A stretch of DNA of 64,000 nucleotides from Clostridia bacterium (GTDB lineage Bacteria; Bacillota; Clostridia; Oscillospirales; CAG-272): positions 1 to 64,000 of the forward strand of contig JAFVXI010000006.1 in the NCBI GenBank assembly GCA_017501245.1, in the 5' to 3' direction. The translations under genes were made by a program, and so were the position numbers. Below, one piece after another: positions 1-64,000 of the stretch. The stretch's first letter is position 1. Every line of letters begins with the position of its first letter. Below the pieces are notes generated by a model that was given only the letters and a program-made list of their open reading frames with translations, was not told where the DNA came from and did no database searches.

Positions 1-72
1 GCGGATTACGGGGCTCGAACCCGCCACCTCCACCTTGGCAAGGTGGCGCTCTACCAAATGAGCTAAATCCGC
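1..72 (-). tRNA. tRNA-Gly (GCC), 3' end cut by window edge
   Basis: Read on the minus strand, this forms a full cloverleaf. The acceptor arm GCGGATT pairs with AATCCGC, the anticodon stem is CCACC/GGTGG with loop TTGCCAA (anticodon GCC), and the T arm contains GGTTCGAGCC. The discriminator base and any CCA fall just outside the window. It is the last of four tandem tRNAs transcribed leftward. Confidence 0.95.
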
Positions 73-75
73 ATA

Positions 76-151
76 TGGTGCCTCCGGTCGGAATCGAACC
101 AACGACACGGGGATTTTCAGTCCCCTGCTCTACCAACTGAGTTACAGAGGC
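76..151 (-). tRNA. tRNA-Phe (GAA)
   Basis: Minus-strand cloverleaf. The acceptor GCCTCTG pairs with CGGAGGC, the anticodon stem is GGGGA/TCCCC with loop CTGAAAA (anticodon GAA), and the T loop is TTCGATT. The 3' end is encoded as ACCA. It sits between tRNA-Asp and tRNA-Gly. Confidence 0.95.
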
Positions 152-179
152 GAAAAACAGGCAATATTTTTTTCGGAAA

Positions 180-256
180 TGGCGACTCGGATGGGGCTCG
201 AACCCACGACCTCTAGCGTGACAGGCTAGCGCTCTAACCAACTGAGCTACCAAGCC
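180..256 (-). tRNA. tRNA-Asp (GTC)
   Basis: Minus-strand cloverleaf. The acceptor GGCTTGG pairs with CCGAGTC using two G-U pairs. The anticodon stem CTAGC/GCTAG encloses loop CTGTCAC (anticodon GTC), and the T arm contains GGTTCGAGCC. CCA is encoded. Confidence 0.95.
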
Positions 257-280
257 ATCTCCGATGTGATGCACAGCATC

Positions 281-356
281 TGGTGGAAAGTACAGGGCTC
301 GAACCTGTGACCCTCTGCTTGTAAGGCAGATGCTCTCCCAACTGAGCTAACCTTCC
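281..356 (-). tRNA. tRNA-Val (TAC)
   Basis: Minus-strand cloverleaf. The acceptor GGAAGGT pairs with ACTTTCC, the anticodon stem TCTGC/GCAGA encloses loop CTTACAA (anticodon TAC), and the T arm contains GGTTCGAGCC. CCA is encoded. It is the promoter-proximal gene of the tRNA operon. Confidence 0.95.
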
Positions 357-371
357 GCTTCGTGCTTAGAT

Positions 372-400
372 ATTATAACAAAACAAAACAGGTTTGTCAA
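372..400 (-). promoter_or_regulatory. Promoter of the tRNA operon
   Basis: On the minus strand TTGACA (395-400) and TATAAT (372-377) are separated by exactly 17 bases. Both boxes match the sigma-A consensus perfectly. It lies 16 bases upstream of tRNA-Val, as expected for a strong stable-RNA promoter. The rest of 401-624 shows no gene. Confidence 0.9.
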
Positions 401-624
401 TAGGTTTAAGAAAAAAATCTTTAAAAAAATTATTCCCACTTTTTAAAGGGTCAGGGCAGGCGGCGCAATCGGCGCAAAAAGCATTATTCTGCCGCCGCTG
501 ATTGTTCATAAAAACGTCTCCCGGCCCTCAGCTTTGGCTGAATTGTTTGCCGCATATATGTGCATAATAAAATAAAATGCTCGCATCGGTGGGTTATATG
601 GCGTATTGCCCGACAAGTAAGCCC

Positions 625-690
625 GGGGATAGTGTGAGATGCCCGATATATCAGTGGGGGGATAGAGTGAGATGACAAATATATTAATGA
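625..690 (+). repeat. Tandem 33-base repeat at the start of the peptide-binding gene
   Basis: Two imperfect copies (625-657 and 658-690) begin GGGGATAG and continue with GTGAGATG. The second copy contains the ribosome binding site and the ATG of the following gene. The unit resembles the GATGAKATACA linkers found in the arrays at 2.8 kb and 28.6 kb. Confidence 0.6.
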
Positions 691-2783
691 AGCAAATATC
701 AAGGGCGTGCGCTCTGGTGGCTCTTATCCTTTCTCTCGCTCTCCTATCCTCCTGCGGCGAGGAGGGCAGGGCGGGGGAGTACACCTACAAAACCTACACG
801 TCGGCGCTCGGCACGGGCTGGAATCCGCACACCTGGCAGACCTCGGGCGACAGAGCCATCCTCGACTATCTCACAACGCCCCTCGTTTCGGTGCTTCCGC
901 TCGACACGGATGAGGGCAGATACCAGTGGTGCTACGAGCTGGCGGCAAGCGTCGAGGACGTGACGGCGAGCCACCGTGACAAGCTTAGGAAATACGGCTC
1001 TATCCTCCCGGAGGGCGTGTCGGCTGACGAGGTGAGCGAGGGCTTCGTCTACGAGATCACGCTCCGCCCCGGCTTTCGCTTTGAGAGCGGCGAGGAGATC
1101 AGCGCCGACGACTTTATCGAGTCTATGGAGCTGCTCCTTGACCCGAGGATGAAAAACAGCCGTGCGAACAGCTACACAAGCGGCGAGTCCGCCCTTGCGG
1201 GTGCTTCCGCCTTCCTTTCGGGGGAGGCGCCGTTCTCCTCGGTCGGGCTGTTTAAGACCGGCGAATATAGCTTTGCCTACGTCACCGAGAGCTATCTTGA
1301 TAGAGATTATTTCCTTGCCTCACTCTCCTCACATTGGCTCGTAGACACCGAGCTTTATAAAAACGGTATGAGCACCTCGGGCGAGCTTGTCAGCACCGAC
1401 TACGGCACGGGCAAGGCGACCACCTCCTCCTACGGGCCCTATCGCATAGAGGCGCATCAGAGCGAAAAGGAAATGGTCTTGGTAAGAAACGAGGCGTGGC
1501 CCCTTTGGGAAAAGGATGGTGACGGAAATATTGTATCCTACACCCTCCTCCCTGTTGACGGAGAAATAAGAGAGCAATATATGACAACAAAGATTGTCAT
1601 TTCCGTGATGGATAGCAGCACGGCGAAGCAGTTTTTCTTAAAAGGAGAGCTATCCGAGTGGACACCGCCTGCATCCGATCACGCAAGCTATAAGTATTCC
1701 GACGCTATGTATTCCTTCGACGAGACCTATACGATGTCCCTCTTCTTTAACACCGATCTCGAGGCTCTACGCTCTATGGACCGCTCGAGAGGTAATATAA
1801 ACTCCGTCGTCCTCTCAAGTGGGGACTTCAGAAGGGGGCTGAGCCTTGCGATAGACAGAGCGGAGATGTCGCTTGCGACGGAGGGTTATAGCCCTCAGTT
1901 TGCGCTTCTTAACGAGGCGTATTACTACGATATCTACGCCGACCCCGACAGCTGCTACCGTGAGACCGACGAGGCAAAGGCGGCTATATGCCGCCTCTAC
2001 GACACAGACTACGGCATTGGCAGCCCATACCCGACGCTCGACGACGCCTATAAGTCCATCACGGGCTATGATCCCGGGCTTGCAGGGGAGGCGTTTGCCT
2101 CTGCATTTACTTCGCTTGTCTCGGCGGGGCTATATCACGAGGGCGAGGAGATAAGGATAAGGATCGCATACTCCAAGGGTGCGCTCTCCGCCGACGACAA
2201 TCAGCAGATAGCCCTCTTAAATCATTACGTTAATCGGGCGCTCGAGGGCACGGGCTTCGGACGTGTGACCTTTGAGGGCGTCGGCAGGGTCGCAAACAGA
2301 TATGCCGCAGTTCCGGGTGGCGAATACGCCATAGGCTACGGCGCTTGGGGCGGTGCGGCGTTTTATCCCTTCCGTGCGCTGCTCGTCTATATGGATCCCG
2401 AATACGAGAGGCTGCACGAGGGCGCCTGCTGGTCGCCGGATAAGGAGCTTCTTACCCTCACGGTGGACGGCGAGGAGCTGACTATGACGTACACCGAGTG
2501 GACGAGGTCGCTGACGGGAAGCGGAATGTTCTCCAGGCGGGAGAATACGTTTAAGCTTTATATCCTCTCGAGGCTCGAGGAGGAGTTTCTAGGCAGGTAT
2601 TACCGTATTCCGCTCTTCACCTCCGTCGCCTCGACGCTCTTATCCTATAAGATTTCAAACTACACGGACAGCTACGACCTGATGTACGGCTTCGGCGGCT
2701 TCAGGCTCATAGTCTACCACTACGACGATAAGGGATGGCAGGAATACGTCAGAGCCTCGGGCGGCAGGCTGTCGTATGAATAG
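672..2783 (+). CDS. Oligopeptide ABC transporter substrate-binding lipoprotein (SBP family 5)
   Basis: A 703-residue extracytoplasmic receptor that would capture peptides for the permeases and ATPases encoded next. Residues 7-27 form a hydrophobic signal ending in lipobox LSSC with the lipidated Cys at position 28. The mature part has family 5 features such as a YEITLRPGFRFESGEEISADD-like stretch early on and a late segment about reaching bound peptide. It is longer than typical OppA (about 540 residues). The ATG at 672 has GGGGGGA 9 bases upstream; an in-frame ATG at 687 is a weaker alternative. It heads an operon with 3087-7875, but an array of small palindromes separates it from the permeases. 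Confidence 0.85.
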   Translation: MTNILMKQISRACALVALILSLALLSSCGEEGRAGEYTYKTYTSALGTGWNPHTWQTSGDRAILDYLTTPLVSVLPLDTDEGRYQWCYELAASVEDVTASHRDKLRKYGSILPEGVSADEVSEGFVYEITLRPGFRFESGEEISADDFIESMELLLDPRMKNSRANSYTSGESALAGASAFLSGEAPFSSVGLFKTGEYSFAYVTESYLDRDYFLASLSSHWLVDTELYKNGMSTSGELVSTDYGTGKATTSSYGPYRIEAHQSEKEMVLVRNEAWPLWEKDGDGNIVSYTLLPVDGEIREQYMTTKIVISVMDSSTAKQFFLKGELSEWTPPASDHASYKYSDAMYSFDETYTMSLFFNTDLEALRSMDRSRGNINSVVLSSGDFRRGLSLAIDRAEMSLATEGYSPQFALLNEAYYYDIYADPDSCYRETDEAKAAICRLYDTDYGIGSPYPTLDDAYKSITGYDPGLAGEAFASAFTSLVSAGLYHEGEEIRIRIAYSKGALSADDNQQIALLNHYVNRALEGTGFGRVTFEGVGRVANRYAAVPGGEYAIGYGAWGGAAFYPFRALLVYMDPEYERLHEGACWSPDKELLTLTVDGEELTMTYTEWTRSLTGSGMFSRRENTFKLYILSRLEEEFLGRYYRIPLFTSVASTLLSYKISNYTDSYDLMYGFGGFRLIVYHYDDKGWQEYVRASGGRLSYE

Positions 2784-2787
2784 ACAA

Positions 2788-3064
2788 TATATACAAGGCC
2801 GGAGCCTTGATGAGATACACTCACGGAGTGAGTGATGATAATCAAGCACGAGCGAGTCTGTGCTTGCACAAGCGAGCCGTGCGCAGATTGCTCCACGGCG
2901 CCCTCGGCTATCAGGCGAGGAGGAGTGCGGAAGCACGCGGGGCGCATTTGCGCATCTGCGCCGATGGGAGTATATACAACCCTCCGGGTTGATGAGATAC
3001 AGCCCGTTGGGCTGATGATATACACGCCGTTGGCGTGATGAGATACAAGGCCGGAGCCTTGATG
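2788..3064 (+). repeat. Array of short palindromes with GATGAKATACA linkers
   Basis: Short inverted repeats such as AGGC-cgga-GCCT, CTCA-cgga-GTGAG, ACCC-tccg-GGGT, GCCC-gttg-GGC and CGCC-gttg-GCG are joined by a near-constant linker TGATGAgATACA or TGATGAtATACA. The first and last hairpins (AGGCCGGAGCCT) are identical. About 135 bases in the middle (roughly 2836-2970) interrupt the pattern with larger hairpins such as GGCGCA/TGCGCC. It fills the gap between the binding-protein gene and its permease gene. I see no coding region in it. Confidence 0.85.
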
Positions 3065-3086
3065 TAATCAGAAAGGACGGGGAACT

Positions 3087-4043
3087 ATGGGAAAATATAT
3101 ACTGAAGCGCATAGGGCTGATGCTTCTTACCTTCTTCATTATAGTGACGATATCCTTCATTCTCATCAGGCTCCTGCCGAGAGAGCTGCCGAGCGACAAG
3201 GCGATGGCAGAGATAATGGAGGCGAGGTGGGAGGCGCTTGGCTACGGCAAGCCCATCTTAACTCAGTATCTCATCTATCTTAGGGGCATATTCACCTCGC
3301 TCGATTTCGGCACGTCATGGTATATCGACTTCCGAGCTCCCGTGCTTGAATTACTCATAGAGAGGCTGCCGCCCACCGTCATAGTAAACCTCCTCTCGCT
3401 CATCGTTTCCATCCCCATAGGCATCGCACTCGGCGTCTGGGCCGCACTCGGCAAGGGGCGCCCGAGAGATGGGATAATCTCGATTTTGATCATGATTTTC
3501 GTATCTGTGCCAAGTTATGTTTACGCTTTTGCGGTTCAATACCTGCTCGGCTACTCTCTCGGCTGGTTTCCGATAACCGTATATTCACTAAGCACGGCGG
3601 GTGGATGGCTGACTCCTAAGATGATATACAGTATGATCCCTGCGGTCATCGCTCTATCCTTCGGCGAGGTGTCGGGGCTTGCGAGGTTTACGAGAGCGGA
3701 GATGTGCGAGGCGCTCGACGCAGAGTATATGACCTTCCTCCGTGCGAGGGGCGTGTCCTATCGGCGTGCCGTATTTCGCCATGCACTGAAAAATGCGCTC
3801 GTCCCCATCCTCCCGACGGTCATAGCTTCCGTCATCGGCATTCTGGCAGGCTCGGTCGTCATAGAGGAGATATTCGCCATCCCGGGCGTCGGACAGCTGT
3901 ATATAAGAGCCATCGAGCTTGGCGACTACGACGTATTTATGATGAACACGCTATTTTACACCTTCCTCGGTCTTGTGTCGGGGCTGGCTGTCGATCTCTC
4001 CTACGGTGCGCTCGACCCGAGGATAAGAATTGCGGAGGGTTAG
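3087..4043 (+). CDS. Peptide ABC transporter permease, OppB/DppB type
   Basis: A 318-residue inner-membrane permease. It opens with the typical MGKYILKRIGLMLLTFF helix, carries several further membrane segments, and has the EAA coupling loop around ARGVSYRRAVFRHALKNALVP, which contacts the ATPases. The end, VDLSYGALDPRIR, is typical of the family. The ATG is preceded by GGACGGGG. It pairs with the second permease at 4045 to form the translocation channel of the first Opp-like system. Confidence 0.92.
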   Translation: MGKYILKRIGLMLLTFFIIVTISFILIRLLPRELPSDKAMAEIMEARWEALGYGKPILTQYLIYLRGIFTSLDFGTSWYIDFRAPVLELLIERLPPTVIVNLLSLIVSIPIGIALGVWAALGKGRPRDGIISILIMIFVSVPSYVYAFAVQYLLGYSLGWFPITVYSLSTAGGWLTPKMIYSMIPAVIALSFGEVSGLARFTRAEMCEALDAEYMTFLRARGVSYRRAVFRHALKNALVPILPTVIASVIGILAGSVVIEEIFAIPGVGQLYIRAIELGDYDVFMMNTLFYTFLGLVSGLAVDLSYGALDPRIRIAEG

Positions 4044-4044
4044 G

Positions 4045-5565
4045 ATGAAAAGAGGAGAGCTTCCTAAGAGCTTATTTCTGCCTGTGGGTAGGTCGGCGGG
4101 CGTCGAGCGGCTGCCCGAGACTCGGGGCGAGGGCTACTTTAAGAGCATATTTTCCGCCTTCCTTCGCCACAGGTCGGTGAGGATATCGCTTTTTATCATT
4201 GTGGCAATAGCCCTCTTTTCGCTTCTGGCACCCCTGTTTATTTCAAGGTCAGAGAGGCTTATGGACCCCTACTACGCAAAGCTGCCGCCGAGGCTCGAGG
4301 GGGCGCTGGGCTCGCTCGGTGTGTTTGACGGAGGGGTAGAGCGGCGGCTTGGCGAGCGTGGGCTCCTTCGCCTTGCGGGCATAGCTATCGCAACCTCCCC
4401 GGGCGGAGATGAGGCGAGCCTCGGCGAGGCAATTGAGGCACCCACCTCACCGATAATCTCGCTAGGCGAGCCCGAGGGCAGGGTCAGGCGTGCGAGGGTC
4501 GACGGCTATCTCGAGGTCGGCTTCATATATAAGACCGTAACGCCCGACGAGTATGAGGCTATGCTCCTCTGGCAGGAGGCTCTGGGAGTGCAGCTTCTAT
4601 ATCCTCTTATCGCTCAAAATGCCTACACGGGTGACGAAAACGACCCGAATATATGGTTTAAGGTCGGGCGAGGCGGTATGCCGCTTGACGAGACGGGTGA
4701 CGAAATAGAGGAGATAGGCTCCGACACCCACCTTTATGAAAACTACCTCCGTGACGAGAGGGGTGAGCCGGTTTACGCCATCCCGTCGGGCGGCGGCTCC
4801 GGCGAGGCGAGGGGTGTGCGTGTAAGACTGCTATACCATAGCTATTACAGGTTTAAAAACGGCGCATCCCCGAGCTATCTTTTAGGCACGGACAGCCAGG
4901 GCTACGATCTCGCCCTGCGTGTTGCGGGCGGCATACGGGTGAGCCTTTTGCTCGCCATCTCGGTGTCACTCATAAATCTGCTTATCGGCGCCGCCGTCGG
5001 TAGCGTTGAGGGCTATTTCGGCGGGGCTGTCGACCTTACGATAGAGCGGGTAACGGACGTGCTTTCGGGCGTGCCGTTTATCGTCGTTGCAACGCTTTTT
5101 CAGATCTATCTTGCGGATAGGGTGGGGGCTATACCCTCCCTGCTTTTCGCCTTCGTTCTGACGGGCTGGCTATCGACGGCAAGCAGGGTGCGGGCTCAGT
5201 TTTACAGATTTAAAAATTCCGAGTACGTCCTCGCGGCAAAAACAATGGGCGTCTCAAACGCACGCATAATCCTGCGCCACATCCTGCCGAACACACTCGG
5301 CACCTTGATAACCTCCTCGGCTCTGGTTATCCCCGGCGTCATCTTCACCGAGAGCATGCTCTCCTTCCTCGGGATAGTAAACCTCGGCTCGGAGGGCATA
5401 ACCTCGCTCGGCACACTGCTCTCGGACGCCGCCACCATCTGGTCGGGCTATCCGCATCTGATGCTCGTGCCCGCCTCGGTCATCTCGCTGCTTATGATCG
5501 CCTTTAATATGATCGGAAACGGACTTAGAGATGCGCAGGAGCCGGGCTCTGCGGGCGGTGCGTAG
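4045..5565 (+). CDS. Peptide ABC transporter permease, OppC/DppC type with large extracellular insert
   Basis: A 506-residue permease partner of the OppB-like protein. The ATG at 4045 is 7 bases after GCGGAGGG and directly follows the previous stop; a TTG at 4030 is a poorer start. One membrane helix near the N terminus (about residues 45-68) is followed by roughly 200 residues before the canonical core starting at LLGTDSQGYDLALRV. The EAA loop (AAKTMGVSNARIILRHILPN) and the end MIGNGLRDAQEPG are standard. Ordinary OppC proteins are about 300 residues, so the inserted external domain is the unusual part. Confidence 0.9.
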   Translation: MKRGELPKSLFLPVGRSAGVERLPETRGEGYFKSIFSAFLRHRSVRISLFIIVAIALFSLLAPLFISRSERLMDPYYAKLPPRLEGALGSLGVFDGGVERRLGERGLLRLAGIAIATSPGGDEASLGEAIEAPTSPIISLGEPEGRVRRARVDGYLEVGFIYKTVTPDEYEAMLLWQEALGVQLLYPLIAQNAYTGDENDPNIWFKVGRGGMPLDETGDEIEEIGSDTHLYENYLRDERGEPVYAIPSGGGSGEARGVRVRLLYHSYYRFKNGASPSYLLGTDSQGYDLALRVAGGIRVSLLLAISVSLINLLIGAAVGSVEGYFGGAVDLTIERVTDVLSGVPFIVVATLFQIYLADRVGAIPSLLFAFVLTGWLSTASRVRAQFYRFKNSEYVLAAKTMGVSNARIILRHILPNTLGTLITSSALVIPGVIFTESMLSFLGIVNLGSEGITSLGTLLSDAATIWSGYPHLMLVPASVISLLMIAFNMIGNGLRDAQEPGSAGGA

Positions 5566-5728
5566 GCGCTTTTTTGGGGGGTCGACGGCTTCCGGTGAGC
5601 GACGTAGATGGGAGTTTTTTGGTCGGAACGGTGGGGCGGTGTAGCCTGCTCTTTGGGCGGTGCGTAGGCGCTTTTGGGGTATTCGACGGCTTCGGATAAG
5701 CGACGTAGAGGGGAGTTATTTGGGTTGG
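5546..5728 (+). repeat. Direct repeat of about 80 bases, period 102, spanning the permease stop codon
   Basis: Copy one (about 5546-5626) includes the last codons and stop of the OppC-like gene. Copy two (about 5648-5728) lies just downstream. Both run through GGGCGGTGCGTAGGCGCTTTT, a CGACGGCTTC segment and AGCGACGTAGA, with small differences. It looks like a decayed tandem duplication of the gene end. Confidence 0.75.
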
Positions 5729-5776
5729 CCGGACGGGTTGAGGAAGAAGAAAAGAGATATTTCAGGGAGGAGCTTC

Positions 5777-6868
5777 GTGTCGGATAATATTTTAGAGATC
5801 AGGGATCTTCACGTTTCGTTTGATATGCGACACGGGGAGAGGATATACGCCGTGAGGGGCATTGACCTCGAGGTTAAGAGAGGCGAGGTGCTTGCGCTCG
5901 TTGGCGAGTCGGGCTCGGGGAAATCGGTTACGGGAAAGGCGGTGCTCGGCATCCTTCCGCCCTCCGCTTCGATAACCTCGGGGAGTATAAAATATAACGG
6001 AGAAGAGCTGACCGAGCTTAAATGCGATGGCTACAACAGGATCAGAGGCAGCGAGATATCTATGGTGCCGCAGGACCCCTTTCTCTCGCTCGATCCGATA
6101 GCTCCCGTCGGCGCTCAGATTGCCGAAAGCATCAGAAAACACGACACGGGTGGAAGAATCGGGCGTGAGGAGAGGCGAAGGGGTGCGCTAGAGCTTATGC
6201 GTGAGGTGGGGATAGCTGCCGCCGAGGAGAGATACGGCGATCATCCCTTCCGCCTTTCGGGAGGACAGAGGCAGAGGATAGCGATAGCGGCGGCGCTCGC
6301 ACCCTCGCCGAGGCTCTTGATCTGTGACGAGCCGACGACGGCTCTTGACGTAACGATCGAGGCGCAGATCCTTGGCCTGTTCGAGCGGCTGAAGCGGCAG
6401 AGGGCGCTCTCGATGCTCTTTATCACGCACGATCTCGGCGTCGTCGCAAGGATGGCGGACAGGGTGGCGGTAATGTATGCCGGGAGGATCGTTGAGATCG
6501 GGGAGGTAGATGAGATCTTCTACGAGCCGCGCCACCCTTACACCTGGTCGCTTCTATCCTCCGTGCCATCGGGCTCGGGCGGCAGGCTGCGCATCATCCC
6601 CGGCTACGTGCCGGATATGCGAGATCCCCCGATAGGAGATGCCTTTGCGCCGAGGAGCGAGTGGGCTATGCGTATAGATCATCTGGCTCACCCTCCCTTC
6701 TTTGATATCTCACCGACGCACAGGGTCGCAAGCTGGCTTTATCACAAAAATGCACCGAGGGCAGAAATGCCGAGCGAGCTTCGCGAGCTTATTGCCGCAA
6801 GGCTTGAGGAGAGGCGCCGCTTCCTTATGGAAAATGGATCTGACAAAGAACGGTGCGAAGAAGGATAG
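5777..6868 (+). CDS. Peptide ABC transporter ATPase, OppD/DppD type
   Basis: A 363-residue cytoplasmic ATPase that powers the first Opp system. Walker A is GESGSGKS, the signature is [15 protein letters not shown], Walker B is [12 protein letters not shown] and the switch His lies in FITHDLGVVA. The C-terminal part after HPYTWSLLSSVP is the oligopeptide-transporter extension. I choose GTG at 5777 because GGGAGG ends 6 bases upstream and the protein then begins with the usual ILEIRDLHVSF strand. The frame is open back to 5660 but that stretch falls in the direct repeat. Confidence 0.9.
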   Translation: MSDNILEIRDLHVSFDMRHGERIYAVRGIDLEVKRGEVLALVGESGSGKSVTGKAVLGILPPSASITSGSIKYNGEELTELKCDGYNRIRGSEISMVPQDPFLSLDPIAPVGAQIAESIRKHDTGGRIGREERRRGALELMREVGIAAAEERYGDHPFRLSGGQRQRIAIAAALAPSPRLLICDEPTTALDVTIEAQILGLFERLKRQRALSMLFITHDLGVVARMADRVAVMYAGRIVEIGEVDEIFYEPRHPYTWSLLSSVPSGSGGRLRIIPGYVPDMRDPPIGDAFAPRSEWAMRIDHLAHPPFFDISPTHRVASWLYHKNAPRAEMPSELRELIAARLEERRRFLMENGSDKERCEEG

Positions 6869-6933
6869 TGGCAAAATATAAGCGAAATAAGACAATAACT
6901 ATTTACATTTATCGAGAATTGTGGGGTGATATC

Positions 6934-7875
6934 GTGGGGGAAAACGAGCGAGAGGTGCTGCTTGACGTTTCGGATTTACGAAAGAGCTTTAAGGGTTCAT
7001 CGGGCAGGGTTGAGGCGCTCTCGGGTGTCAGCTTCAAGGTCTTTAGCCGTGAGATATTCGGCATCGTCGGCGAGTCGGGTTCGGGCAAAACGACGGTAGG
7101 CAGGATAATTTCGGGGCTTTATTCGCCCTCGTCGGGCAGCGTGCGTCTCGGGAATGAGGTCATAGCCCTCGGCGAGGATGAGCTTGGGAAAATGAAAAGG
7201 AGCGCCCCCACGGAATATAAAAGGCTCAGGCGGGTGATGCGTAGCGGCAGAGCACATCCCGAAATCAGAATGGTCTTTCAGGATCCTACCGCCTCCTTAA
7301 ACCCACGCATGAACGTCCTTGAGCAGGTGGGCGAGGCTCTCCTTGCGACAGGCGTGAGAGATAAGGCCGAGATAGGCGAAGGAGTGCGGAGGGCGATAGC
7401 CGACGTCGGGCTTCCTCCGTCCTGCCTCTATCGCTATCCCCACGAGTTTTCGGGTGGGCAGAGGCAGAGGATAGGTATTGCAAGGGCGATAATAACGAAG
7501 CCGAGGCTCCTCATAGCCGACGAGCCTGTATCGGCGCTTGACGTTTCTGTTGGCGCCCAGGTGATAAACCTCATCTACGATCTCGCAAGGGAGAGGGGGA
7601 TGTCGGTTATCTTTATCGCCCACGATCTCTCGCTCGTGCGCCACGTGTGTGACAGAGTCGCAGTGATGTATAAGGGGCGGATAGTCGAGCTTGCCGAGAG
7701 CGAGGAGCTTTTCCGTCATCCGACGCATCCCTACACGGTGGCGCTCCTCTCGGCGATCCCCGAGCCAGATCCCTTCTTCGCAAAAAGGGCGGTGCGCAGG
7801 GTGTATGAGGGCGGAGGCCTTGAGGGGGAGCTGTGCGAGGTGTCAAGTGGGCACCTTGTGCTGATGGATGGGTGA
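6934..7875 (+). CDS. Peptide ABC transporter ATPase, OppF/DppF type
   Basis: A 313-residue ATPase that would pair with the OppD-like protein. Walker A is GESGSGKTT, the Q-loop lies in MVFQDPTASLNPRM, the signature is [15 protein letters not shown], Walker B is [12 protein letters not shown], and the switch region is FIAHDLSLVRH. GTG at 6934 follows GGGGTGA. The frame is open further up to a GTG at 6853 overlapping the upstream gene, so the exact start is not certain. An insert of about 25 residues (SAPTEYKRLRRVMRSGRAHP) lies before the Q-loop. Confidence 0.9.
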   Translation: MGENEREVLLDVSDLRKSFKGSSGRVEALSGVSFKVFSREIFGIVGESGSGKTTVGRIISGLYSPSSGSVRLGNEVIALGEDELGKMKRSAPTEYKRLRRVMRSGRAHPEIRMVFQDPTASLNPRMNVLEQVGEALLATGVRDKAEIGEGVRRAIADVGLPPSCLYRYPHEFSGGQRQRIGIARAIITKPRLLIADEPVSALDVSVGAQVINLIYDLARERGMSVIFIAHDLSLVRHVCDRVAVMYKGRIVELAESEELFRHPTHPYTVALLSAIPEPDPFFAKRAVRRVYEGGGLEGELCEVSSGHLVLMDG

Positions 7876-7946
7876 GGCGTGAAATGTATGCTTTATCAAA
7901 GGCGTGGCATATGGGAGTAGAAAATGGCGATACGGGTGAGGAATTG

Positions 7947-8312
7947 ATGAAGAAAACAGGAAAAAAGCCGACACGGGTGCCGATTTCGGTAGCTTTGCTC
8001 GGCACTCTGGCACTCTTGCTCCTCTTGCGCACGCCTTCCGTCGGCTTCCTTGTCGCTCTCGCCGACGCTCTCTTTATCACGGGGGTGGCGGCGCTGTCGG
8101 TCTATCTCTTTGGCGTCATCGTCGGGGGCGGTCAGCTCGACGTCTTTTTCTTTGCGGCACGTGCCGTGGGGCAGAGGCTCATCGGTGGTAAGGTCGGCAG
8201 CTTCTTCGACTATAAAAGGGGGAAGGCTAAGCGCCCCAAGCCTCCGCTCTATCTCCTCGTCACAGGACTTGCACTTATCCTCCTCTCGGCGCTCGCCACC
8301 GCCGTAATATAA
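7947..8312 (+). CDS. Small membrane protein, DUF3899-like
   Basis: A 121-residue protein with membrane segments at about residues 12-30, 34-58 and 100-119. The central motif GGGQLDVFFFA and the spacing of helices recall the DUF3899 family of Bacillota, whose function is unknown. ATG at 7947 has GAGGA 4 bases upstream; the frame is open upstream into the OppF-like gene. Family assignment is from memory of the pattern and is tentative. Confidence 0.6.
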   Translation: MKKTGKKPTRVPISVALLGTLALLLLLRTPSVGFLVALADALFITGVAALSVYLFGVIVGGGQLDVFFFAARAVGQRLIGGKVGSFFDYKRGKAKRPKPPLYLLVTGLALILLSALATAVI

Positions 8313-8340
8313 AGTTAACCTCTTCATTTAGCCGAGCCGA

Positions 8341-8369
8341 TTGACAACGTGCGCGTAATATGCTAAAAT
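8341..8369 (+). promoter_or_regulatory. Promoter with extended -10 before the 8415 gene
   Basis: TTGACA (8341-8346) and TAAAAT (8364-8369) are 17 bases apart. TGC directly before the -10 box makes an extended -10 element. Transcription would start about 40 bases before the ATG at 8415. Confidence 0.85.
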
Positions 8370-8414
8370 ATATAGCGTATAAAAAAACTACTACTATGAT
8401 TTGAGGTATCGGAT

Positions 8415-9047
8415 ATGCTTAAGGTCGATCACATCTCGGTTATGAACTTTGAAAATGCGATAAGAGGCGCACGCAATCCGCTTAACAGCTGGGCGAGGAT
8501 GGATAGCTACTACGACGAGGAGGGAAATTTTATCCTCGGGGAAAACGACGAGTCGCTCGCTCACAGGCTTGCGGTCGCAGGCTCCGACCATAGAAAGTTC
8601 TTAAGGCAGATCATCGTCAGCATGGATATTCTTGCGCCGCTTTATTGGTGGAAGGAGTTTGACACATATAAGGTCGGCACGGTTGCTAACTCTACCTCCA
8701 CGATGCATAAGATCCAGGCTAAGGAATTTACAAGGGATGACTTCTCCTCTGACAGGCTCTCGGAGGGGGCGCTCGCCATCCTCGACGGCGTCATCGCCTA
8801 TCTTGAAGGAGAGAGGCTCGCCTTTATCGAAACCAAGGATAAGGCGCATTGGCATAATATGATCCAGCTGCTGCCCTCCTCCTATAATCAGCTCAGGACC
8901 GTCACCCTTAACTATGAGGTCCTTATCAATATCTACTACGCAAGAAAGACGCACAAGCTCGCCGAGTGGCACACCCTCTGCGACGCAATAGAAAAGCTCC
9001 CTTATGCTGACGAGCTGATCCTCGTCAAGGGTAAGTTTGGAGAGTAA
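8415..9047 (+). CDS. Conserved protein of unknown function, possibly ThyX-related
   Basis: A 210-residue soluble protein with no signal or membrane segment. Recognisable stretches are FLRQIIVSMDILAPLYWW, KEFDTYKVGTVANSTSTMHK and, late, LNYEVLINIYYARKTHKLAEW. I associate this pattern with hypothetical proteins of Clostridia and their phages. The W-K-E-F-D-T-Y and N-S-T-S-T segment is reminiscent of flavin-dependent thymidylate synthase (ThyX), but the RHR signature is missing, so enzymatic function should not be assumed. It has its own strong promoter and precedes pth. Confidence 0.6.
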   Translation: MLKVDHISVMNFENAIRGARNPLNSWARMDSYYDEEGNFILGENDESLAHRLAVAGSDHRKFLRQIIVSMDILAPLYWWKEFDTYKVGTVANSTSTMHKIQAKEFTRDDFSSDRLSEGALAILDGVIAYLEGERLAFIETKDKAHWHNMIQLLPSSYNQLRTVTLNYEVLINIYYARKTHKLAEWHTLCDAIEKLPYADELILVKGKFGE

Positions 9048-9078
9048 TACATAGAAAAAGTAAACGGTTGTTGACAAA

Positions 9079-9699
9079 ATGAGCATTTTTGACCTATTTA
9101 AGAAGATCGAGAGCGAGAATAAGAGCGCTCCCATCTCAGCAATTATCGTCGGGCTCGGAAACCCGGGGCGTGAATACGAGAGGACAAGACATAATGCGGG
9201 CTATATCGCAGTTGACCACATAGCTAGAGGGCTTGGCGTTAAGATAGACCGCATAAAGTTTAATTCTCTTGTCGCAGAGGCAACCCTCGGCGGCTCCCGC
9301 ATCCTCCTTATGAAGCCCACGACCTATATGAACAATTCCGGCGTTGCCGTCGCCGAGGCGGCATCATTTTATAAGATCGCTCCCGAGAGGGTCATCGTCC
9401 TCCACGACGAGATCTCCTTTGAGCCGGGCAGAATCAGACTGCGCAGAAAGGGCTCGGCAGGCGGTCATAACGGCTTGAAGAGCATTATCGCTCATCTGTC
9501 AAGCGAGGACTTCCCCCGCATTAAGATCGGCGTAGGGCAAAAGCCCTCGCCCGACTACGATCTCGCAGACTGGGTGCTTGGCAGGCTCCCCGACTCCGAC
9601 AGAGCCAAGCTCGACGAGAGGCTCGGAGATATCTACGACTCCTGCGAGCTGATCTTAAAGGGCGAGATAGACCTCGCTATGTCTAAGTTTTCCAAGTAA
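9079..9699 (+). CDS. pth: Peptidyl-tRNA hydrolase
   Basis: A 206-residue cytosolic esterase that frees tRNA from peptidyl-tRNA dropped by ribosomes. The family marks are VGLGNPGREYERTRHN with the catalytic His in TRHNAGY, MKPTTYMNNSG, LHDEISFEPGRIRLR and GSAGGHNGLKSI. The N terminus carries about 18 extra residues before the first strand. No strong ribosome binding site is visible before the ATG. Placement directly before mfd is common in Bacillota. The gap 9700-9912 shows no gene. Confidence 0.95.
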   Translation: MSIFDLFKKIESENKSAPISAIIVGLGNPGREYERTRHNAGYIAVDHIARGLGVKIDRIKFNSLVAEATLGGSRILLMKPTTYMNNSGVAVAEAASFYKIAPERVIVLHDEISFEPGRIRLRRKGSAGGHNGLKSIIAHLSSEDFPRIKIGVGQKPSPDYDLADWVLGRLPDSDRAKLDERLGDIYDSCELILKGEIDLAMSKFSK

Positions 9700-9912
9700 G
9701 CGTCGCCGACCTCGGCTCGCTACCGACAGGGCGCAGAGCTATCTTGTGTCGATCTACTGAGCGCCGAGCTTGTGAGCGCCGACCTCGATTTCAGTTACCT
9801 TCGGAAAAATATCGAGATCCTCCGCGCTTGCTCCCGCTTCTCATCGGCTGACGGCCCTTTCCACATTTTTTAAACCCGTATAGCAATAATCCAGCGTATT
9901 TTCGGAGTTGAT

Positions 9913-12900
9913 ATGTTTAAAAGCTCAACCCTGATACGCCTCGACCGTGAGTTCCTCGCCTCGATGGAGGTGATGAGGGACTCCTACCTTTCGCCCCAGC
10001 CCCTGCCTATGGTGGTTGGCGGACTTTCGGGCGGTGCGGTCACGGCGTATCTCACCGAGGCGGTTAGGGAAGCGATATCCGCTATCCGTGCCTCGGGCTC
10101 GGGGGCTCCCGTGCTTATCCTCGTCGAGAGCGAGGAGGCAAGGGGCAGGCTCTATGCAGAGCTGTCCTCCTCGGGCATCCGCACGCTCCCCTACAAAATG
10201 CGCGAGCCCGTGCTTCATAACATCACAGCCTCTCACGACGTCGATCGGGAGAGGCTCTCGGTCTTGTCCGCCGTCATCTCGGGCGAAATTGATGCGGTTA
10301 TTACAACACCTGACGCCGCCCTCAGCTACACTATGCCGAGGGGAAGGCTTGAGGCATCGAGCATCACCCTCAAGGTCGGCGACGAATTATCCCCCGACTC
10401 CCTTGCGCAAAAGCTCGTGGCTATGGGCTACAAAAGGCTTGACGCCGTCGAGGACAGGGGGCAGCTCGCTAAGCGAGGCGGCATCGTCGATTTCTGGGGT
10501 GCGGAGACGGATGCCCCCATCCGTGTCGAGTTTTTCGGCGACGAGATAGACAGGATAGCAAGCTTTGACCCTATTTCTCAGCGCTCGGGTGATACCCTTG
10601 AGTCCTTCTCTGCCTCGCCCTCCGAGGAGATGGTGACGGACGCTGACGCAAGAGCGAGAATGCTAGCCACCGTTGACGGACTCTTAAAGAGCAGGGATAT
10701 CGACGAGGAGGTCAGGGCAAAGCTCGAGAGAGAGCGTGCCGAGATCTCATCCGGTGTCGGAATGTCCTTCCGTGATAAATATATGGCGGATATATACCCC
10801 GATGCCGAGTGCCTTTGCGACTATATCGCATCGCTTGGCAGAACTATCCTATTTACTATGAACACCTCCGCCGTCTCCGAGCGCCTCTCGGACAGGCTGA
10901 AAAAGAACCTTGACGCCGCCTCGGGCATGGCGTCCTACGGCTTATGCTCTTTAGCGTCTGCCGTCTGGTCGAAGGACTATTCCTACTATGAAAAGCTCAC
11001 AAATGTAAATATGACCGTACATATCAACACATTTGCGGGCGGTGTAGGTAACATTAAGCTCTCGGGCCTCTTCGGCTTCAGAACACGCAGAACCGTGTCC
11101 TACGGTGACAATCCCGCCATGCTCTTTGAGGATCTGCTCGCTCTGCGCCACGGTATGTACCGCACAATTCTCCTTGCCGAGAGCCGTGCGGCGGCAGAGG
11201 CGCTTGCATCCTCGCTCTCCGAGGAGGGTATAGCCGTAGTTCCGATATTCGATGACCCCGACTTCTCGCCTATGAAGCACGAGGGCGGCAGGATATTCGT
11301 TACCGTCGGATCGGGCGAGGGCTTTGAGCTTATCACGCCTAAGATAGCGCTCCTCTCCATGGCAAAGGACAGGGGCCGTGCTATAATGCAAAACAAGAGG
11401 CGCCAGCGCATCCTGCGCCGTGTCGGCGGTGCGGGGCAGAGGCTGATGAGCCATGCAGACCTCTCCGTCGGCGACTACGTCGTGCATGCGAGCTACGGCA
11501 TCGGCCGCTTTGAGGGCATCGAGGCGGTAACCGTCGACGGCGTCACCAAGGATTATATAACCATACAGTATGCGGGGACGGATAAACTCTTCGTGCCCTG
11601 CGACAGACTTGAAAATATCGGCAAGTATATCGGCGAGAGAAACAACGACGGAACGGTCAAGCTCTCGCGTATGGGCGGCGGCGAGTGGCTGCGTGCAAAA
11701 TCCCGTGCCAAGGCGGCAACCGAGGATATAGCCAAGCGCCTCATCCAGCTCTACGCCGAGCGTCAGCGCCTCGCAGGCTACGCCTTCCCACCGAGGAACG
11801 AGTTGGAGGACGAGTTTGACTCCCGCTTTGAGTACGAGGAGACCGAGAGCCAGCTGACGGCTATCGAGGAGATCAGAAGGGATATGGAAAAGCCCGTGCC
11901 GATGAACAGGCTGCTATGCGGTGACGTCGGCTTCGGCAAAACCGAGGTTGCCCTCCGTGCGGCGTTCAAGGCTATACTTGCAGGCAAGCAGGTCGCCCTC
12001 CTCGTGCCTACGACTATCCTCGCTCTCCAGCATTACGGAACGGCGCTTTCAAGGCTCAGAGGCTACGCCGTAAACGTCGAGATGCTCTCCCGCTTCAAAA
12101 AGCCGAAGGAGCGTGAGGAGATACTGAAGCGTACAGAGAGGGGCGTCGTCGACCTTTTGATCGGCACGCATTCTCTTCTCTCTAAAAATATGCGCTTCCG
12201 CGATCTCGGCCTACTCATCATCGACGAGGAGCAGCGCTTCGGCGTCGTGCAAAAGGAGAGACTGCGCGAGCTGGCGAAAAACGTCGACACGCTTATGCTC
12301 TCCGCAACCCCCATCCCGAGGACGCTGAATATGGCTATGAGCGGCATCAGCGACATCTCGGTTCTTGACGAGGCTCCCGGTGAGAGGCGCCCAGTGCAGA
12401 CCTACGTCCTCGAGCATGACGACGGCATCATCACCGACGCCATAGCAAGGGAGCTCGCAAGAGGCGGCCAGGTCTTATATATTTACAACAAGATAGAATC
12501 CATCGAGCCCGTAGCCGCAAGGATAATGGATAGGCTGCCCGAGGCGAGGGTCGCCGTGGCGCACGGAAGGATGGAAAAGGAGGAGCTAGAGGACATCTGG
12601 CAGGAGCTTGTCAGAGGCGAGATAGACGTCCTCGTTTGCACCACTATTATAGAGACGGGTGTCGATTTACCGAATGCAAACACCCTCATCATCGAAAACG
12701 CAGACCGCTTCGGCCTCTCTCAGCTACATCAGATCAGGGGACGAGTCGGCAGGAGCGAGCGCCAGGCATACGCCTACTTCACCTTCCGACCGGGCAAGGC
12801 TCTCTCCGAGATAGCCGAAAAGAGGCTCTCTGCGCTCAGGGAGTTTGCCGAGTTTGGTGCAGGCTTCAAGATCGCCCTGCGTGACCTTGAGATAAGAGGA

Positions 12901-13470
12901 GCGGGCAACCTGCTCGGCGCCGAGCAGCATGGCTATATCGAGTCCGTCGGCTACGATCTCTACCTCAAGCTCCTGTCCGAGGCTGTTATCACCGAGAGGG
13001 GCGATAAGGTCCCGCCGAGGTTTGAGGCTCAGGTGTCTATCGAGCTGTCGGCGCATATCCCCGAGAGGTATATCTCCTCCTCGGCGGCGAGAATGGAGAT
13101 GTATAAAAAGATATCGGATATCCGCTCGCCCGAGGATAGGGAGGACGTGCTTGACGAGTTTCTCGATCGCTTCGGCGACCTGCCAAAGGTCGTTATGCGT
13201 CTTGTAGACGTCGCACTCACCAGAGCCCTCGCAGAGGAGGCGCACATAAAGAGAGTAGACTCCAAGGACGGCAGGCTGACCTTCATCCCCGAGCGCCCGA
13301 GGCTTGATCTGTGGGCGGAGGTGTTCCCTCGTTTTAAGGGAATGTCCTTCCTCGGCGTCGGCTCACCGAACGTGGTCTATCGCCTGAGGCCGGGAGAGGA
13401 TCCCGCACGCCTGGCTGCCGATATTCTCACAGCCTATAAAGAGGCGATGAACGAAGAAGATAAGGAGTAA
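9913..13470 (+). CDS. mfd: Transcription-repair coupling factor
   Basis: A 1185-residue ATP-dependent translocase that removes stalled RNA polymerase from DNA lesions and recruits UvrA. The order is an N-terminal UvrB-like region, the RNA-polymerase-interacting domain around VGDYVVHASYGIGRFEG, helicase motif I GDVGFGKTEVAL, motif II IIDEEQRFGV, motif III SATPIPRTLNMAM, the helicase C part ending QIRGRVGRS, and a C-terminal TRCF domain. Length is normal. CGGAG lies upstream of the ATG. Confidence 0.97.
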   Translation: MFKSSTLIRLDREFLASMEVMRDSYLSPQPLPMVVGGLSGGAVTAYLTEAVREAISAIRASGSGAPVLILVESEEARGRLYAELSSSGIRTLPYKMREPVLHNITASHDVDRERLSVLSAVISGEIDAVITTPDAALSYTMPRGRLEASSITLKVGDELSPDSLAQKLVAMGYKRLDAVEDRGQLAKRGGIVDFWGAETDAPIRVEFFGDEIDRIASFDPISQRSGDTLESFSASPSEEMVTDADARARMLATVDGLLKSRDIDEEVRAKLERERAEISSGVGMSFRDKYMADIYPDAECLCDYIASLGRTILFTMNTSAVSERLSDRLKKNLDAASGMASYGLCSLASAVWSKDYSYYEKLTNVNMTVHINTFAGGVGNIKLSGLFGFRTRRTVSYGDNPAMLFEDLLALRHGMYRTILLAESRAAAEALASSLSEEGIAVVPIFDDPDFSPMKHEGGRIFVTVGSGEGFELITPKIALLSMAKDRGRAIMQNKRRQRILRRVGGAGQRLMSHADLSVGDYVVHASYGIGRFEGIEAVTVDGVTKDYITIQYAGTDKLFVPCDRLENIGKYIGERNNDGTVKLSRMGGGEWLRAKSRAKAATEDIAKRLIQLYAERQRLAGYAFPPRNELEDEFDSRFEYEETESQLTAIEEIRRDMEKPVPMNRLLCGDVGFGKTEVALRAAFKAILAGKQVALLVPTTILALQHYGTALSRLRGYAVNVEMLSRFKKPKEREEILKRTERGVVDLLIGTHSLLSKNMRFRDLGLLIIDEEQRFGVVQKERLRELAKNVDTLMLSATPIPRTLNMAMSGISDISVLDEAPGERRPVQTYVLEHDDGIITDAIARELARGGQVLYIYNKIESIEPVAARIMDRLPEARVAVAHGRMEKEELEDIWQELVRGEIDVLVCTTIIETGVDLPNANTLIIENADRFGLSQLHQIRGRVGRSERQAYAYFTFRPGKALSEIAEKRLSALREFAEFGAGFKIALRDLEIRGAGNLLGAEQHGYIESVGYDLYLKLLSEAVITERGDKVPPRFEAQVSIELSAHIPERYISSSAARMEMYKKISDIRSPEDREDVLDEFLDRFGDLPKVVMRLVDVALTRALAEEAHIKRVDSKDGRLTFIPERPRLDLWAEVFPRFKGMSFLGVGSPNVVYRLRPGEDPARLAADILTAYKEAMNEEDKE

Positions 13471-13479
13471 AAATAATCT

Positions 13480-14643
13480 ATGGCAAAAGTCAGAAAAGCG
13501 GCAGAGAAAAAGCCCAAAGGTACGAGGCTCATCCTGCCGATCATAATATGCTCGGTTTTGGCGGCGGTGCTTCTCTTTGGCATCGTTATGGGCTCGATAG
13601 CCTTAGCGAGGGAGCTTGGCGCCGTGGTGAGCTACGGCGGCGTTACGGTTGATAGGGGCGTCGCAAGCTACCTTGCATCCACGTATAAGGCGCAGGGCGG
13701 CGAGGCTGACGGCGAGGCGATAGAGAGGTATATCCGCTCGGTGGTTGCGGCGGCTTATCTCTTCGACAGAAACGCATCGCTTAGCGACACCGACCGTGAA
13801 TGGATAAAAACGAATACAGCCGAGATCCTCGACTACAAGGCGGGAAACAGCAAGGCAGAGTTTAATAAGCTTGCTGCCGATATGGGCTTTAGCTACGACG
13901 ACTTCGTCAGAGCGACCGAGCTGATATACAAGGCGGCTGTCGCCAAGGAGGCTATCTACGGCGTCGGCGGCGCAAGGCTCGCCTATTCGCAAAATTCATC
14001 GCTCGTCAGTAAGTACTACGCAAAATACTCTCACGTAAAGATCATCTTTATAAGGACCGAGGACCGCTTCCTCCTCGACGAGGACGGCAACCGTGTCAAG
14101 GACGAGGACGGAAATGATAAGCTCGTCGACCTCTCGGACTACGAGTGCGAGCTTGTCAGAGAGGATATCGAAGAGATAAGGGAGCTGATGGAGGGGGCAA
14201 ACACGGGCGGCGAGGTCCAGATGAGCCTCGAGACCTTCAACAGCTACTACAAGACCTACAACGACGACCCCCAAAACGCCGACAACGGCTATTACTTCGC
14301 CCCCGCCTCGGCTTATACGGCTGAGTATATGGAGGAGTATCCGAACCTCATAGCAAAGGCGCTCTCGATGAGCGTCGGAGAGTATGCCCTCACCGAGGAC
14401 GGCGACACCGTTTGCGCTATATATAAGTATGGAAACGTTCTGCACGACTACGTCTCCTCGTCGGCGTCGCATTTCTTCACCGATTTCTATTCGGATGCGG
14501 CAGACTTCCTCTTCGCTGAGGCGCTTGACGAGCTTATCGCCGACGTAAAGGTCAAGGACAGCTACTATGCTATCGACGTCGCAGCCCTAAAAAAGAACAA
14601 CCTCTTTAAAACCACCATCGGCATCGGGCTGAGGGGAGTGTGA
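13480..14643 (+). CDS. Membrane-anchored protein in foldase (PrsA/SurA) position
   Basis: A 387-residue protein 9 bases after mfd, so probably co-transcribed. Residues about 15-45 form one membrane anchor, and the rest is extracytoplasmic. The helical N-terminal half and the segment YSQNSSLVSKYYAKYSHVKI followed by a beta-strand resemble the chaperone part of PrsA/SurA proteins, which often follow mfd in Bacillota. I cannot see a clear parvulin catalytic core; the region after it instead has an acidic loop (DEDGNRVKDEDGNDK). The function is therefore only suggested. Confidence 0.6.
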   Translation: MAKVRKAAEKKPKGTRLILPIIICSVLAAVLLFGIVMGSIALARELGAVVSYGGVTVDRGVASYLASTYKAQGGEADGEAIERYIRSVVAAAYLFDRNASLSDTDREWIKTNTAEILDYKAGNSKAEFNKLAADMGFSYDDFVRATELIYKAAVAKEAIYGVGGARLAYSQNSSLVSKYYAKYSHVKIIFIRTEDRFLLDEDGNRVKDEDGNDKLVDLSDYECELVREDIEEIRELMEGANTGGEVQMSLETFNSYYKTYNDDPQNADNGYYFAPASAYTAEYMEEYPNLIAKALSMSVGEYALTEDGDTVCAIYKYGNVLHDYVSSSASHFFTDFYSDAADFLFAEALDELIADVKVKDSYYAIDVAALKKNNLFKTTIGIGLRGV

Positions 14644-14678
14644 GGCTCTTAGCGCAGCTCCCGAGGGACACCCGGCAG

Positions 14679-14800
14679 AGTGCGATGCTTCCTTGTGGAA
14701 GATCGATATGTTCCCCGGTGGAGAGCTCGATATTCGGTATACGCCGATCGATATATTTCCCTTTTTGAAACAGGATATGCCGCTATGCGGTGTAAGGAGT
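14679..14800 (+). repeat. Degenerate array of small palindromes with CGATAT linkers
   Basis: Inverted repeats CTTCC-ttgt-GGAAG, TCCCC-ggt-GGAGA and GCCGC-tat-GCGGT are separated by ATCGATATG, CTCGATATT, ATCGATATA and AGGATATG. This is the same linker family as the array at 50.8 kb. It sits between a stop codon and a terminator, with no gene. Confidence 0.65.
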
Positions 14801-14819
14801 ATGCCTAGCCATCGACAGA

Positions 14820-14868
14820 AAAAAAGCAGGAGTAAAAGGATCATTAAGTCCCTTTGCTCCTGCTTTTT
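14820..14868. terminator. Bidirectional rho-independent terminator
   Basis: AAAAAGCAGGAGTAAAAGG and CCTTTGCTCCTGCTTTTT form a long stem with an A-run on the left and a T-run on the right. It serves the mfd-side operon (+) and the convergent AraC-type gene (-). Confidence 0.9.
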
Positions 14869-14882
14869 GTATATAATTATTG

Positions 14883-15716
14883 TCATTTTGTGGATTTAAG
14901 CCTCTCGAGGCGGTATTCTCCCGGGCTTATGCCCTTTATTCTTTTATACAGGCGGGCGAAGTAGTTCGGGTCGTGGATGCCGACGGAGGCGCCCACTTCG
15001 GCGTGCGATAGCTCGGTTTTTTCAAGCAGCACGGAGGCACGCTCTATGCGGTATTCGTTGAGATACTCTATCGGGCTCTTTCCCGTCATCGACTTGAAAA
15101 AGCGGCAGAAGTAGCCGAGCGAGAGGAAGCTTGCGGCAGCTATATCACGGGTGGAGATCTCCTCGGTGTAGTGCTCTGCGACGAAGCTCAGGATACCGTC
15201 GAGCCTCTCCCTCGCCTGCTTGCCCAGCGCTCTTTCCTTTTCGCTGATGCCCTCCTCGGCGTAGGAACGGTACAGAGATGAGAGCAGGGAATAGGCGAGA
15301 GACTTCTGCATCATATCCGAGCCGACGCCGCCCCTCGTATTTTCGAGATATATCTCTTCGACGACCCTGCCGAGCGCAGGGTCGGTTATCTTATGCTTTA
15401 TCACCGCTCCGCCAAGCTCAACGTCGCATAGCAGCTCCGGGTAGATCAGCAGGCAAAGGTAGCTTACGCCTTTTCCCTTGCGGAAGCTGTGGACCTCACC
15501 TCCGTTTACTGCGATGAGGTCGCCCTCATTGGCAAGGACTGCCTGTCCGTTTATGATGACCGTGCAGCTGCCGCCAGTAAAGAGCAGCAGCTCAAGATGC
15601 TCGTGCCAGTGCGGATTCGGGCCGCCGGAGCCTTCGTATTTACTTATTTTAATAGGAAAGTTTTTGCCCTGTGGGGGTATGGTCTCATATCCTGAAAGGC
15701 TGTCAACCTTGCTCAT
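14883..15716 (-). CDS. AraC-family transcriptional regulator
   Basis: A 277-residue DNA-binding regulator. The N-terminal cupin domain (about 20-125) includes HWHEHLELLLFTGGS, typical of a sugar-sensing jelly roll. The C-terminal half has two helix-turn-helix motifs: ISTRDIAAASFLSLGYFCRF followed by FKSMTGKSPIEYLNEYR, then VGIHDPNYFARLYKRIKGIS. ATG at 15716 is chosen because GGAGGA lies 5 bases upstream; the frame runs further to 15821. It is divergent from the sugar operon at 15848 and is its likely regulator. Confidence 0.92.
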   Translation of the reverse strand: MSKVDSLSGYETIPPQGKNFPIKISKYEGSGGPNPHWHEHLELLLFTGGSCTVIINGQAVLANEGDLIAVNGGEVHSFRKGKGVSYLCLLIYPELLCDVELGGAVIKHKITDPALGRVVEEIYLENTRGGVGSDMMQKSLAYSLLSSLYRSYAEEGISEKERALGKQARERLDGILSFVAEHYTEEISTRDIAAASFLSLGYFCRFFKSMTGKSPIEYLNEYRIERASVLLEKTELSHAEVGASVGIHDPNYFARLYKRIKGISPGEYRLERLKSTK

Positions 15717-15763
15717 ATCTTCCTCCGAGGTCAAGATCGTGCTAGTCAAAAGCAAATCTGTTC

Positions 15764-15792
15764 TTGACATACCACACCAATGATTATATACT
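15764..15792 (+). promoter_or_regulatory. Promoter of the sugar operon
   Basis: TTGACA (15764-15769) and TATACT (15787-15792) are 17 bases apart, about 55 bases before the ATG at 15848. It lies in the divergent region shared with the AraC-type gene, so it is a natural target for that regulator. Confidence 0.85.
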
Positions 15793-15847
15793 ATGGGTGG
15801 ATGAAAATCAATATTTTTCAAAAATTCACTAACAGGAGAAACACAAA

Positions 15848-16663
15848 ATGAAGCTTGGAACTATCGTTATTCTCGATGAGGTAGACATCGACGAAAAGTT
15901 TAAGAAGCTCCACGATATGGGCTTTGAGACCTGCCAGATCCTTGCGTGGGATCATTCCCTCCTCACCGACGAGGTGGCAGAAAACCTTAATGCATCTATG
16001 AAGAAGCACAATATTCAGCTCTCCACCTTCTGGTGCGGCTGGTCGGGATATAGGGTATGGAACTTCATCGAGGGCCCCATAACCCTCGGCATCGTGCCCC
16101 CCGATATGCGCCATCACAGAGTAGAGGAGCTGCTCCGCGGCTCGGACTTCGCAAAGAAGCTCGGTGCAACCCAGATGGCGACTCACCTCGGCTTTATGCC
16201 CGAGTGTCCCACCGACCCGAACTATCAGCCTATCCTCTCGGCTATCCGCGCTATCGCAAAGCGCTGTAAGGAAAACGGTCAGCTCTTCATCTTTGAGACC
16301 GGACAGGAGACCCCCGTCACCCTCCTTCGTGTTATCGAGGACTCGGGCTGCGACAACCTCGGCATCAACCTCGACCCCGCAAACCTCATCCTTTACGGCA
16401 AGGCGAATCCCGTAGACGCCCTCAGCGTTTTCGGCAAGTACGTAAGGGACGTCCACGCCAAGGACGGCAACTATCCCACCGACGGCAGGAGCCTCGGCAA
16501 GGAGCAGAAGGTCGGCGAGGGCTCGGTCAATTTCCCCGCCCTTATCGCAAAGCTGAAGGAGATAGGCTACGACGCTACCCTCACCATCGAGAGGGAGATC
16601 TCGGGCGAGCAGCAGACCAAGGACATTTTGGACACTAAGGTATATCTGGAGAGTCTCATATGA
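15848..16663 (+). CDS. Sugar phosphate isomerase/epimerase, TIM-barrel (AP endonuclease 2 superfamily)
   Basis: A 271-residue cytosolic TIM-barrel protein of the xylose-isomerase-like class. Metal ligands are expected in LFIFETGQE, GINLDPANLI, DVHAKDG and TLTIERE, which match the usual Glu, Asp, His and Glu positions. Substrate is not predictable from sequence; its partners (an oxidoreductase and a YhcH protein) suggest inversion or isomerisation of a sugar or sugar acid. AGGAGAA precedes the ATG. It overlaps the next gene by ATGA. Confidence 0.88.
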   Translation: MKLGTIVILDEVDIDEKFKKLHDMGFETCQILAWDHSLLTDEVAENLNASMKKHNIQLSTFWCGWSGYRVWNFIEGPITLGIVPPDMRHHRVEELLRGSDFAKKLGATQMATHLGFMPECPTDPNYQPILSAIRAIAKRCKENGQLFIFETGQETPVTLLRVIEDSGCDNLGINLDPANLILYGKANPVDALSVFGKYVRDVHAKDGNYPTDGRSLGKEQKVGEGSVNFPALIAKLKEIGYDATLTIEREISGEQQTKDILDTKVYLESLI

Positions 16664-17652
16664 TCAGAGTAGGTATAGTTGGCACGGGAGGCATCTCCCG
16701 CTCGCATCTTGAGGGCTACCGTGATATCCCCGGCGCCACCCTCGTCGCAGCCTGCGACGTACAGGGAGAGGGTGCAAAGAATCACGATCTTGCGCTATCT
16801 CTCGGCGCAAAATTCTACACCGACCTTGAGGATATGCTCGCCTCCGAGGAGCTTGATATGCTCGACGTCTGCCTCCCCACGCCCCTTCACGCCTCCGCCG
16901 TTCTGGCAGGCTTCGCTCACGGGCTGCACGTCCTATCGGAAAAGCCGATGTGCCGCACCTCTCTGGAATGCGAGAGTGTGATAGAGGCGGCACGCCTCTC
17001 GGGCAAAAAGTATATGGTTGCGCACGTCGTAAGGTTTATGAAGCCCTACCGCTACCTCGCCTCGGTCATTAAATCGGGCGAGCTTGGCGCACCCGTAGAG
17101 ATAATGATGAGGAGGCTATCTCACGTCCCGGAGTGGAGCTACCAAAATTGGATGCAGGACGCATCGCTCTCGGGCGGCTCACCTCTTGACCTCTCTATCC
17201 ACGATCTCGACTTCTTATACAGCATCCTTGGCGAGCCCGACACCGCCTCTGCGGTATATCGCTCCTTCAGTGGTGCTGACGAGCGTGGCAGAAACGACCT
17301 CATCACCTCGAGCCTCACCTGGGGCAAGATCTCTGCGACCGTCATCGGTGCGCAGTACAACGCCGATATCCCCTTCACGGCTGATTTCCTCGCCGTCTTC
17401 GAGCGTGGCACGGTGGAGCTTAAGGGCGGCAAGGTCTATAAGTCGGGCGAGGAGGTCGAGCTTGACGAGGAGGTCGCAAAGGAGGGCTCGTCGGGCATCA
17501 ACATCTCATCCTCCGGCGCCTACACCGACGAGATAGCGTATTTTATCGACTGTATAATAAACGATAGGGCACCCGAGGAGGTCCTGCCCGAAAGCTCGCT
17601 CGGCTCGGTCAGGCTGGTCGAAAGGCTGCTTGCGAGTGCGACTAAAATATAG
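16660..17652 (+). CDS. Gfo/Idh/MocA-family NAD(P)-dependent oxidoreductase
   Basis: A 330-residue two-domain dehydrogenase. The Rossmann fold starts with VGIVGTGGISRSHLEGY, and the family motif is LSEKPMC with the conserved Lys. The second domain contains DLSIHDLDFLYSILG, with the typical catalytic-region Asp and His. It likely oxidises or reduces a sugar or inositol-like compound. Its start overlaps the isomerase stop (ATGA), so translation is coupled. The last codons and stop are duplicated just downstream. Confidence 0.92.
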   Translation: MIRVGIVGTGGISRSHLEGYRDIPGATLVAACDVQGEGAKNHDLALSLGAKFYTDLEDMLASEELDMLDVCLPTPLHASAVLAGFAHGLHVLSEKPMCRTSLECESVIEAARLSGKKYMVAHVVRFMKPYRYLASVIKSGELGAPVEIMMRRLSHVPEWSYQNWMQDASLSGGSPLDLSIHDLDFLYSILGEPDTASAVYRSFSGADERGRNDLITSSLTWGKISATVIGAQYNADIPFTADFLAVFERGTVELKGGKVYKSGEEVELDEEVAKEGSSGINISSSGAYTDEIAYFIDCIINDRAPEEVLPESSLGSVRLVERLLASATKI

Positions 17653-17670
17653 CGAGTGCAACAAAATATA
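17632..17670 (+). repeat. Tandem 20-base duplication over a stop codon
   Basis: GCGAGTGCGACTAAAATATA (17632-17651) is followed at once by GCGAGTGCAACAAAATATA (17652-17670). The first copy holds the final codons of the oxidoreductase gene; the second lies before the ribosome binding site of the next gene. Confidence 0.7.
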
Positions 17671-17683
17671 AGGAGAAAAGATA

Positions 17684-18133
17684 ATGATCACCGATTCCAT
17701 AAAGAACAAGGCTCTCTACGAGGGCGTACATAAGTATTTTAAGGAGGTCCTCGAGGTGTTAAGCAGCCTCACGCCCGACAGCCCCGCAGGCAAGATCGTT
17801 ATCGACGAGGGCAACGCCTGGGTCAACGTATCCAAGATAGAGGAGAGCGCCGACAAGACGGGCAAGGACTTTGAGGCCCACCGTGACTTCATCGATATCC
17901 ACTATCTCGTCTCGGGCTCGGAGATCTTCGGCTATGCCTATCTCGGCGACCTTGAGGTGACCGTAGAGTTCGACCCCGCAAGGGACTGCCTCTTCGCCAA
18001 GGGACACGTAAACGAGCTTAAGCTCTCCTCGGGCGAGTTTATCGTCACTTATCCCGAGGATGCGCACCTCCCCGCTATGAAAAAGCTCTCCGAGGGCACC
18101 ACAACGAGAGCCATAGCGAAGATAAGAATGTAA
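17684..18133 (+). CDS. YhcH/YjgK/YiaL family protein
   Basis: A 149-residue cupin-like protein of the DUF386 family, which includes the EbgC subunit and the sialic-acid-operon protein YhcH. The family stretch FEAHRDFIDIHYLVSGSE is present, as is the late region YPEDAHLPAM with the metal-binding His. It may bind or epimerise a free sugar made by the upstream enzymes. AGGAG lies 8 bases before the ATG. It is the third gene of the AraC-flanked operon. Confidence 0.9.
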   Translation: MITDSIKNKALYEGVHKYFKEVLEVLSSLTPDSPAGKIVIDEGNAWVNVSKIEESADKTGKDFEAHRDFIDIHYLVSGSEIFGYAYLGDLEVTVEFDPARDCLFAKGHVNELKLSSGEFIVTYPEDAHLPAMKKLSEGTTTRAIAKIRM

Positions 18134-18240
18134 TTTTTCTTCGGTTTAACAAAACCTAAACAAAACCTAATCATTTTCTAAAAATTCCTTCGGTATAATG
18201 TGGAACGTAAAATACAGAACACCGAAAGGAAAAGCAGAAA

Positions 18241-18612
18241 ATGGAAAACGGATTTAACTACAGCTACAACGCCTCCGAGAGGGAGGAGATCACCAGGATC
18301 AGAGAGAAGTATGAGCCCAAGTGCGAGACCAAGCTCGACAGGATCAAAAAGCTCGACCGTGAGATCGGCAATGCGGGCGTCATCGAGTCGCTCATCGTGG
18401 GCATCATCGGCGTGCTCGTGTTCGGCGTAGGAATGTGTATGGGTCTCGGCGCTATCGGCGGCGGCCTCATCCTCGGCATCATCGTCGGCATCATCGGCAC
18501 CGTGATCATGCTCCCCGCATATCCTATATATCGCGCCTGCCAGAGAAGCGCAAAGAATAAGCTCCTCCCCGAGCTTATCGCCCTTGCTGACGAGATAGAA
18601 AGGGAAGCGTAA
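18241..18612 (+). CDS. Small membrane protein with N-terminal coiled coil
   Basis: A 123-residue protein. Residues about 9-45 are charged and helical (SEREEITRIREKYEPKCE), followed by two glycine-rich membrane helices at about 50-72 and 76-98 and a charged tail. Proteins of this shape are common in Clostridia and have sometimes been mislabelled dihydropteridine reductase; no enzymatic motif is visible. It is a separate unit bounded by a downstream terminator. Confidence 0.7.
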   Translation: MENGFNYSYNASEREEITRIREKYEPKCETKLDRIKKLDREIGNAGVIESLIVGIIGVLVFGVGMCMGLGAIGGGLILGIIVGIIGTVIMLPAYPIYRACQRSAKNKLLPELIALADEIEREA

Positions 18613-18707
18613 GGAAAGAGGGACGCATGGCGAAAAAAGCCCCTCGGCAAAAGGCCTTCCCGAACGAGTCGGGAGAGATATAAGCGCTCTCATAAACCGA
18701 AAAATAT

Positions 18708-18760
18708 AACCGGGCAGGACCCGGCATCGAGAGGTGCTATGGGCTGCTCGGTTGTTTTTT
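18708..18760 (+). terminator. Rho-independent terminator after the small membrane protein gene
   Basis: AACCGGGCAG pairs with CTGCTCGGTT around a loop that can itself pair (CCCGG with the following GGG side), followed by GTTTTTTG. Confidence 0.8.
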
Positions 18761-18870
18761 GTTAAACTTTGTTGGCATTTTGCGCCGATATCGGTGCGGA
18801 TGGCGGTTTTCTTTGTTCGAAGGTGGGTCGCAGCTCGGGCAGGCTCGATATGCTTTCGGCGGATGAGAGA

Positions 18871-18960
18871 GGCCCTAGGGCGGAGCGGGTGATCGCCGTG
18901 GCGGAAGGCCGGCTTGGTCGTTTGCGTATAAATCGAGGGGCCCTAGGGCGGAGCGGGTGA
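18871..18960 (+). repeat. Two copies of a 22-base element upstream of glutamate dehydrogenase
   Basis: GGCCCTAGGGCGGAGCGGGTGA occurs at 18871-18892 and, identically, at 18939-18960. Each copy contains the 10-base palindrome GCCCTAGGGC. The second copy ends 55 bases before the -35 box of the downstream promoter. This stretch (18761-19015) has no gene. Confidence 0.75.
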
Positions 18961-19015
18961 ATGGAGCCTGCGAATTGTTATTTTGCAAAAAAAGGCGAAA
19001 GTGTGGCATTTACTA

Positions 19016-19044
19016 TTGACTTTTCGCTTTCATCGGTGTATAAT
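19016..19044 (+). promoter_or_regulatory. Promoter of glutamate dehydrogenase
   Basis: TTGACT (19016-19021) and TATAAT (19039-19044) are 17 bases apart. The leader that follows contains a GCCGCC/GGCGGC hairpin (19085-19103) shortly before the AGGAGG ribosome binding site. Confidence 0.88.
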
Positions 19045-19055
19045 TTCACCATTAA

Positions 19056-20459
<1,404 letters not shown>

Positions 20460-20500
20460 TTAAAAAACGGTAACAATAAGTAAACTATAATAGGCATATT

Positions 20501-20535
20501 GGGGCGAAATCGGGCTACTCTTCGATTTTTGCCCC
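20501..20535 (+). terminator. Probable terminator after glutamate dehydrogenase
   Basis: GGGGCGAAATCG pairs with CGATTTTTGCCCC around a short loop. The following sequence is pyrimidine-rich but has no uninterrupted T-run. Confidence 0.55.
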
Positions 20536-20599
20536 TCTCGCTTTTCTTTGCCCCGGTGCGCCCCTTTTTCTTCTTTAGCGCTCCTTTGGCGTTTACTAC

Positions 20600-20628
20600 T
20601 TGAAAAACTTGACAGAGGGTGCTATAAT
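20600..20628 (+). promoter_or_regulatory. Promoter of the ZIP transporter gene
   Basis: TTGAAA (20600-20605) and TATAAT (20623-20628) are 17 bases apart, with TGC directly before the -10 box (extended -10). A TTGACA at 20609 is only 8 bases from the -10 box and is not the -35. Confidence 0.8.
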
Positions 20629-20674
20629 TTTATATACAATGCGTTAATTATTACGTACAGGCGGGTGAAATATT

Positions 20675-21427
20675 TTGGAAATGGTTTTATTGACTGCGCT
20701 CGGCGTTGGCGGAGCTACGGTCATCGGAGCCCTGATAGGCTTCTTATTCAAGGATATATCGCATAAGTTCTCGGATATAGTTCTTGCCTTTGCGGCGGGC
20801 GTTATGCTTGCGGCGGCTGTGCTCGGGCTGATCCTCCCCTCGCTTGAATACGGGGGAGAGTGGGGCATTCTCATCACGATAGCGGGCATCTTCGTCGGCG
20901 CCTTCACCATCAGCATCGTCGATAAGCTCGTGCCGCATCTGCACAAGATGGCAGGCAAGGACATTGAGGAGCATAAAAAATCCGACGTCGGAAGGGTGCT
21001 TCTCTTCGTCACGGCGATAGCTATACACAATCTGCCCGAGGGCATCGCCGCAGGCGTCGGCTTCGGTGCGGGCGACGTTACCCAAGCGCTGATAATTGCC
21101 GGCGGCATAGCCCTTCAGAACATCCCCGAGGGCATGGTCATCATCGGGCCGATGCTCGCAGCGGGGGTAAAGCCCGGGCGCACCTTCGTGCTTGCTATGC
21201 TCACGGGCCTTGTCGAGGTCGTGGGAACGCTGATCGGCTATTTCGCCGTGTCTGTCGCCTCCTCGATCCTGCCCTTTGCGCTCGCCTTTGCGGGCGGCAC
21301 GATGCTCTACGTCATCAGCGACGAGATGATACCCGAAACGCATGCGCACGGCTCGGAGAGGGGGGCGACCTACTCTCTGCTCATCGGCTTTTGCGTTATG
21401 CTCTTGACCGACACGCTGCTCGGCTGA
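20675..21427 (+). CDS. ZIP-family divalent metal transporter
   Basis: A 250-residue membrane protein with about eight helices, transporting zinc, iron or related ions. The paired metal-binding helices read AIAIHNLPEGIAAG and IALQNIPEGMVI, the classic HNLPEG/QNIPEG signatures of the GufA-like subfamily. TTG at 20675 has GGGTGA 6 bases upstream and is preferred to the ATG at 20681. The end GFCVMLLTDTLLG is a normal last helix. Confidence 0.9.
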   Translation: MEMVLLTALGVGGATVIGALIGFLFKDISHKFSDIVLAFAAGVMLAAAVLGLILPSLEYGGEWGILITIAGIFVGAFTISIVDKLVPHLHKMAGKDIEEHKKSDVGRVLLFVTAIAIHNLPEGIAAGVGFGAGDVTQALIIAGGIALQNIPEGMVIIGPMLAAGVKPGRTFVLAMLTGLVEVVGTLIGYFAVSVASSILPFALAFAGGTMLYVISDEMIPETHAHGSERGATYSLLIGFCVMLLTDTLLG

Positions 21428-21473
21428 GCCCTGCTTGCGGGGCGGGGGTATTCCCGAGCGACAAAAAACAGCT

Positions 21474-21512
21474 GATCCTGCCATCCCTTGCCGTGAGTCG
21501 GCTCGCAGGATC
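21474..21512 (+). promoter_or_regulatory. Hairpin in the trkA leader
   Basis: GATCCTGC (21474-21481) pairs perfectly with GCAGGATC (21505-21512), and the loop holds a further GCC/GGC pairing. There is no T-run, and the hairpin ends about 10 bases before AGGAGAA of trkA. It could be a processing site or a cis-regulatory element between the ZIP and Trk genes. Confidence 0.5.
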
Positions 21513-21532
21513 TATCACCTAGGAGAATATAT

Positions 21533-22897
21533 ATGAGGATAGCTATTATCGGTCTTGGCACAATAGGCAAGACCGTTCTGAAGGCTCTTTCCGCCGAGGA
21601 CGGAGAGCATACCATAACCATCATCGACGAGGACAAGGAAAAGGTCGAGAGCCTCATCGAGAAATACGACGTCTACGGCGTGGTCGGAAACGGCGCCTGC
21701 ATGGACATACAAAAGGAAGCAAAGGTCAGGAGTGCGGACATCGTTATAGCCCTCACCGAGAGCGACGAAACGAATATATTTGCCTGCCTCGTAGCAAAGA
21801 AGCTCGGCGTAGAAAACACCGTCGCAAGAGTGAGAAACCCCGCATACAGGCAGCAGATCGTCGATATGAAGGACGAGCTCGGCATCTCCATGATCGTAAA
21901 CCCCGAGAGAGACACCGCAAGAGAGGTCTTTAACATCATCGACCTCCCCTCGATAACCCAGATCGATCACTTCGCAAAGGGCAGGGTCATCCTCGTTGAG
22001 CTGGTCGTGGATAAGGAATGCTCCCTCATCGGCGAAACGCTCATCTCGATGGGCAGGCGCCTTGCCACCAAGGCGCTCGTCTGCGCCGTCCAGAGGGGCG
22101 AGGAGGTCATCATCCCATCGGGTCACTTTATGTATATGGAGGGTGACAAGGTTCATTTCACAGCCGATGCAAGCTCGCTCGGCGCCTTTCTCTCCGAGAT
22201 AAATCTCGTCAAGTCACCGCTTAAAAATATTATGATCGTCGGCGGCGGCAGGGTCGGCTATTATCTTGCCGAGGAGCTGTCGAAAAAGCGCAGATATAAG
22301 GTCAAGCTTATCGAGAGCGACAGGATAGCGGCAGAGGACCTTGCGGACAAGCTGCCTAAGGTAACCGTTGTTTGCGGCAACGGAACGAGGCACGATCTCC
22401 TCCTCGAGGAGGGCATAGAGGCAATGGACGCCTTCGTCGCCCTGACCGACATCGACGAGGAAAATATGATAGTCTCGCTCTTTGCAAACAAGATGAAGGT
22501 CAGAAAGACCATAGCCCAGATAAAGAGCAACGACCTCTACGAAATAATGAACGAGCTGGGCATCGAAAACAGCGTCTCGCCTAAGGACATCGTCGCCACC
22601 AGGATCATCAGCTACATCCGAGCGATAGCGAACAAGCGAGGCAGTAACGTGCTTACGCTCTACCGTATAGTAAACGGCAGGGCAGAGGCTCTTGAGTTCG
22701 CCGCTAAGAAAAAGGCGAGATACTACGACAAGCCCTTAAAGGAGCTGAAGATCAAGGATAACTGCCTCGTTGCGGCTATCATCAGGGGCGACGAGGTCAT
22801 CATCCCCGACGGAAACTCCGTCATCACCCTCGGCGACAACGTTATAGTCGTCACCACTCATAAAAACTTCGATGATCTGAACGATATCATCGAATAA
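21533..22897 (+). CDS. trkA: Trk system potassium uptake regulatory protein TrkA
   Basis: A 454-residue cytoplasmic NAD-binding gate of the Trk potassium channel. It has two RCK halves. The first starts MRIAIIGLGTIGKTVL with a downstream GNGACMD, and the second starts IMIVGGGRVGYYLAEEL with VVCGNGTRHD. Each half is followed by a TrkA-C domain (KGRVILVELVVDKECSLIG and ARYYDKPLKELKIKDNCLV). AGGAGAA precedes the ATG. It lies 9 bases before trkH. Confidence 0.95.
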   Translation: MRIAIIGLGTIGKTVLKALSAEDGEHTITIIDEDKEKVESLIEKYDVYGVVGNGACMDIQKEAKVRSADIVIALTESDETNIFACLVAKKLGVENTVARVRNPAYRQQIVDMKDELGISMIVNPERDTAREVFNIIDLPSITQIDHFAKGRVILVELVVDKECSLIGETLISMGRRLATKALVCAVQRGEEVIIPSGHFMYMEGDKVHFTADASSLGAFLSEINLVKSPLKNIMIVGGGRVGYYLAEELSKKRRYKVKLIESDRIAAEDLADKLPKVTVVCGNGTRHDLLLEEGIEAMDAFVALTDIDEENMIVSLFANKMKVRKTIAQIKSNDLYEIMNELGIENSVSPKDIVATRIISYIRAIANKRGSNVLTLYRIVNGRAEALEFAAKKKARYYDKPLKELKIKDNCLVAAIIRGDEVIIPDGNSVITLGDNVIVVTTHKNFDDLNDIIE

Positions 22898-22906
22898 GGA
22901 AGGCTT

Positions 22907-24454
22907 ATGAATTTTAAACTGCTAGGCAAGATCATAGGCAAGATAATGATCCTTGAGGGCATACTGATGCTCGCACCGCTTGCCGTGTCGATCATCTACC
23001 GGGAGTCGGTCGCTCATGTCCTTGCCTTTATAATCCCGACGGTCATCCTCGCCGCGATAGGCACAGCGCTCCAGTTTTTAAAGCCCGAGCGCTCCTCGCT
23101 CTATCAGAAGGAGGGCTTTGCCCTCGTTGCGCTCGTATGGATAATAATGACGCTCTTCGGCGCTCTGCCCTTCGTCATTAACAGAGATATACCGAATTAT
23201 ATTGACGCCTGCTTTGAGATAATGTCGGGCTTCACAACCACGGGTGCGAGCATTATCGTTGACATAACCGCTATGTCGCATTCCACGCTCTTCTGGCGCT
23301 CCTTCTCGCACTGGATCGGAGGTATGGGAATCCTCGCTTTCGTGCTTATCTTCATCCCCGAGTCGAAGGACGGCTCCTCGATGCATCTTCTTCGTGCGGA
23401 GAGCCCCGGTCCCCAGGTCGGCAAGATCGTTTCCAAGATGAAGCTGACGACGGGCATACTCTATCTTATCTACTTCGGCCTCACGGTCGCCGAGTTCACT
23501 ATCCTGATGCTCGATGCGCCCATCCCGGGCTACGAGTCCGAGAAGGTGTTCTTCAGCATGCTGGCGACCTTCGGCTGTGCAGGCACGGGCGGCTTTGGCT
23601 TCCTGCCCGGCAGCATGGAGCTTTACAGCCCCTTCTCACAGTACGTTATGGCAACGTTTCTTTACTTTTTCGGTATAAACTTCGGGCTTTACTATCTTAT
23701 CCTTATAGGAAAGCTGCGTGACGTCATTCGCTCCGAGGAGTTTAAGACCTATCTGTTGATAGTCGTCGTGTCGGTCTCTCTCATATTCGTCAGCCTCTAT
23801 TTCAGGCTCGGAAATATGACGGGCAGCTACACGGCGGAGGAGGCGTTCCGCCACGCTTATTTCCAGGTAGCGTCGATAATGACGACGGCAGGCTTCACCA
23901 CCGCTGACTATAACCTCTGGCCGATGCTGGCAAAAACCCTGCTTGTGGCGCTGGCGTTCGTCGGCGGCATGGCGGGCTCTACTGCAGGCGGTATGAAGAC
24001 CTCGAGGCTGGTTATCGCTGTAAAGGGCGCATATATCAACGTTCGCAAGCTCATCAACCCCCGTTACGTCCCCAAGGCTAAGATAGAGGGCAAGACCCTC
24101 GAGGAGGACACGATAAACTCTGTCTTCTCCTTTATCACGCTATATTTCTTCATCATCATTGCGACGCTTATCGTCCTCTCGGTCGATCCGATAAACGGAC
24201 AAACCGTCGTCATCTCCTCTGAGGCGGGCGTCGGCGAATACGAGGTTACCCACGGCTTCTTCACGAATTTCTCGGCGGCTGTCAGCTGCATCTCAAACGT
24301 CGGACCCGGCTTTGAGGCGGTGGGACCCTATGCCTCCTACGCACTGTATAACCCCATCTCCAAGATCTTCTTAACTCTCCTTATGCTTACGGGAAGGCTT
24401 GAGATCCTCCCCGTGCTTATCCTCTTCAACCACAGAACCTGGAAGAAGATATAA
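22907..24454 (+). CDS. trkH: Potassium uptake channel subunit TrkH
   Basis: A 515-residue integral membrane protein with four pore-loop repeats that conducts potassium under TrkA control. Selectivity-filter segments are visible as MSGFTTTGASI, GCAGTGGFG, TTAGFTTADYN and ISNVGPGFEAVGP. AAGGAAGG precedes the ATG. The operon ends in a strong terminator. Confidence 0.95.
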   Translation: MNFKLLGKIIGKIMILEGILMLAPLAVSIIYRESVAHVLAFIIPTVILAAIGTALQFLKPERSSLYQKEGFALVALVWIIMTLFGALPFVINRDIPNYIDACFEIMSGFTTTGASIIVDITAMSHSTLFWRSFSHWIGGMGILAFVLIFIPESKDGSSMHLLRAESPGPQVGKIVSKMKLTTGILYLIYFGLTVAEFTILMLDAPIPGYESEKVFFSMLATFGCAGTGGFGFLPGSMELYSPFSQYVMATFLYFFGINFGLYYLILIGKLRDVIRSEEFKTYLLIVVVSVSLIFVSLYFRLGNMTGSYTAEEAFRHAYFQVASIMTTAGFTTADYNLWPMLAKTLLVALAFVGGMAGSTAGGMKTSRLVIAVKGAYINVRKLINPRYVPKAKIEGKTLEEDTINSVFSFITLYFFIIIATLIVLSVDPINGQTVVISSEAGVGEYEVTHGFFTNFSAAVSCISNVGPGFEAVGPYASYALYNPISKIFLTLLMLTGRLEILPVLILFNHRTWKKI

Positions 24455-24458
24455 ATTA

Positions 24459-24497
24459 AAAAGGGCAGGGAATGCTTTTGGCATTCCCTGCCTTTTT
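24459..24497. terminator. Bidirectional terminator after trkH
   Basis: GGGCAGGGAATGC and GCATTCCCTGCC form a near-perfect stem with loop TTTTG, flanked by AAAA on the left and TTTTT on the right. It can also end the convergent flavoprotein transcript. Confidence 0.93.
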
Positions 24498-24567
24498 ATA
24501 TGCAGTTAAGTGCTATTTATAGACAAATAGCGCCGATATGTAAACTACTGATTACTTATTTTACCCA

Positions 24568-25938
24568 TCAGAGCTTAGAGATGATATCTCTTGCAACGTG
24601 TACGCCGCTTGCGGAGGCGTGGGAGAGCGAGTGGGTAATGCCCGAGCCGTCGCCGATGACGTATAGGCCCTCGTGGCAGGATTCGAGGCTCTCGTTTACC
24701 TCGACCTCCATATTATAGAACTTGACCTCGACGCCGTAGAGCAGGGTGTCGTCGTTTGCCGTTCCGGGGGCAACCTTGTCGAGCGCGTAGATCATCTCGA
24801 TGATGCCGTCGAGGATCCTCTTGGGCAAAACGAGGCTGAGGTCGCCGGGGGTCGCCTTGAGCGTCGGGGTGATGAACGCCTCCTCTATCCTCTTGGGCGT
24901 GGATCTCTGACCTCTGATGAGGTCGCCGAAGCGCTGAACGATAACGCCGCCGCCCAGCATATTCGACAGGCGCGCGATAGACTCGCCGTAGCCGTTAGAG
25001 TCCTTAAACGGCTCGGAAAAATGCTTTGCAACCAGCAGGGCAAAGTTGGTGTTTTGTGTCTGGCGCTTCGGGTCCTCGTAGCTATGGCCGTTGACGGTGA
25101 TGATGCCGTTGGTGTTTTCGCTGACGACCTCGCCCCTCGGATTCATACAGAAGGTGCGCACCTTGTCGCCGTATTTCGGAGTTTTATAAACTATCTTGCT
25201 CTCGTATAGCTCGTCGGTTATATGCGAAAAGACCTCGGAGGGCAGCTCGACCCTGACGCCGATGTCGACCCTGTTAGACCTCGTGGGGATGGCAAGCTCG
25301 CGCGAGACCCTCTCCATCCATTTGCTGCCTATCCTGCCGACAGAGATGATGCATCTTTTCGCCGTGTAGCTCTCGTGCTTCGTCCTCACGGCATAGCCGC
25401 CATCAACTATCTCGACCGTCTCAACGGGAGTATCAAAGAAGAAGTCGACCTTTGACTTAAGGTGGTTATAGAGGTTTTCTAAAACGACGTAGTTAACGTC
25501 CGTGCCGAGGTGGCGCACCGAGGCGTCGAGCAGGTGCAGATCGTGGCGGATGCACTCACGCTTAAACTTCGTGCCCGCCGTGGAGTAGAGCTTTGTGCCC
25601 TCACCGCCAAAGGCGAGGTTAATGCCGTCGACGTAGTTCATTAACTCGAGCGCACGCTCCTTGCCGACATATTCAAAGAGGGTGCCGCCGAAGTCGTTGG
25701 TTATGTTATATTTTCCGTCCGAAAATGCGCCCGCACCGCCAAATCCGCTCATTATCGAGCAGCTCTTACACTTGATGCAGCTCTTTATCTTGTCGCCGTC
25801 GATGGGGCAGTGCCTCTTGTCGAGCCTGTGTCCCGCCTCGAAAACGGCAACTCGTACCTTGCTATTGCTTTTCGTCAGCTCGTAAGCCGAGAAGATGCCT
25901 CCCGGGCCCGCTCCGACGATTATCACGTCGTAATTCAT
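24568..25938 (-). CDS. FAD-dependent dehydrogenase (COG2509-like)
   Basis: A 456-residue flavoprotein. The N terminus MNYDVIIVGAGPGGIFSAYEL is the FAD/NAD dinucleotide-binding fold. A cysteine-rich segment CIKCKSCSIMSGFGGAGAFS follows, typical of uncharacterised COG2509 dehydrogenases. Near the end, GLYVIGDGSGITHSLSHASA is the second FAD contact. The electron acceptor is unknown. ATG at 25938 lies 5 bases after GGAGG; longer starts run into the riboswitch. Control by a guanine-class riboswitch implies a role linked to purines. Confidence 0.85.
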   Translation of the reverse strand: MNYDVIIVGAGPGGIFSAYELTKSNSKVRVAVFEAGHRLDKRHCPIDGDKIKSCIKCKSCSIMSGFGGAGAFSDGKYNITNDFGGTLFEYVGKERALELMNYVDGINLAFGGEGTKLYSTAGTKFKRECIRHDLHLLDASVRHLGTDVNYVVLENLYNHLKSKVDFFFDTPVETVEIVDGGYAVRTKHESYTAKRCIISVGRIGSKWMERVSRELAIPTRSNRVDIGVRVELPSEVFSHITDELYESKIVYKTPKYGDKVRTFCMNPRGEVVSENTNGIITVNGHSYEDPKRQTQNTNFALLVAKHFSEPFKDSNGYGESIARLSNMLGGGVIVQRFGDLIRGQRSTPKRIEEAFITPTLKATPGDLSLVLPKRILDGIIEMIYALDKVAPGTANDDTLLYGVEVKFYNMEVEVNESLESCHEGLYVIGDGSGITHSLSHASASGVHVARDIISKL

Positions 25939-25952
25939 CATTTCCTCCAAAT

Positions 25953-26030
25953 AAAAAAGGCTGACCTTTGTAGTCAACCATTCTCGGTAGTTGGTAGAAA
26001 CGCTCAACCTTATTATGAGCATATACAAAG
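25953..26030 (-). promoter_or_regulatory. Purine (guanine-class) riboswitch with overlapping terminator
   Basis: On the minus strand the aptamer spans 26030 to 25966. P1 is CTTTGTA/TACAAAG. P2 has stem GCTCA/TGAGC with loop AATAAGG. J2/3 is GTTTCTACC. P3 is AACTA/TGGTT with loop CCGAGAA. J3/1 is GAC, with C at the specificity position (guanine type). The GG of loop 2 can pair with the CC of loop 3, as in xpt. Directly after, GGTTGAC (25973-25979) can pair with GTCAGCC (25959-25965), followed by TTTTTT, to make a terminator. The left arm of that terminator is part of P3 and J3/1, so aptamer and terminator are mutually exclusive. Confidence 0.92.
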
Positions 26031-26039
26031 TTCATTTCT

Positions 26040-26068
26040 ATTATACTATATTAAAGGCGTGATTTCAA
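26040..26068 (-). promoter_or_regulatory. Promoter of the riboswitch-flavoprotein transcript
   Basis: On the minus strand TTGAAA (26063-26068) and TATAAT (26040-26045) are 17 bases apart. Transcription would begin a few bases before the P1 stem of the riboswitch. Confidence 0.85.
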
Positions 26069-26148
26069 GCCCCGAGGCGTTTTTCTTTCCTTTATATATT
26101 ATATAACTCCCCCGCCGCCCCCCTTTTTTCCGTGCGGTATGTCCGAAT

Positions 26149-26189
26149 GTGACCTCGTCACAGAATTATCCTCACGGAATGGGTATAAT
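26149..26189 (+). promoter_or_regulatory. Crp/Fnr-type operator and -10 box of thioredoxin
   Basis: The palindrome GTGAC-CTC-GTCAC (26149-26161) is centred at 26155, and TATAAT starts at 26184, 29 bases later. There is no recognisable -35 box; the palindrome takes its place at about -41 from the expected start, the class II activator position. The same arrangement recurs before the superoxide reductase gene. Confidence 0.75.
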
Positions 26190-26244
26190 AAAAGCGTAAG
26201 ATAAAGAGCAAGCCTCTTATCACTAAACGAAAAGGAGATTAAAA

Positions 26245-26553
26245 ATGTCGGTTTTAAGAATTGGAAAAGATAATTTTGATATAGTAGAGAAGAGCGATAA
26301 GCCCGTCCTCTTGGACTTCTACGCAGATTGGTGCGGCCCCTGCCGTATGGTCGGTCCCATCGTCGAGGAGATAGCGGAGGAAAACCCCGAGTATCTCGTC
26401 TGCAAGATAAACGTGGATAAGGAGCCTGAGCTTGCGGGTGAGTTCGGCGTGTTCAGCATCCCGACGCTCGTTGTTATGAAGGGCGGCGAGGTCGTCAAAA
26501 AGGCGGCCGGCGCCAAGCCCAAGGCAGCTATCCTCGCTCTCATCGAGGGCTGA
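26245..26553 (+). CDS. trxA: Thioredoxin
   Basis: A 102-residue cytosolic disulfide reductase with active site WCGPC in FYADWCGPCRMVGPI. The cis-Pro lies in FSIPTLVVMKGGE. Size and fold are ordinary. AAGGAG precedes the ATG. It stands alone between the flavoprotein promoter (divergent) and the Crp/Fnr gene (convergent), and its promoter carries the GTGAC-N3-GTCAC operator. Confidence 0.95.
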   Translation: MSVLRIGKDNFDIVEKSDKPVLLDFYADWCGPCRMVGPIVEEIAEENPEYLVCKINVDKEPELAGEFGVFSIPTLVVMKGGEVVKKAAGAKPKAAILALIEG

Positions 26554-26555
26554 GA

Positions 26556-26593
26556 AAAAAGGATCGAGCCTGCGCCACAGTCAGCGCAGGCTC
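26556..26593. terminator. Terminator between thioredoxin and the Crp/Fnr gene
   Basis: GAGCCTGCGC (26566-26575) pairs perfectly with GCGCAGGCTC (26584-26593). On the minus strand it is followed after five bases by TTTTTT, so it best ends the Crp/Fnr transcript; it may also stop thioredoxin read-through. Confidence 0.75.
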
Positions 26594-26637
26594 ACCCACA
26601 AGCACGGTAAATAAATATACTTTAGCGACGCTCTATG

Positions 26638-27312
26638 TCAGCGTGTCAAATCTCTGAGCCTCTTTTTATCAACCAGCTTGACGCCACGCCTCGAGACCTC
26701 GACTATGCCCTCCGAGGCAAAGTACTTTAGCATCCTTGAAACGACCTCTCTTGCCGAGCCCATATATTTTGCTATCTGCTCGTGCGTGAGGGCGACGGTG
26801 TCGCTGCCTGTCTTTGCAGTCTCATCAAGAAGGAAGATGGCAAGGCGCTTGTCCATGCTCATAAAGAGGATCTGCTGCATGACCCACATAACGTCGGAGA
26901 AGCGGGAGAGCGCCGTCTCAAGGGCAAATATCTTTGCCTCCGGCATACGCAAAGCAAGAGCCTCGTAGGCGCAGCCGCCGACAACGACGCATTCGCTGTC
27001 CTCCTCAGAGTCGACGTAGACGTCAAAGGTTATAGTGCTCAGCACGCAGGATGCCGAGAGCATACACATCTCACCGGGAAAGATGCGGTAGAGCGTTATC
27101 TCCTTTCCCTCGTCGGAGAGGATATAGAGCCTTAAGCATCCGCTCTTAACGAATATGATGCCGGTGCATTCGGCTCCGTCATGCACGTTCATCCCCTTTG
27201 GAAATTTAACGAACTGCGAGGTGCGCAAAAAGGTTTCCCTTTCCGCCTCCGTCAGCTTGTCGTAAAAGGGAAAGTTGTTCTGAAACAGTAATTCAATCTC
27301 GGATCTGTTCAT
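26638..27312 (-). CDS. Crp/Fnr-family transcriptional regulator
   Basis: A 224-residue regulator. The N-terminal cyclic-nucleotide-like beta-roll includes FPKGMNVHDGAECTGIIFVK and LRLYILSDEGKEITLYRIFPGE. The C-terminal winged helix-turn-helix reads LTHEQIAKYMGSAREVVSRM. No N-terminal Fnr-type Cys cluster is present; scattered cysteines lie at the centre (MCMLSASCVL). ATG at 27312 follows GAGGCAG; 27324 is an alternative. It is flanked on both sides by genes whose promoters share a GTGAC-N3-GTCAC palindrome, so it probably activates them. Confidence 0.92.
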   Translation of the reverse strand: MNRSEIELLFQNNFPFYDKLTEAERETFLRTSQFVKFPKGMNVHDGAECTGIIFVKSGCLRLYILSDEGKEITLYRIFPGEMCMLSASCVLSTITFDVYVDSEEDSECVVVGGCAYEALALRMPEAKIFALETALSRFSDVMWVMQQILFMSMDKRLAIFLLDETAKTGSDTVALTHEQIAKYMGSAREVVSRMLKYFASEGIVEVSRRGVKLVDKKRLRDLTR

Positions 27313-27327
27313 TTTCTGCCTCATAAG

Positions 27328-27342
27328 TCACCGATACGGTGA
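27328..27342 (-). promoter_or_regulatory. Inverted repeat in the leader of the Crp/Fnr gene
   Basis: TCACCGATACGGTGA forms TCACC-GATAC-GGTGA just downstream of the predicted start of transcription and just upstream of the ribosome binding site. It could be an autoregulatory operator or an mRNA hairpin. It is not the same as the GTGAC-N3-GTCAC site. Confidence 0.45.
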
Positions 27343-27360
27343 AAGTTATATTATACTTAT

Positions 27361-27389
27361 AATATAACACTCTTTTGAAATTATGTCAA
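27361..27389 (-). promoter_or_regulatory. Promoter of the Crp/Fnr gene
   Basis: On the minus strand TTGACA (27384-27389) and TATATT (27361-27366) are 17 bases apart. It is divergent from the superoxide reductase promoter; the shared palindrome at 27406-27418 lies about 58 bases upstream of its expected start site. Confidence 0.85.
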
Positions 27390-27405
27390 GTCGGAGATAA
27401 AAACC

Positions 27406-27446
27406 GTGACTAAGTCACTGAAACGGCAGAGAAAATACGCTATAAT
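27406..27446 (+). promoter_or_regulatory. Crp/Fnr-type operator and -10 box of the superoxide reductase operon
   Basis: The palindrome GTGAC-TAA-GTCAC (27406-27418) is centred at 27412, and TATAAT starts at 27441, exactly 29 bases later, as at thioredoxin. No -35 box is visible at the right distance, which fits dependence on an activator. Confidence 0.78.
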
Positions 27447-27482
27447 AAAACCATCAAAGATAAACATAAGGAGATAATCAAA

Positions 27483-27863
27483 ATGTCTGAAAGCAAGTTT
27501 TATAGATGTGAGAGATGCGGCAACATCGCAGGTAAGATCAAGGATTCGGGTGTGCCTATGGTATGCTGCGGAGAAAAGATGAAGAAGCTTGAGCCCGGCG
27601 TCGTCGAGGCAAGCCACGAGAAGCATATCCCCGTCGTCAGCGTCGAGGGAGATAAGGTCAAGGTCGTTGTCGGCTCGGTCGAGCATCCTATGGCGCCCGA
27701 GCACAGCATCGAGTGGATCTATCTTGAAACCGACAAGGGCGGCCAGCGCAAAAACCTCGCCCCCGGTGAGGCTCCCGTAGCCCTCTTCGCCCTCGCAGGC
27801 GAGAAGCCCGTAGCGGTATATGCTTATTGCAATCTTCACGGCCTTTGGAAGGCTGACGTCTGA
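27483..27863 (+). CDS. dfx: Desulfoferrodoxin (superoxide reductase)
   Basis: A 126-residue protein that reduces superoxide to peroxide without making oxygen. The N-terminal desulforedoxin domain binds iron through YRCERCGNIAG and MVCCGEKM. The C-terminal centre II has the four His and one Cys ligands in EKHIPVV, VEHPMAPEHSIEW and CNLHGLW. It heads an operon with ferritin and rubredoxin, the latter being the usual electron donor. Confidence 0.95.
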   Translation: MSESKFYRCERCGNIAGKIKDSGVPMVCCGEKMKKLEPGVVEASHEKHIPVVSVEGDKVKVVVGSVEHPMAPEHSIEWIYLETDKGGQRKNLAPGEAPVALFALAGEKPVAVYAYCNLHGLWKADV

Positions 27864-27886
27864 TCAGAATAAGGAGAAGGAAAACA

Positions 27887-28399
27887 ATGATGGATAAAAG
27901 AGTTCACGAGCTATTAAACCAGCAGATAAACAAGGAGCTTTACTCCGCTTATCTCTATCTCGACTTTTCAAACTACTTTTCGAGAGTGGGTCTTGACGGC
28001 TTCGCAAACTGGTATATGATCCAGGCGCAGGAGGAGCGTGACCACGCAATGCTCTTCTATCAGTACCTCCAGAATGAAAACCAGGTAGTGACCCTCGACG
28101 CCGTCGCAAAGCCCGACAAGGTGTTTGACTGTCATATGGACGTCCTTAAGGCGGGGCTTGAGCACGAGGAGTACGTAACCTCGCTCATCCACGACATCTA
28201 TTCCGCCGCCCACGACGTGCGCGACTACCGTGCGATGCAGTTCCTCGACTGGTTCGTCAAGGAGCAGGGCGAGGAGGAGACCAACGCCAACGACCTCATC
28301 TCCAAGATGGAGCTTTTCGGCTCCGATCCCAAGGGATTGTATATGCTGAATTCCGAGCTTGCGGCACGTGTCTACACCGCACCCTCGCTCGTACTTTAA
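27887..28399 (+). CDS. ftnA: Ferritin (FtnA type)
   Basis: A 170-residue four-helix iron-storage protein. Ferroxidase residues lie in QINKELYSAYLYLD and QAQEERDHAMLF, and a late pair in EQGEEETNANDLI. Length is typical. GGAGAAGG precedes two successive ATGs (27887 and 27890). Co-transcription with superoxide reductase suggests removal of free iron as part of the same oxygen defence. Confidence 0.95.
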   Translation: MMDKRVHELLNQQINKELYSAYLYLDFSNYFSRVGLDGFANWYMIQAQEERDHAMLFYQYLQNENQVVTLDAVAKPDKVFDCHMDVLKAGLEHEEYVTSLIHDIYSAAHDVRDYRAMQFLDWFVKEQGEEETNANDLISKMELFGSDPKGLYMLNSELAARVYTAPSLVL

Positions 28400-28436
28400 T
28401 AAAAGATCAAACCGATAAACAAGGAGAAAAAGAAAA

Positions 28437-28592
28437 ATGAAATACGTATGTGATATCTGCGGCTGGGAATACGACGAGGAGGCAGGCGCCCCCGAGCATG
28501 GCATCGAGCCCGGCACGAAATTTGAGGACCTTCCCGACGACTTTGAATGCCCCCTCTGCGGAGTAGGCAAGGATATGTTCTCGGAGAATTAA
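28437..28592 (+). CDS. rub: Rubredoxin
   Basis: A 51-residue iron-sulfur-free electron carrier with one iron bound by four Cys: [11 protein letters not shown] near the start and [11 protein letters not shown] near the end. The central [14 protein letters not shown] is the usual rubredoxin loop. AAGGAG lies 13 bases before the ATG. It completes the dfx-ftnA-rub operon and is the likely reductant for superoxide reductase. Confidence 0.95.
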
Positions 28593-28595
28593 AGG

Positions 28596-28762
28596 TATAC
28601 AGCGACACCGTCGCTGATGAGATACAGCCCTGAGGCTGATGAGATACAAGGCTTGCGCCTTGATGATATACAGCGACAGCGTCGCTGATGAGATGCAGCC
28701 CCGAGGGCTGATGATATACAAGGCTTGCGCCTTGATGATATACAGCCCTCAGGGCTGTATAT
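28596..28762 (+). repeat. Array of short palindromes with GATGAKATACA linkers
   Basis: Seven small hairpins follow one another: GCGAC-acc-GTCGC, GCCC-tga-GGC, AGGC-ttgc-GCCT, GCGAC-agc-GTCGC, GCCC-cga-GGGC, AGGC-ttgc-GCCT, GCCC-tca-GGGC. They are joined by TGATGAgATACA or TGATGAtATACA. Three hairpin types recur in a repeating order. The array starts 4 bases after the rubredoxin stop and ends just before a terminator. Confidence 0.9.
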
Positions 28763-28784
28763 GCAAACAAACCCTTACAAATGT

Positions 28785-28845
28785 ATGAAAAAACGAGCAT
28801 ACGAAAGACCCCGAGAGAGGCTTCGTGTGCTCGTTTTTGTTTTTG
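28785..28845. terminator. Bidirectional terminator between the oxygen-defence operon and the second Opp operon
   Basis: ACGAGCATACGAA (28793-28805) pairs with TTCGTGTGCTCGT (28822-28834), with A-runs on the left and T-runs on the right. The remainder up to 28969 shows no gene. Confidence 0.85.
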
Positions 28846-28969
28846 CTTTTTACCCCTTGTGCCGCCGACACGCACTTCAGGTGCGGGGGGCGGACGGTCC
28901 CCGCCCGGCTTGCCCTCATTTATGGGGATAGCCGAGCGGGGAGATGCGGGGGGAGTATCCTATCCTGCC

Positions 28970-29221
28970 TTAAGAGGCAAATTCAAGGATAAGATAGAGG
29001 ACGAGGAAGGCGACGCATATCGCACCCATCGTAACCAGCATTGGCACTATCATAGAGCGCACGGCTCTGACGTAGGTCTGCCATTTTGCCTTGAAGCTGC
29101 CGTCGTCGTTTACGTTGAGGGGGCGCCTGCCGCCTCCGAGGGCGGACATATCCGAGATGGTCGAGCCATCGTCGATATAGGTCACCTTGTCCTTCTTTTT
29201 CTTCTTTTTATCCTTAGCCAT
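28970..29221 (-). CDS. Small membrane protein at the end of the Opp operon
   Basis: An 83-residue protein. It begins with a Lys-rich stretch (MAKDKKKKKKDK), continues with YIDDGSTISDMSALGGG, and ends in one or two membrane helices at about residues 53-80. The YIDDG-x-T-x-x-DM motif recurs in small membrane proteins of Bacillota whose role is unknown. The ATG is 2 bases after the stop of the ATPase gene, so it belongs to that operon. Confidence 0.7.
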   Translation of the reverse strand: MAKDKKKKKKDKVTYIDDGSTISDMSALGGGRRPLNVNDDGSFKAKWQTYVRAVRSMIVPMLVTMGAICVAFLVLYLILEFAS

Positions 29222-29223
29222 AA

Positions 29224-30267
29224 TCACTTATCCTCTTCGAGAAGATGGCAGGCGGCGAAGTGTCCGTCGCCGTATTCCTTATATTCGGGCACCACCTCGG
29301 CACACTTTGCCGTCGCATAGGGGCAACGTGTGTGGAAGCGGCAGCCGCTCGGGGGATTTGCGGGGGAGGGGATATCTCCCTTAAGCACGATCCTGTTCAT
29401 CTTTTCGTCGGGGTTGGGGTTAGGAATAGCGGAGAAGAGAGCCTTGGTGTAGGGATGCAGGGGATTCGAGAAGATATCCTTCTTGGATCCGAACTCGACC
29501 ATAGAGCCGAGATACATTACGCCTATCCTGTCGGAGATGAACTTAACTACCGAAAGATCGTGAGAGATGAAGAGGTAGGTGAGGTTCATCGTCTTTTGCA
29601 GGCTCTTTAAAAGGTTGATTATCTGCGCCTGGATAGAAACGTCCAGCGCCGAGACAGGCTCGTCGCAGATGACGAGCTTGGGGTTTACCGAGAGGGCTCT
29701 TGCGATGCAGATACGCTGCCTCTGTCCACCCGAAAACTCGTGGGGATAACGCTCGTAATAGTAGTCGCGCAGGCCGCACTTCTCCATGAGGTCGAGCACG
29801 TAGCTCTTTACCTCCTCCTTGGGGACGATGCCATGCACCAGCACGGGCTCGGAGAGTATATCGCCGACGGTCGCTCTGGGGGGCAGGGAGGAGTAGGGAT
29901 CCTGGAAGATGATCTGCATATCCGTGCGCAGATGCCTCATCTCCTTGCTGCCGTAATTCGTGATGTCCTCACCGTTAAAGATGATCTGACCTCCCGAGGG
30001 CTCGTGGAGCTTGAGGATGGTTCTGCCGAGGGTGGTCTTGCCGCAGCCGGACTCACCGACGATGCCTATCGTCTCGCCGGGGCGGAGCTTGAAGGAGACG
30101 TCGTCAACGGCGATAAGCTCCTGAAGAACCTTTCCCGTAAAGGACTTCTTTATAGGGAAGCACTTTCTTAAGTGTCTGATCTCGAGCAGAGCGTCGGGAT
30201 CGTAGTCGAGGCTAGCCTCCTCACGGAGCGCATCCTTTTCAAATTCTGTAAGCTTTTCACTTGACAT
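29224..30267 (-). CDS. Peptide ABC transporter ATPase, OppF type
   Basis: A 347-residue ATPase of the second Opp system. Walker A is GESGCGKTT, the Q-loop lies in [14 protein letters not shown], the signature is [15 protein letters not shown], Walker B is [12 protein letters not shown] and the switch is [11 protein letters not shown]. The tail [19 protein letters not shown] is the Cys-bearing C-terminal extension of oligopeptide ATPases. ATG at 30267 overlaps the preceding gene by 11 bases and follows GGAGGTGA. Confidence 0.95.
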
Positions 30268-31612
30268 CGTCAATCACCTCCTCACCGTAGAGATGGCAGG
30301 CCACGTAATGCGTGGGGCTGACGCGGATCATGCCGGGGTAGTCGCCCGAGCAAGCCTCCTTGCACTGCGAGCATCTTTCCTTAAAGAAGCAGTGCGAGGG
30401 CATATTAACGGGGTTGGGGACGTTTCCGGGTATGTTAAAGAGCGTGTCGGAGTCGGACGTCATAGTGGGCTTCGACTTCTGGAGGCCGACGGTGTAGGGA
30501 TGCATCGGATTGTGGAAGATCTCGCTGACCGTGCCCTGCTCGATAACTCTGCCCGCATACATAACCACGACGTAGTCTGCCATCTCGGCGATAATGCCGA
30601 GGTCGTGGGTTATGAGCATTATAGAGCCGTCGATCCTGTCCTTAAGCTCACGCAAAAGATCGAGGATCTGAGCCTGAATGGTAACGTCAAGAGCCGTGGT
30701 AGGCTCGTCTGCAATTATCAGCCTCGGGTCGCATGCGAGAGCCATAGAGATCATAACTCTCTGGCGCATACCTCCCGAAAGCTCGTGGGGATAGGAATTG
30801 TAAACTCTCTCGGGCATAGCTATGCCGACGAGCTTGAGCATCTCGATCGAGCGTGCCTTAGCCATCTCGGGCGTTGCACCGGGCGTATGCACGAAAACGA
30901 CCTCGTCGAGCTGGTCGCCGATGGTGAAAACGGGGTTAAGAGAGGTCATCGGCTCCTGGAAGATCATCGAGATCTGTCTGCCTCTGATGCGATGCATCTC
31001 GTGGATGGGCATCTTTGCGATGTCGTAGACCTTCTCCTCCATCTCGTATTCGTAGATGCCGGAGTCGTTTACCTTCTGCTTGGGGATCATGACGGGCTTG
31101 CCGGCCTCGTCGAGCATAGCGGCGCCCTTCTTGTCGAGCGCCTCGGTGAGGATGACGTTGCCCTCCTCGTCCCTTTCGTAGATCGGGATGGGCTTGCCCT
31201 CGGCGTCCCTCTTAAAGTCGAGCGACTTAAAGCGTATGCTGCCCGAATAGATCTGACCCGTGGGGCCCTGCAAGAGCTGCATGACCGACATACTCGTAAC
31301 CGACTTGCCGCAGCCCGACTCGCCGACGACGCCGACGACCGAGCCCTTAGGGATATTGATGGAAACGCCGTTAACGGCCTTGACGATGCCCTGCTCGGTG
31401 AAGAAGTAGGTGTGCAGGTCGTCGATCTCGAGGATGTTTGCCTCGTCCTTCATCTCGCTGATGAATTCGCTCTCGTCGCACTTGCGGTGCTTCTTGCGCT
31501 CAAGCTCCATCATAACCTTGGAGTTTGCCTTTGCGATCTCGCGGATCTCCTTAGCGGAGAGGTAATGAGAGTCGGAATTATCCTTCTTTTTAAAGAAATC
31601 AAATAAGCCCAT
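30257..31612 (-). CDS. Peptide ABC transporter ATPase, OppD type with insertion
   Basis: A 451-residue ATPase. Walker A GESGCGKS is at 97-104, the Q-loop Gln at 219 in [14 protein letters not shown], then [15 protein letters not shown] and [12 protein letters not shown]. Between about 132 and 200 lies an extra segment of roughly 65 residues, rich in charged residues ([16 protein letters not shown], and later [17 protein letters not shown]), absent from ordinary OppD. An N-terminal extension of about 58 residues is also present. The C terminus has [25 protein letters not shown] precedes the ATG. Confidence 0.93.
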
Positions 31613-31614
31613 AA

Positions 31615-32670
31615 TTACCTCCTGCTCTTCGGGTCGAGCGCATCGCGCAGACCGTCGCCTACAAAGTTAAAGCCGAGAACCGCAAGGATGATGCAGATGC
31701 CGGGAGGACCCCATACGTTGAAGAAGTTCTGAAGTATGTTAAGGTCGTTTGCCGAGTTGATCATCGTACCCCAAGCGGCGTACTTCTCGGGTGCGCCGAG
31801 TCCAAGGTAGGAGAGCGACGCCTCGTAAAGGATCATGCTGCCGAGGCTGAGCGTCATCGAAACGATGAGCTGGGGCATAACGTTCGGGATCAGATGCTTG
31901 AAGATCTTTCTGCCCGTGGAGTAGCCCATTGCCTCCGCCGCAACCATATATTCCTGCTCGCGCAGGGAGAGGATCTGACCGCGCACAAGACGAGCCGTGC
32001 CCGACCAGGAGATAAGCGTCAGAAACGCCATCAGATAGTATATCCTGTATTGAAGGTCGATGCCGATCGCCTCGATTATCGTTCCTACTATAAGCAGGAT
32101 AGGGAAGCCGGGCAGACACATCAGGATGTCGCAAATTCTCATTATCACCGTGTCAACGACACCGCCGAAATAGCCCGCAAGGCCGCCGAACACGACGCCG
32201 AAGAGCGTGATGATAAACACCGAGAGGAATGAGATAGTAAGGGATATTTTACCGCCCTCCATAATTCTTGCAAGAACGTCGTAGCCGTTCTTATCGGTGC
32301 CGAGGGGGTGGCTTCCGTCCATGGGGGCGAGCGCATTCAGCGTCTTTTTGGTCTCTACGACCTGGTAGAAGGAATGCTCGACGCCCTCATCGTCAACGTA
32401 TGTAATGAGCGTCTTTGTGTATTCGACCTTTCCGCCGGAGTCCTGCTCTGCGGGTCCCCACTGAGTGTAAAACACGGGGCCGAGCCAGCAGAAGAGGAAG
32501 AGGCCGAGGATCATAACGAGACCTACGATACTGAGCTTGGAGCGGAAGAAGCGGCGCAGCACCATCTGCGTCGGAGACATGAGCTTGACGTTTTTGTCAT
32601 GAGGCTCGGTCGCCTCGGGAGCCTTTACCTCAGGGGAGGCGTCGGCTACGGTGATCTTTTCGTTTTCCAT
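31615..32670 (-). CDS. Peptide ABC transporter permease, OppC type
   Basis: A 351-residue permease. A cytoplasmic N-terminal stretch of about 45 residues precedes the first helix, and the core starts at HPLGTDKNGYDVLARI. The EAA loop is AAEAMGYSTGRKIFKHLIPN, and the end is GDGLRDALDPKSRR. A modest external insert of about 45 residues sits after helix one. It lies 2 bases before the OppD-like gene. Confidence 0.95.
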   Translation of the reverse strand: MENEKITVADASPEVKAPEATEPHDKNVKLMSPTQMVLRRFFRSKLSIVGLVMILGLFLFCWLGPVFYTQWGPAEQDSGGKVEYTKTLITYVDDEGVEHSFYQVVETKKTLNALAPMDGSHPLGTDKNGYDVLARIMEGGKISLTISFLSVFIITLFGVVFGGLAGYFGGVVDTVIMRICDILMCLPGFPILLIVGTIIEAIGIDLQYRIYYLMAFLTLISWSGTARLVRGQILSLREQEYMVAAEAMGYSTGRKIFKHLIPNVMPQLIVSMTLSLGSMILYEASLSYLGLGAPEKYAAWGTMINSANDLNILQNFFNVWGPPGICIILAVLGFNFVGDGLRDALDPKSRR

Positions 32671-32682
32671 ATCCGTCCTCCT

Positions 32683-33675
32683 TTACTGAAGCTTGACTCT
32701 CGGGTCTACCCATGCGTACATAAGGTCTGCGAGCAGGACGCCTATGACCGAGAGCAGAGCGAGGAACATATTGTAGCCCATGATGAATGGGATATCCGCA
32801 GAGATCATCGCCTGGAATGCCTTGTTTCCGATACCGGGCAGGTCAAAGACCTGCTCGGTGATGATCGCTCCCGAGAAGAGGGAGGGAAGAAGGCCCGCAA
32901 GAGACGTTACGAGAGGGATGAGGGTGTTGCGGAAGGCGTGCTTGTAGATGACGGTCTTCTCGCTGAGGCCCTTTGCCCTTGCCGTGCGGATGTAGTCGGA
33001 GTTAAGCACCTCGAGCATATTCGTCCTCGTCATTCTCATTCGTCCGCCTATACTGAGGATAACGACTGTGAGAATGGGGATGAACATATGCCTGAAGTAG
33101 TCGAAGATACGGGCGATGCCCGTAAGGTCGGAGGATGCGTCTATCAAGCCCGACGGCGGGAACCAGCCGAGCTTCATAGCGAAGATATCCTTCAGCATCT
33201 GGCCGAAGAAGAAGGAGGGGAGCGATATACCGATCATTACGATAACGGTAACGACGTAGTCCCTCACCGAGTACTGATGCGTAGCTGCGGTGATGCCGAG
33301 AGGGATAGCTATCATAAATTCAAAGAAGGTTGCTATAAGTGCGACAGCAAAGGAGACGCCCATATGGTCCTTGATGACGTCGATAACGGGGGCTCCGTAC
33401 TTGAAGCTCGTTCCGAAGTCGAAGCGAAGCATAGAGAGCAGCCAGCTGCCATAGCCCTTCAGTATACCGAGGAAGCTGTTGTCCTCAAGACCGTATAGCG
33501 CCTTCATGCTATCTATCGTCTCCTGAGGGATCGTGGCTCCGCCCTGGTTCATCTGTGCGATTTTATCATCGATGAAGCTCACGGGCATACATCTGATAAG
33601 ACAGTATATTATGAGAGAAACACCGAGAAGTATAAGCAAGCACAGGGCTAATCTTTTGAGTATATACTTCAGCAT
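32683..33675 (-). CDS. Peptide ABC transporter permease, OppB type
   Basis: A 330-residue permease starting MLKYILKRLALCLLILLGVS. The EAA loop is RAKGLSEKTVIYKHAFRNTL, and the end LMYAWVDPRVKLQ is typical. It forms the channel with the OppC-like protein and lies 12 bases from it. Confidence 0.95.
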   Translation of the reverse strand: MLKYILKRLALCLLILLGVSLIIYCLIRCMPVSFIDDKIAQMNQGGATIPQETIDSMKALYGLEDNSFLGILKGYGSWLLSMLRFDFGTSFKYGAPVIDVIKDHMGVSFAVALIATFFEFMIAIPLGITAATHQYSVRDYVVTVIVMIGISLPSFFFGQMLKDIFAMKLGWFPPSGLIDASSDLTGIARIFDYFRHMFIPILTVVILSIGGRMRMTRTNMLEVLNSDYIRTARAKGLSEKTVIYKHAFRNTLIPLVTSLAGLLPSLFSGAIITEQVFDLPGIGNKAFQAMISADIPFIMGYNMFLALLSVIGVLLADLMYAWVDPRVKLQ

Positions 33676-33688
33676 AATTTACCTTTCC

Positions 33689-36346
33689 TTATTTTGCAAA
33701 CTCGATCTCCCAGATCTTATCGAGAGGCGAGGAATAGGGATTGATAACCTCGGGGAAGGTCGTCTCGTCTATAACGTTGGTGTTATAAGCGTAGAGCACG
33801 CTCCTCTGGTAGACGGGGAGCTCGACGGCAAGATCGAGGATGTAGCCGAGAGCCTGTCTGTAAAGGCCCTTACGGGTCTCGATATCGTCGGTCTCACGAG
33901 CCTGGTCGATGACGTCGGAGAGGTCGGAGAGGATGCCGTACTCCTCGCTGGTGGTGTTCTGAAGGATCTCACGGTAGCCCCAGGCGAGAACGCTCGTTGC
34001 GGTGGAGTTCTTGTGATATACCTGATAGAGGTCGGGGTCGATGGTGGAGCCCCATGCTGCCGCCCAGACTGCGAGAGAGCCGGTCGAGAGCTTGGTGAGC
34101 GCCTGAGTGTCTGCAACTACCTCGATGTCCCAGCCGCACTTGTTAAGAAGCTCTGCCGCGTGGATAAAGGTGTTGTAGGTGGGGTGGTCGGTGAGGTTTG
34201 CGCCCGCGATGGTGAACTTGATCGAAAGCTCGGAATCACCCTCTGCAACGCCTGCAGCGGTCATATAGTTTCTGATCTGCTCCATAGCGGTCTCATCGTT
34301 GAACTGCTTTGCGGGGTAGTCGTGGAGGTTGTCACGGTCGTTCTTGCCCTGTGCGTCCTTGGGATAAGCCCAGGAGACGGTGGACATAGGCCAGTAGATG
34401 GTCTCGGCGGTTCCGGTTCTGTAATAGGAGAGAGCTCTGCTCGTATCCATAGCCGCCATGATAGCTCTACGAAGGTTGATGTCCTTGACCTTACCTGCGT
34501 TGATACCGATGTAACCGTAGCCGAGCTGATCGGTGTAGGTGCTCTCGATACCCTTGTTCTTCATAGAGTTGATCTTATTGATGTTGTCATCGGTGAGCTG
34601 AGGAGTTACGTAATGTACCTCGCCCGACTCAAGTGCGTTAAGTGCGTTGGATGCGCTGGTGACCTTGTAGCGGACCTTCTCGATCTTTGCGTTCTCGATG
34701 CCCTCGCCGACGGTCTCAAAGTAGGTGTTAGCCTTGAAGTAAACTACGTTGTCCTGGAAGAAGGCGGTGCCCTGAGGATTATCCTCGTTCTTAGCGTTTG
34801 TTGCCTTGTATGCGCCTGCGCCAACGGGAACCTTGATGTTTCTTACAGACTGGATGACGTCGGTCATAAACTCGTAGGAGCCGAACTCAACGCCGAACTT
34901 GTTGTTTGCGATATCTACGTCGTAGCCCTCGGCGTAGTAGTGCTGGGGAGCAACTGCAAATGCAAAGTTCCAGACAGCCTTGGGGTCAACGCCGTCGATG
35001 GTGATCTGAAGGATATCGTACTCGCCTGCGTTCTTGGGCGTGCCGTCCTCGTTATGCTCCTTAGCTACGGTGTAGGTGGTGCCGTTAACGGTAACGGTGG
35101 TGGGAGCGCCTGCGGTGTGGCCGAGCGACTTGATGCCCTCGATGGAGGGGATCGCAAGCTCGCCGTCGGTGATGCTTGCGTGGAGAACTACTGCCTTAGC
35201 CTTAGCGAGATACTCGTTCTGGAGCTTCTGTGCGGTTGCCCAGTACATGAGGATCTGGTGGAGCTCGGTGCTGATCTTTCTGTTGTAGACGTAGTCGATA
35301 GCTTCCTCCATCGTCTTGATAGAGGTGTTATACATGGGGGTGAGGGTCTCGATCTCGGTCTTGATGTCCTTGTTTGTTACGGGATCCTTCTTATACTTGA
35401 TCTCTACGAGGCCCTCGTAGCACATAAATGCGAAGATAGGATCCTTGAACTCCTTGTGGTTCTTGTAGGGGATCTCGGTGTAAGCCTCCTGAGCCGAAAC
35501 GTAGTCGTCGCCGAGCTCCTCCTTGAAATACTTGAGAGCAAGCTCGTAGTCAGCAAGGAGATTCTGAACGGTGACCTCGTCGGGGTTGTTGGAGATAGCC
35601 TGCTTATAGCCTGCGCTGAGGCCGTGAGCAAGGATAGCAGCCTTCATCTGATCGTAGGTAGCGGAGTAGGTGCCTGCGGTCTGGGTCTTGCCCGCCTGCA
35701 TAAAGAGGTTGATCAGCTCGTTCATACGGTTGGTTGCATGAACCTGAGCCGCACCGGAGATGGTCTCGTCGATGTCCGAGTCTGCGCCGTGGGTCTGGCT
35801 TCTGTATTCAGCGAGGCCGAGGATGTCGGTCGAATACATAGTTGCAGAGCCGGTGTAAACGGGATCGAGATAAACGTAGAGGTTGAAGAGTACGTCGCCG
35901 ATAGTGAGCGGAACGCCGTCGGAATACTTGATGCCGTTCTTGATTACGAAGGTGTAGGTGGTCTGACCCTTTTCGCCCTTGGTGCCGTCAAAGGTCTGCT
36001 CAAAGTCCTTGGTAACGACTGCCTGATCGTCGCCGAACTCGATGGTCACCTCGCCGTTCTCATAGCCGGTGGTGAGCATGCCGATCTGCGTCATAGAAAC
36101 GATCGTGCCGTCTGCCGCAGTGGTAGAGAAGAAGGGGTTGAAGAGTCCGTCAAGCTCCTCCGTCATGATGACGAAGGCGTCGGGCTTCGCTCCGAGGAGC
36201 GAGAGGGTGATGGCGATGGCGCTGATTACGATCGCAACGACGAGAACCGCCGCTATCGCACCGATCAGAACCTTCTTGTTCGAGAGAAGAGCCTTAAGCT
36301 TTCCTCCCACGCCGCTCACAGCGGCGCTGTTTCCGTTGTTTTCCAT
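33689..36346 (-). CDS. Peptide-binding protein of the second Opp system, membrane-anchored (SBP family 5)
   Basis: An 885-residue extracytoplasmic receptor. Instead of a lipobox it has a long hydrophobic helix at about residues 25-52 with no Cys, so it is probably held by an uncleaved anchor. The mature part has family 5 traits such as YTFVIKNGIKYSDGVPLTI and NLRRAIMAAMDTSRAL. It is much larger than OppA (about 540). ATG at 36346 follows GGAGG; the open frame extends to 36424 without a better start. It may receive peptides released by the subtilase encoded upstream. Confidence 0.9.
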   Translation of the reverse strand: MENNGNSAAVSGVGGKLKALLSNKKVLIGAIAAVLVVAIVISAIAITLSLLGAKPDAFVIMTEELDGLFNPFFSTTAADGTIVSMTQIGMLTTGYENGEVTIEFGDDQAVVTKDFEQTFDGTKGEKGQTTYTFVIKNGIKYSDGVPLTIGDVLFNLYVYLDPVYTGSATMYSTDILGLAEYRSQTHGADSDIDETISGAAQVHATNRMNELINLFMQAGKTQTAGTYSATYDQMKAAILAHGLSAGYKQAISNNPDEVTVQNLLADYELALKYFKEELGDDYVSAQEAYTEIPYKNHKEFKDPIFAFMCYEGLVEIKYKKDPVTNKDIKTEIETLTPMYNTSIKTMEEAIDYVYNRKISTELHQILMYWATAQKLQNEYLAKAKAVVLHASITDGELAIPSIEGIKSLGHTAGAPTTVTVNGTTYTVAKEHNEDGTPKNAGEYDILQITIDGVDPKAVWNFAFAVAPQHYYAEGYDVDIANNKFGVEFGSYEFMTDVIQSVRNIKVPVGAGAYKATNAKNEDNPQGTAFFQDNVVYFKANTYFETVGEGIENAKIEKVRYKVTSASNALNALESGEVHYVTPQLTDDNINKINSMKNKGIESTYTDQLGYGYIGINAGKVKDINLRRAIMAAMDTSRALSYYRTGTAETIYWPMSTVSWAYPKDAQGKNDRDNLHDYPAKQFNDETAMEQIRNYMTAAGVAEGDSELSIKFTIAGANLTDHPTYNTFIHAAELLNKCGWDIEVVADTQALTKLSTGSLAVWAAAWGSTIDPDLYQVYHKNSTATSVLAWGYREILQNTTSEEYGILSDLSDVIDQARETDDIETRKGLYRQALGYILDLAVELPVYQRSVLYAYNTNVIDETTFPEVINPYSSPLDKIWEIEFAK

Positions 36347-36386
36347 TTTTATATTCCTCCAATTAAAATAATCCGATTTAGCCTCT

Positions 36387-37754
36387 TTACGAGGGGTAGG
36401 CGAAGGAGAGGATGCCTCCCTCACCTACGGTAACGGCGATATTCTCGTCCTCGACCTCAACGGTGATGCCCGAGTAGTCGATGGATGCGGTGTCGCCCTC
36501 CGCAAAGATAAGACCGATAGTAACGGTCGGCTCGTCGCCCGAGAGATGTGCCTCAAACATAGTCGTCATCGTCTTGACGAGAACTATCTTAGAGGAGGCT
36601 ACGCTAACGTCCTCAAGCGTAGCACCCGCATTTTTACCTGCGAGGACGCCGAGCAGAGTGCTTGCCGCCTTGATTCCGGGGCTCTGAACGGTGTAGGTTA
36701 TGCTCTCAAAGCTGAGGTCGCCGATATAAGCGCCCTCGCCGAGCGAGCCGAAGAGCGCTCCGTGCGAAACGTCGCCGCCCTTGGTAATGTTTGCGTTCAT
36801 CTTAACGCCGCTGATCTTGTGTCCGTTTCCTTCGATCCTGCCGGTAAAGGCGTTGTTAACGAAGGCGGCGGGCCATGCAGCCTTTGAGAAGTCGAGGTCT
36901 GCGAGGATCTCGTAGCAGCCCGTGGGGCTTGCGTTCTTCGTCAGCTGCTGAGGTGAGGAGATCTTAAACCACTCGCCCTCGCGCCAGGTCGTGTATATCT
37001 TGATGACGGGGGTGAGAGAGGTTCCCGTCTCGTAGTCAAATTCGCCCTCGACCCTTTCGGTCATGGGGATCTGCATATCCTCATCAAGGAATGCGGAAAC
37101 GAGGGTCTTGCCGTCAACGGAGGGGAAATTCTTATAATTGAGCTTTCCGGTGCTCATATCCCATTCGGGGGTGTCGACGTAGAGTCCGTCGTAGCTGCCG
37201 AGGAGGGTGTCCCCGTCGTAAAACTCAAACTTAACGTAAGGGATCCACACCGCCATGAGCGTAAGCTCGGGGGTGGCGGAGGAGTATTTGCCGTCTGCCG
37301 TGAGCGTGAGCCTGTCGGTGGCAAAATCCCATTTTTCACCTGCTTCATATGCTGCGGGCTTGCCCGAAACCGAGCAAAGCTCTCCGTCCTCGTCAAGCTC
37401 CTCGCCGTCCGCATTCTTTACGGTCTCGGCGATAAACCAGCCTGCCAGGGCGTGGCCCGAGCGGGAGATCTCAAAGGCGTTGTTGCCTCTGTTCTCGTCG
37501 CTCGGCTCAAGCAGAGGGATAGAAACCTTGCCGCCTACTGCTGCGTAGTCGGAGAGGTCGAAAACGTCAACGACGGTAACGCCGTTCGTTCCCGCAAACA
37601 TTCCGCCCTCGCCCGCAAGGAACTTGACCGAAACGGTCGAGCCGTCCTTGTCAAGCTGCTTGTATGGGTCGTCCCACTGTCCGCACGCTCCGAGCACCAG
37701 TGTAACCAGGAGCAGGAGCAGAACGGTGGGTAAAATTAAAAGCTTTCTTTTCAT
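36387..37754 (-). CDS. Lipoprotein with repeat-type surface domains (GLUG-like)
   Basis: A 455-residue lipoprotein with signal and lipobox LGAC (Cys 24). The middle part (around LTLMAVWIPYVKFEFYDG) resembles Listeria-Bacteroides-type repeats. A later part (GRIEGNGHKISGVKMN ... HGALFGSLGEGAYIGDL) resembles GLUG-motif beta-helix sequences found in surface adhesins and proteases. The ATG is 2 bases after the subtilase stop and the next gene is the peptide-binding protein, so all three are probably translated from one message. A role in holding substrate or protease at the surface is inference. Confidence 0.7.
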   Translation of the reverse strand: MKRKLLILPTVLLLLLVTLVLGACGQWDDPYKQLDKDGSTVSVKFLAGEGGMFAGTNGVTVVDVFDLSDYAAVGGKVSIPLLEPSDENRGNNAFEISRSGHALAGWFIAETVKNADGEELDEDGELCSVSGKPAAYEAGEKWDFATDRLTLTADGKYSSATPELTLMAVWIPYVKFEFYDGDTLLGSYDGLYVDTPEWDMSTGKLNYKNFPSVDGKTLVSAFLDEDMQIPMTERVEGEFDYETGTSLTPVIKIYTTWREGEWFKISSPQQLTKNASPTGCYEILADLDFSKAAWPAAFVNNAFTGRIEGNGHKISGVKMNANITKGGDVSHGALFGSLGEGAYIGDLSFESITYTVQSPGIKAASTLLGVLAGKNAGATLEDVSVASSKIVLVKTMTTMFEAHLSGDEPTVTIGLIFAEGDTASIDYSGITVEVEDENIAVTVGEGGILSFAYPS

Positions 37755-37756
37755 TA

Positions 37757-40700
37757 TCAGTTCTTATCCTCCGAATCGTCATCGGAAATCCTTAATTCAG
37801 TGTCATTCTCCGGGGAGACGGTCTCGACGCTGACCGAGCCGTCAGCCTCAGCGATAGCTTCGACCTCAGCCTCGCCGTCAGCCTCAGCCTCAGCGATAGC
37901 CTCGACCTCAGCCTCAGCCTCAGCGATTGCCTCAGCCTCGACCTCGACCTCGGCCTCGCCGTCAGCCTCAGCCTCAGCGATAGCCTCGACCTCGACCTCA
38001 GCCTCGACCTCGGCTGCCTCGGGGGCAGTCTCAGTCTGGGTGTCGTTCTTCTCCTCGTCGGGTGCGGCGTCGCCTCCGTCGGGGCCGCTTTCGCCCTTCT
38101 TGAATACGAAGAGGTAAAGTGCGGCGCCAAGGATGCTTCCGCCCGCAAAGACGGCAAGCACTATGCCAAACACGAGCATCGGGTCAAGCACGATGGGCTC
38201 CTCTTCCTCCTCGATGACCTCGTCCTTGCTGTTTTCAAGGTATTCAAGGTCGGAGATACGTCTTTCTGCCGCAGTCAGCTTCTCAAAGTGCTTCTGTGCG
38301 AGGCCCTGCTGCTCACGGGATGCGATCTTGTTGTAGAGCGCTCTTGCATTCTCAACGAGAGCCTTGTCTAGAAGAGAGATCGCCGAGGTGTCGGGCAGCT
38401 TGTTCATAGCGTCGATAAAGGCGAGGGTATCGTCGTCCGCCGCATTAGCGCCCTCAAGCACTACGTCGAAGTACTGCGAGAGGATGAAGGAGTCGTAGCC
38501 AACGCCGTTGACGGGCTTGATCATTATCGCCTTGTCGCTCACCTTACCGACGTAGTCGATGAAGTTAGCGCCGTAGTAGAAGTTTGTGGGATCGCTCGTA
38601 ACGTTCCACATAAAGTAGTCAACTATGCCGAGGCCGGATGCGCCGAGGTTCTCGTTGTATTCGGGGGGAGTCGGCAGGTTAGTGCCCGCATAGAAGTACA
38701 TCCAGTCGTACTCCTCCTCAAGCACGGGGGCGTAGTAGCTTGCGAAGTTCACGAGCGAGAGCTTCTCACAGCCATAGAACGCCTTGTGTCCGATGGAAGC
38801 CACGGTGTAGGGCAGAACGACGTTAACGACCGGAGAGCCCGTAAAGGCGTAAGCGCCGATCCTTACGGTCTCGTCTGCGACTCTGGCGGTGGGATCCATA
38901 TAGCAGTAGTAGATAAGCTCAAGACCGGAGGGAACTACTCTGTAAAGCGAGCCGTCGATGATCCTGACGCTCTCGCCAAGGTCGAAGGTGTAGACCTCGG
39001 AGGTGTAGTCCTTACCGTTAAAGCTCTCGGTAACGGTCTTGTAGAAGGGAGCAATGTCGCACCATACGAAGGGGTTGTCGCCGATCTCCCTGATGCTCTC
39101 GCCGAGCGTCAGAGCAAAGGCGGTGCGCTTTGCCTCCTCCTTCATAAATGCGTGAGTTCCGATATACTCTGCGGAGGAAAGATCAGCAGCCTTGACGTCG
39201 GTGTAGGCGAAGGAATAGTCGCCGATAGAGACGGCACCGCTGAGGTCGTCGACCACTCTGAGCTTCTCACAGTAAGCAAACGCACCTTCCTCGAGAGTGA
39301 GTGCCGCATCGCCGAAGCTTACGTTACGCAGCTCGGGGGACTGAAGGAATGCGTATTCGCCGATAAACTCAGCCGAGGTGAGCTCTGCGCTCTTGAGTGC
39401 GGTCGCAAAAAGAGCGTATTCGCCAACGGTCTTAATGCCCGAGAGGTCAACCGTCTCAAGCGAGGTGCAGTACCTGAACGCACCGTCGGGAAGGGCGGTG
39501 ATGGAGTCGCCGAGCTTGACCTCCTCGAGGTCAATGCAGTAGCCGAAGGCGTCCTCGCCGATGCTCTCGGCGCTCGAGAGATCTGCGGAGGTTATTGCTG
39601 CGGAGTAGTATCTGTAAATATAGTCGTTGTTCTCGTCGACGGCGGGCTCAAGGCAGTCCTGATCGCCAAAGACCTGGAAGATGTCGCCCGAGAAGGCGTA
39701 TTTTCCGATCGAAACAGCCTTCGAGAGGTCGATGGAGGTGAGCTCGGGGGTGGTGTAGAAGGCGTAGTCGCCGATCTTAGCGCCCTCGCCGAGGCTGACC
39801 GACTTAAGGTCGGATGCAAACCAGAATGCGCCCTCGCCGATGTCGGCGTTCTTGCCGATGGTGAGCGATACGAGAGGCGAATGGAAGTTATACTTGTAGT
39901 AGGTCTTGCCGCCGATCTTCTCCTCGTCGACGTCAAAGTCGTTTCTTCCGACGTTATAGCGGAATGCGTACTTGCCGATGACGACGTCCTCACCGATAAC
40001 GACCTCGGAGAGGTTTACACAGCTCTCGAACGCACCCTCGCCGACCGTCGTGCCGTCCTTGATGCTGACGGAGGTGACGTAGGTGTTAGCGAATGCGTAC
40101 TTTCCGATCTCCACGGCGTTGTTGTCGGGGACGGAGGTGATGTCCGTGCTGGTGAAGGCGTAGTCGCCGATCCTCTCAAGCCTGCCGAAGCTGACCGTCT
40201 TAAGCGAGGTACACTCGGAGAAGGCGTAGCTGTTTACGACTATAACGGAAGGGAGAGAGACCTCGGTGAGATTTGCATTACCCGAGAAGGCGCCGGTGCC
40301 GACCGAGATAACGCTGCTGTCAGCAGGAAGGCTGAATGCGGTAACCGCAGGTGCGGCAAGGAGAAGCTCGGTGCCGTCCTTATTAAGGAGGTAGCTCTCG
40401 CCCTCAACGGGGTAGAAGGTCTTGTTTGCTATATCGACGGTAAAGCTCTCGATCGAGGTGCCCATAAAGGCGTGCTCGCCGATGACCTCAACGTCGGGGC
40501 CTATCGTGATGGACTTGAGCGCTCGGCAGCCGTTGAAGCTGCCTGCGGGGATGACCGCCGTGTTGATATAAACCGACTCAAGCTCCTTACAGTTGTTGAA
40601 GGCGTACTGGCTGAGCTTAACGAAGTCGGACTCGTTGGTCACGGTCTTGAGGGTGGAGCAGCCCGAGAAGGCGAAGGCGCCGATGGACTTGCAGTTCTCG

Positions 40701-43700
40701 GATAGCTCGACCTTGTCGAGGATGCCGCAGCCCGCAAAGGCGTAGTCTGCGATAGCGATAGCCGACTCGAGCTTGAGCGTTCCGTCAAGCGCCGTGCCCT
40801 GGAATGCCGCACGGTTGATGAACTTAACGTTCTCGATGCCCTCGATGACCGTCAGCTTTGAGCAGCCGATGAAGGCGCCGTAGTCGATGGTGGTAAGGGT
40901 GGAGGGAAGGGTGACCTTGCGCAGTGCGGTAAGGTTTGCAAAGGCGTACGGGCCGATCTTCTCAACTCCGGGGGGAATGATGACCTCCTCAATGGTGTTG
41001 TCACCGATATACCACATCTTCGTGGTCTCGGGAACCTCATCGTTGATCTCGTCGTCCTCGGTCTTGGGGATGTAGTTGTAGTTCGAGAATGCGAACTGTC
41101 CGATCTCGGTGACGCCGAGGGTCGAGGGGATCCTGACGACGCCGCCAAGGCCGTAGTAGTTAGAGAGTGCGGGGCCGCTGGTGACCCATTCCTCCTTGAC
41201 CTCAACGGTGATGGTCTTGGAGTAGAAGGTGGACTTTCCGTCCTTCAGCACTCGTGCGGTAACCGATGCGAAGCCCTCCTTCTGTGCGGTGATCGTTCCG
41301 CTCTCGGTGACCTTGACGATATTGCTGTTGCTCGACTCGAACACTACCTTAGTATTATCGGGGAAGTAGGCGTCGAGGTCGTAATTGATGGTGACCGACT
41401 CCGAGGGGTACATCGAGAGGAAGTGGTTCTCGCCGACGAACAGCATCGTGTTGCCCGTCTCGCCGATCTCTCTTTGAGTGGAGTCGAGGAAGTAATACGC
41501 CTTGTTTACGTAGTAGCCGTTAAGGGTGAAGCTCTCAAGCACGGGGGGATCGTATCTCTTGTAGCCCTCGTCGCCCTTGGCTAAGACCTTTACGTCGATA
41601 TATTCGGTCTTCTTGGTGCCATCGGCAAGAGTGACCTCGCAGGCGATCCTTGCGGTGCCCGAGCCGACTGCAAGCAGCTTGTTGTTGATAACGGTTGCAA
41701 CCTTCTTGTTCGAGGTGCGGTAGGTAGCCATCTCGCCCCACTCGGTGCCGGGATATACGATGGGATTAAGATCGTAGGTCTGGTTGGGAGAGAGGGTGAT
41801 GAGGTCCTCCTCGAAGTAGAGGTCGGTGTATTCGGTGGGGAGTGCGATCTCGTAGGTAGCTACGTTAAGCGCGTAGTCGTAGAGGGTGATCGCAAAGGTG
41901 TTCTTGTGGAAGGAAAGCTCCTTGATGTCGTCGATGTAGTCGGTCAGCTCGAAGGTGACGTAGGTCGTGGAGTTCTCCTCGGAGTAGACCGGCGTGAGAT
42001 AACGCTCGAAGTTCTCCATCTTGAAGCCCTCCTCCTCGCCGAGGTAGGTTACGTAGCCGGGCAGAAGAGCCATCGCATAGTGGTTGTCGTAGACAGCCAT
42101 CTTGGCAAACAGCCTGTTTCTCTTAGCCGATCTGTCGTACTCGGTGTAGAACTCACAGCCCGTGAGGGTGGGAGACTCAAAGTCGGTGGTGAGAGGGAAG
42201 GTAAATACGTTATTTAAGTTGTTTGCGACGCCGCCGTCACCGTAGTCGAGGTATGCCTGCATCGTGACGGTGTACTTGGTGTTGTTCTTGAGGTTTTCGT
42301 CGATGGCGCTGAAGCCGACGTCGATGTTTGCGGGTCTTATCGGTCCGCCGTCGCCGTAGGACTTTCTTATATCGCGGTCGATAGTCTCAAACACGACCTC
42401 GCCCGTCGCATCGTCGGTGATCTTGATCTCGACGTAGTCTGCGTTTCTGAGCATACCTGCCCAGATGTATTCAAGCGAGTTTACGCCGTTCTCGTGGTTG
42501 GTCAGCGAGATGTACTTTCTGTCTGCGCTGATCATGTTCGAGCCGGGCTTCTGCTCGTAGTAGAAGGAGCCGAGGTAGGAGACGTAGTCGCCCGAGATGC
42601 CGCCGACGGGTCTGGTCGCAAAGGCGTCGGGCAGGGTCTTGTCGAGCAGGTCGATGGAGTCGTCAAGCGCATCCTTGTCGGTCTCGAAGTAGTCGAGGTC
42701 GAGGATGGGAGAGACCGTCCAGTCGCCGTAGAAGGCAAGGAAGGGGACGTTGAGGTCGACGGTGTCGCCCTCTGCATCGAGCGTAACGAAGCCCTCGACG
42801 TACATACCGTTCTTGAAGGACTCGTCGAGATACTTCTTATCCTCGTCGGTGAGGCTGACGGTGAGGGTAACGGTCGCCTGCTTGCCTGCGCCTACGGTAA
42901 CCTTAGTTCCGTTCTGCTCTCCGCCGATAACCGAGGAGATCTCAACGCCTGCGCCGAGCATGATCGCCGTCTGGGTGACGGTCGTGTCACCCTTGTTGGT
43001 CTTGGTCTCGCTCACGTCCTCGGTCATGACGAGGGCGTCAACGTTGTAGGTGAGTGCGGTGGTGCCGAAGTTATCGATAGTGAACTTAAGCGTATAAACG
43101 CCGGACTTCGAGGGGTCGTCGCCAAGCTCTATCTTGGACTTGTCCATCACGGAGCCATCGAGCCTGTCGTAGGTGAGGATATATGCGGAGGTGCCTGCGC
43201 ACTTAACGAGGTTCGCAAGACCTGCGCCCTGCTTTCTGACGGCATAGGGGTTGCCGTTCTTATTGTAGACGATATCCGCAGTGGACATCATAAGCCTGTT
43301 GATAATGGCAGCTACCTCTACGGGATCCGAGGTAACGCTCTCAGGGAAGTTCTCCATGACGAACTGGCGAAGCAGCGCAGTAACGCCGGAGATGTTGGGG
43401 GTCGCCATCGACGTACCCGAGATCCTGTCGTAATCCTGACCGGGGACGCAGGAGAGGATCGAGCCGCCGTGTGCGGTGATCTCGGGCTTGATGCCGAGGT
43501 CGGGGGTGGGGCCCCAGGAGGAGAAGTCGGACATGAAGGGTCCTGCCGCCTGGGAATAGCTGATCTTGATCTTGCCGGAGGGCTTCTTAGCGAGCAGCTC
43601 TCCGTCGTTCTGGGAGATCGAGCAGACGGGGATGGTCGTCTCACCGACGTTCATCTTGATGTCACCCGATACGTTGTTGTATATGATGGCGCCTGCCGCA

Positions 43701-45247
43701 CCCATCTTCTCAGCGGTGTTAGCCTTCTCCTCGAAGGTCGTGTTACCACGTCTGATGAGGGCGATCTTGCCCTTGATATCTATGCCCTGGTAGTCTGCCT
43801 CGAGGCCCGAGCCGGGGATGACCACGTACTCGATCTCGACCTCTTTCTTATCCTTGCCGAGCAGCTCCTCGACGAAGTGCTTCTCCTCAGCGACTCTATC
43901 GGTGGACTCCTCAAAGTAGATGATGGTCGAGCCGAAGAGGATGTAGGAGGTCTTTGCGCCCTCGATGGATGCGACGGAAAGCGCACCCTCGTAGGTGGAG
44001 GGCGAGCCGACGGTCGAGCTGTCGGGGTTGGAGGTCAGGGGGAGGTTACCGTTCTTCTCGGAGGAGTAGGTGGAGTTGAAGCTGTTGGATGCTGCAACTA
44101 CCATGTTGATGCCTCTCTCACGGATGCGGTCGTAAACTCCGGAGATCTGCTCCTTGTCGGTCTCACGGCTGAAGCCGCAGGCGGTTCCGATCGACATATT
44201 GATGACGTCGACGTCAAGCAGAACGCAGTCCTCGAGAGCGGCGATGATCCAAGAGGTCCTCGCACTCGACTCTATATCCGAGAAGATCTTCATCGTGACG
44301 ATCTGCGCATTCGGCGCAACGCCGGTGATGGTGCTGTCCTTACCCGCGATAATACCCGCAACGTGCGTGCCGTGATGATTATTGATAGGGAAGACGTCGC
44401 TGTCCTTATCCGCATAGTCGTAGCCATAGGGGAGCTTTCCGCTTATGTAGACGTCGGACGCCGTGAGGCCGGGGGTGGTGGACTCAGCGGAAAAGTCGCC
44501 CTGCTCGAGTAAGAGCTTAACGTCCTCGTAGGTCAGGCCCCAGTCGCTCTCCTTAGCCGTAAAGTTATCGGTGGAGAACGCCGAGTGATAGTAGTCCGTA
44601 CCCGTATCAAGCACTGCGACGACCATTCCGGTTCCGTCGTATTCAAAGCCCGTGGTGTCGAAAATACCGGTGTCAAATGCGTTTACGTTATTTTCAACGA
44701 GCTTGGTCTCCTCGGTCTCGTAGACCTCTCCGACGATGACGTTACAGTCGCCGAGGGTCTTGCACACGTCGAGGAAGTCGCCCGCCTTAACGGTGATCTC
44801 AAAGCCGCGGAGCACGGTGGAGTAGCTCTCGCCAAGCACGTAATCTATCTTCTTGTCGGTCAGCTTTTTGCAGAGTGCCTTTGCCTCTCTTGCAAGCTGG
44901 GCTCTCGCCTCGTACGCTTCGGCGGTGGAGTAGAACTCCTTGAAGCTCATGGTCGTGTTGAGCTGCTCGTATGCGTCAAGCAGCGCTGCGCCGCCGACGT
45001 CGATGATGAGCGAAATCTCGTCCGAATCCTTCACCGTCTCGGGCAGCCTCTGGATCTTCGTTCCGTCATAGAACTGGCTCTGGTCGATCTTGAGATCGCC
45101 GTCAAAGAGCTGGATGAGCGGAGCCGATCCGAGGTCAGAGCCGAATGCCCCTGCCATCACCGATGCGAATATTGAGATCAGCATCGCTAAGAGGAGCACC
45201 GCCGTTACGATCAGCGCCGGAAGCCTAGTCTTGTTTCTGTGGTTCAT
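37757..45247 (-). CDS. Giant surface subtilase with PA domain and BspA-type leucine-rich repeats
   Basis: A 2496-residue cell-surface serine protease. A membrane signal lies at 10-34. The S8 catalytic triad is visible: Asp214 in VLDTGTDYYH, His292 in NNHHGTHVAGI and Ser613 in SGTSMATPNIS. A PA-type insert (about 475-565, IKGKIALIRRGNTTFEEKA) sits before the Ser, as in C5a-peptidase-like enzymes. Fn3-like and Ig-like (BIG2-type) regions follow, then from about 1360 a long run of BspA-type repeats (IGDYAF, LKSVSLGEGAKIGDYAF). Near 2370 a single membrane helix (PMLVFGIVLAVFAGG) anchors it, followed by an acidic tail. No LPXTG motif is seen. It heads the operon with the Opp genes. Confidence 0.93.
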   Translation of the reverse strand: MNHRNKTRLPALIVTAVLLLAMLISIFASVMAGAFGSDLGSAPLIQLFDGDLKIDQSQFYDGTKIQRLPETVKDSDEISLIIDVGGAALLDAYEQLNTTMSFKEFYSTAEAYEARAQLAREAKALCKKLTDKKIDYVLGESYSTVLRGFEITVKAGDFLDVCKTLGDCNVIVGEVYETEETKLVENNVNAFDTGIFDTTGFEYDGTGMVVAVLDTGTDYYHSAFSTDNFTAKESDWGLTYEDVKLLLEQGDFSAESTTPGLTASDVYISGKLPYGYDYADKDSDVFPINNHHGTHVAGIIAGKDSTITGVAPNAQIVTMKIFSDIESSARTSWIIAALEDCVLLDVDVINMSIGTACGFSRETDKEQISGVYDRIRERGINMVVAASNSFNSTYSSEKNGNLPLTSNPDSSTVGSPSTYEGALSVASIEGAKTSYILFGSTIIYFEESTDRVAEEKHFVEELLGKDKKEVEIEYVVIPGSGLEADYQGIDIKGKIALIRRGNTTFEEKANTAEKMGAAGAIIYNNVSGDIKMNVGETTIPVCSISQNDGELLAKKPSGKIKISYSQAAGPFMSDFSSWGPTPDLGIKPEITAHGGSILSCVPGQDYDRISGTSMATPNISGVTALLRQFVMENFPESVTSDPVEVAAIINRLMMSTADIVYNKNGNPYAVRKQGAGLANLVKCAGTSAYILTYDRLDGSVMDKSKIELGDDPSKSGVYTLKFTIDNFGTTALTYNVDALVMTEDVSETKTNKGDTTVTQTAIMLGAGVEISSVIGGEQNGTKVTVGAGKQATVTLTVSLTDEDKKYLDESFKNGMYVEGFVTLDAEGDTVDLNVPFLAFYGDWTVSPILDLDYFETDKDALDDSIDLLDKTLPDAFATRPVGGISGDYVSYLGSFYYEQKPGSNMISADRKYISLTNHENGVNSLEYIWAGMLRNADYVEIKITDDATGEVVFETIDRDIRKSYGDGGPIRPANIDVGFSAIDENLKNNTKYTVTMQAYLDYGDGGVANNLNNVFTFPLTTDFESPTLTGCEFYTEYDRSAKRNRLFAKMAVYDNHYAMALLPGYVTYLGEEEGFKMENFERYLTPVYSEENSTTYVTFELTDYIDDIKELSFHKNTFAITLYDYALNVATYEIALPTEYTDLYFEEDLITLSPNQTYDLNPIVYPGTEWGEMATYRTSNKKVATVINNKLLAVGSGTARIACEVTLADGTKKTEYIDVKVLAKGDEGYKRYDPPVLESFTLNGYYVNKAYYFLDSTQREIGETGNTMLFVGENHFLSMYPSESVTINYDLDAYFPDNTKVVFESSNSNIVKVTESGTITAQKEGFASVTARVLKDGKSTFYSKTITVEVKEEWVTSGPALSNYYGLGGVVRIPSTLGVTEIGQFAFSNYNYIPKTEDDEINDEVPETTKMWYIGDNTIEEVIIPPGVEKIGPYAFANLTALRKVTLPSTLTTIDYGAFIGCSKLTVIEGIENVKFINRAAFQGTALDGTLKLESAIAIADYAFAGCGILDKVELSENCKSIGAFAFSGCSTLKTVTNESDFVKLSQYAFNNCKELESVYINTAVIPAGSFNGCRALKSITIGPDVEVIGEHAFMGTSIESFTVDIANKTFYPVEGESYLLNKDGTELLLAAPAVTAFSLPADSSVISVGTGAFSGNANLTEVSLPSVIVVNSYAFSECTSLKTVSFGRLERIGDYAFTSTDITSVPDNNAVEIGKYAFANTYVTSVSIKDGTTVGEGAFESCVNLSEVVIGEDVVIGKYAFRYNVGRNDFDVDEEKIGGKTYYKYNFHSPLVSLTIGKNADIGEGAFWFASDLKSVSLGEGAKIGDYAFYTTPELTSIDLSKAVSIGKYAFSGDIFQVFGDQDCLEPAVDENNDYIYRYYSAAITSADLSSAESIGEDAFGYCIDLEEVKLGDSITALPDGAFRYCTSLETVDLSGIKTVGEYALFATALKSAELTSAEFIGEYAFLQSPELRNVSFGDAALTLEEGAFAYCEKLRVVDDLSGAVSIGDYSFAYTDVKAADLSSAEYIGTHAFMKEEAKRTAFALTLGESIREIGDNPFVWCDIAPFYKTVTESFNGKDYTSEVYTFDLGESVRIIDGSLYRVVPSGLELIYYCYMDPTARVADETVRIGAYAFTGSPVVNVVLPYTVASIGHKAFYGCEKLSLVNFASYYAPVLEEEYDWMYFYAGTNLPTPPEYNENLGASGLGIVDYFMWNVTSDPTNFYYGANFIDYVGKVSDKAIMIKPVNGVGYDSFILSQYFDVVLEGANAADDDTLAFIDAMNKLPDTSAISLLDKALVENARALYNKIASREQQGLAQKHFEKLTAAERRISDLEYLENSKDEVIEEEEEPIVLDPMLVFGIVLAVFAGGSILGAALYLFVFKKGESGPDGGDAAPDEEKNDTQTETAPEAAEVEAEVEVEAIAEAEADGEAEVEVEAEAIAEAEAEVEAIAEAEADGEAEVEAIAEADGSVSVETVSPENDTELRISDDDSEDKN
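37830..38035 (-). repeat. Low-complexity repeats coding the acidic tail of the subtilase
   Basis: Hexameric GAGGCT-like units and longer blocks built from them encode a tail of Glu, Ala and Val (EAEAEADGEAEVE and variants). The unit length is a multiple of three, so copy-number changes keep the frame. Confidence 0.85.
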
Positions 45248-45334
45248 AGTGTTGTTTTGCCTTTCCCGCTATTTGTATAGTTTTAGATACAATAATAAAG
45301 ATATATAAATAATAAATCGCGTATTATATATTAT

Positions 45335-45363
45335 ATAATAAATAATAGAAGAAATCAAGTCAA
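45335..45363 (-). promoter_or_regulatory. Promoter of the subtilase-Opp operon
   Basis: On the minus strand TTGACT (45358-45363) and TATTAT (45335-45340) are 17 bases apart, in an extremely AT-rich stretch. The leader to the ATG is about 80 bases. Confidence 0.75.
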
Positions 45364-45422
45364 ATAGGCGAGTTTAAGGAATTTTAACAAATTGATAATT
45401 TGTAACATTTTTTTAGATTTAC

Positions 45423-45451
45423 TTGCAATTATTAGTGCAATATGATATGAT
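45423..45451 (+). promoter_or_regulatory. Promoter of the thioredoxin-domain lipoprotein gene
   Basis: TTGCAA (45423-45428) and TATGAT (45446-45451) are 17 bases apart, about 55 bases before the ATG. Confidence 0.7.
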
Positions 45452-45507
45452 ATTTCAGTAAAACTATATATGCTCGGGGAGGGTCCCCGGGATAAAAGGA
45501 GAATTAT

Positions 45508-48345
45508 ATGAAAAAGACGAACAGAGCAATAGCTCTTCTGCTCGCCCTCATCATGATGCTTTCCGTCGTAACGGGTATGCTCGCCTCCTGCTGGGGTGAT
45601 ACGCCTGATGACGGCGGCGATGACGACGGTGACGATCCCGCACAAAAGACGACCTACACCGTCAGCGTCAAGTCCATCGGCGGCATGGCGATGCCTAACG
45701 TCGTGGTTACCGTCTACGAGGACGCAACTCTTGAAAACCTCGAGGGCTACGCTACCACCGACGCAAACGGACTTGCCACCCTTCAGCTCAAGCAGCATAA
45801 CGGCTATGCCATCAAGCTCAGCGGCATCCCCGAGGGCTACACGGTTGCCGACAGCTACACCTTCACCGGCACCTCTGCCGTGATCACTCTTGCCTCGGGC
45901 GTCATCGACAACGAGTCGCTCGCCGGCGTTACTTACAGGCTCGGCAGCGTAATGAGAGACTTCACCGTCACCACTATGGACGGCAGACAGGTCAAGCTCT
46001 CCGAGCTTCTTAAGACTCAGGATCTCGTAATGCTCAACTTCTGGTATACCACCTGCTCCTGGTGCATCGAGGAGTTCCCCGATATGCAGGCGGCATACGA
46101 AATATATAAGGACGACGTCTCGATCGTCGCTCTCAACCCCTACACCTACGAAACCGACTTTGAGATCAACGCATTCGTAAACGATTACGGCCTCACCTTT
46201 GACGTAGCGAGGGATATCGGTCTTTCCACCGCCTTTGGTGTAACCGGTTATCCCACCTCGGTGTTCATCGACCGCTACGGCACGGTCTGCCTCGTCGTTT
46301 CGGGCGCTATCACCGGTCAGAAGTATTTCAACGCTCTCTTCGATCACTTCACGGCTGACAACTATCAGCAGAAGCTGCTCGAGAAGTACGCCGACCTCGC
46401 CCCTCAGAAGAAGCCCGACGTAGAGATGAGCACCTCCGAGGCTATCGCGGGCGCCATCAACTCCGGCGACATCAGCATCAGCTATTATCCCGAGGAGGGC
46501 ACGGCGGACGCTGAGTATTCCTGGCCCTTCATCGTCACCGACAAGGACGGCGTCGCCTGCATCAAGACCACCAACGCTATGCAGGACAGCTCCTACGCTA
46601 CCATCCACGCAGACGTGGTCCTCTCCAAGGGACAGGCTCTGGCGTTTGATTACTTCTCCTCCACCGAGCGCGGAGCGGATATGCTCTACGTGCTCGTCGA
46701 CGGCGTCAACATCAACACCATCTCCGGTGTCGGCGAGGACTGGGAGACCTGCTATCCCTATGTCGCTACCGAGGAGGGCGAAAAGACCTATAAGTTAACT
46801 CTTCTTTACCTTAAGGACTCCGACACCGACGAGGAGGACGACACCGTATACGTAAGGAATATGAGAGTCGTAGATGCCGAGACGGGTATCACCTCCCCCG
46901 CCTACATCCCCAGATGGGCAGCAAATAATCAGAATGAAAACGGCGTCGGCTACAAGGATTACGCCACCGTAGTTTACAACGAGGCTGACGGCTATTATCA
47001 CGTAGGATCTGACACGGGTCCCCTCCTTCTTGCAAATATGATGGGTGTCACCCGCTTCTCGAGCGAGGAGTCGGTATACAGCCTTATCACCGCTGCGGCA
47101 AACGACGGCAACGAGCTTCTCTCGATCTACGACGCCGTAATAAAGTACTGTAACTATGCGTCTAACGCAAAGATCAACGGCATTTCCACCGTTGACGAGA
47201 CCTTAAAGGGCTATCTTGAGGCTATTGCGCTTGAGTTTGGCTTCGAGGAGGATAACGAGAACAAGTGGCTCGAGTTCTGCCTCTACTATAACGCATACGG
47301 CACGGGCGGCGTCGAGATGGAGGACCCCATCATCGGTCTTTCGGCTCATTCGGCTTATCCCACCGTTATGAACGACACCGTCGGTCTCAACGAGTTCCCC
47401 AATATCGTAAACTACGACAGAGTGCTTATGCCGAGAGGCTTATGGTATGAGTTCACCCCCGAGAAGTCGGGCGCTTACCGCATCGTTTCCAACGTTGATA
47501 AGAATGACAGGAATGCGTCTTTAGACGGCTGGATCTTCCTTGCGGACGCAACCCTCTACTACGAGCATGCGATCGCCGAGAGGTTTGTCGACGACGCTAA
47601 CAACGTCCAGATGTACGCTTATTTCGAGGCGGGAACCTCCTATTATATTGATATAGCGTTCGGCGATCCTTATCAGTTTGCATCCTTCGGCTTCAAGATC
47701 GAGTATCTCGGCGAGACCTACGATCACTATCGCTGCGTCTCTCCCGGCGCTCCCTTCACCTACGAGCTTAACCCCGACGGATCTATCTCCAACAAGGTCA
47801 TCGCAGGCGGCGTCAAGGTCGTGTTCAACGAGGACGACGGCTACTACTACAACGTCCTCCCCGACGGCACTATGGGCAAGTCCAAGATCTACGCTGACTT
47901 CACTATGTGGAACAGCATCTTCGGCGAGGCATCTCTCGGCGACCTCATCGAAAAGGGCGCCTTCAACTTCGCAAAGACCGAAAACGATCATCTCGCTGAC
48001 ATCTATATCGCTGAGTTTAACCGTGACCTTGAGGCGCTCAAGGCTCACTGGGGCGCTGAGGCCGATGCTAACTTCGAGCTCTACCAGATCGACGACGTGT
48101 ATAACGGCGTTTACCACGGCAAGGGCGTCGATCGCACCGCCGATGCTCAGGCATTCTATGACAATATCATCGCAGGCGAGCAGTATGACCTCAACATCAG
48201 AGGCTGTGTCGCCGTTGGCGAGGATCTCGCCGAGCTTCTCCAGCTCCTTATGAATAAGTATACCTTCAACAAGGTTGAAAATTCCTGGGTCAAGCTCTGC
48301 TACTTCTATGAATCTCTTGATGCTGACTGGGAGTACATTAGGTAA
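45508..48345 (+). CDS. Lipoprotein with extracytoplasmic thioredoxin (TlpA-like) domain and repeated C-terminal module
   Basis: A 945-residue lipoprotein (lipobox LASC, Cys 28). After an acidic spacer, residues 48-130 form a Cna-B or carboxypeptidase-regulatory-like beta domain (SVKSIGGMAMPNVVVTVYE). Residues about 140-290 are a TlpA/AhpC-TSA-type thioredoxin fold with active site TTCSWC (Cys 183 and 186) and cis-Pro in VTGYPTSVFIDR. A PPC-like beta-sandwich (RGLWYEFTPEKSGAYRIVS) follows. Two copies of a module marked by YNEADGYYHVGSDTGPLLL and ENKWLEFCLYY are present; the second copy ends ENSWVKLCYFYE. The redox domain is probably reduced by the membrane protein at 51524. Confidence 0.82.
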   Translation: MKKTNRAIALLLALIMMLSVVTGMLASCWGDTPDDGGDDDGDDPAQKTTYTVSVKSIGGMAMPNVVVTVYEDATLENLEGYATTDANGLATLQLKQHNGYAIKLSGIPEGYTVADSYTFTGTSAVITLASGVIDNESLAGVTYRLGSVMRDFTVTTMDGRQVKLSELLKTQDLVMLNFWYTTCSWCIEEFPDMQAAYEIYKDDVSIVALNPYTYETDFEINAFVNDYGLTFDVARDIGLSTAFGVTGYPTSVFIDRYGTVCLVVSGAITGQKYFNALFDHFTADNYQQKLLEKYADLAPQKKPDVEMSTSEAIAGAINSGDISISYYPEEGTADAEYSWPFIVTDKDGVACIKTTNAMQDSSYATIHADVVLSKGQALAFDYFSSTERGADMLYVLVDGVNINTISGVGEDWETCYPYVATEEGEKTYKLTLLYLKDSDTDEEDDTVYVRNMRVVDAETGITSPAYIPRWAANNQNENGVGYKDYATVVYNEADGYYHVGSDTGPLLLANMMGVTRFSSEESVYSLITAAANDGNELLSIYDAVIKYCNYASNAKINGISTVDETLKGYLEAIALEFGFEEDNENKWLEFCLYYNAYGTGGVEMEDPIIGLSAHSAYPTVMNDTVGLNEFPNIVNYDRVLMPRGLWYEFTPEKSGAYRIVSNVDKNDRNASLDGWIFLADATLYYEHAIAERFVDDANNVQMYAYFEAGTSYYIDIAFGDPYQFASFGFKIEYLGETYDHYRCVSPGAPFTYELNPDGSISNKVIAGGVKVVFNEDDGYYYNVLPDGTMGKSKIYADFTMWNSIFGEASLGDLIEKGAFNFAKTENDHLADIYIAEFNRDLEALKAHWGAEADANFELYQIDDVYNGVYHGKGVDRTADAQAFYDNIIAGEQYDLNIRGCVAVGEDLAELLQLLMNKYTFNKVENSWVKLCYFYESLDADWEYIR

Positions 48346-48520
48346 ACCGTCGGTTAGCAAAATCGGGTTTTACGCCCTGACATTTACAGTATTTATGACA
48401 TAGCGGCGATCTCGCTGCAACAATAAAAAGAAATAGGGGGCGCCTCGTGTGCCCCCATAAATAATTAATATCCGTGAGCGGCTCGCAATCAAAAAAGGGC
48501 TGCTCGGAAAGTGAAAACCT

Positions 48521-50083
48521 ATGAGAAAAATATCGCTACTGATCGTCCTTTCGATCATCTTTGCAGCTCTTCTCGCCTTTACCTCCTGCACCCCCGAGGT
48601 CAACGATCCCGGAAAGGACGGCAAGGTCGACTTCACCGTCACGGTAAAGGACGCCTTCGGAAACCCGATGCCTAATATGGTGGTAAACGTCCTCGACGGC
48701 GACAAGAAGGTCAGCGTCAAGATGACGAACAACGAGGGCAAGGTCTCCTCCTCGGCAACGGGTGCGCTCGACGCAAAGACCTACAAGGTCGAGGTCGTCG
48801 ATCCTATGGGCGCCGTTTATTACTTTGATAAGGATGCAGCCGTCCTCGAGGACGGCAAGGAGGACATCACCGTAGTCCTCTACAAGACCCTCTCCGACGA
48901 CTTTGCCGAGAGGCTTTATCTCTCTGATTCCGGCCCCGACGGAACTCCCGCTAAGCTTATCAGGGACGGCGGCTTCCACGTAGAGCTTGCCAAGGGTAAA
49001 AACTATTTCGTCTTCGTCCCCTCGGTCAGAGGCCTCTACGAGCTTAAGCTCGACGCAAAGGCTGAGGCAAGCATGGGCTATCACGGCTCGCCTCACTTCG
49101 TCCAGGACAACGATCTTGCAGCCTCCGACGACACCTCCGAGGTGTATAAGAAGGACGGCGCACTCTACTTCTGCATCAGAAGCTTCAACGTCGGCGACAG
49201 CATCTATTCCTCCACCCGCTACGTGCTTATAATCAACGCCTCCGAGGCCTGCGATGCGACCCTCTCGGTCAGCTCTGACCCCGATCTTCCTTTAAGCAAG
49301 GAGGAGCTCCCCTGGAGTGAGATCGCCTCCGAGCATAAGCCCACCGAGTTTACACTTGACAGGCTCGACGTTGACAACTTTGAGCTTACAGACTTCAGTA
49401 TTACTAACAAAAATCTAACAGTTGTTTACAATTCCGAGGATAAGTTCTATCATCTTGGCTCTGAGGACGGACCTGTGATCTACCTCAGGCTGAAGAGCGC
49501 ATCCAAGTACATCGCCTCCTTCTTTGACATCACCGACACCACCTCCTTCTCGGCTTATATCTACGAGGATGGGGAATTGAAGGCGAAGAGAAGCTATCAC
49601 AATATGATCCTCGAGTATTCCGAGGCGGCTGACAACGATCTTGGCATCTATCCTCTCACCGAGGATCTCAGACGTGCCGTAACCGACATCGGAAACGCAT
49701 GGGGCTGGTTTACCCCCGGCGGACCTAACAACATCCTCGGCACCGATGCGACGAGAGTAGTCGCCGAGAACGCATGGCTCTTTGCGGCTTGCTACTTTGA
49801 CGGTGAGTATTACGCCGGTGGCGAGACCTTCCCGATCAAGATGTCCCAGTCGGGCAAGCTTGCCGTTTCTGACAGCCCCGTATATCTTTCGACTACCACC
49901 ATGGGCATGACCGTTACGGTCGCTGATCCCGACGGCATCTTCAAGGTCACCGTAGGCGGAGTTGACTACGTTGCAGAGGGCGGCACTCTCAGCTTCACCG
50001 TTCCTGCCGAAACCACCTTCACCGTGGTCACCGGCTCAGCTGACGGCTACGCCGTATTCGAGTATTCCGCTGTCTATAACTGA
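48521..50083 (+). CDS. Lipoprotein of the shared-module family
   Basis: A 520-residue lipoprotein (FTSC, Cys 23). It has a Cna-B-like domain at about 35-130 (FTVTVKDAFGNPMPNMVVNV), a PPC-like sandwich (NYFVFVPSVRGLYELKL), then the module seen in its neighbours: VVYNSEDKFYHLGSEDGP and, near the end, AENAWLFAACYFDGE. A final beta-rich domain (about 440-520) closes it. There is no thioredoxin domain. The 175-base gap upstream contains a GGGGGC/GCCCCC hairpin and no gene. Confidence 0.65.
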   Translation: MRKISLLIVLSIIFAALLAFTSCTPEVNDPGKDGKVDFTVTVKDAFGNPMPNMVVNVLDGDKKVSVKMTNNEGKVSSSATGALDAKTYKVEVVDPMGAVYYFDKDAAVLEDGKEDITVVLYKTLSDDFAERLYLSDSGPDGTPAKLIRDGGFHVELAKGKNYFVFVPSVRGLYELKLDAKAEASMGYHGSPHFVQDNDLAASDDTSEVYKKDGALYFCIRSFNVGDSIYSSTRYVLIINASEACDATLSVSSDPDLPLSKEELPWSEIASEHKPTEFTLDRLDVDNFELTDFSITNKNLTVVYNSEDKFYHLGSEDGPVIYLRLKSASKYIASFFDITDTTSFSAYIYEDGELKAKRSYHNMILEYSEAADNDLGIYPLTEDLRRAVTDIGNAWGWFTPGGPNNILGTDATRVVAENAWLFAACYFDGEYYAGGETFPIKMSQSGKLAVSDSPVYLSTTTMGMTVTVADPDGIFKVTVGGVDYVAEGGTLSFTVPAETTFTVVTGSADGYAVFEYSAVYN

Positions 50084-50101
50084 TCTATTCAAAAAATATA
50101 C

Positions 50102-50130
50102 TTGCACTTAAAGCAATAAGATGATATAAT
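50102..50130 (+). promoter_or_regulatory. Promoter of the 50157 lipoprotein gene
   Basis: TTGCAC (50102-50107) and TATAAT (50125-50130) are 17 bases apart. GGAGG and the ATG at 50157 follow at once, so the leader is short. Confidence 0.75.
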
Positions 50131-50156
50131 TGAAGAAAAAATACCCGGAGGTTTTT

Positions 50157-50783
50157 ATGAAGAATATAAGGAAGCTTCTTTCGCTTCTCCTTGTTCTCGT
50201 GCTTGCCGTCGGTCTTGTGCTTGGCTTCACCGCCTGCACCCCCGATGAGGAGCCCGACGATGAGGGTGACGACAAGATCACCTATAACGTAACCGTAAAG
50301 GATCAGTACGGCGCGGCAGTCGTCGGCGCTAAGGTCCAGCTCTATCTCGACGGCGTTGCACCCGTCGGCAAGGAGGCTGCCACCGACGGGGAGGGCAAGG
50401 CGTCCTTCTCGCTTAAGGAGGGCAACTACCTCGTCAAGCTTAACGGCGTCCCCGAGGGCTACGAGCTTTCCACAGGCGTAGTTGCAATTTCGGGCGGCGA
50501 GGCTACCGTAGTCGTTAACAAGCATCCCACCTACACCGTCTACGTCAAGGACGCAAGCGGCGCTCCCATCAAGGGTGCGGCCGTTCAGATCTGCTCCCTT
50601 TCGGGCAGCTGTCAGCTCCCCAAGATGACCGACGATGAGGGCAAGATCCAGAGCGTTCTCCCCTCTGACGGATATAAGGCAAAGATCGTATCGGCAGCCG
50701 GCTACGTTCTCCCCACCGAGAACGAGGGCTACATCAACTTCGACGGTGAGACCCTCACCATCGTCCTTGAGGCTGCAAAGTAA
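50157..50783 (+). CDS. Lipoprotein with two Cna-B-like domains
   Basis: A 208-residue lipoprotein (lipobox FTAC, Cys 27). Two beta domains of the Cna-B or carboxypeptidase-regulatory type follow: YNVTVKDQYGAAVVGAKVQL and YTVYVKDASGAPIKGAAVQI, each about 80 residues. It matches the N-terminal domain of its two upstream neighbours but lacks their later domains. GGAGG 5 bases before the ATG at 50157 decides the start. Role unknown; likely a surface adaptor. Confidence 0.7.
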   Translation: MKNIRKLLSLLLVLVLAVGLVLGFTACTPDEEPDDEGDDKITYNVTVKDQYGAAVVGAKVQLYLDGVAPVGKEAATDGEGKASFSLKEGNYLVKLNGVPEGYELSTGVVAISGGEATVVVNKHPTYTVYVKDASGAPIKGAAVQICSLSGSCQLPKMTDDEGKIQSVLPSDGYKAKIVSAAGYVLPTENEGYINFDGETLTIVLEAAK

Positions 50784-50822
50784 ATCGAAACAAAGCCGCA
50801 AATCATTAAAAAGCAGACCGTA

Positions 50823-51033
50823 GCGTACCTGCCATAGAGCAGGTACGCATCGATATAAATCCGCTAATGCGGATTTTCGATATACGCTAACGCGTTTGAT
50901 ATGTGCTGTCGCACTCGATATGCTCACTGCGTGAGCGCGGATTTATATCATATCGAGTTTGAGCATAGCGAAAACATATCGAATTTGCTGCAAGGCAAAT
51001 ATATCGAGCCGAGCAAAGCGACGGCATATCGAC
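50823..51033 (+). repeat. Array of short palindromes with CATATCGA linkers
   Basis: Hairpins GTACCTGC-catag-GCAGGTAC, AAATCCGC-taat-GCGGATTT, ACGC-taac-GCGT, GTGC-tgtc-GCAC, GCTCA-ctgcg-TGAGC, AATTTGC-tgcaa-GGCAAAT and others are separated by CGATAT-containing linkers (ATCGATATA, TCGATATA, TTGATATG, CATATCGA). The linker changes orientation along the array. It follows the last lipoprotein gene and precedes a terminator. Confidence 0.85.
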
Positions 51034-51077
51034 AAAATCAAAATAGCTTCTGTGGACACAGAAGCAGTGCTTGTCAA

Positions 51078-51117
51078 GAAAAAAGGACGAGAAATTTCAG
51101 CAATTTCTCGTCCTTTT
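51078..51117. terminator. Bidirectional terminator after the lipoprotein genes
   Basis: AAAAGGACGAGAAATT and AATTTCTCGTCCTTTT form a perfect 16-base stem around loop TCAGC. Confidence 0.93.
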
Positions 51118-51120
51118 CCT

Positions 51121-51345
51121 GTCGGTAGGTATTTTCAATTTCATACTGCTCTACCGCAAGCACCCCGTCACGTGTTTTTCCTTTGTGTAGGCACGCTTCA
51201 GGCGGTCTGCTTTTTCTTTCGTTTACTGCTCTTTCGTGTGAGCTTCACACACACCTGACACTCTCTTTTTTCTTTGGTTTATCGCTCTTTTGTGTGAGTC
51301 TGATACCTGCTTTACGGTCTGGTTTCTCTTTCGTCTTATCGCACT
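51121..51345 (+). repeat. T-rich imperfect repeats between two terminators
   Basis: Variants of TTTCTTTCGTTTACTGCTCTTT followed by CGTGTGAG recur about every 60 bases (near 51210, 51270 and 51325). No open reading frame in it looks genuine. Confidence 0.5.
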
Positions 51346-51349
51346 ATAC

Positions 51350-51403
51350 AAAAAGAGGCTATACGCATTCTCCACTTTCGGAAGCTGCGTATAGCCTCTT
51401 TTA
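51350..51403. terminator. Terminator of the membrane redox genes
   Basis: AAAAAGAGGCTATACGCA pairs with TGCGTATAGCCTCTTTT over 17 bases. A-runs and T-runs flank both sides, so it can end the leftward 53.8-51.5 kb transcript. Confidence 0.92.
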
Positions 51404-51523
51404 TGTTAATTATTATTTGCATATTTCGTGATAACCTTGCTTTGACGGCGTCGGTATATCACGATAGAGATGCCGCATCACGGCAGGATCGTTTTATCTC
51501 TGCTATTGCCGCATACGGCGGGA

Positions 51524-53017
51524 TCACTTTATCTCTGCTATTGCCGCCTCGAGGTCGGCGTAGGTCATCGAGCCCTCACGCTTGAAGGAGATAACGCCGT
51601 CCCTATCGAGGATGAGCGTCATAGGATAGGTGCTCGTGCCGCCGAGGGCGGAATAGTAGGCGTCGACGTAGGCGTTGTCCTCCGAGGGGGTGTCCATAGC
51701 GAAGAGGATCTTACTGTCCTTGTAGTATGCCTCGACGTATTCGTCGGCGGGCATGTTTCCAAAGCTGTTGCTCGAATGAACGGCGATTACCGTCACCTCG
51801 TCGGCGTAAGCCTCGGCAAGCTCGTCAAAGTGCGGCAGCTCGGCAACGCAGGGCGTACACCACGTGCCCCAGAAGTTGATGACGACGATCCGACCCTTAT
51901 AGTCCTCGATATTCACGCTTCCCGAGTCTGGGACGAGGGCAAGATCATCGGTAGGGCAGGAGTAGCCAACGTCGCTTCCGACGTCGGGCAGGGGCTTTGC
52001 ATCAATAAAGTTGAAGTAGACGAGCGCTCCCGCAAGGATGAAAACGGCAAGGACGGCGGCAACGATCTTAACTATCTTAACGCGCTTCGTGCGCTTTTTT
52101 TCGATAGCTGCGACCTCCTCCTCGGAGGCTCCGCTCGGGATCTCGTTCTCGGGCAGGATGATCTTCGAGCCGCGATAGCTGATAGCCTGAGTGGGGCAGA
52201 CCGAAACGCAGTCGCCGCAGCTGATGCACTCACGGTCGCCGACGCTGGTTATATCCATCTTGCAGGTGCCGATGCACTTGCCGCAGTCGATGCACTTGGG
52301 TCTGTCGAGCTTGATGCCAAGGACGGAGATCTTGTTGAAGATGCCGTAGAGCGCACCGAGCGGACAGAGGAAGCGGCAGAAGGCACGGTAGATGAAGATG
52401 CAGGCGACGACGATGATGACCAGCAGGACGAACTTCCAGGTGAAGAGCGGGCCGAGCATCGCAAAGAGGCCGTCGTTTACCGAATTTGAAAGCAGGCTGA
52501 TGGCTCCGCCGAGCGTTCCCGCAGGGCATATGTATTTACAAAAAGCGGGCAGGGGTACGTCACGGAGAGCGTATATAAGTGGGAAAACTACGACGAGCAG
52601 GACGAGAAGCACGTACTTTAAGAGCGAAAGCACCTTCGTCACTCTCGACTTGCCGAGCTTTGGCGTTTTGATCTTATAAAGCAGATCCTGGATGAGGCCG
52701 AAGGGGCAGAGGAAGCCGCATATCGTCCTTCCTAATATAATGCCGTAGAGGATTATAATACCGAAAACGTAATAGGGCGTCCTCTTTCCGCTGGCGGCAA
52801 GCGCATTCTGTAATGAGCCGAGCGGGCAGGCGCCGACGGCACCCGGGCAGGAGTAGCAGTTGAGGCCGGGGACGCAGGCGTTCTTGGTTGCGCCCTGGTA
52901 GATCGAGCCGTTTATAAAGCCCTTGACGTTTGCATTGGTGAGAAGAGCGGCGTAGAGCTGAATGAGTCGCCTTTTCGTGGGGATAAGGCTCTTCAGCTTA
53001 GCGAAAAACTTTTTCAT
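51524..53017 (-). CDS. Membrane ferredoxin (NapH-like) fused to a TlpA-type thioredoxin
   Basis: A 497-residue integral membrane protein. The N-terminal part has about five helices and the NapH-type motifs CYSCPGAVGACPLG, ICGFLCPFGLI and FCRFLCPLGALYG. Two 4Fe-4S motifs follow: CIDCGKCIGTCKMD and CISCGDCVSVCP. One more helix (about 305-325) leads to an external thioredoxin domain with active site WCTPC (Cys 387 and 390) and cis-Pro in TSTYPMTLI. The arrangement could carry electrons from the cytoplasm through iron-sulfur clusters to an external disulfide. It starts 1 base after the stop of the gene at 53019, so the two are coupled. Confidence 0.88.
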   Translation of the reverse strand: MKKFFAKLKSLIPTKRRLIQLYAALLTNANVKGFINGSIYQGATKNACVPGLNCYSCPGAVGACPLGSLQNALAASGKRTPYYVFGIIILYGIILGRTICGFLCPFGLIQDLLYKIKTPKLGKSRVTKVLSLLKYVLLVLLVVVFPLIYALRDVPLPAFCKYICPAGTLGGAISLLSNSVNDGLFAMLGPLFTWKFVLLVIIVVACIFIYRAFCRFLCPLGALYGIFNKISVLGIKLDRPKCIDCGKCIGTCKMDITSVGDRECISCGDCVSVCPTQAISYRGSKIILPENEIPSGASEEEVAAIEKKRTKRVKIVKIVAAVLAVFILAGALVYFNFIDAKPLPDVGSDVGYSCPTDDLALVPDSGSVNIEDYKGRIVVINFWGTWCTPCVAELPHFDELAEAYADEVTVIAVHSSNSFGNMPADEYVEAYYKDSKILFAMDTPSEDNAYVDAYYSALGGTSTYPMTLILDRDGVISFKREGSMTYADLEAAIAEIK

Positions 53018-53018
53018 A

Positions 53019-53846
53019 TCATCCGAGACCTATACACTCCGTGCAGATACGGACCGCCTTTCCTAAAACGTCTGACATACCGCCGTTAAATATACCGACG
53101 ATGATAAATGTAACCGCTACTGCGATGATCACGAGACGAAGGAGCAGGACGGCGTGACCCTCACCGAGCGCATTAGCCTCGGCGCCCTCGCCGATGAGAC
53201 CCTTTGCTCTCAGCGCCCTGACCTCACCCCTCAGCGACTCTATCTCTCTCTCGTAGGAGCGGTCGCGGAGGATGCCGCCGGCAAAGACCGAGCCGAAGGA
53301 TATGAGCGCCGCCGTGAGTGCTATGATGACCGAATATGCGATATCGGTGTTAAAGTCGTCTGACTGATATCTCCTCGTATCCAAAACGAAGAATGCCGCC
53401 ACGGCAAAGACGACGACCGAAAGGGCGATGACCGAGATGAGGATGATCCTCCTCGTCCTCTCCTCCTTTTCCTTCAAGGAATTGTGAGCCTCGGAGGGTT
53501 CAGCGCCCTTCAGGCTTCTTTTCGTTATCTTTAAGTGCGCCGCCTTCGAGATGCGAGCGCGGGGGCTGCCCTTTTCCTTCGTGAAGAGCGAAAAGACCCC
53601 GAGGCCGACTACTCCGACGAGGGTGAGCAGGTTAAGCGGCAGAATTGCCGAGAGCCTCTCGTTAACGATCTCTCTCGTGTAGGGCTGGCTTCCGCCTGCC
53701 GAATAGATCGATATGCAGGAGGCAATAAATACCGCCGCCGTGATCAGAAGCGTCAGCGAGAGCGCGAGCGAGAGTATAAGGAACACCCGCTCTCTTATGG
53801 GCATGGCAAGCCATTTATCTTTTATAGATGCGACAGGTTTTGCCAT
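53019..53846 (-). CDS. Membrane protein with C-terminal CD1871A-like CXXC module
   Basis: A 275-residue protein with four membrane helices at about 18-45, 62-80, 132-155 and 168-190, a short coiled coil (YEREIESLRGEVRALRAKG) and a final helix ending GKAVRICTECIGLG. That last 40-residue part matches the CD1871A family of CXXC peptides, which I associate with genes for membrane ferredoxin-thioredoxin proteins in Clostridia. Here it is fused to a larger membrane protein. ATG at 53846 follows AAGGAG; the longer open frame crosses the promoter. Confidence 0.8.
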   Translation of the reverse strand: MAKPVASIKDKWLAMPIRERVFLILSLALSLTLLITAAVFIASCISIYSAGGSQPYTREIVNERLSAILPLNLLTLVGVVGLGVFSLFTKEKGSPRARISKAAHLKITKRSLKGAEPSEAHNSLKEKEERTRRIILISVIALSVVVFAVAAFFVLDTRRYQSDDFNTDIAYSVIIALTAALISFGSVFAGGILRDRSYEREIESLRGEVRALRAKGLIGEGAEANALGEGHAVLLLRLVIIAVAVTFIIVGIFNGGMSDVLGKAVRICTECIGLG

Positions 53847-53898
53847 TCTATCTCCTTTCGGGCACGTGCGTGCCGTGTGTATAAATATGCATAGAACA

Positions 53899-53927
53899 AT
53901 TATACAACATATGTCGGTAATTGTCAA
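53899..53927 (-). promoter_or_regulatory. Promoter of the membrane redox operon
   Basis: On the minus strand TTGACA (53922-53927) and TATAAT (53899-53904) are exactly 17 bases apart, a perfect consensus promoter. Confidence 0.92.
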
Positions 53928-54102
53928 GGGAAAAACGCCGAGGGCGGGGAAGTGGCACCCCGTGTCGAGTTTTCGCCCGTTGTCGCCGCCCTCCCTGCCT
54001 TTTGCGGATCTATCTGGCGAGGCTCTTTTTTGTGCCTTTTGGCTTGACGCTTTGCGTACCGATGAGCAGTGAGGCGCCTTGCGGCTCGCCACAGCTTACG
54101 TG

Positions 54103-54172
54103 CAAGATGCCTGAATATGTAAATCAAACCGTACATTTACGGCGTTTTTGCATCTTGAAGGTGTGTTTTTTT
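54103..54172 (+). other. Nested stem-loop followed by a T-run, possible small RNA or terminator
   Basis: Outer arms CAAGATGC (54103-54110) and GCATCTTG (54150-54157) enclose inner arms GTAAAT (54119-54124) and ATTTAC (54135-54140). A TTTTTTT run follows at about 54166. No gene ends here on the plus strand. Other parts of the 53928-54262 gap show no coding region. Confidence 0.4.
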
Positions 54173-54262
54173 GCTCGAATAGCTATCGGCGGTGGAAACA
54201 GATCTTGCCGAATTCAGCCCCCTCTGACGTCGAAGTGTGCGAGCTTATTTAAAAAATATATA

Positions 54263-54291
54263 TTGACTTTATGCGCAAAATTTGATAAAAT
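54263..54291 (+). promoter_or_regulatory. Promoter of the MoxR-vWA operon
   Basis: TTGACT (54263-54268) and TAAAAT (54286-54291) are 17 bases apart, about 30 bases before the first ATG. Confidence 0.85.
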
Positions 54292-54323
54292 ACTTTTAAT
54301 ATTGTATTTTTTAAGGAGAAATT

Positions 54324-55829
54324 ATGGGCGAGCATTTTCGCAGATTTAAAGATGAAGCCTTCATAATTCGGACCGTCAAGTCGGCGCTGTGGGCGCTGGG
54401 TGCCGCCGCGTTTGGCTCGGGCACGATCCTCCTTCTTGGAAAGCTTGAGCTCATGCCTATTTTGGTGTGGCTGGCTATCCTCGTTGGTTGTGCCTCGTGT
54501 GCTTGCGGCTTCCTCCTCGCATTCCTCTTGCTTCGCACGTCCGACAGGCAGCTTGCCGTGCGGCTCGACGAGGAGCTGATGCTGGACGAGCGGCTTGAAA
54601 CGATGGTCGAGTACATAAACGAGACGGGAGCTATCTATGAGCTCCAGAGGCGTGACGCCGAGGCGGCGCTTGCCGATATACCCGCAAGGAGGATGAGGAA
54701 GGGAAGGGTATGGATCCCCATTATCGCCCTTCTCGTCGGTGTAGCTATGCTCGTTTCGGGCATTCTCGTCCCCGATATGCGCGAGGTCGAGCCTCCCCCC
54801 GAGGTCGTACCCTTCGAGCTTTCGGTCATCCAGCGTGCCGGCATCAACGAGCTGATCTCCTACGTGGACACCTCGCCGATGGACGAGCCCTACAAGACCG
54901 AGATCAAGGATGATTTGACGAGTCTTCTCTCGGCTCTCGAGCTTGCGACGACTCTGCCCGAGATGCAGACGGCTCTTGCCAAAGCTATAACCGACATAAC
55001 CGAGTCGACCCGTGAGTCCTCGTCGCTTAAAGAGATCCTCGAGGCGCTCTGGGATGGCGCAGACGAGCCCACCAAGCAGCTCGTCGCCTCGCTGAATTCC
55101 TCGAAGGGGACAACCTACGACTGGGGAACCTTCGCCGAGGAATACGAAAAGCTCCTGCCCCTTTATCTTTACAGAGGCGAGCCGGAGGCTACCGATGAAG
55201 AAAAGCTCACTGACGTAAGGTGGCTGCTCGAGAGCCTCTCGATGAGGATCAAGGGCGCACTTAACGCATCCGGCATCCCCGAGACCGACAGCCTCCATTC
55301 CGCACTGACCGAGCTATGCCTGTTTGACGGACTGAATAAGGACGGCGAGAGGGTGCTGGGCATCGACGGTATATACACCTCCGAGGCGATAGACAGCTAC
55401 GCCGAGCTTGAGGCGGCAGTCCGTGCTATGCACGAGGCTCTTGCGGACAGGCTCTTCTCGGCATCGCTCGGGCTTAAGGAAAACAGCGACACGGGCGAGT
55501 TCGTCCTAAGGAAGCTCTCGGTGCTCTTCGGAGTTGAGATCCCGCCCTTCGAGCGCCCGGATCTTGACGACGAGGGCTCAGGCGAGGAGGATAAGGAGGA
55601 CGGCACGTCCCAGGGCGGCGGCATCGGCGGCGGAAACGAGTACGGCAGCCGTGACCTCGTCCTCGACCCTATAACGGGCAGATACGTCGAATACGGAACG
55701 CTCTACGCCGCGTATAACGCCATCGTAAACGACAGGACGGCGCCGGGCTACACGCTCTACACCGAGGAGCAGAAGAAGATAATCAAGGATTATTTCGACC
55801 TGCTTTACACCGGCTTTGACGACAACTAA
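54324..55829 (+). CDS. Membrane protein of unknown function heading the MoxR operon (DUF4175-like)
   Basis: A 501-residue protein with helices at about 17-40, 45-70 and 128-150. A cytoplasmic stretch RTSDRQLAVRLDEELMLDERLETM lies between helix two and three, and a long helical extracytoplasmic domain follows (150-400). Near 410-440 is an acidic Gly-rich linker. The helix-pair plus LDEELGLxERLxT-like pattern recalls DUF4175 proteins, which often accompany MoxR/DUF58/vWA genes. Assignment is tentative. AAGGAG precedes the ATG. Confidence 0.65.
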   Translation: MGEHFRRFKDEAFIIRTVKSALWALGAAAFGSGTILLLGKLELMPILVWLAILVGCASCACGFLLAFLLLRTSDRQLAVRLDEELMLDERLETMVEYINETGAIYELQRRDAEAALADIPARRMRKGRVWIPIIALLVGVAMLVSGILVPDMREVEPPPEVVPFELSVIQRAGINELISYVDTSPMDEPYKTEIKDDLTSLLSALELATTLPEMQTALAKAITDITESTRESSSLKEILEALWDGADEPTKQLVASLNSSKGTTYDWGTFAEEYEKLLPLYLYRGEPEATDEEKLTDVRWLLESLSMRIKGALNASGIPETDSLHSALTELCLFDGLNKDGERVLGIDGIYTSEAIDSYAELEAAVRAMHEALADRLFSASLGLKENSDTGEFVLRKLSVLFGVEIPPFERPDLDDEGSGEEDKEDGTSQGGGIGGGNEYGSRDLVLDPITGRYVEYGTLYAAYNAIVNDRTAPGYTLYTEEQKKIIKDYFDLLYTGFDDN

Positions 55830-55863
55830 AACGAGTTAATTAATTGAGAGGATATATAAGACA

Positions 55864-56934
55864 ATGAACGATCAGGAAATGATTTTTAACGCTCCCGAGG
55901 CAGTGGAGGACACCCCGGCTATGCCCGCAGGCGAGTGTGAGGCGGTCTCTTTGCCCACGAGCGAGGTCGAGCGCTTCAGCGAGCGTGTCGGCGCCGTCAA
56001 GGCAGAGCTTGCAAAGGACGTCGTAGGACAGTCTGACATCATCGAAAACGTAATTATAGCTATCATATCGGGCGGAAACGTCCTCCTCGAGGGAGTCCCC
56101 GGAGTTGGAAAGACGAGGCTTGTCCGCTCGCTCGGAAAGGTGCTTTCTCTGCCCTTCTCGAGAATTCAGTTCACCCCCGACCTCATGCCCTCCGACGTAA
56201 CGGGTACTAACGTTGTCGAGAAGGATGAGAGCGGCAGGCTCGTCACCAAGTTCCGCGAGGGTCCCATCTTTGCAAACCTCGTGCTTGCCGACGAGATCAA
56301 CCGTGCCACCCCCAAGACGCAGTCTGCGATGCTGGAGGTCATGCAGGAGCATAAGGTCACTGTAAACAACGTCTCCTACAAGATCGACGAGCCCTTCTTC
56401 GTCCTCGCTACCGAGAACCCCATCGAGCAGGACGGAACCTACCCCCTCCCCGAGGCGCAGATGGACCGCTTTATGTTCAAGCTCATCGTTAAGTTCCCCT
56501 CCAAGGAGGAGCTGGTCGGCATCGTCAGGATGACGCAGGTAACCATGGCGGAGACGGCAGAGGCTGTCATCGGCGGAGAGGACATCCTCGCTATGCGTGC
56601 CCTCGCCGCAACCGTTCCCGTCGCCGACGAGGTGCTTAGCTACGCCGTAAATATCGTGTCGAACACTCATCCCGAGCTTGATCTGTCGCCCGCATCGGCT
56701 AAGAAGTACGTCAAGTACGGCGCATCCCCCCGTGCGGCTCAGGGTCTTATCACCGCCGCAAAGGTCAGAGCGCTTATGAAGGGCAGATTTAACGTGTCCT
56801 ACGAGGACGTCATCGCCCTCGCAACGCCCATCCTCAGACACAGGATCAAGGTAAACTACGCAGCCGTCAACGACAAGCTCACCACCGACGACGTCATCTC
56901 CATGATCGTCAAGGAGACCCCGAAGGGTCGCTAA
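55864..56934 (+). CDS. MoxR-family AAA+ ATPase
   Basis: A 356-residue cytoplasmic chaperone-like ATPase. Walker A is GVPGVGKT (77-84), Walker B lies in LADEINRATPKTQSAML, and sensor I in FVLATENPIEQDGTYPLPE. The C-terminal lid domain reads GASPRAAQGLITAAKV. MoxR proteins work with vWA proteins to assemble or insert cofactors into partner complexes; here the partners are the two vWA membrane proteins downstream. Confidence 0.95.
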   Translation: MNDQEMIFNAPEAVEDTPAMPAGECEAVSLPTSEVERFSERVGAVKAELAKDVVGQSDIIENVIIAIISGGNVLLEGVPGVGKTRLVRSLGKVLSLPFSRIQFTPDLMPSDVTGTNVVEKDESGRLVTKFREGPIFANLVLADEINRATPKTQSAMLEVMQEHKVTVNNVSYKIDEPFFVLATENPIEQDGTYPLPEAQMDRFMFKLIVKFPSKEELVGIVRMTQVTMAETAEAVIGGEDILAMRALAATVPVADEVLSYAVNIVSNTHPELDLSPASAKKYVKYGASPRAAQGLITAAKVRALMKGRFNVSYEDVIALATPILRHRIKVNYAAVNDKLTTDDVISMIVKETPKGR

Positions 56935-56961
56935 TCCCAAATCTTTTAAGGAATTTTTTTG

Positions 56962-57849
56962 ATGAATAAAATGGTAATCGACGAGGCGTTTCTCGGAGAG
57001 CTTGAGGCTATCCAGTCGCTTCTAAGAAACAACGTTGCCGGAGCCTTCGGCGGAAACCGCCGCAGCAAGAGCTTCGGCTCATCCTGTGAGTTTGCGGATT
57101 ACCGAGAGTACGTGCCGGGCGACGACGTCACGAAGATAGACTGGAACGTTTATCTGCGTCACGAGCAGCTCTACGAGAAGCTCTATTACGACGAGCGCCA
57201 GATGCACACGAGGATATACATCGACGCCAGCCGCTCCATGGCTCACGGCCAGGACGACGAGAAGGCGGAGCAGGCGATAAGGCTCGCCGCCGCCATAGCA
57301 TACCTCTCCATCGCAGAGATGGACAAGGTGTCGATCTACGCTATCAAGGGCGGAGAGCTGGTCGAGGTCGTCTCGGGCATCGTGGGCAAGGACTCCTACC
57401 TCGGCTGCATCAACAAGCTCAACGAGATAGAGTTTGACACCGACGCACGCATCAGCGAGGCTATTTTGCCCTCGAGGGTCGGCTACGGCGACGGTCTGTC
57501 GGTCGTTATCTCGGACTTTCTCACGGATGCGAATTTTGAGGACGGCATCGACCGCCTCGTAGGTCAGAAGAGAGACGTGCTTTGCGTGCAGATACTCTCA
57601 AGAGAGGAATTAAATCCTCAGATGAGAGGCAAGATGCATCTCTTTGACTCCGAGGACGGCTCGAGGTTCTTCCGCAAGAAGATAGACCGGGACGTAGCAC
57701 GTGCGTATAAGGATGCGCTCGCCTTCGTTCAGGACAGGATAAGGACCTTCTGCGAGTCGAGAGAGGCTCGCTATATGCTCGTGCGAGCGTATACGCCCAT
57801 ATCCGAGGTATTCTTCGGTCAGCTTGCCGATATGGAGGTGATAAAATGA
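56962..57849 (+). CDS. DUF58 domain protein
   Basis: A 295-residue cytoplasmic protein. The DUF58 signature is clear in FADYREYVPGDDVTKIDWNV and YEKLYYDERQM, followed by a vWA-like fold with MIDAS-type DASRSMAHG. Such proteins link MoxR to membrane vWA partners. ATG at 56962 lies 9 bases after AAGGA; a TTG at 56959 is less likely. Its end overlaps the next gene by ATGA. Confidence 0.92.
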   Translation: MNKMVIDEAFLGELEAIQSLLRNNVAGAFGGNRRSKSFGSSCEFADYREYVPGDDVTKIDWNVYLRHEQLYEKLYYDERQMHTRIYIDASRSMAHGQDDEKAEQAIRLAAAIAYLSIAEMDKVSIYAIKGGELVEVVSGIVGKDSYLGCINKLNEIEFDTDARISEAILPSRVGYGDGLSVVISDFLTDANFEDGIDRLVGQKRDVLCVQILSREELNPQMRGKMHLFDSEDGSRFFRKKIDRDVARAYKDALAFVQDRIRTFCESREARYMLVRAYTPISEVFFGQLADMEVIK

Positions 57850-59693
57850 GCTTTATCAATCCCCTTGGCCTCCTCGGCCTTATCGGCGTGCCGATCATAA
57901 TCATAATCTACATACTCAGAAACAAGTATAACGAGCAGACGGTGCCATCCACCTATATCTGGGAGCTTTCCGAGCGCTTCTATAAGCGCAGAAATCCCCT
58001 CTCGGCGATAGCGGGCATCATCAGCCTCATTCTCCAGCTGCTCCTCGTCGTCTCGATATCTCTCGCAATAGCGAGGCCGGTGTTCGTCGTTCCCGACTCT
58101 GCGGGTGAATACTGCCTGGTCATCGACTCCTCAGCCAGCATGAGCGTCAGGTCGGGACTCTCCACTCGCCACGAAAAAGCAAAGTCGGAGGCGCTGAGGA
58201 TCATAAACGATGCTGCCGACGGCAGCACCTTCACCCTCATACACGCAGCGGGGGAGAGCACTGTCGTCTACGAGCGCCTCACCGACAAGCGCCTCGCAAG
58301 AGAGATGCTCGCTGAGCTTGAATGCTCTATGGGCACCTCCTCCTACTCCGACGCACTCAAGGCGGCGCAGAAATACTTTGACGACAACTCATCCTTCTCG
58401 GTCTATCTCTTTACCGACAAGGAGGTCGCAGAGCACGAAAACCTCGAGATTGTAAACGTTAGTTCGCAAAATGATGTCAACTTTGCGATAAATAACGTCA
58501 CACACAAGCATCAGGGCGGCGAGCTTAGCGTAGAATGTGAGATAATTTCCTACGGCAAGTCGGCGTCTGTCGAGGTGGCGCTTTATCTCGACGGCTCGAC
58601 GAGAGCCGCAGCGAAGAGGACCGCCACAGTAGAGGACGGCAAGGCGGCACCCGTGTCGCTTTCCACGGCGGTGGAGGGCTATCAGTCCTACCGCATCGCC
58701 ATCCTTAATTCCGACGCTCTCGCCGAGGACAACGAGTATATCTCATATAACCACGAAAACGAGACCTCGTACAGCGTGCTTATTGTCAGCGAAACGCCCT
58801 TCTTCTTCCGTGCCGTCCTCGACGTGCTTACGGATGCTAAGGTGGACGTCGTTTCCCCCGCCGCCTACACCGATGCGGAGGGCTACGGCCTCGCCATCTT
58901 CCATAGCTACACCCCCTCCGTCCTCCCCGACTGTGCGGTCTGGCTCGTAAACTCAACGGCAAGCGTCGAGGGCTCGGGCTTTGGCGCCAGGGGCAGCGTT
59001 GCGCTTGAGGACCCCGGCAGGATAGTTATGTCCTCCTCCACGGCAACGGCGGCAAGAAAGCTCCTCGAGGGCGTCGGCGGTAAGGAGATATATATCGGCG
59101 AGTACGTCAAGTACAGCGGTATGTATACCAAGTTCACCACGCTCTTCACATACGATTCAAGCCCCGTCATCTTCGCCGGCACGAACGCCCTCGGAAACCG
59201 TGAGGTCGTCATCGGCTTTGATATACACAAGGCGGATATAGCCCTCTCGACGGACTTTGCCGTCCTGATGGGAAATCTGCTCGACTTCTCCTGCCCCGAC
59301 GTGTTTGAGGGCTCCTCCTTCACCTGCGGCACGGACGCCGTCATCAACGTCACCTCACGTATAAAGAACGTCAAGGCCGTCTCCCCTTCGGGTGAGGAAT
59401 TATATATCGACACCTCCGCCGACGTCGCCTCCTTCAGGCTCTCCGAGGTCGGCACCTACACCGTTTCCATGACGGTTGGCGGTGAGGAAAAGACCTACAA
59501 AATTTATTCGGGCGCTCCCGCCGAGGAGAGCGACCCCTACCAGGCTATTGAAAGCTTCTCTCTTGCAGGCGAGAGGGGCTATTTACGCACGGACGGCGAG
59601 TTTGACCCCGTGACGATAATCTTCATAGCCCTGGCGCTTCTATTTACTGCGGATTGGATGGTTTATTGCTATGAGAAATATCAGCTTCGATGA
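57846..59693 (+). CDS. BatA-like vWA membrane protein
   Basis: A 615-residue protein. The N-terminal two-helix domain (FINPLGLLGLIGVPIIIIIY and a second helix near 58-78) is the BatA type. A vWA domain follows with MIDAS DSSASMSV and the Thr/Asp positions in YSDALKAAQ. Beta-rich external regions run to a last helix near 590-608. It overlaps both neighbours (4 bases before, 23 bases after), so the three genes are tightly coupled. Confidence 0.88.
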   Translation: MSFINPLGLLGLIGVPIIIIIYILRNKYNEQTVPSTYIWELSERFYKRRNPLSAIAGIISLILQLLLVVSISLAIARPVFVVPDSAGEYCLVIDSSASMSVRSGLSTRHEKAKSEALRIINDAADGSTFTLIHAAGESTVVYERLTDKRLAREMLAELECSMGTSSYSDALKAAQKYFDDNSSFSVYLFTDKEVAEHENLEIVNVSSQNDVNFAINNVTHKHQGGELSVECEIISYGKSASVEVALYLDGSTRAAAKRTATVEDGKAAPVSLSTAVEGYQSYRIAILNSDALAEDNEYISYNHENETSYSVLIVSETPFFFRAVLDVLTDAKVDVVSPAAYTDAEGYGLAIFHSYTPSVLPDCAVWLVNSTASVEGSGFGARGSVALEDPGRIVMSSSTATAARKLLEGVGGKEIYIGEYVKYSGMYTKFTTLFTYDSSPVIFAGTNALGNREVVIGFDIHKADIALSTDFAVLMGNLLDFSCPDVFEGSSFTCGTDAVINVTSRIKNVKAVSPSGEELYIDTSADVASFRLSEVGTYTVSMTVGGEEKTYKIYSGAPAEESDPYQAIESFSLAGERGYLRTDGEFDPVTIIFIALALLFTADWMVYCYEKYQLR

Positions 59694-62370
59694 TCCCTTA
59701 TGGCTCTTGCTTGCCATCCCGCTTCTCGCCGCCCTCCTTATCCCCTTCTTTATCTCGGCTAACAAGGATAACAGGAGCCGCGGCTGGATAGCCTCGCTCG
59801 TCCTCCACGTGCTGATCATCGCCTGCGTGGTGCTTGCGGCGGGCGGCCTCGTCTATACTACGGTAATGACGAGGACGAAGATCTATATCGTCGCCGACGT
59901 TTCGCACTCTGCGAGCCGTGACCTCGATAGGATCGACGAGTATATCTCCGAAATACAGGAAAACCTGCCGCAGAACTCACGCCTCGGCCTCGTCTGCTTC
60001 GGCAGAGACAGCGTGATCCTCTCCTCCTCCGGCACGAGGATAAAGAGCGTTAAGGAGGCGGTCGTCGACGACAGCGGAACGGATATTGCCGCCGCCCTTG
60101 ACTTTACCTCCACGATCTTCAGCGAGGGTGAATTAAAGAGGATAATCCTCATCACCGACGGAGCCGACACGGGTGCCGAGGGCGGAGTAATTGCCGCCGT
60201 TGAGCGCCTTATGGCAAAGGACATCAAGCTCGACACCGTCTACCTCGACTCAAACCTCAAGGAGGGCGAGGCTGAGGTGCAGATCTCCGAGGCGGAGTAC
60301 ACCCGTGCGACCTACCTCGGCCACGAGACCTTCCTTAAGCTCTTGGTCGAGTCAAACACCGACACCGACGTTATGGTAGACCTCTACCGCAGGGCGGAGG
60401 GCGAAGCCGACTACGAGAAGATCGACACCACCGTTCTGCTCGCAGAGCAGGGAATAAATATCGTGACCTTCGACCTGCCCACCGACGTCGAGGGCGTCTA
60501 CGACTACAAGGCGGTCGTGTCCTCGGCTGCCGACTCAACAGAGGAAAATAACGAGTATCTCTTGACGCAGACGGTCGCGGGAATGCGCCGCATCCTCCTC
60601 GTCACGGGCAAGGCGGCGGATCGCGCGGCTCTTGAAGCGAGGTATTCCGACGACGCCGTCATCGACAGCTACGTTATCACCGACAGAAATAAGGACGTCC
60701 CCTACACCGTCGAGGAGCTTTCCACCTACGACGAGATAGTCGTCTCAAACGTCGATATCAGGGGCATCAACAATATCCTTGCGTTTATCGATTCGGTCGA
60801 CACGGTCGTCTCCCGCTTCGGAAAGAGCCTCATCACCCTCGGCGACCTCTATATGTCCAACACCGACGACCCCATCTTCAACAAATTCGAGGAGCTGCTC
60901 CCCCTCTACTACGGAAACGGAAATAAGGAGGAAAAGCTCTACACCATCGTCCTCGACGTATCGAGAAGTATGTTTGACACGAGCCAGCTCGATATGGCTA
61001 AGGATGCGGCAACCAAGCTCGTCTCGGTCCTCGAGGACGACGACTGCGTCATCTTCCTACCCTTCGCAGGAGAGATCCTCACCGAGGAGGGCTACCGCCC
61101 GATGAAGCTCGGCGACCTCTACGAAAACGAGAAGACCGGCGATAAGATGTCGTACAGACAGTATATCTACAAGCAGATCCGCGAGATCACACCGCATAAC
61201 GGTACGCTCATCGCATCCTCCTTAAAAGAGGCGTATAAGCACACCGAGAGCCTCAACTACCGCGAGAGCCAGGTAATGATCATCTCCGACGGCGAGAGCT
61301 TCAGCTACGAGGAGGATAACGTCGTAGAGCTGGCTAAGGAGATGTACGAGGCTTCGGATATCGTCGTTTCGACCATCTCTATCCTCACCGCCCGCAACGA
61401 CCCGAGAAATATGCTCGACGAGGTCGCAGAGGCAGGCGGAGGAAAGTATTATCAGGTCAACCGTGCGTCTGACGTTGCCGAGGTCGTTTTCGGTGAGATA
61501 GCCGATAACTTTAACGAAAGCATCATCGAAAAGCAAACGAATGTTTACATTGAGCGCTTTAAGGACGGCACGGTGGAGGGGATTCTCTCGCTGCCCGACG
61601 TCTACGGATTCGTGAATACAGATGCGAAAAACGATGCGTCCCTCGTCCTCTCGGTCGACTATCAGAAGACGCCCGACACCCTAGTCAGAGTTCCGCTCTA
61701 CGCATATCGCGAGCACGGAATGGGCAGGGTCTCTTCCTTCACCTCCTCTCTCTCGGGCGGCTGGCTTAAGGATTGGAGCGATTCGGCTTCCTCGCGCTTC
61801 TTCGATAATATGCTCAGCACCAACACGCCGAAGGAGTATATCGACTATCCCTTTGACATCACCTTCACTCACGGCGCAGGTATAACCTTCGTCGAGATCC
61901 TGCCCTCCTACCTTAACCCGAGGGCAAAGGCTACCGTATCCGTCACCACCCCCGACGGACAGCTGACCTCAAAGCAGCTTGCCTTCGATAAAAACGGCTA
62001 CTACACCGAGATCAAGACCCCCGTCCTCGGCAGATACGACGTCAAGGTGACCTACACCTACGGCACGCACAGCTTCACTGCCGAGACCTATTTCAACGTC
62101 TCCTATTTCCCCGAGTACGACGATTTTACCGCCTACGATATAGGCAATATTTACGCATTTATGCGTAACGTCGGCAGGGTATACACCGACGGCGACGTTG
62201 ATCTCACTATCGACAAAAACGAGGTCGCAACCTACGAATACAGCTTTAAGATCCCGCTTCTTGCGGCCGCTGTCGCTCTCCTCGTCCTCGATATCTTCAT
62301 CAGAAAGACGAGATGGAGAGATTTTGCCGCCTTCTGGCGTAAGCTATTTAAGAAAGGAGAAAAAAGATGA
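59671..62370 (+). CDS. Large membrane protein with two vWA-type domains
   Basis: An 899-residue protein. N-terminal helices at about 10-28 and 42-64 are followed by a first vWA fold with DVSHSASRD (MIDAS-like) and a beta region. A central segment, about 285-420, looks like a glutamine-amidotransferase-like fold. A second vWA domain has VLDVSRSMFD and TLIASSLKEAYKH with VMIISDGES. A last membrane helix (about 866-884) precedes a basic tail. It probably pairs with the BatA-like protein as a MoxR client. Confidence 0.85.
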   Translation: MRNISFDDPLWLLLAIPLLAALLIPFFISANKDNRSRGWIASLVLHVLIIACVVLAAGGLVYTTVMTRTKIYIVADVSHSASRDLDRIDEYISEIQENLPQNSRLGLVCFGRDSVILSSSGTRIKSVKEAVVDDSGTDIAAALDFTSTIFSEGELKRIILITDGADTGAEGGVIAAVERLMAKDIKLDTVYLDSNLKEGEAEVQISEAEYTRATYLGHETFLKLLVESNTDTDVMVDLYRRAEGEADYEKIDTTVLLAEQGINIVTFDLPTDVEGVYDYKAVVSSAADSTEENNEYLLTQTVAGMRRILLVTGKAADRAALEARYSDDAVIDSYVITDRNKDVPYTVEELSTYDEIVVSNVDIRGINNILAFIDSVDTVVSRFGKSLITLGDLYMSNTDDPIFNKFEELLPLYYGNGNKEEKLYTIVLDVSRSMFDTSQLDMAKDAATKLVSVLEDDDCVIFLPFAGEILTEEGYRPMKLGDLYENEKTGDKMSYRQYIYKQIREITPHNGTLIASSLKEAYKHTESLNYRESQVMIISDGESFSYEEDNVVELAKEMYEASDIVVSTISILTARNDPRNMLDEVAEAGGGKYYQVNRASDVAEVVFGEIADNFNESIIEKQTNVYIERFKDGTVEGILSLPDVYGFVNTDAKNDASLVLSVDYQKTPDTLVRVPLYAYREHGMGRVSSFTSSLSGGWLKDWSDSASSRFFDNMLSTNTPKEYIDYPFDITFTHGAGITFVEILPSYLNPRAKATVSVTTPDGQLTSKQLAFDKNGYYTEIKTPVLGRYDVKVTYTYGTHSFTAETYFNVSYFPEYDDFTAYDIGNIYAFMRNVGRVYTDGDVDLTIDKNEVATYEYSFKIPLLAAAVALLVLDIFIRKTRWRDFAAFWRKLFKKGEKR

Positions 62371-63896
62371 ATATCCTAAAAAAGCTCGTTTGTCTTGCGC
62401 TTCTCCTTTCGCTCTGCCTCTCTGTCGTCGCATGCGGCGAGTATAAGCCGCCCGTTATCCCCGATGGGGATAAGGATCCCATAATCGGCGGCGAGATGGA
62501 CGACGACCCCACCAACGATTTTACCGTTACTCTGCGTCTTAACGAGCAGCCCTATAAGCCCACGCTCGCCATCGACGTCTATTGGTCTGACGGCTACGAC
62601 ATCTTCGTCGCCCGCGTTGATGAAAACGGCATCGCACGCATCGACGGCCTCGACGGCGACTATAACGTAACGCTCTCCTCCGTCCCCTCGGGCTACACCT
62701 ACGACACCAACGGCTACGTCGCCACCAACCTCGACAGAAATATCACGCTCGACCTCTACGAGTTGAATTTCGTCACCGACGGCGGCGACTCGCTCGGAAA
62801 CACCAAGAAGTTCACCTCCACGGGCATCTATTCGGTTACGATAACCGAGCCGGGGCAGTGGGTATATTTTGAGTTCCTGCCCGAGATGAACGGTGTATAC
62901 ACCGTTGAGAGCTGGGCGAGTATAACCGACGACGAGATAAATCCGAGAGCCATCGAGCATATCGGCTCCGCCGCCTCGGGCTACTTCTTCGATCAGCGTG
63001 AGGTAACCGAGGTCAGCACCGTCGGCAGCTTCACGAGGAATTTCCTCTATACGGTAAACATCGCCGACGACCACATCTCCTCCTCGGGCGGCGGCCAGGC
63101 GAGCTACGTCTTCAGCGTAACCGCCGAGGCTAAGAGCGGCGTCTATCCAGTAACCTTCTCCTTTGCCGTCAAGCGCAACGGCGGCTTTGACCTCGGCTTT
63201 GGCGAAAAGGTGATGGTCGACGTCGAGGCAGATATGTCGAGGTTTGATTTTGATGCCTTTAACGCCCTCGCAGGGGGCGAGAAGGTCGGCGCCGAGGTCA
63301 CCCTCACGAACGCTCAGGGAACCTACTCCGTCTACCAGGATGACTACTACAAGCTCTGGGAAATTGATGATGGCGGCGACGGCGTTTACCACGTCTACGA
63401 CGAGGTAAAATATGCTTCCACGGGCGGCTACGGACCCGTCCTCTTCGCCTATATCTCGGCGGCGTGTAAGTACATCGACCTCGCCTTCACTGAGATCGAA
63501 TACGTCGGAAACAGCGCCCTCACCGTCAGCACCACCGAAAACTATAAGCACTTTATCGAGGGCTTTGACGCTCTCGTGGACGGCGACTACTACTGCGTCG
63601 ACGAATGCACCTGCCACGACGGCAAGGACGGGCCCCGTGCCTGTCCTCCCGGCTGCCCCACCTGTCATAGGAACTGCCGCGGCTGTCCCCCCGATATGAT
63701 AGGCAAGGGTGGCTACGCCGCCTGGTGCAACGGCGACGGAGTAGCACCCGTAACGGAGGAGCTTAAGATCTTCTTACAGAAGTTCTCTATCTCTAAGAGA
63801 TACTTTGCGGACGGCGACGGCATAGCAGAGAAGACCGGCGTCTACGCCTACGAGGACTCTCAGTGGCTCTTCGCCTGCGGCTATTACGTAGACTGA
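62367..63896 (+). CDS. Lipoprotein of the shared-module family with a Cys-rich insert
   Basis: A 509-residue lipoprotein (VVAC, Cys 23) whose start overlaps the vWA stop by ATGA. It has a Cna-B-like domain (about 50-130) and a PPC-like sandwich (WVYFEFLPEMNGVYTVES). The shared module follows: DGVYHVYDEVKY ... GGYGPVLFAYISAACKYI, ending EDSQWLFACGYYVD. Between them sits a cluster of ten Cys within about 40 residues (CVDECTCHDGKDG, CPPGCPTCHRNC), which looks metal-binding or disulfide-rich. It is the last gene of the MoxR operon and a candidate client of its chaperone. Confidence 0.75.
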   Translation: MNILKKLVCLALLLSLCLSVVACGEYKPPVIPDGDKDPIIGGEMDDDPTNDFTVTLRLNEQPYKPTLAIDVYWSDGYDIFVARVDENGIARIDGLDGDYNVTLSSVPSGYTYDTNGYVATNLDRNITLDLYELNFVTDGGDSLGNTKKFTSTGIYSVTITEPGQWVYFEFLPEMNGVYTVESWASITDDEINPRAIEHIGSAASGYFFDQREVTEVSTVGSFTRNFLYTVNIADDHISSSGGGQASYVFSVTAEAKSGVYPVTFSFAVKRNGGFDLGFGEKVMVDVEADMSRFDFDAFNALAGGEKVGAEVTLTNAQGTYSVYQDDYYKLWEIDDGGDGVYHVYDEVKYASTGGYGPVLFAYISAACKYIDLAFTEIEYVGNSALTVSTTENYKHFIEGFDALVDGDYYCVDECTCHDGKDGPRACPPGCPTCHRNCRGCPPDMIGKGGYAAWCNGDGVAPVTEELKIFLQKFSISKRYFADGDGIAEKTGVYAYEDSQWLFACGYYVD

Positions 63897-63924
63897 GCTG
63901 AATTCTGACAGCTGAATATTTCCC

Positions 63925-63963
63925 AAAAGGGCAGAGAAGGCATATCGCACTCTCTGCCTTTTT
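63925..63963 (+). terminator. Terminator of the MoxR-vWA operon
   Basis: GGCAGAGA (63930-63937) pairs with TCTCTGCC (63951-63958), preceded by AAAA and followed by TTTTT. The last 37 bases of the window show nothing further. Confidence 0.9.
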
Positions 63964-64000
63964 CTTCCCTTCGTATTAACGTGCGTGCGAAGACGGTTAG

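Follow-up and report, generated by a model that had tools for sequence, protein, structure and literature searches.

In the window, the 64,000-nucleotide stretch of clostridial DNA analysed here, a short leader with a promoter, a purine aptamer and an intrinsic terminator precedes a gene for an FAD-dependent oxidoreductase on the minus strand (Table 1). The preliminary description had placed this leader at 25953-26068 (-), and the coordinates proved exact, with all three elements inside them. The encoded protein scores 50 bits against PF21688 (Pfam cut-off 27), and we take it to belong to COG2509. Its nearest solved relative by sequence similarity is 3NLC (VP0956; E 7.8e-17 over residues 141-452), a protein of 549 residues compared with 456 in the window, which was deposited as uncharacterised. 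Across 32 aligned proteins, with identities down to 40%, Cys44, Cys54, Cys57, and Cys60 never vary, a conservation that points to a metal or Fe-S site or to redox disulphides. Near the switch, at 26245-28399, are genes for a thioredoxin (assigned with Pfam) and for desulfoferrodoxin-like and ferritin-like proteins (assigned by eye). A ferritin-like gene is also found near the homologue in locus L002.

Table 1. Features of the leader and its gene in the window, ordered by position
Feature	Position	Strand	Basis
FAD-dependent oxidoreductase gene, 456 aa	24568..25938	-	protein 24571-25938 matches PF21688 and Pyr_redox_2
Ribosome binding site GGAGG	25944..25948	-	sequence
U-tract TTTTTT	25953..25958	-	directly 3' of terminator stem
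Intrinsic terminator stem-loop, 8 pairs	25959..25979	-	terminator scan and folding
Purine aptamer, P1 to P1'	25966..26030	-	RF00167 match; best fold at 71, 74, and 77 nt
J3/1, A73 C74; C74 (25973) is the guanine-specificity base	25973..25974	-	sequence
P3 hairpin with loop L3, CC at 25987-25986	25975..25993	-	sequence, RF00167, folding
J2/3 GUUUCUAC, G46-C53, including U47 and U51	25994..26001	-	sequence, RF00167
P2 hairpin with loop L2, GG at 26009-26008	26002..26020	-	sequence, RF00167, folding
Promoter -10 element TATAAT	26040..26045	-	same TTGAAA-17-TATAAT site, whole site 26068-26040
Promoter -35 element TTGAAA	26063..26068	-	promoter scan, TTGAAA-17-TATAAT, 11/12 consensus matches

The Rfam covariance model of the purine riboswitch (RF00167) matches 25951-26048 (-) over its full length with 64.3 bits (cut-off 37, E 6.6e-9), and a guanine-type riboswitch at this position is as good as certain from the sequence. 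The guanine-type core claimed in the preliminary description, which had proposed this search, is present: the J2/3 GUUUCUAC, the GG and CC bases for the loop-loop contact of L2 and L3, readable from the sequence alone, and C74. P1 consists of seven pairs, 26030-26024 with 25972-25966 (C15-A21 with U75-G81, in what we take to be the xpt numbering), and P3 of six, with one G-U pair near L3. The scan of 25900-26260 also returned a weaker promoter-like site at 26040-26012 (9/12); this interval holds two promoter-like sites against a mean of 0.8 in shuffled sequence, and one terminator-like site against 0.3. Judging from the usual spacing to the -10 element, transcription presumably starts around 26033, just 5' of P1. 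Because the likely start lies within a few bases of P1, the transcript ahead of the gene is almost entirely switch.

In its pocket bases U22, U47, U51, A52, C53, and C74 the window aptamer agrees with the classical leaders included in the alignment table, and position 73 is A. U22, U51, and C74 are described as ligand contacts (PMC9295807; this and the other articles are cited here from excerpts). Guanine is the likely ligand of the window aptamer. We considered the guanine-II and xanthine-II classes, in which J2-3 carries an insertion of one and two bases, respectively, with U51G and a J3-1 insertion in addition in xanthine-II (PMC9295807). Both were rejected for the window, where J2/3 has no insertion and U51 is kept.

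The terminator stem pairs 25979-25972 with 25966-25959 (G68-U75 with G81-C88) around the loop ACAAA. Its left arm is composed of the P3 3' strand, J3/1 and U75, its loop is A76-A80 from the P1 3' strand, and its right arm begins at G81. The left arm had been read earlier as GGTTGAC at 25979-25973, built from P3 and J3/1, which is exact. Only seven bases separate the end of P1' from the U-tract, making the window switch very compact. Since the terminator arm uses the aptamer strands P3', J3/1 and U75, the aptamer and the terminator are mutually exclusive, so that bound ligand should give read-through. The ON direction predicted in the preliminary description thus stands on the anatomy, and the leaders of relatives described below strengthen it.

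Cofolding of the aptamer and terminator, also suggested there, favoured the aptamer at transcript lengths of 71, 74, and 77 nt, where its minimum-energy folds have -16.3 to -18.3 kcal/mol; at 80, 83, and 86 nt the best fold is the terminator, with -19.4 to -21.8 kcal/mol. At 86 nt the terminator has -21.8 kcal/mol and the forced aptamer -18.3 kcal/mol, a gap of 3.5 kcal/mol that ligand binding could bridge; these energies exclude the ligand and the loop-loop contact, both of which would favour the aptamer. In the proposed mechanism, RNA polymerase would start a few bases upstream of P1. In ligand-free RNA, the P3 3' strand, J3/1 and U75 would pair with G81-C88 and form the terminator before the enzyme gene. 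With guanine (or hypoxanthine or xanthine) bound, J3/1 and P1 would be locked in the aptamer, the terminator arm would be occupied, and transcription would read through. The weakest point of this mechanism is the timing. RNA polymerase covers a dozen or so nascent bases, and because the 3' arm of the terminator directly follows P1', the enzyme may arrive at the U-tract with P1 still buried. P1 may emerge only while the U-tract is being transcribed, and the switch would need a polymerase pause or very fast folding.

The preliminary description had contrasted guanine riboswitches, mostly OFF, with the adenine pbuE riboswitch, which is ON. There are precedents for guanine ON-switches: the guanine-II riboswitches of Paenibacillus are predicted to be ON (PMC9295807), and an engineered chimera of the xpt aptamer and the pbuE platform is ON with about 14-fold induction as cited in PMC7707468. 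Guanine-I riboswitches (RF00167) share with the window the three-way junction, J2/3, C74 and the GG/CC loop-loop bases. Those whose direction is given in the excerpts repress, whereas the window terminator is made from the aptamer, no antiterminator was seen, and the target is non-classical. Terminator formation in the pbuE riboswitch of Bacillus subtilis disrupts P1 and P3, proceeding through J3/1 (PMC7707468). The pbuE switch is ON by direct competition, as the window switch would be, with a terminator from the P3 3' strand and J3/1, but the window has C74 where pbuE has U74 and lacks a P4 hairpin. The P1 3' strand of the window forms mostly the terminator loop rather than its stem, so the strand exchange through P1 in pbuE is not matched. 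The window platform is therefore more compact than that of pbuE and may work similarly without sharing it in full, possibly with different kinetics.

The xpt/pbuE chimera also combines a guanine/hypoxanthine-type aptamer with an ON platform, but it is engineered and its platform was altered to avoid invading the aptamer, whereas the overlap in the window is natural. In such chimeras a weak P3 pair close to L3 aided switching with the xpt aptamer and was insufficient with that of yxjA (PMC7707468). The guanine-II and xanthine-II riboswitches of Paenibacillus are, like the window switch, relatives of guanine riboswitches with predicted ON control, and terminator stems overlapping the aptamer have been described for xanthine-II (PMC9295807); the window differs in having the plain guanine-I joints. 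Among the titles and abstract openings of mostly non-subscription literature that we searched, there was no paper on a riboswitch before this flavoenzyme family or on a natural guanine-I ON-switch. The aptamer class and the switching principle are known; the natural combination and the targets appear to be new.

The close relatives of the window gene come from clostridial metagenome assemblies. A survey of its homologues for the same leader, as the preliminary description had recommended, did find it, with a patchy distribution. Among the best 80 of 571 relatives from the protein search (77-84% identity), ten have an RF00167 match over the cut-off directly upstream of the gene, in every case ending 24-82 nt before it, and the 80 loci, 531,607 bases in all, contain no further match. 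An exact-word search also returned ten, with L012 replacing L025. As the other 70 of these 80 have no RF00167 match over the cut-off, the enzyme works without the leader. The window's own genome (assembly 73% complete) contains the single match at 25951-26048. Across the order, with stricter filters that lose weak matches, RF00167 was found in 53 of 394 genomes. A strong homologue of the enzyme (E <= 1e-130) is present in 112 of the 394, and five of these, including the window's own, have RF00167 directly before the gene (G000, G232, G350, G256, and G158). In the 36 genomes of the window's genus, the leader precedes the gene in the window's own genome and in G001, G002, and G011. A second subfamily of the same flavoproteins also carries the leader (G105, G091, and G331; PF21688 confirmed for L153).

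When presence of the leader was mapped on a quickly built tree of 104 proteins, 13 changes were required, compared with a mean of 17.6 in shuffles, and one of 500 shuffles was as low. The leader is thus scattered with some clustering, having been gained or lost repeatedly. Inspection by eye showed a broken aptamer upstream of position 3001 in L012 (most of P2 missing, P3 and terminator kept), a degenerate one upstream of position 3001 in L061, and one apparently interrupted by some 140 inserted bases, within or close to L3 (L096:1501-1760). Two tandem TPP riboswitch aptamers were also seen, at L050:4850-5109.

We compared 100 leaders with one script that scored whether a terminator arm lies inside the aptamer. 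They form a non-random sample, drawn from capped lists, of the best-scoring RF00167 loci, the enzyme homologues and 20 hand-picked stretches, from which a match in coding sequence (L124) had been removed before counting. Ninety-five were labelled by target gene, mostly by eye from N-termini and clustering (xpt, purE, guaB, guaA, and purF by eye only); Pfam was used to verify ten representatives and NCBIfam to verify six. The overlap was found in 15 of 20 leaders of the window's flavoenzyme family (12/17 and 3/3 in the two subfamilies), a set that includes L012 although it has no RF00167 match above the cut-off. It was also found before genes for guanine-deaminase-like proteins (3/7), MATE transporters (2/2), uridine-kinase-like proteins (2/4) and YgjV-like proteins (2/4), so that 24 of 37 leaders of these non-classical targets combined have it; this count includes L087, scored as ON with a doubtful hairpin whose loop is 38 nt. 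By the same script, none of 58 leaders of classical guanine-repressed genes has a terminator arm inside the aptamer (NCS2 permease 0/19, xpt 0/15, Bmp lipoprotein 0/12, purE 0/6, guaB 0/4, purF 0/1, and guaA 0/1), and neither has any of the five unlabelled leaders. The difference between the flavoenzyme family and the classical leaders has a Fisher p of 3.5e-12, calculated on related sequences that are not independent.

A terminator overlapping by chance was rejected, since aptamers joined to downstream parts of repressed leaders gave an overlap in 20 of 1120 combinations (1.8%). With downstream parts of all leaders the frequency was 91/494 (18%), because the ON leaders have similar terminator arms. 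These arms pair mainly with aptamer positions 65-77, and of the 20 ON leaders in this register, 14 pair C74 with a terminator G. Own arms leave fewer positions unpaired than foreign arms (93% against 78% paired), a weak comparison as the own arms were pre-chosen as best hairpins. The terminator extends into P1 in L010, L012, and L056. Assuming a 7-base L3, P3 has six pairs in 16 of 19 flavoenzyme-family leaders, whereas 40 of 54 repressed leaders have seven; it contains 2.4 and 3.3 G-C pairs, respectively (p 0.004). Among the five flavoenzyme-family leaders scored without an overlapping terminator, L025, L084, and L086 have a hairpin further downstream and L041 and L053 have none.

Several leaders differ in the pocket. 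Position 73 is U in L025, L078, L084, L086, L088, L094, and L095, which precede genes of the flavoenzyme family or YgjV/kinase genes; most are also changed at position 54 and the other pocket bases are intact. The U73 aptamers are possibly pocket variants. A73G in L041, L153, and L161 is less telling because it also occurs before a classical xpt gene (L244).

Guanine-deaminase-like genes stand behind purine aptamers at L140, L142, L147, L154, L155, L162, and L174. Three of these seven proteins were scored, with TIGR02967 as the best model at 323-364 bits, below its NCBIfam cut-off of 375. Guanine switching on its own breakdown makes sense and fits the ON design before such genes. Purine aptamers also precede genes for a YgjV-like membrane protein, a uridine-kinase-like protein or both at L085, L087, L088, L094, L095, L096, L139, and L171 (PF10688 matched for L088 and PF00485 for L085, the remaining labels being by eye). 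At L169:394-2199 a MATE transporter fused to a cytidylate-kinase-like domain lies behind a purine aptamer with an ON-type terminator.

Neighbouring genes were sought by tblastn in 139 loci, as ORF calling had missed the enzyme gene in 32 of 140, where overlapping ORFs on the opposite strand were probably called instead. In the fetched flanks, xpt lies near the enzyme gene in nine of the 139 loci, within 300 nt in six and on the same strand within 70 nt in five. A rough estimate, used in place of an empirical null, is 0.5-0.9 loci expected if there are one or two xpt genes per 2-Mb genome, and four of the loci (L011, L023, L033, and L034) fall in one open clade of eight rows. A xanthine/uracil-permease-like gene (by eye) was found in three flanks, MATE in five and Bmp in one, and seeds for AzgA, guanine deaminase, kinase, purE, guaB, and guaA had no match near the enzyme gene in the 139 loci. 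Clustering of neighbours from ORF calling (107 loci) gave an ABC ATPase in 14 (by eye), xpt in six, MATE in six and a glycosidase-like protein in five (by eye). Thus, xpt is prominent but not unique among the neighbours. Of the nine xpt loci, L056 and L290 carry the leader and the other seven lack it, so the enzyme's tie to purine salvage stands largely apart from the RNA. The preliminary description had taken the RNA as a clue that the enzyme handles or responds to purines. The co-designed targets and the xpt neighbourhood support this, and from them we infer a purine role of the flavoenzyme as a good working hypothesis.

The leader is probably a guanine-class riboswitch that acts on transcription and turns its gene on, and ON control of the enzyme gene is well supported by the anatomy and the comparison with relatives. 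The usual OFF arrangement, in which ligand binding favours termination, would agree with the common repression by guanine riboswitches (PMC9295807), including those of C. difficile, all four of which are OFF (PMC11477304), and nupR of B. thuringiensis, also OFF (PMC9430930). However, the window terminator needs the strands that hold the ligand, it is the best fold at full length, and its overlap with the aptamer is absent from the sampled leaders of repressed genes. On this anatomy and the 0/58 contrast we set the OFF arrangement aside as very unlikely. A leader that no longer switches, with a terminator that forms regardless of ligand or expression set by the promoter alone, is also highly improbable: the patchy occurrence among the best 80 of 571 homologues, the broken aptamers at L012 and L061 and the very little space from aptamer to U-tract would fit such a relic, but the window has intact stems and intact bases for the pocket and the loop-loop contact, and across leaders the terminator arms of the ON type can pair with the aptamer strand.

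A different question is the ligand. The ON design may be right with a natural ligand other than guanine: xanthine, hypoxanthine, a nucleoside or an oxidised purine (8-oxoguanine, for example). This aptamer scaffold has changed its ligand several times (PMC9295807), relatives carry A73U, A73G, or changes at position 54, and the neighbouring thioredoxin and by-eye ferritin-like and desulfoferrodoxin-like genes form an oxidative-stress setting. We nevertheless regard another ligand as unlikely for the window, which has a plain guanine-I core, and the guanine-deaminase-like genes share the ON design in three of seven leaders.

With a guanine-responsive ON-switch as the preferred reading, the leader comparison and the xpt neighbourhood suggest a guanine-excess regulon that ties the flavoenzyme to purines. 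We tentatively propose, giving the whole somewhat less than an even chance, that guanine-type ON-riboswitches in the window's clostridial order control such a regulon (a guanine-deaminase-like enzyme, a MATE exporter, a uridine-kinase-like kinase with a YgjV-like membrane protein, and two flavoenzyme subfamilies), that the flavoenzyme is a purine-metabolic redox enzyme, and that the A73U subgroup represents another variant of the pocket, one whose preference among ligands has shifted. If so, one aptamer would serve related bacteria for control under starvation as well as under overflow. These leaders would form a natural group with the same guanine-I pocket but the opposite sign, placed before genes for guanine-deaminase-like enzymes, exporters and flavoenzymes. 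For an uncharacterised flavoprotein family, strongly represented in 112 of the order's 394 genomes, purines would be a concrete candidate class of substrates.
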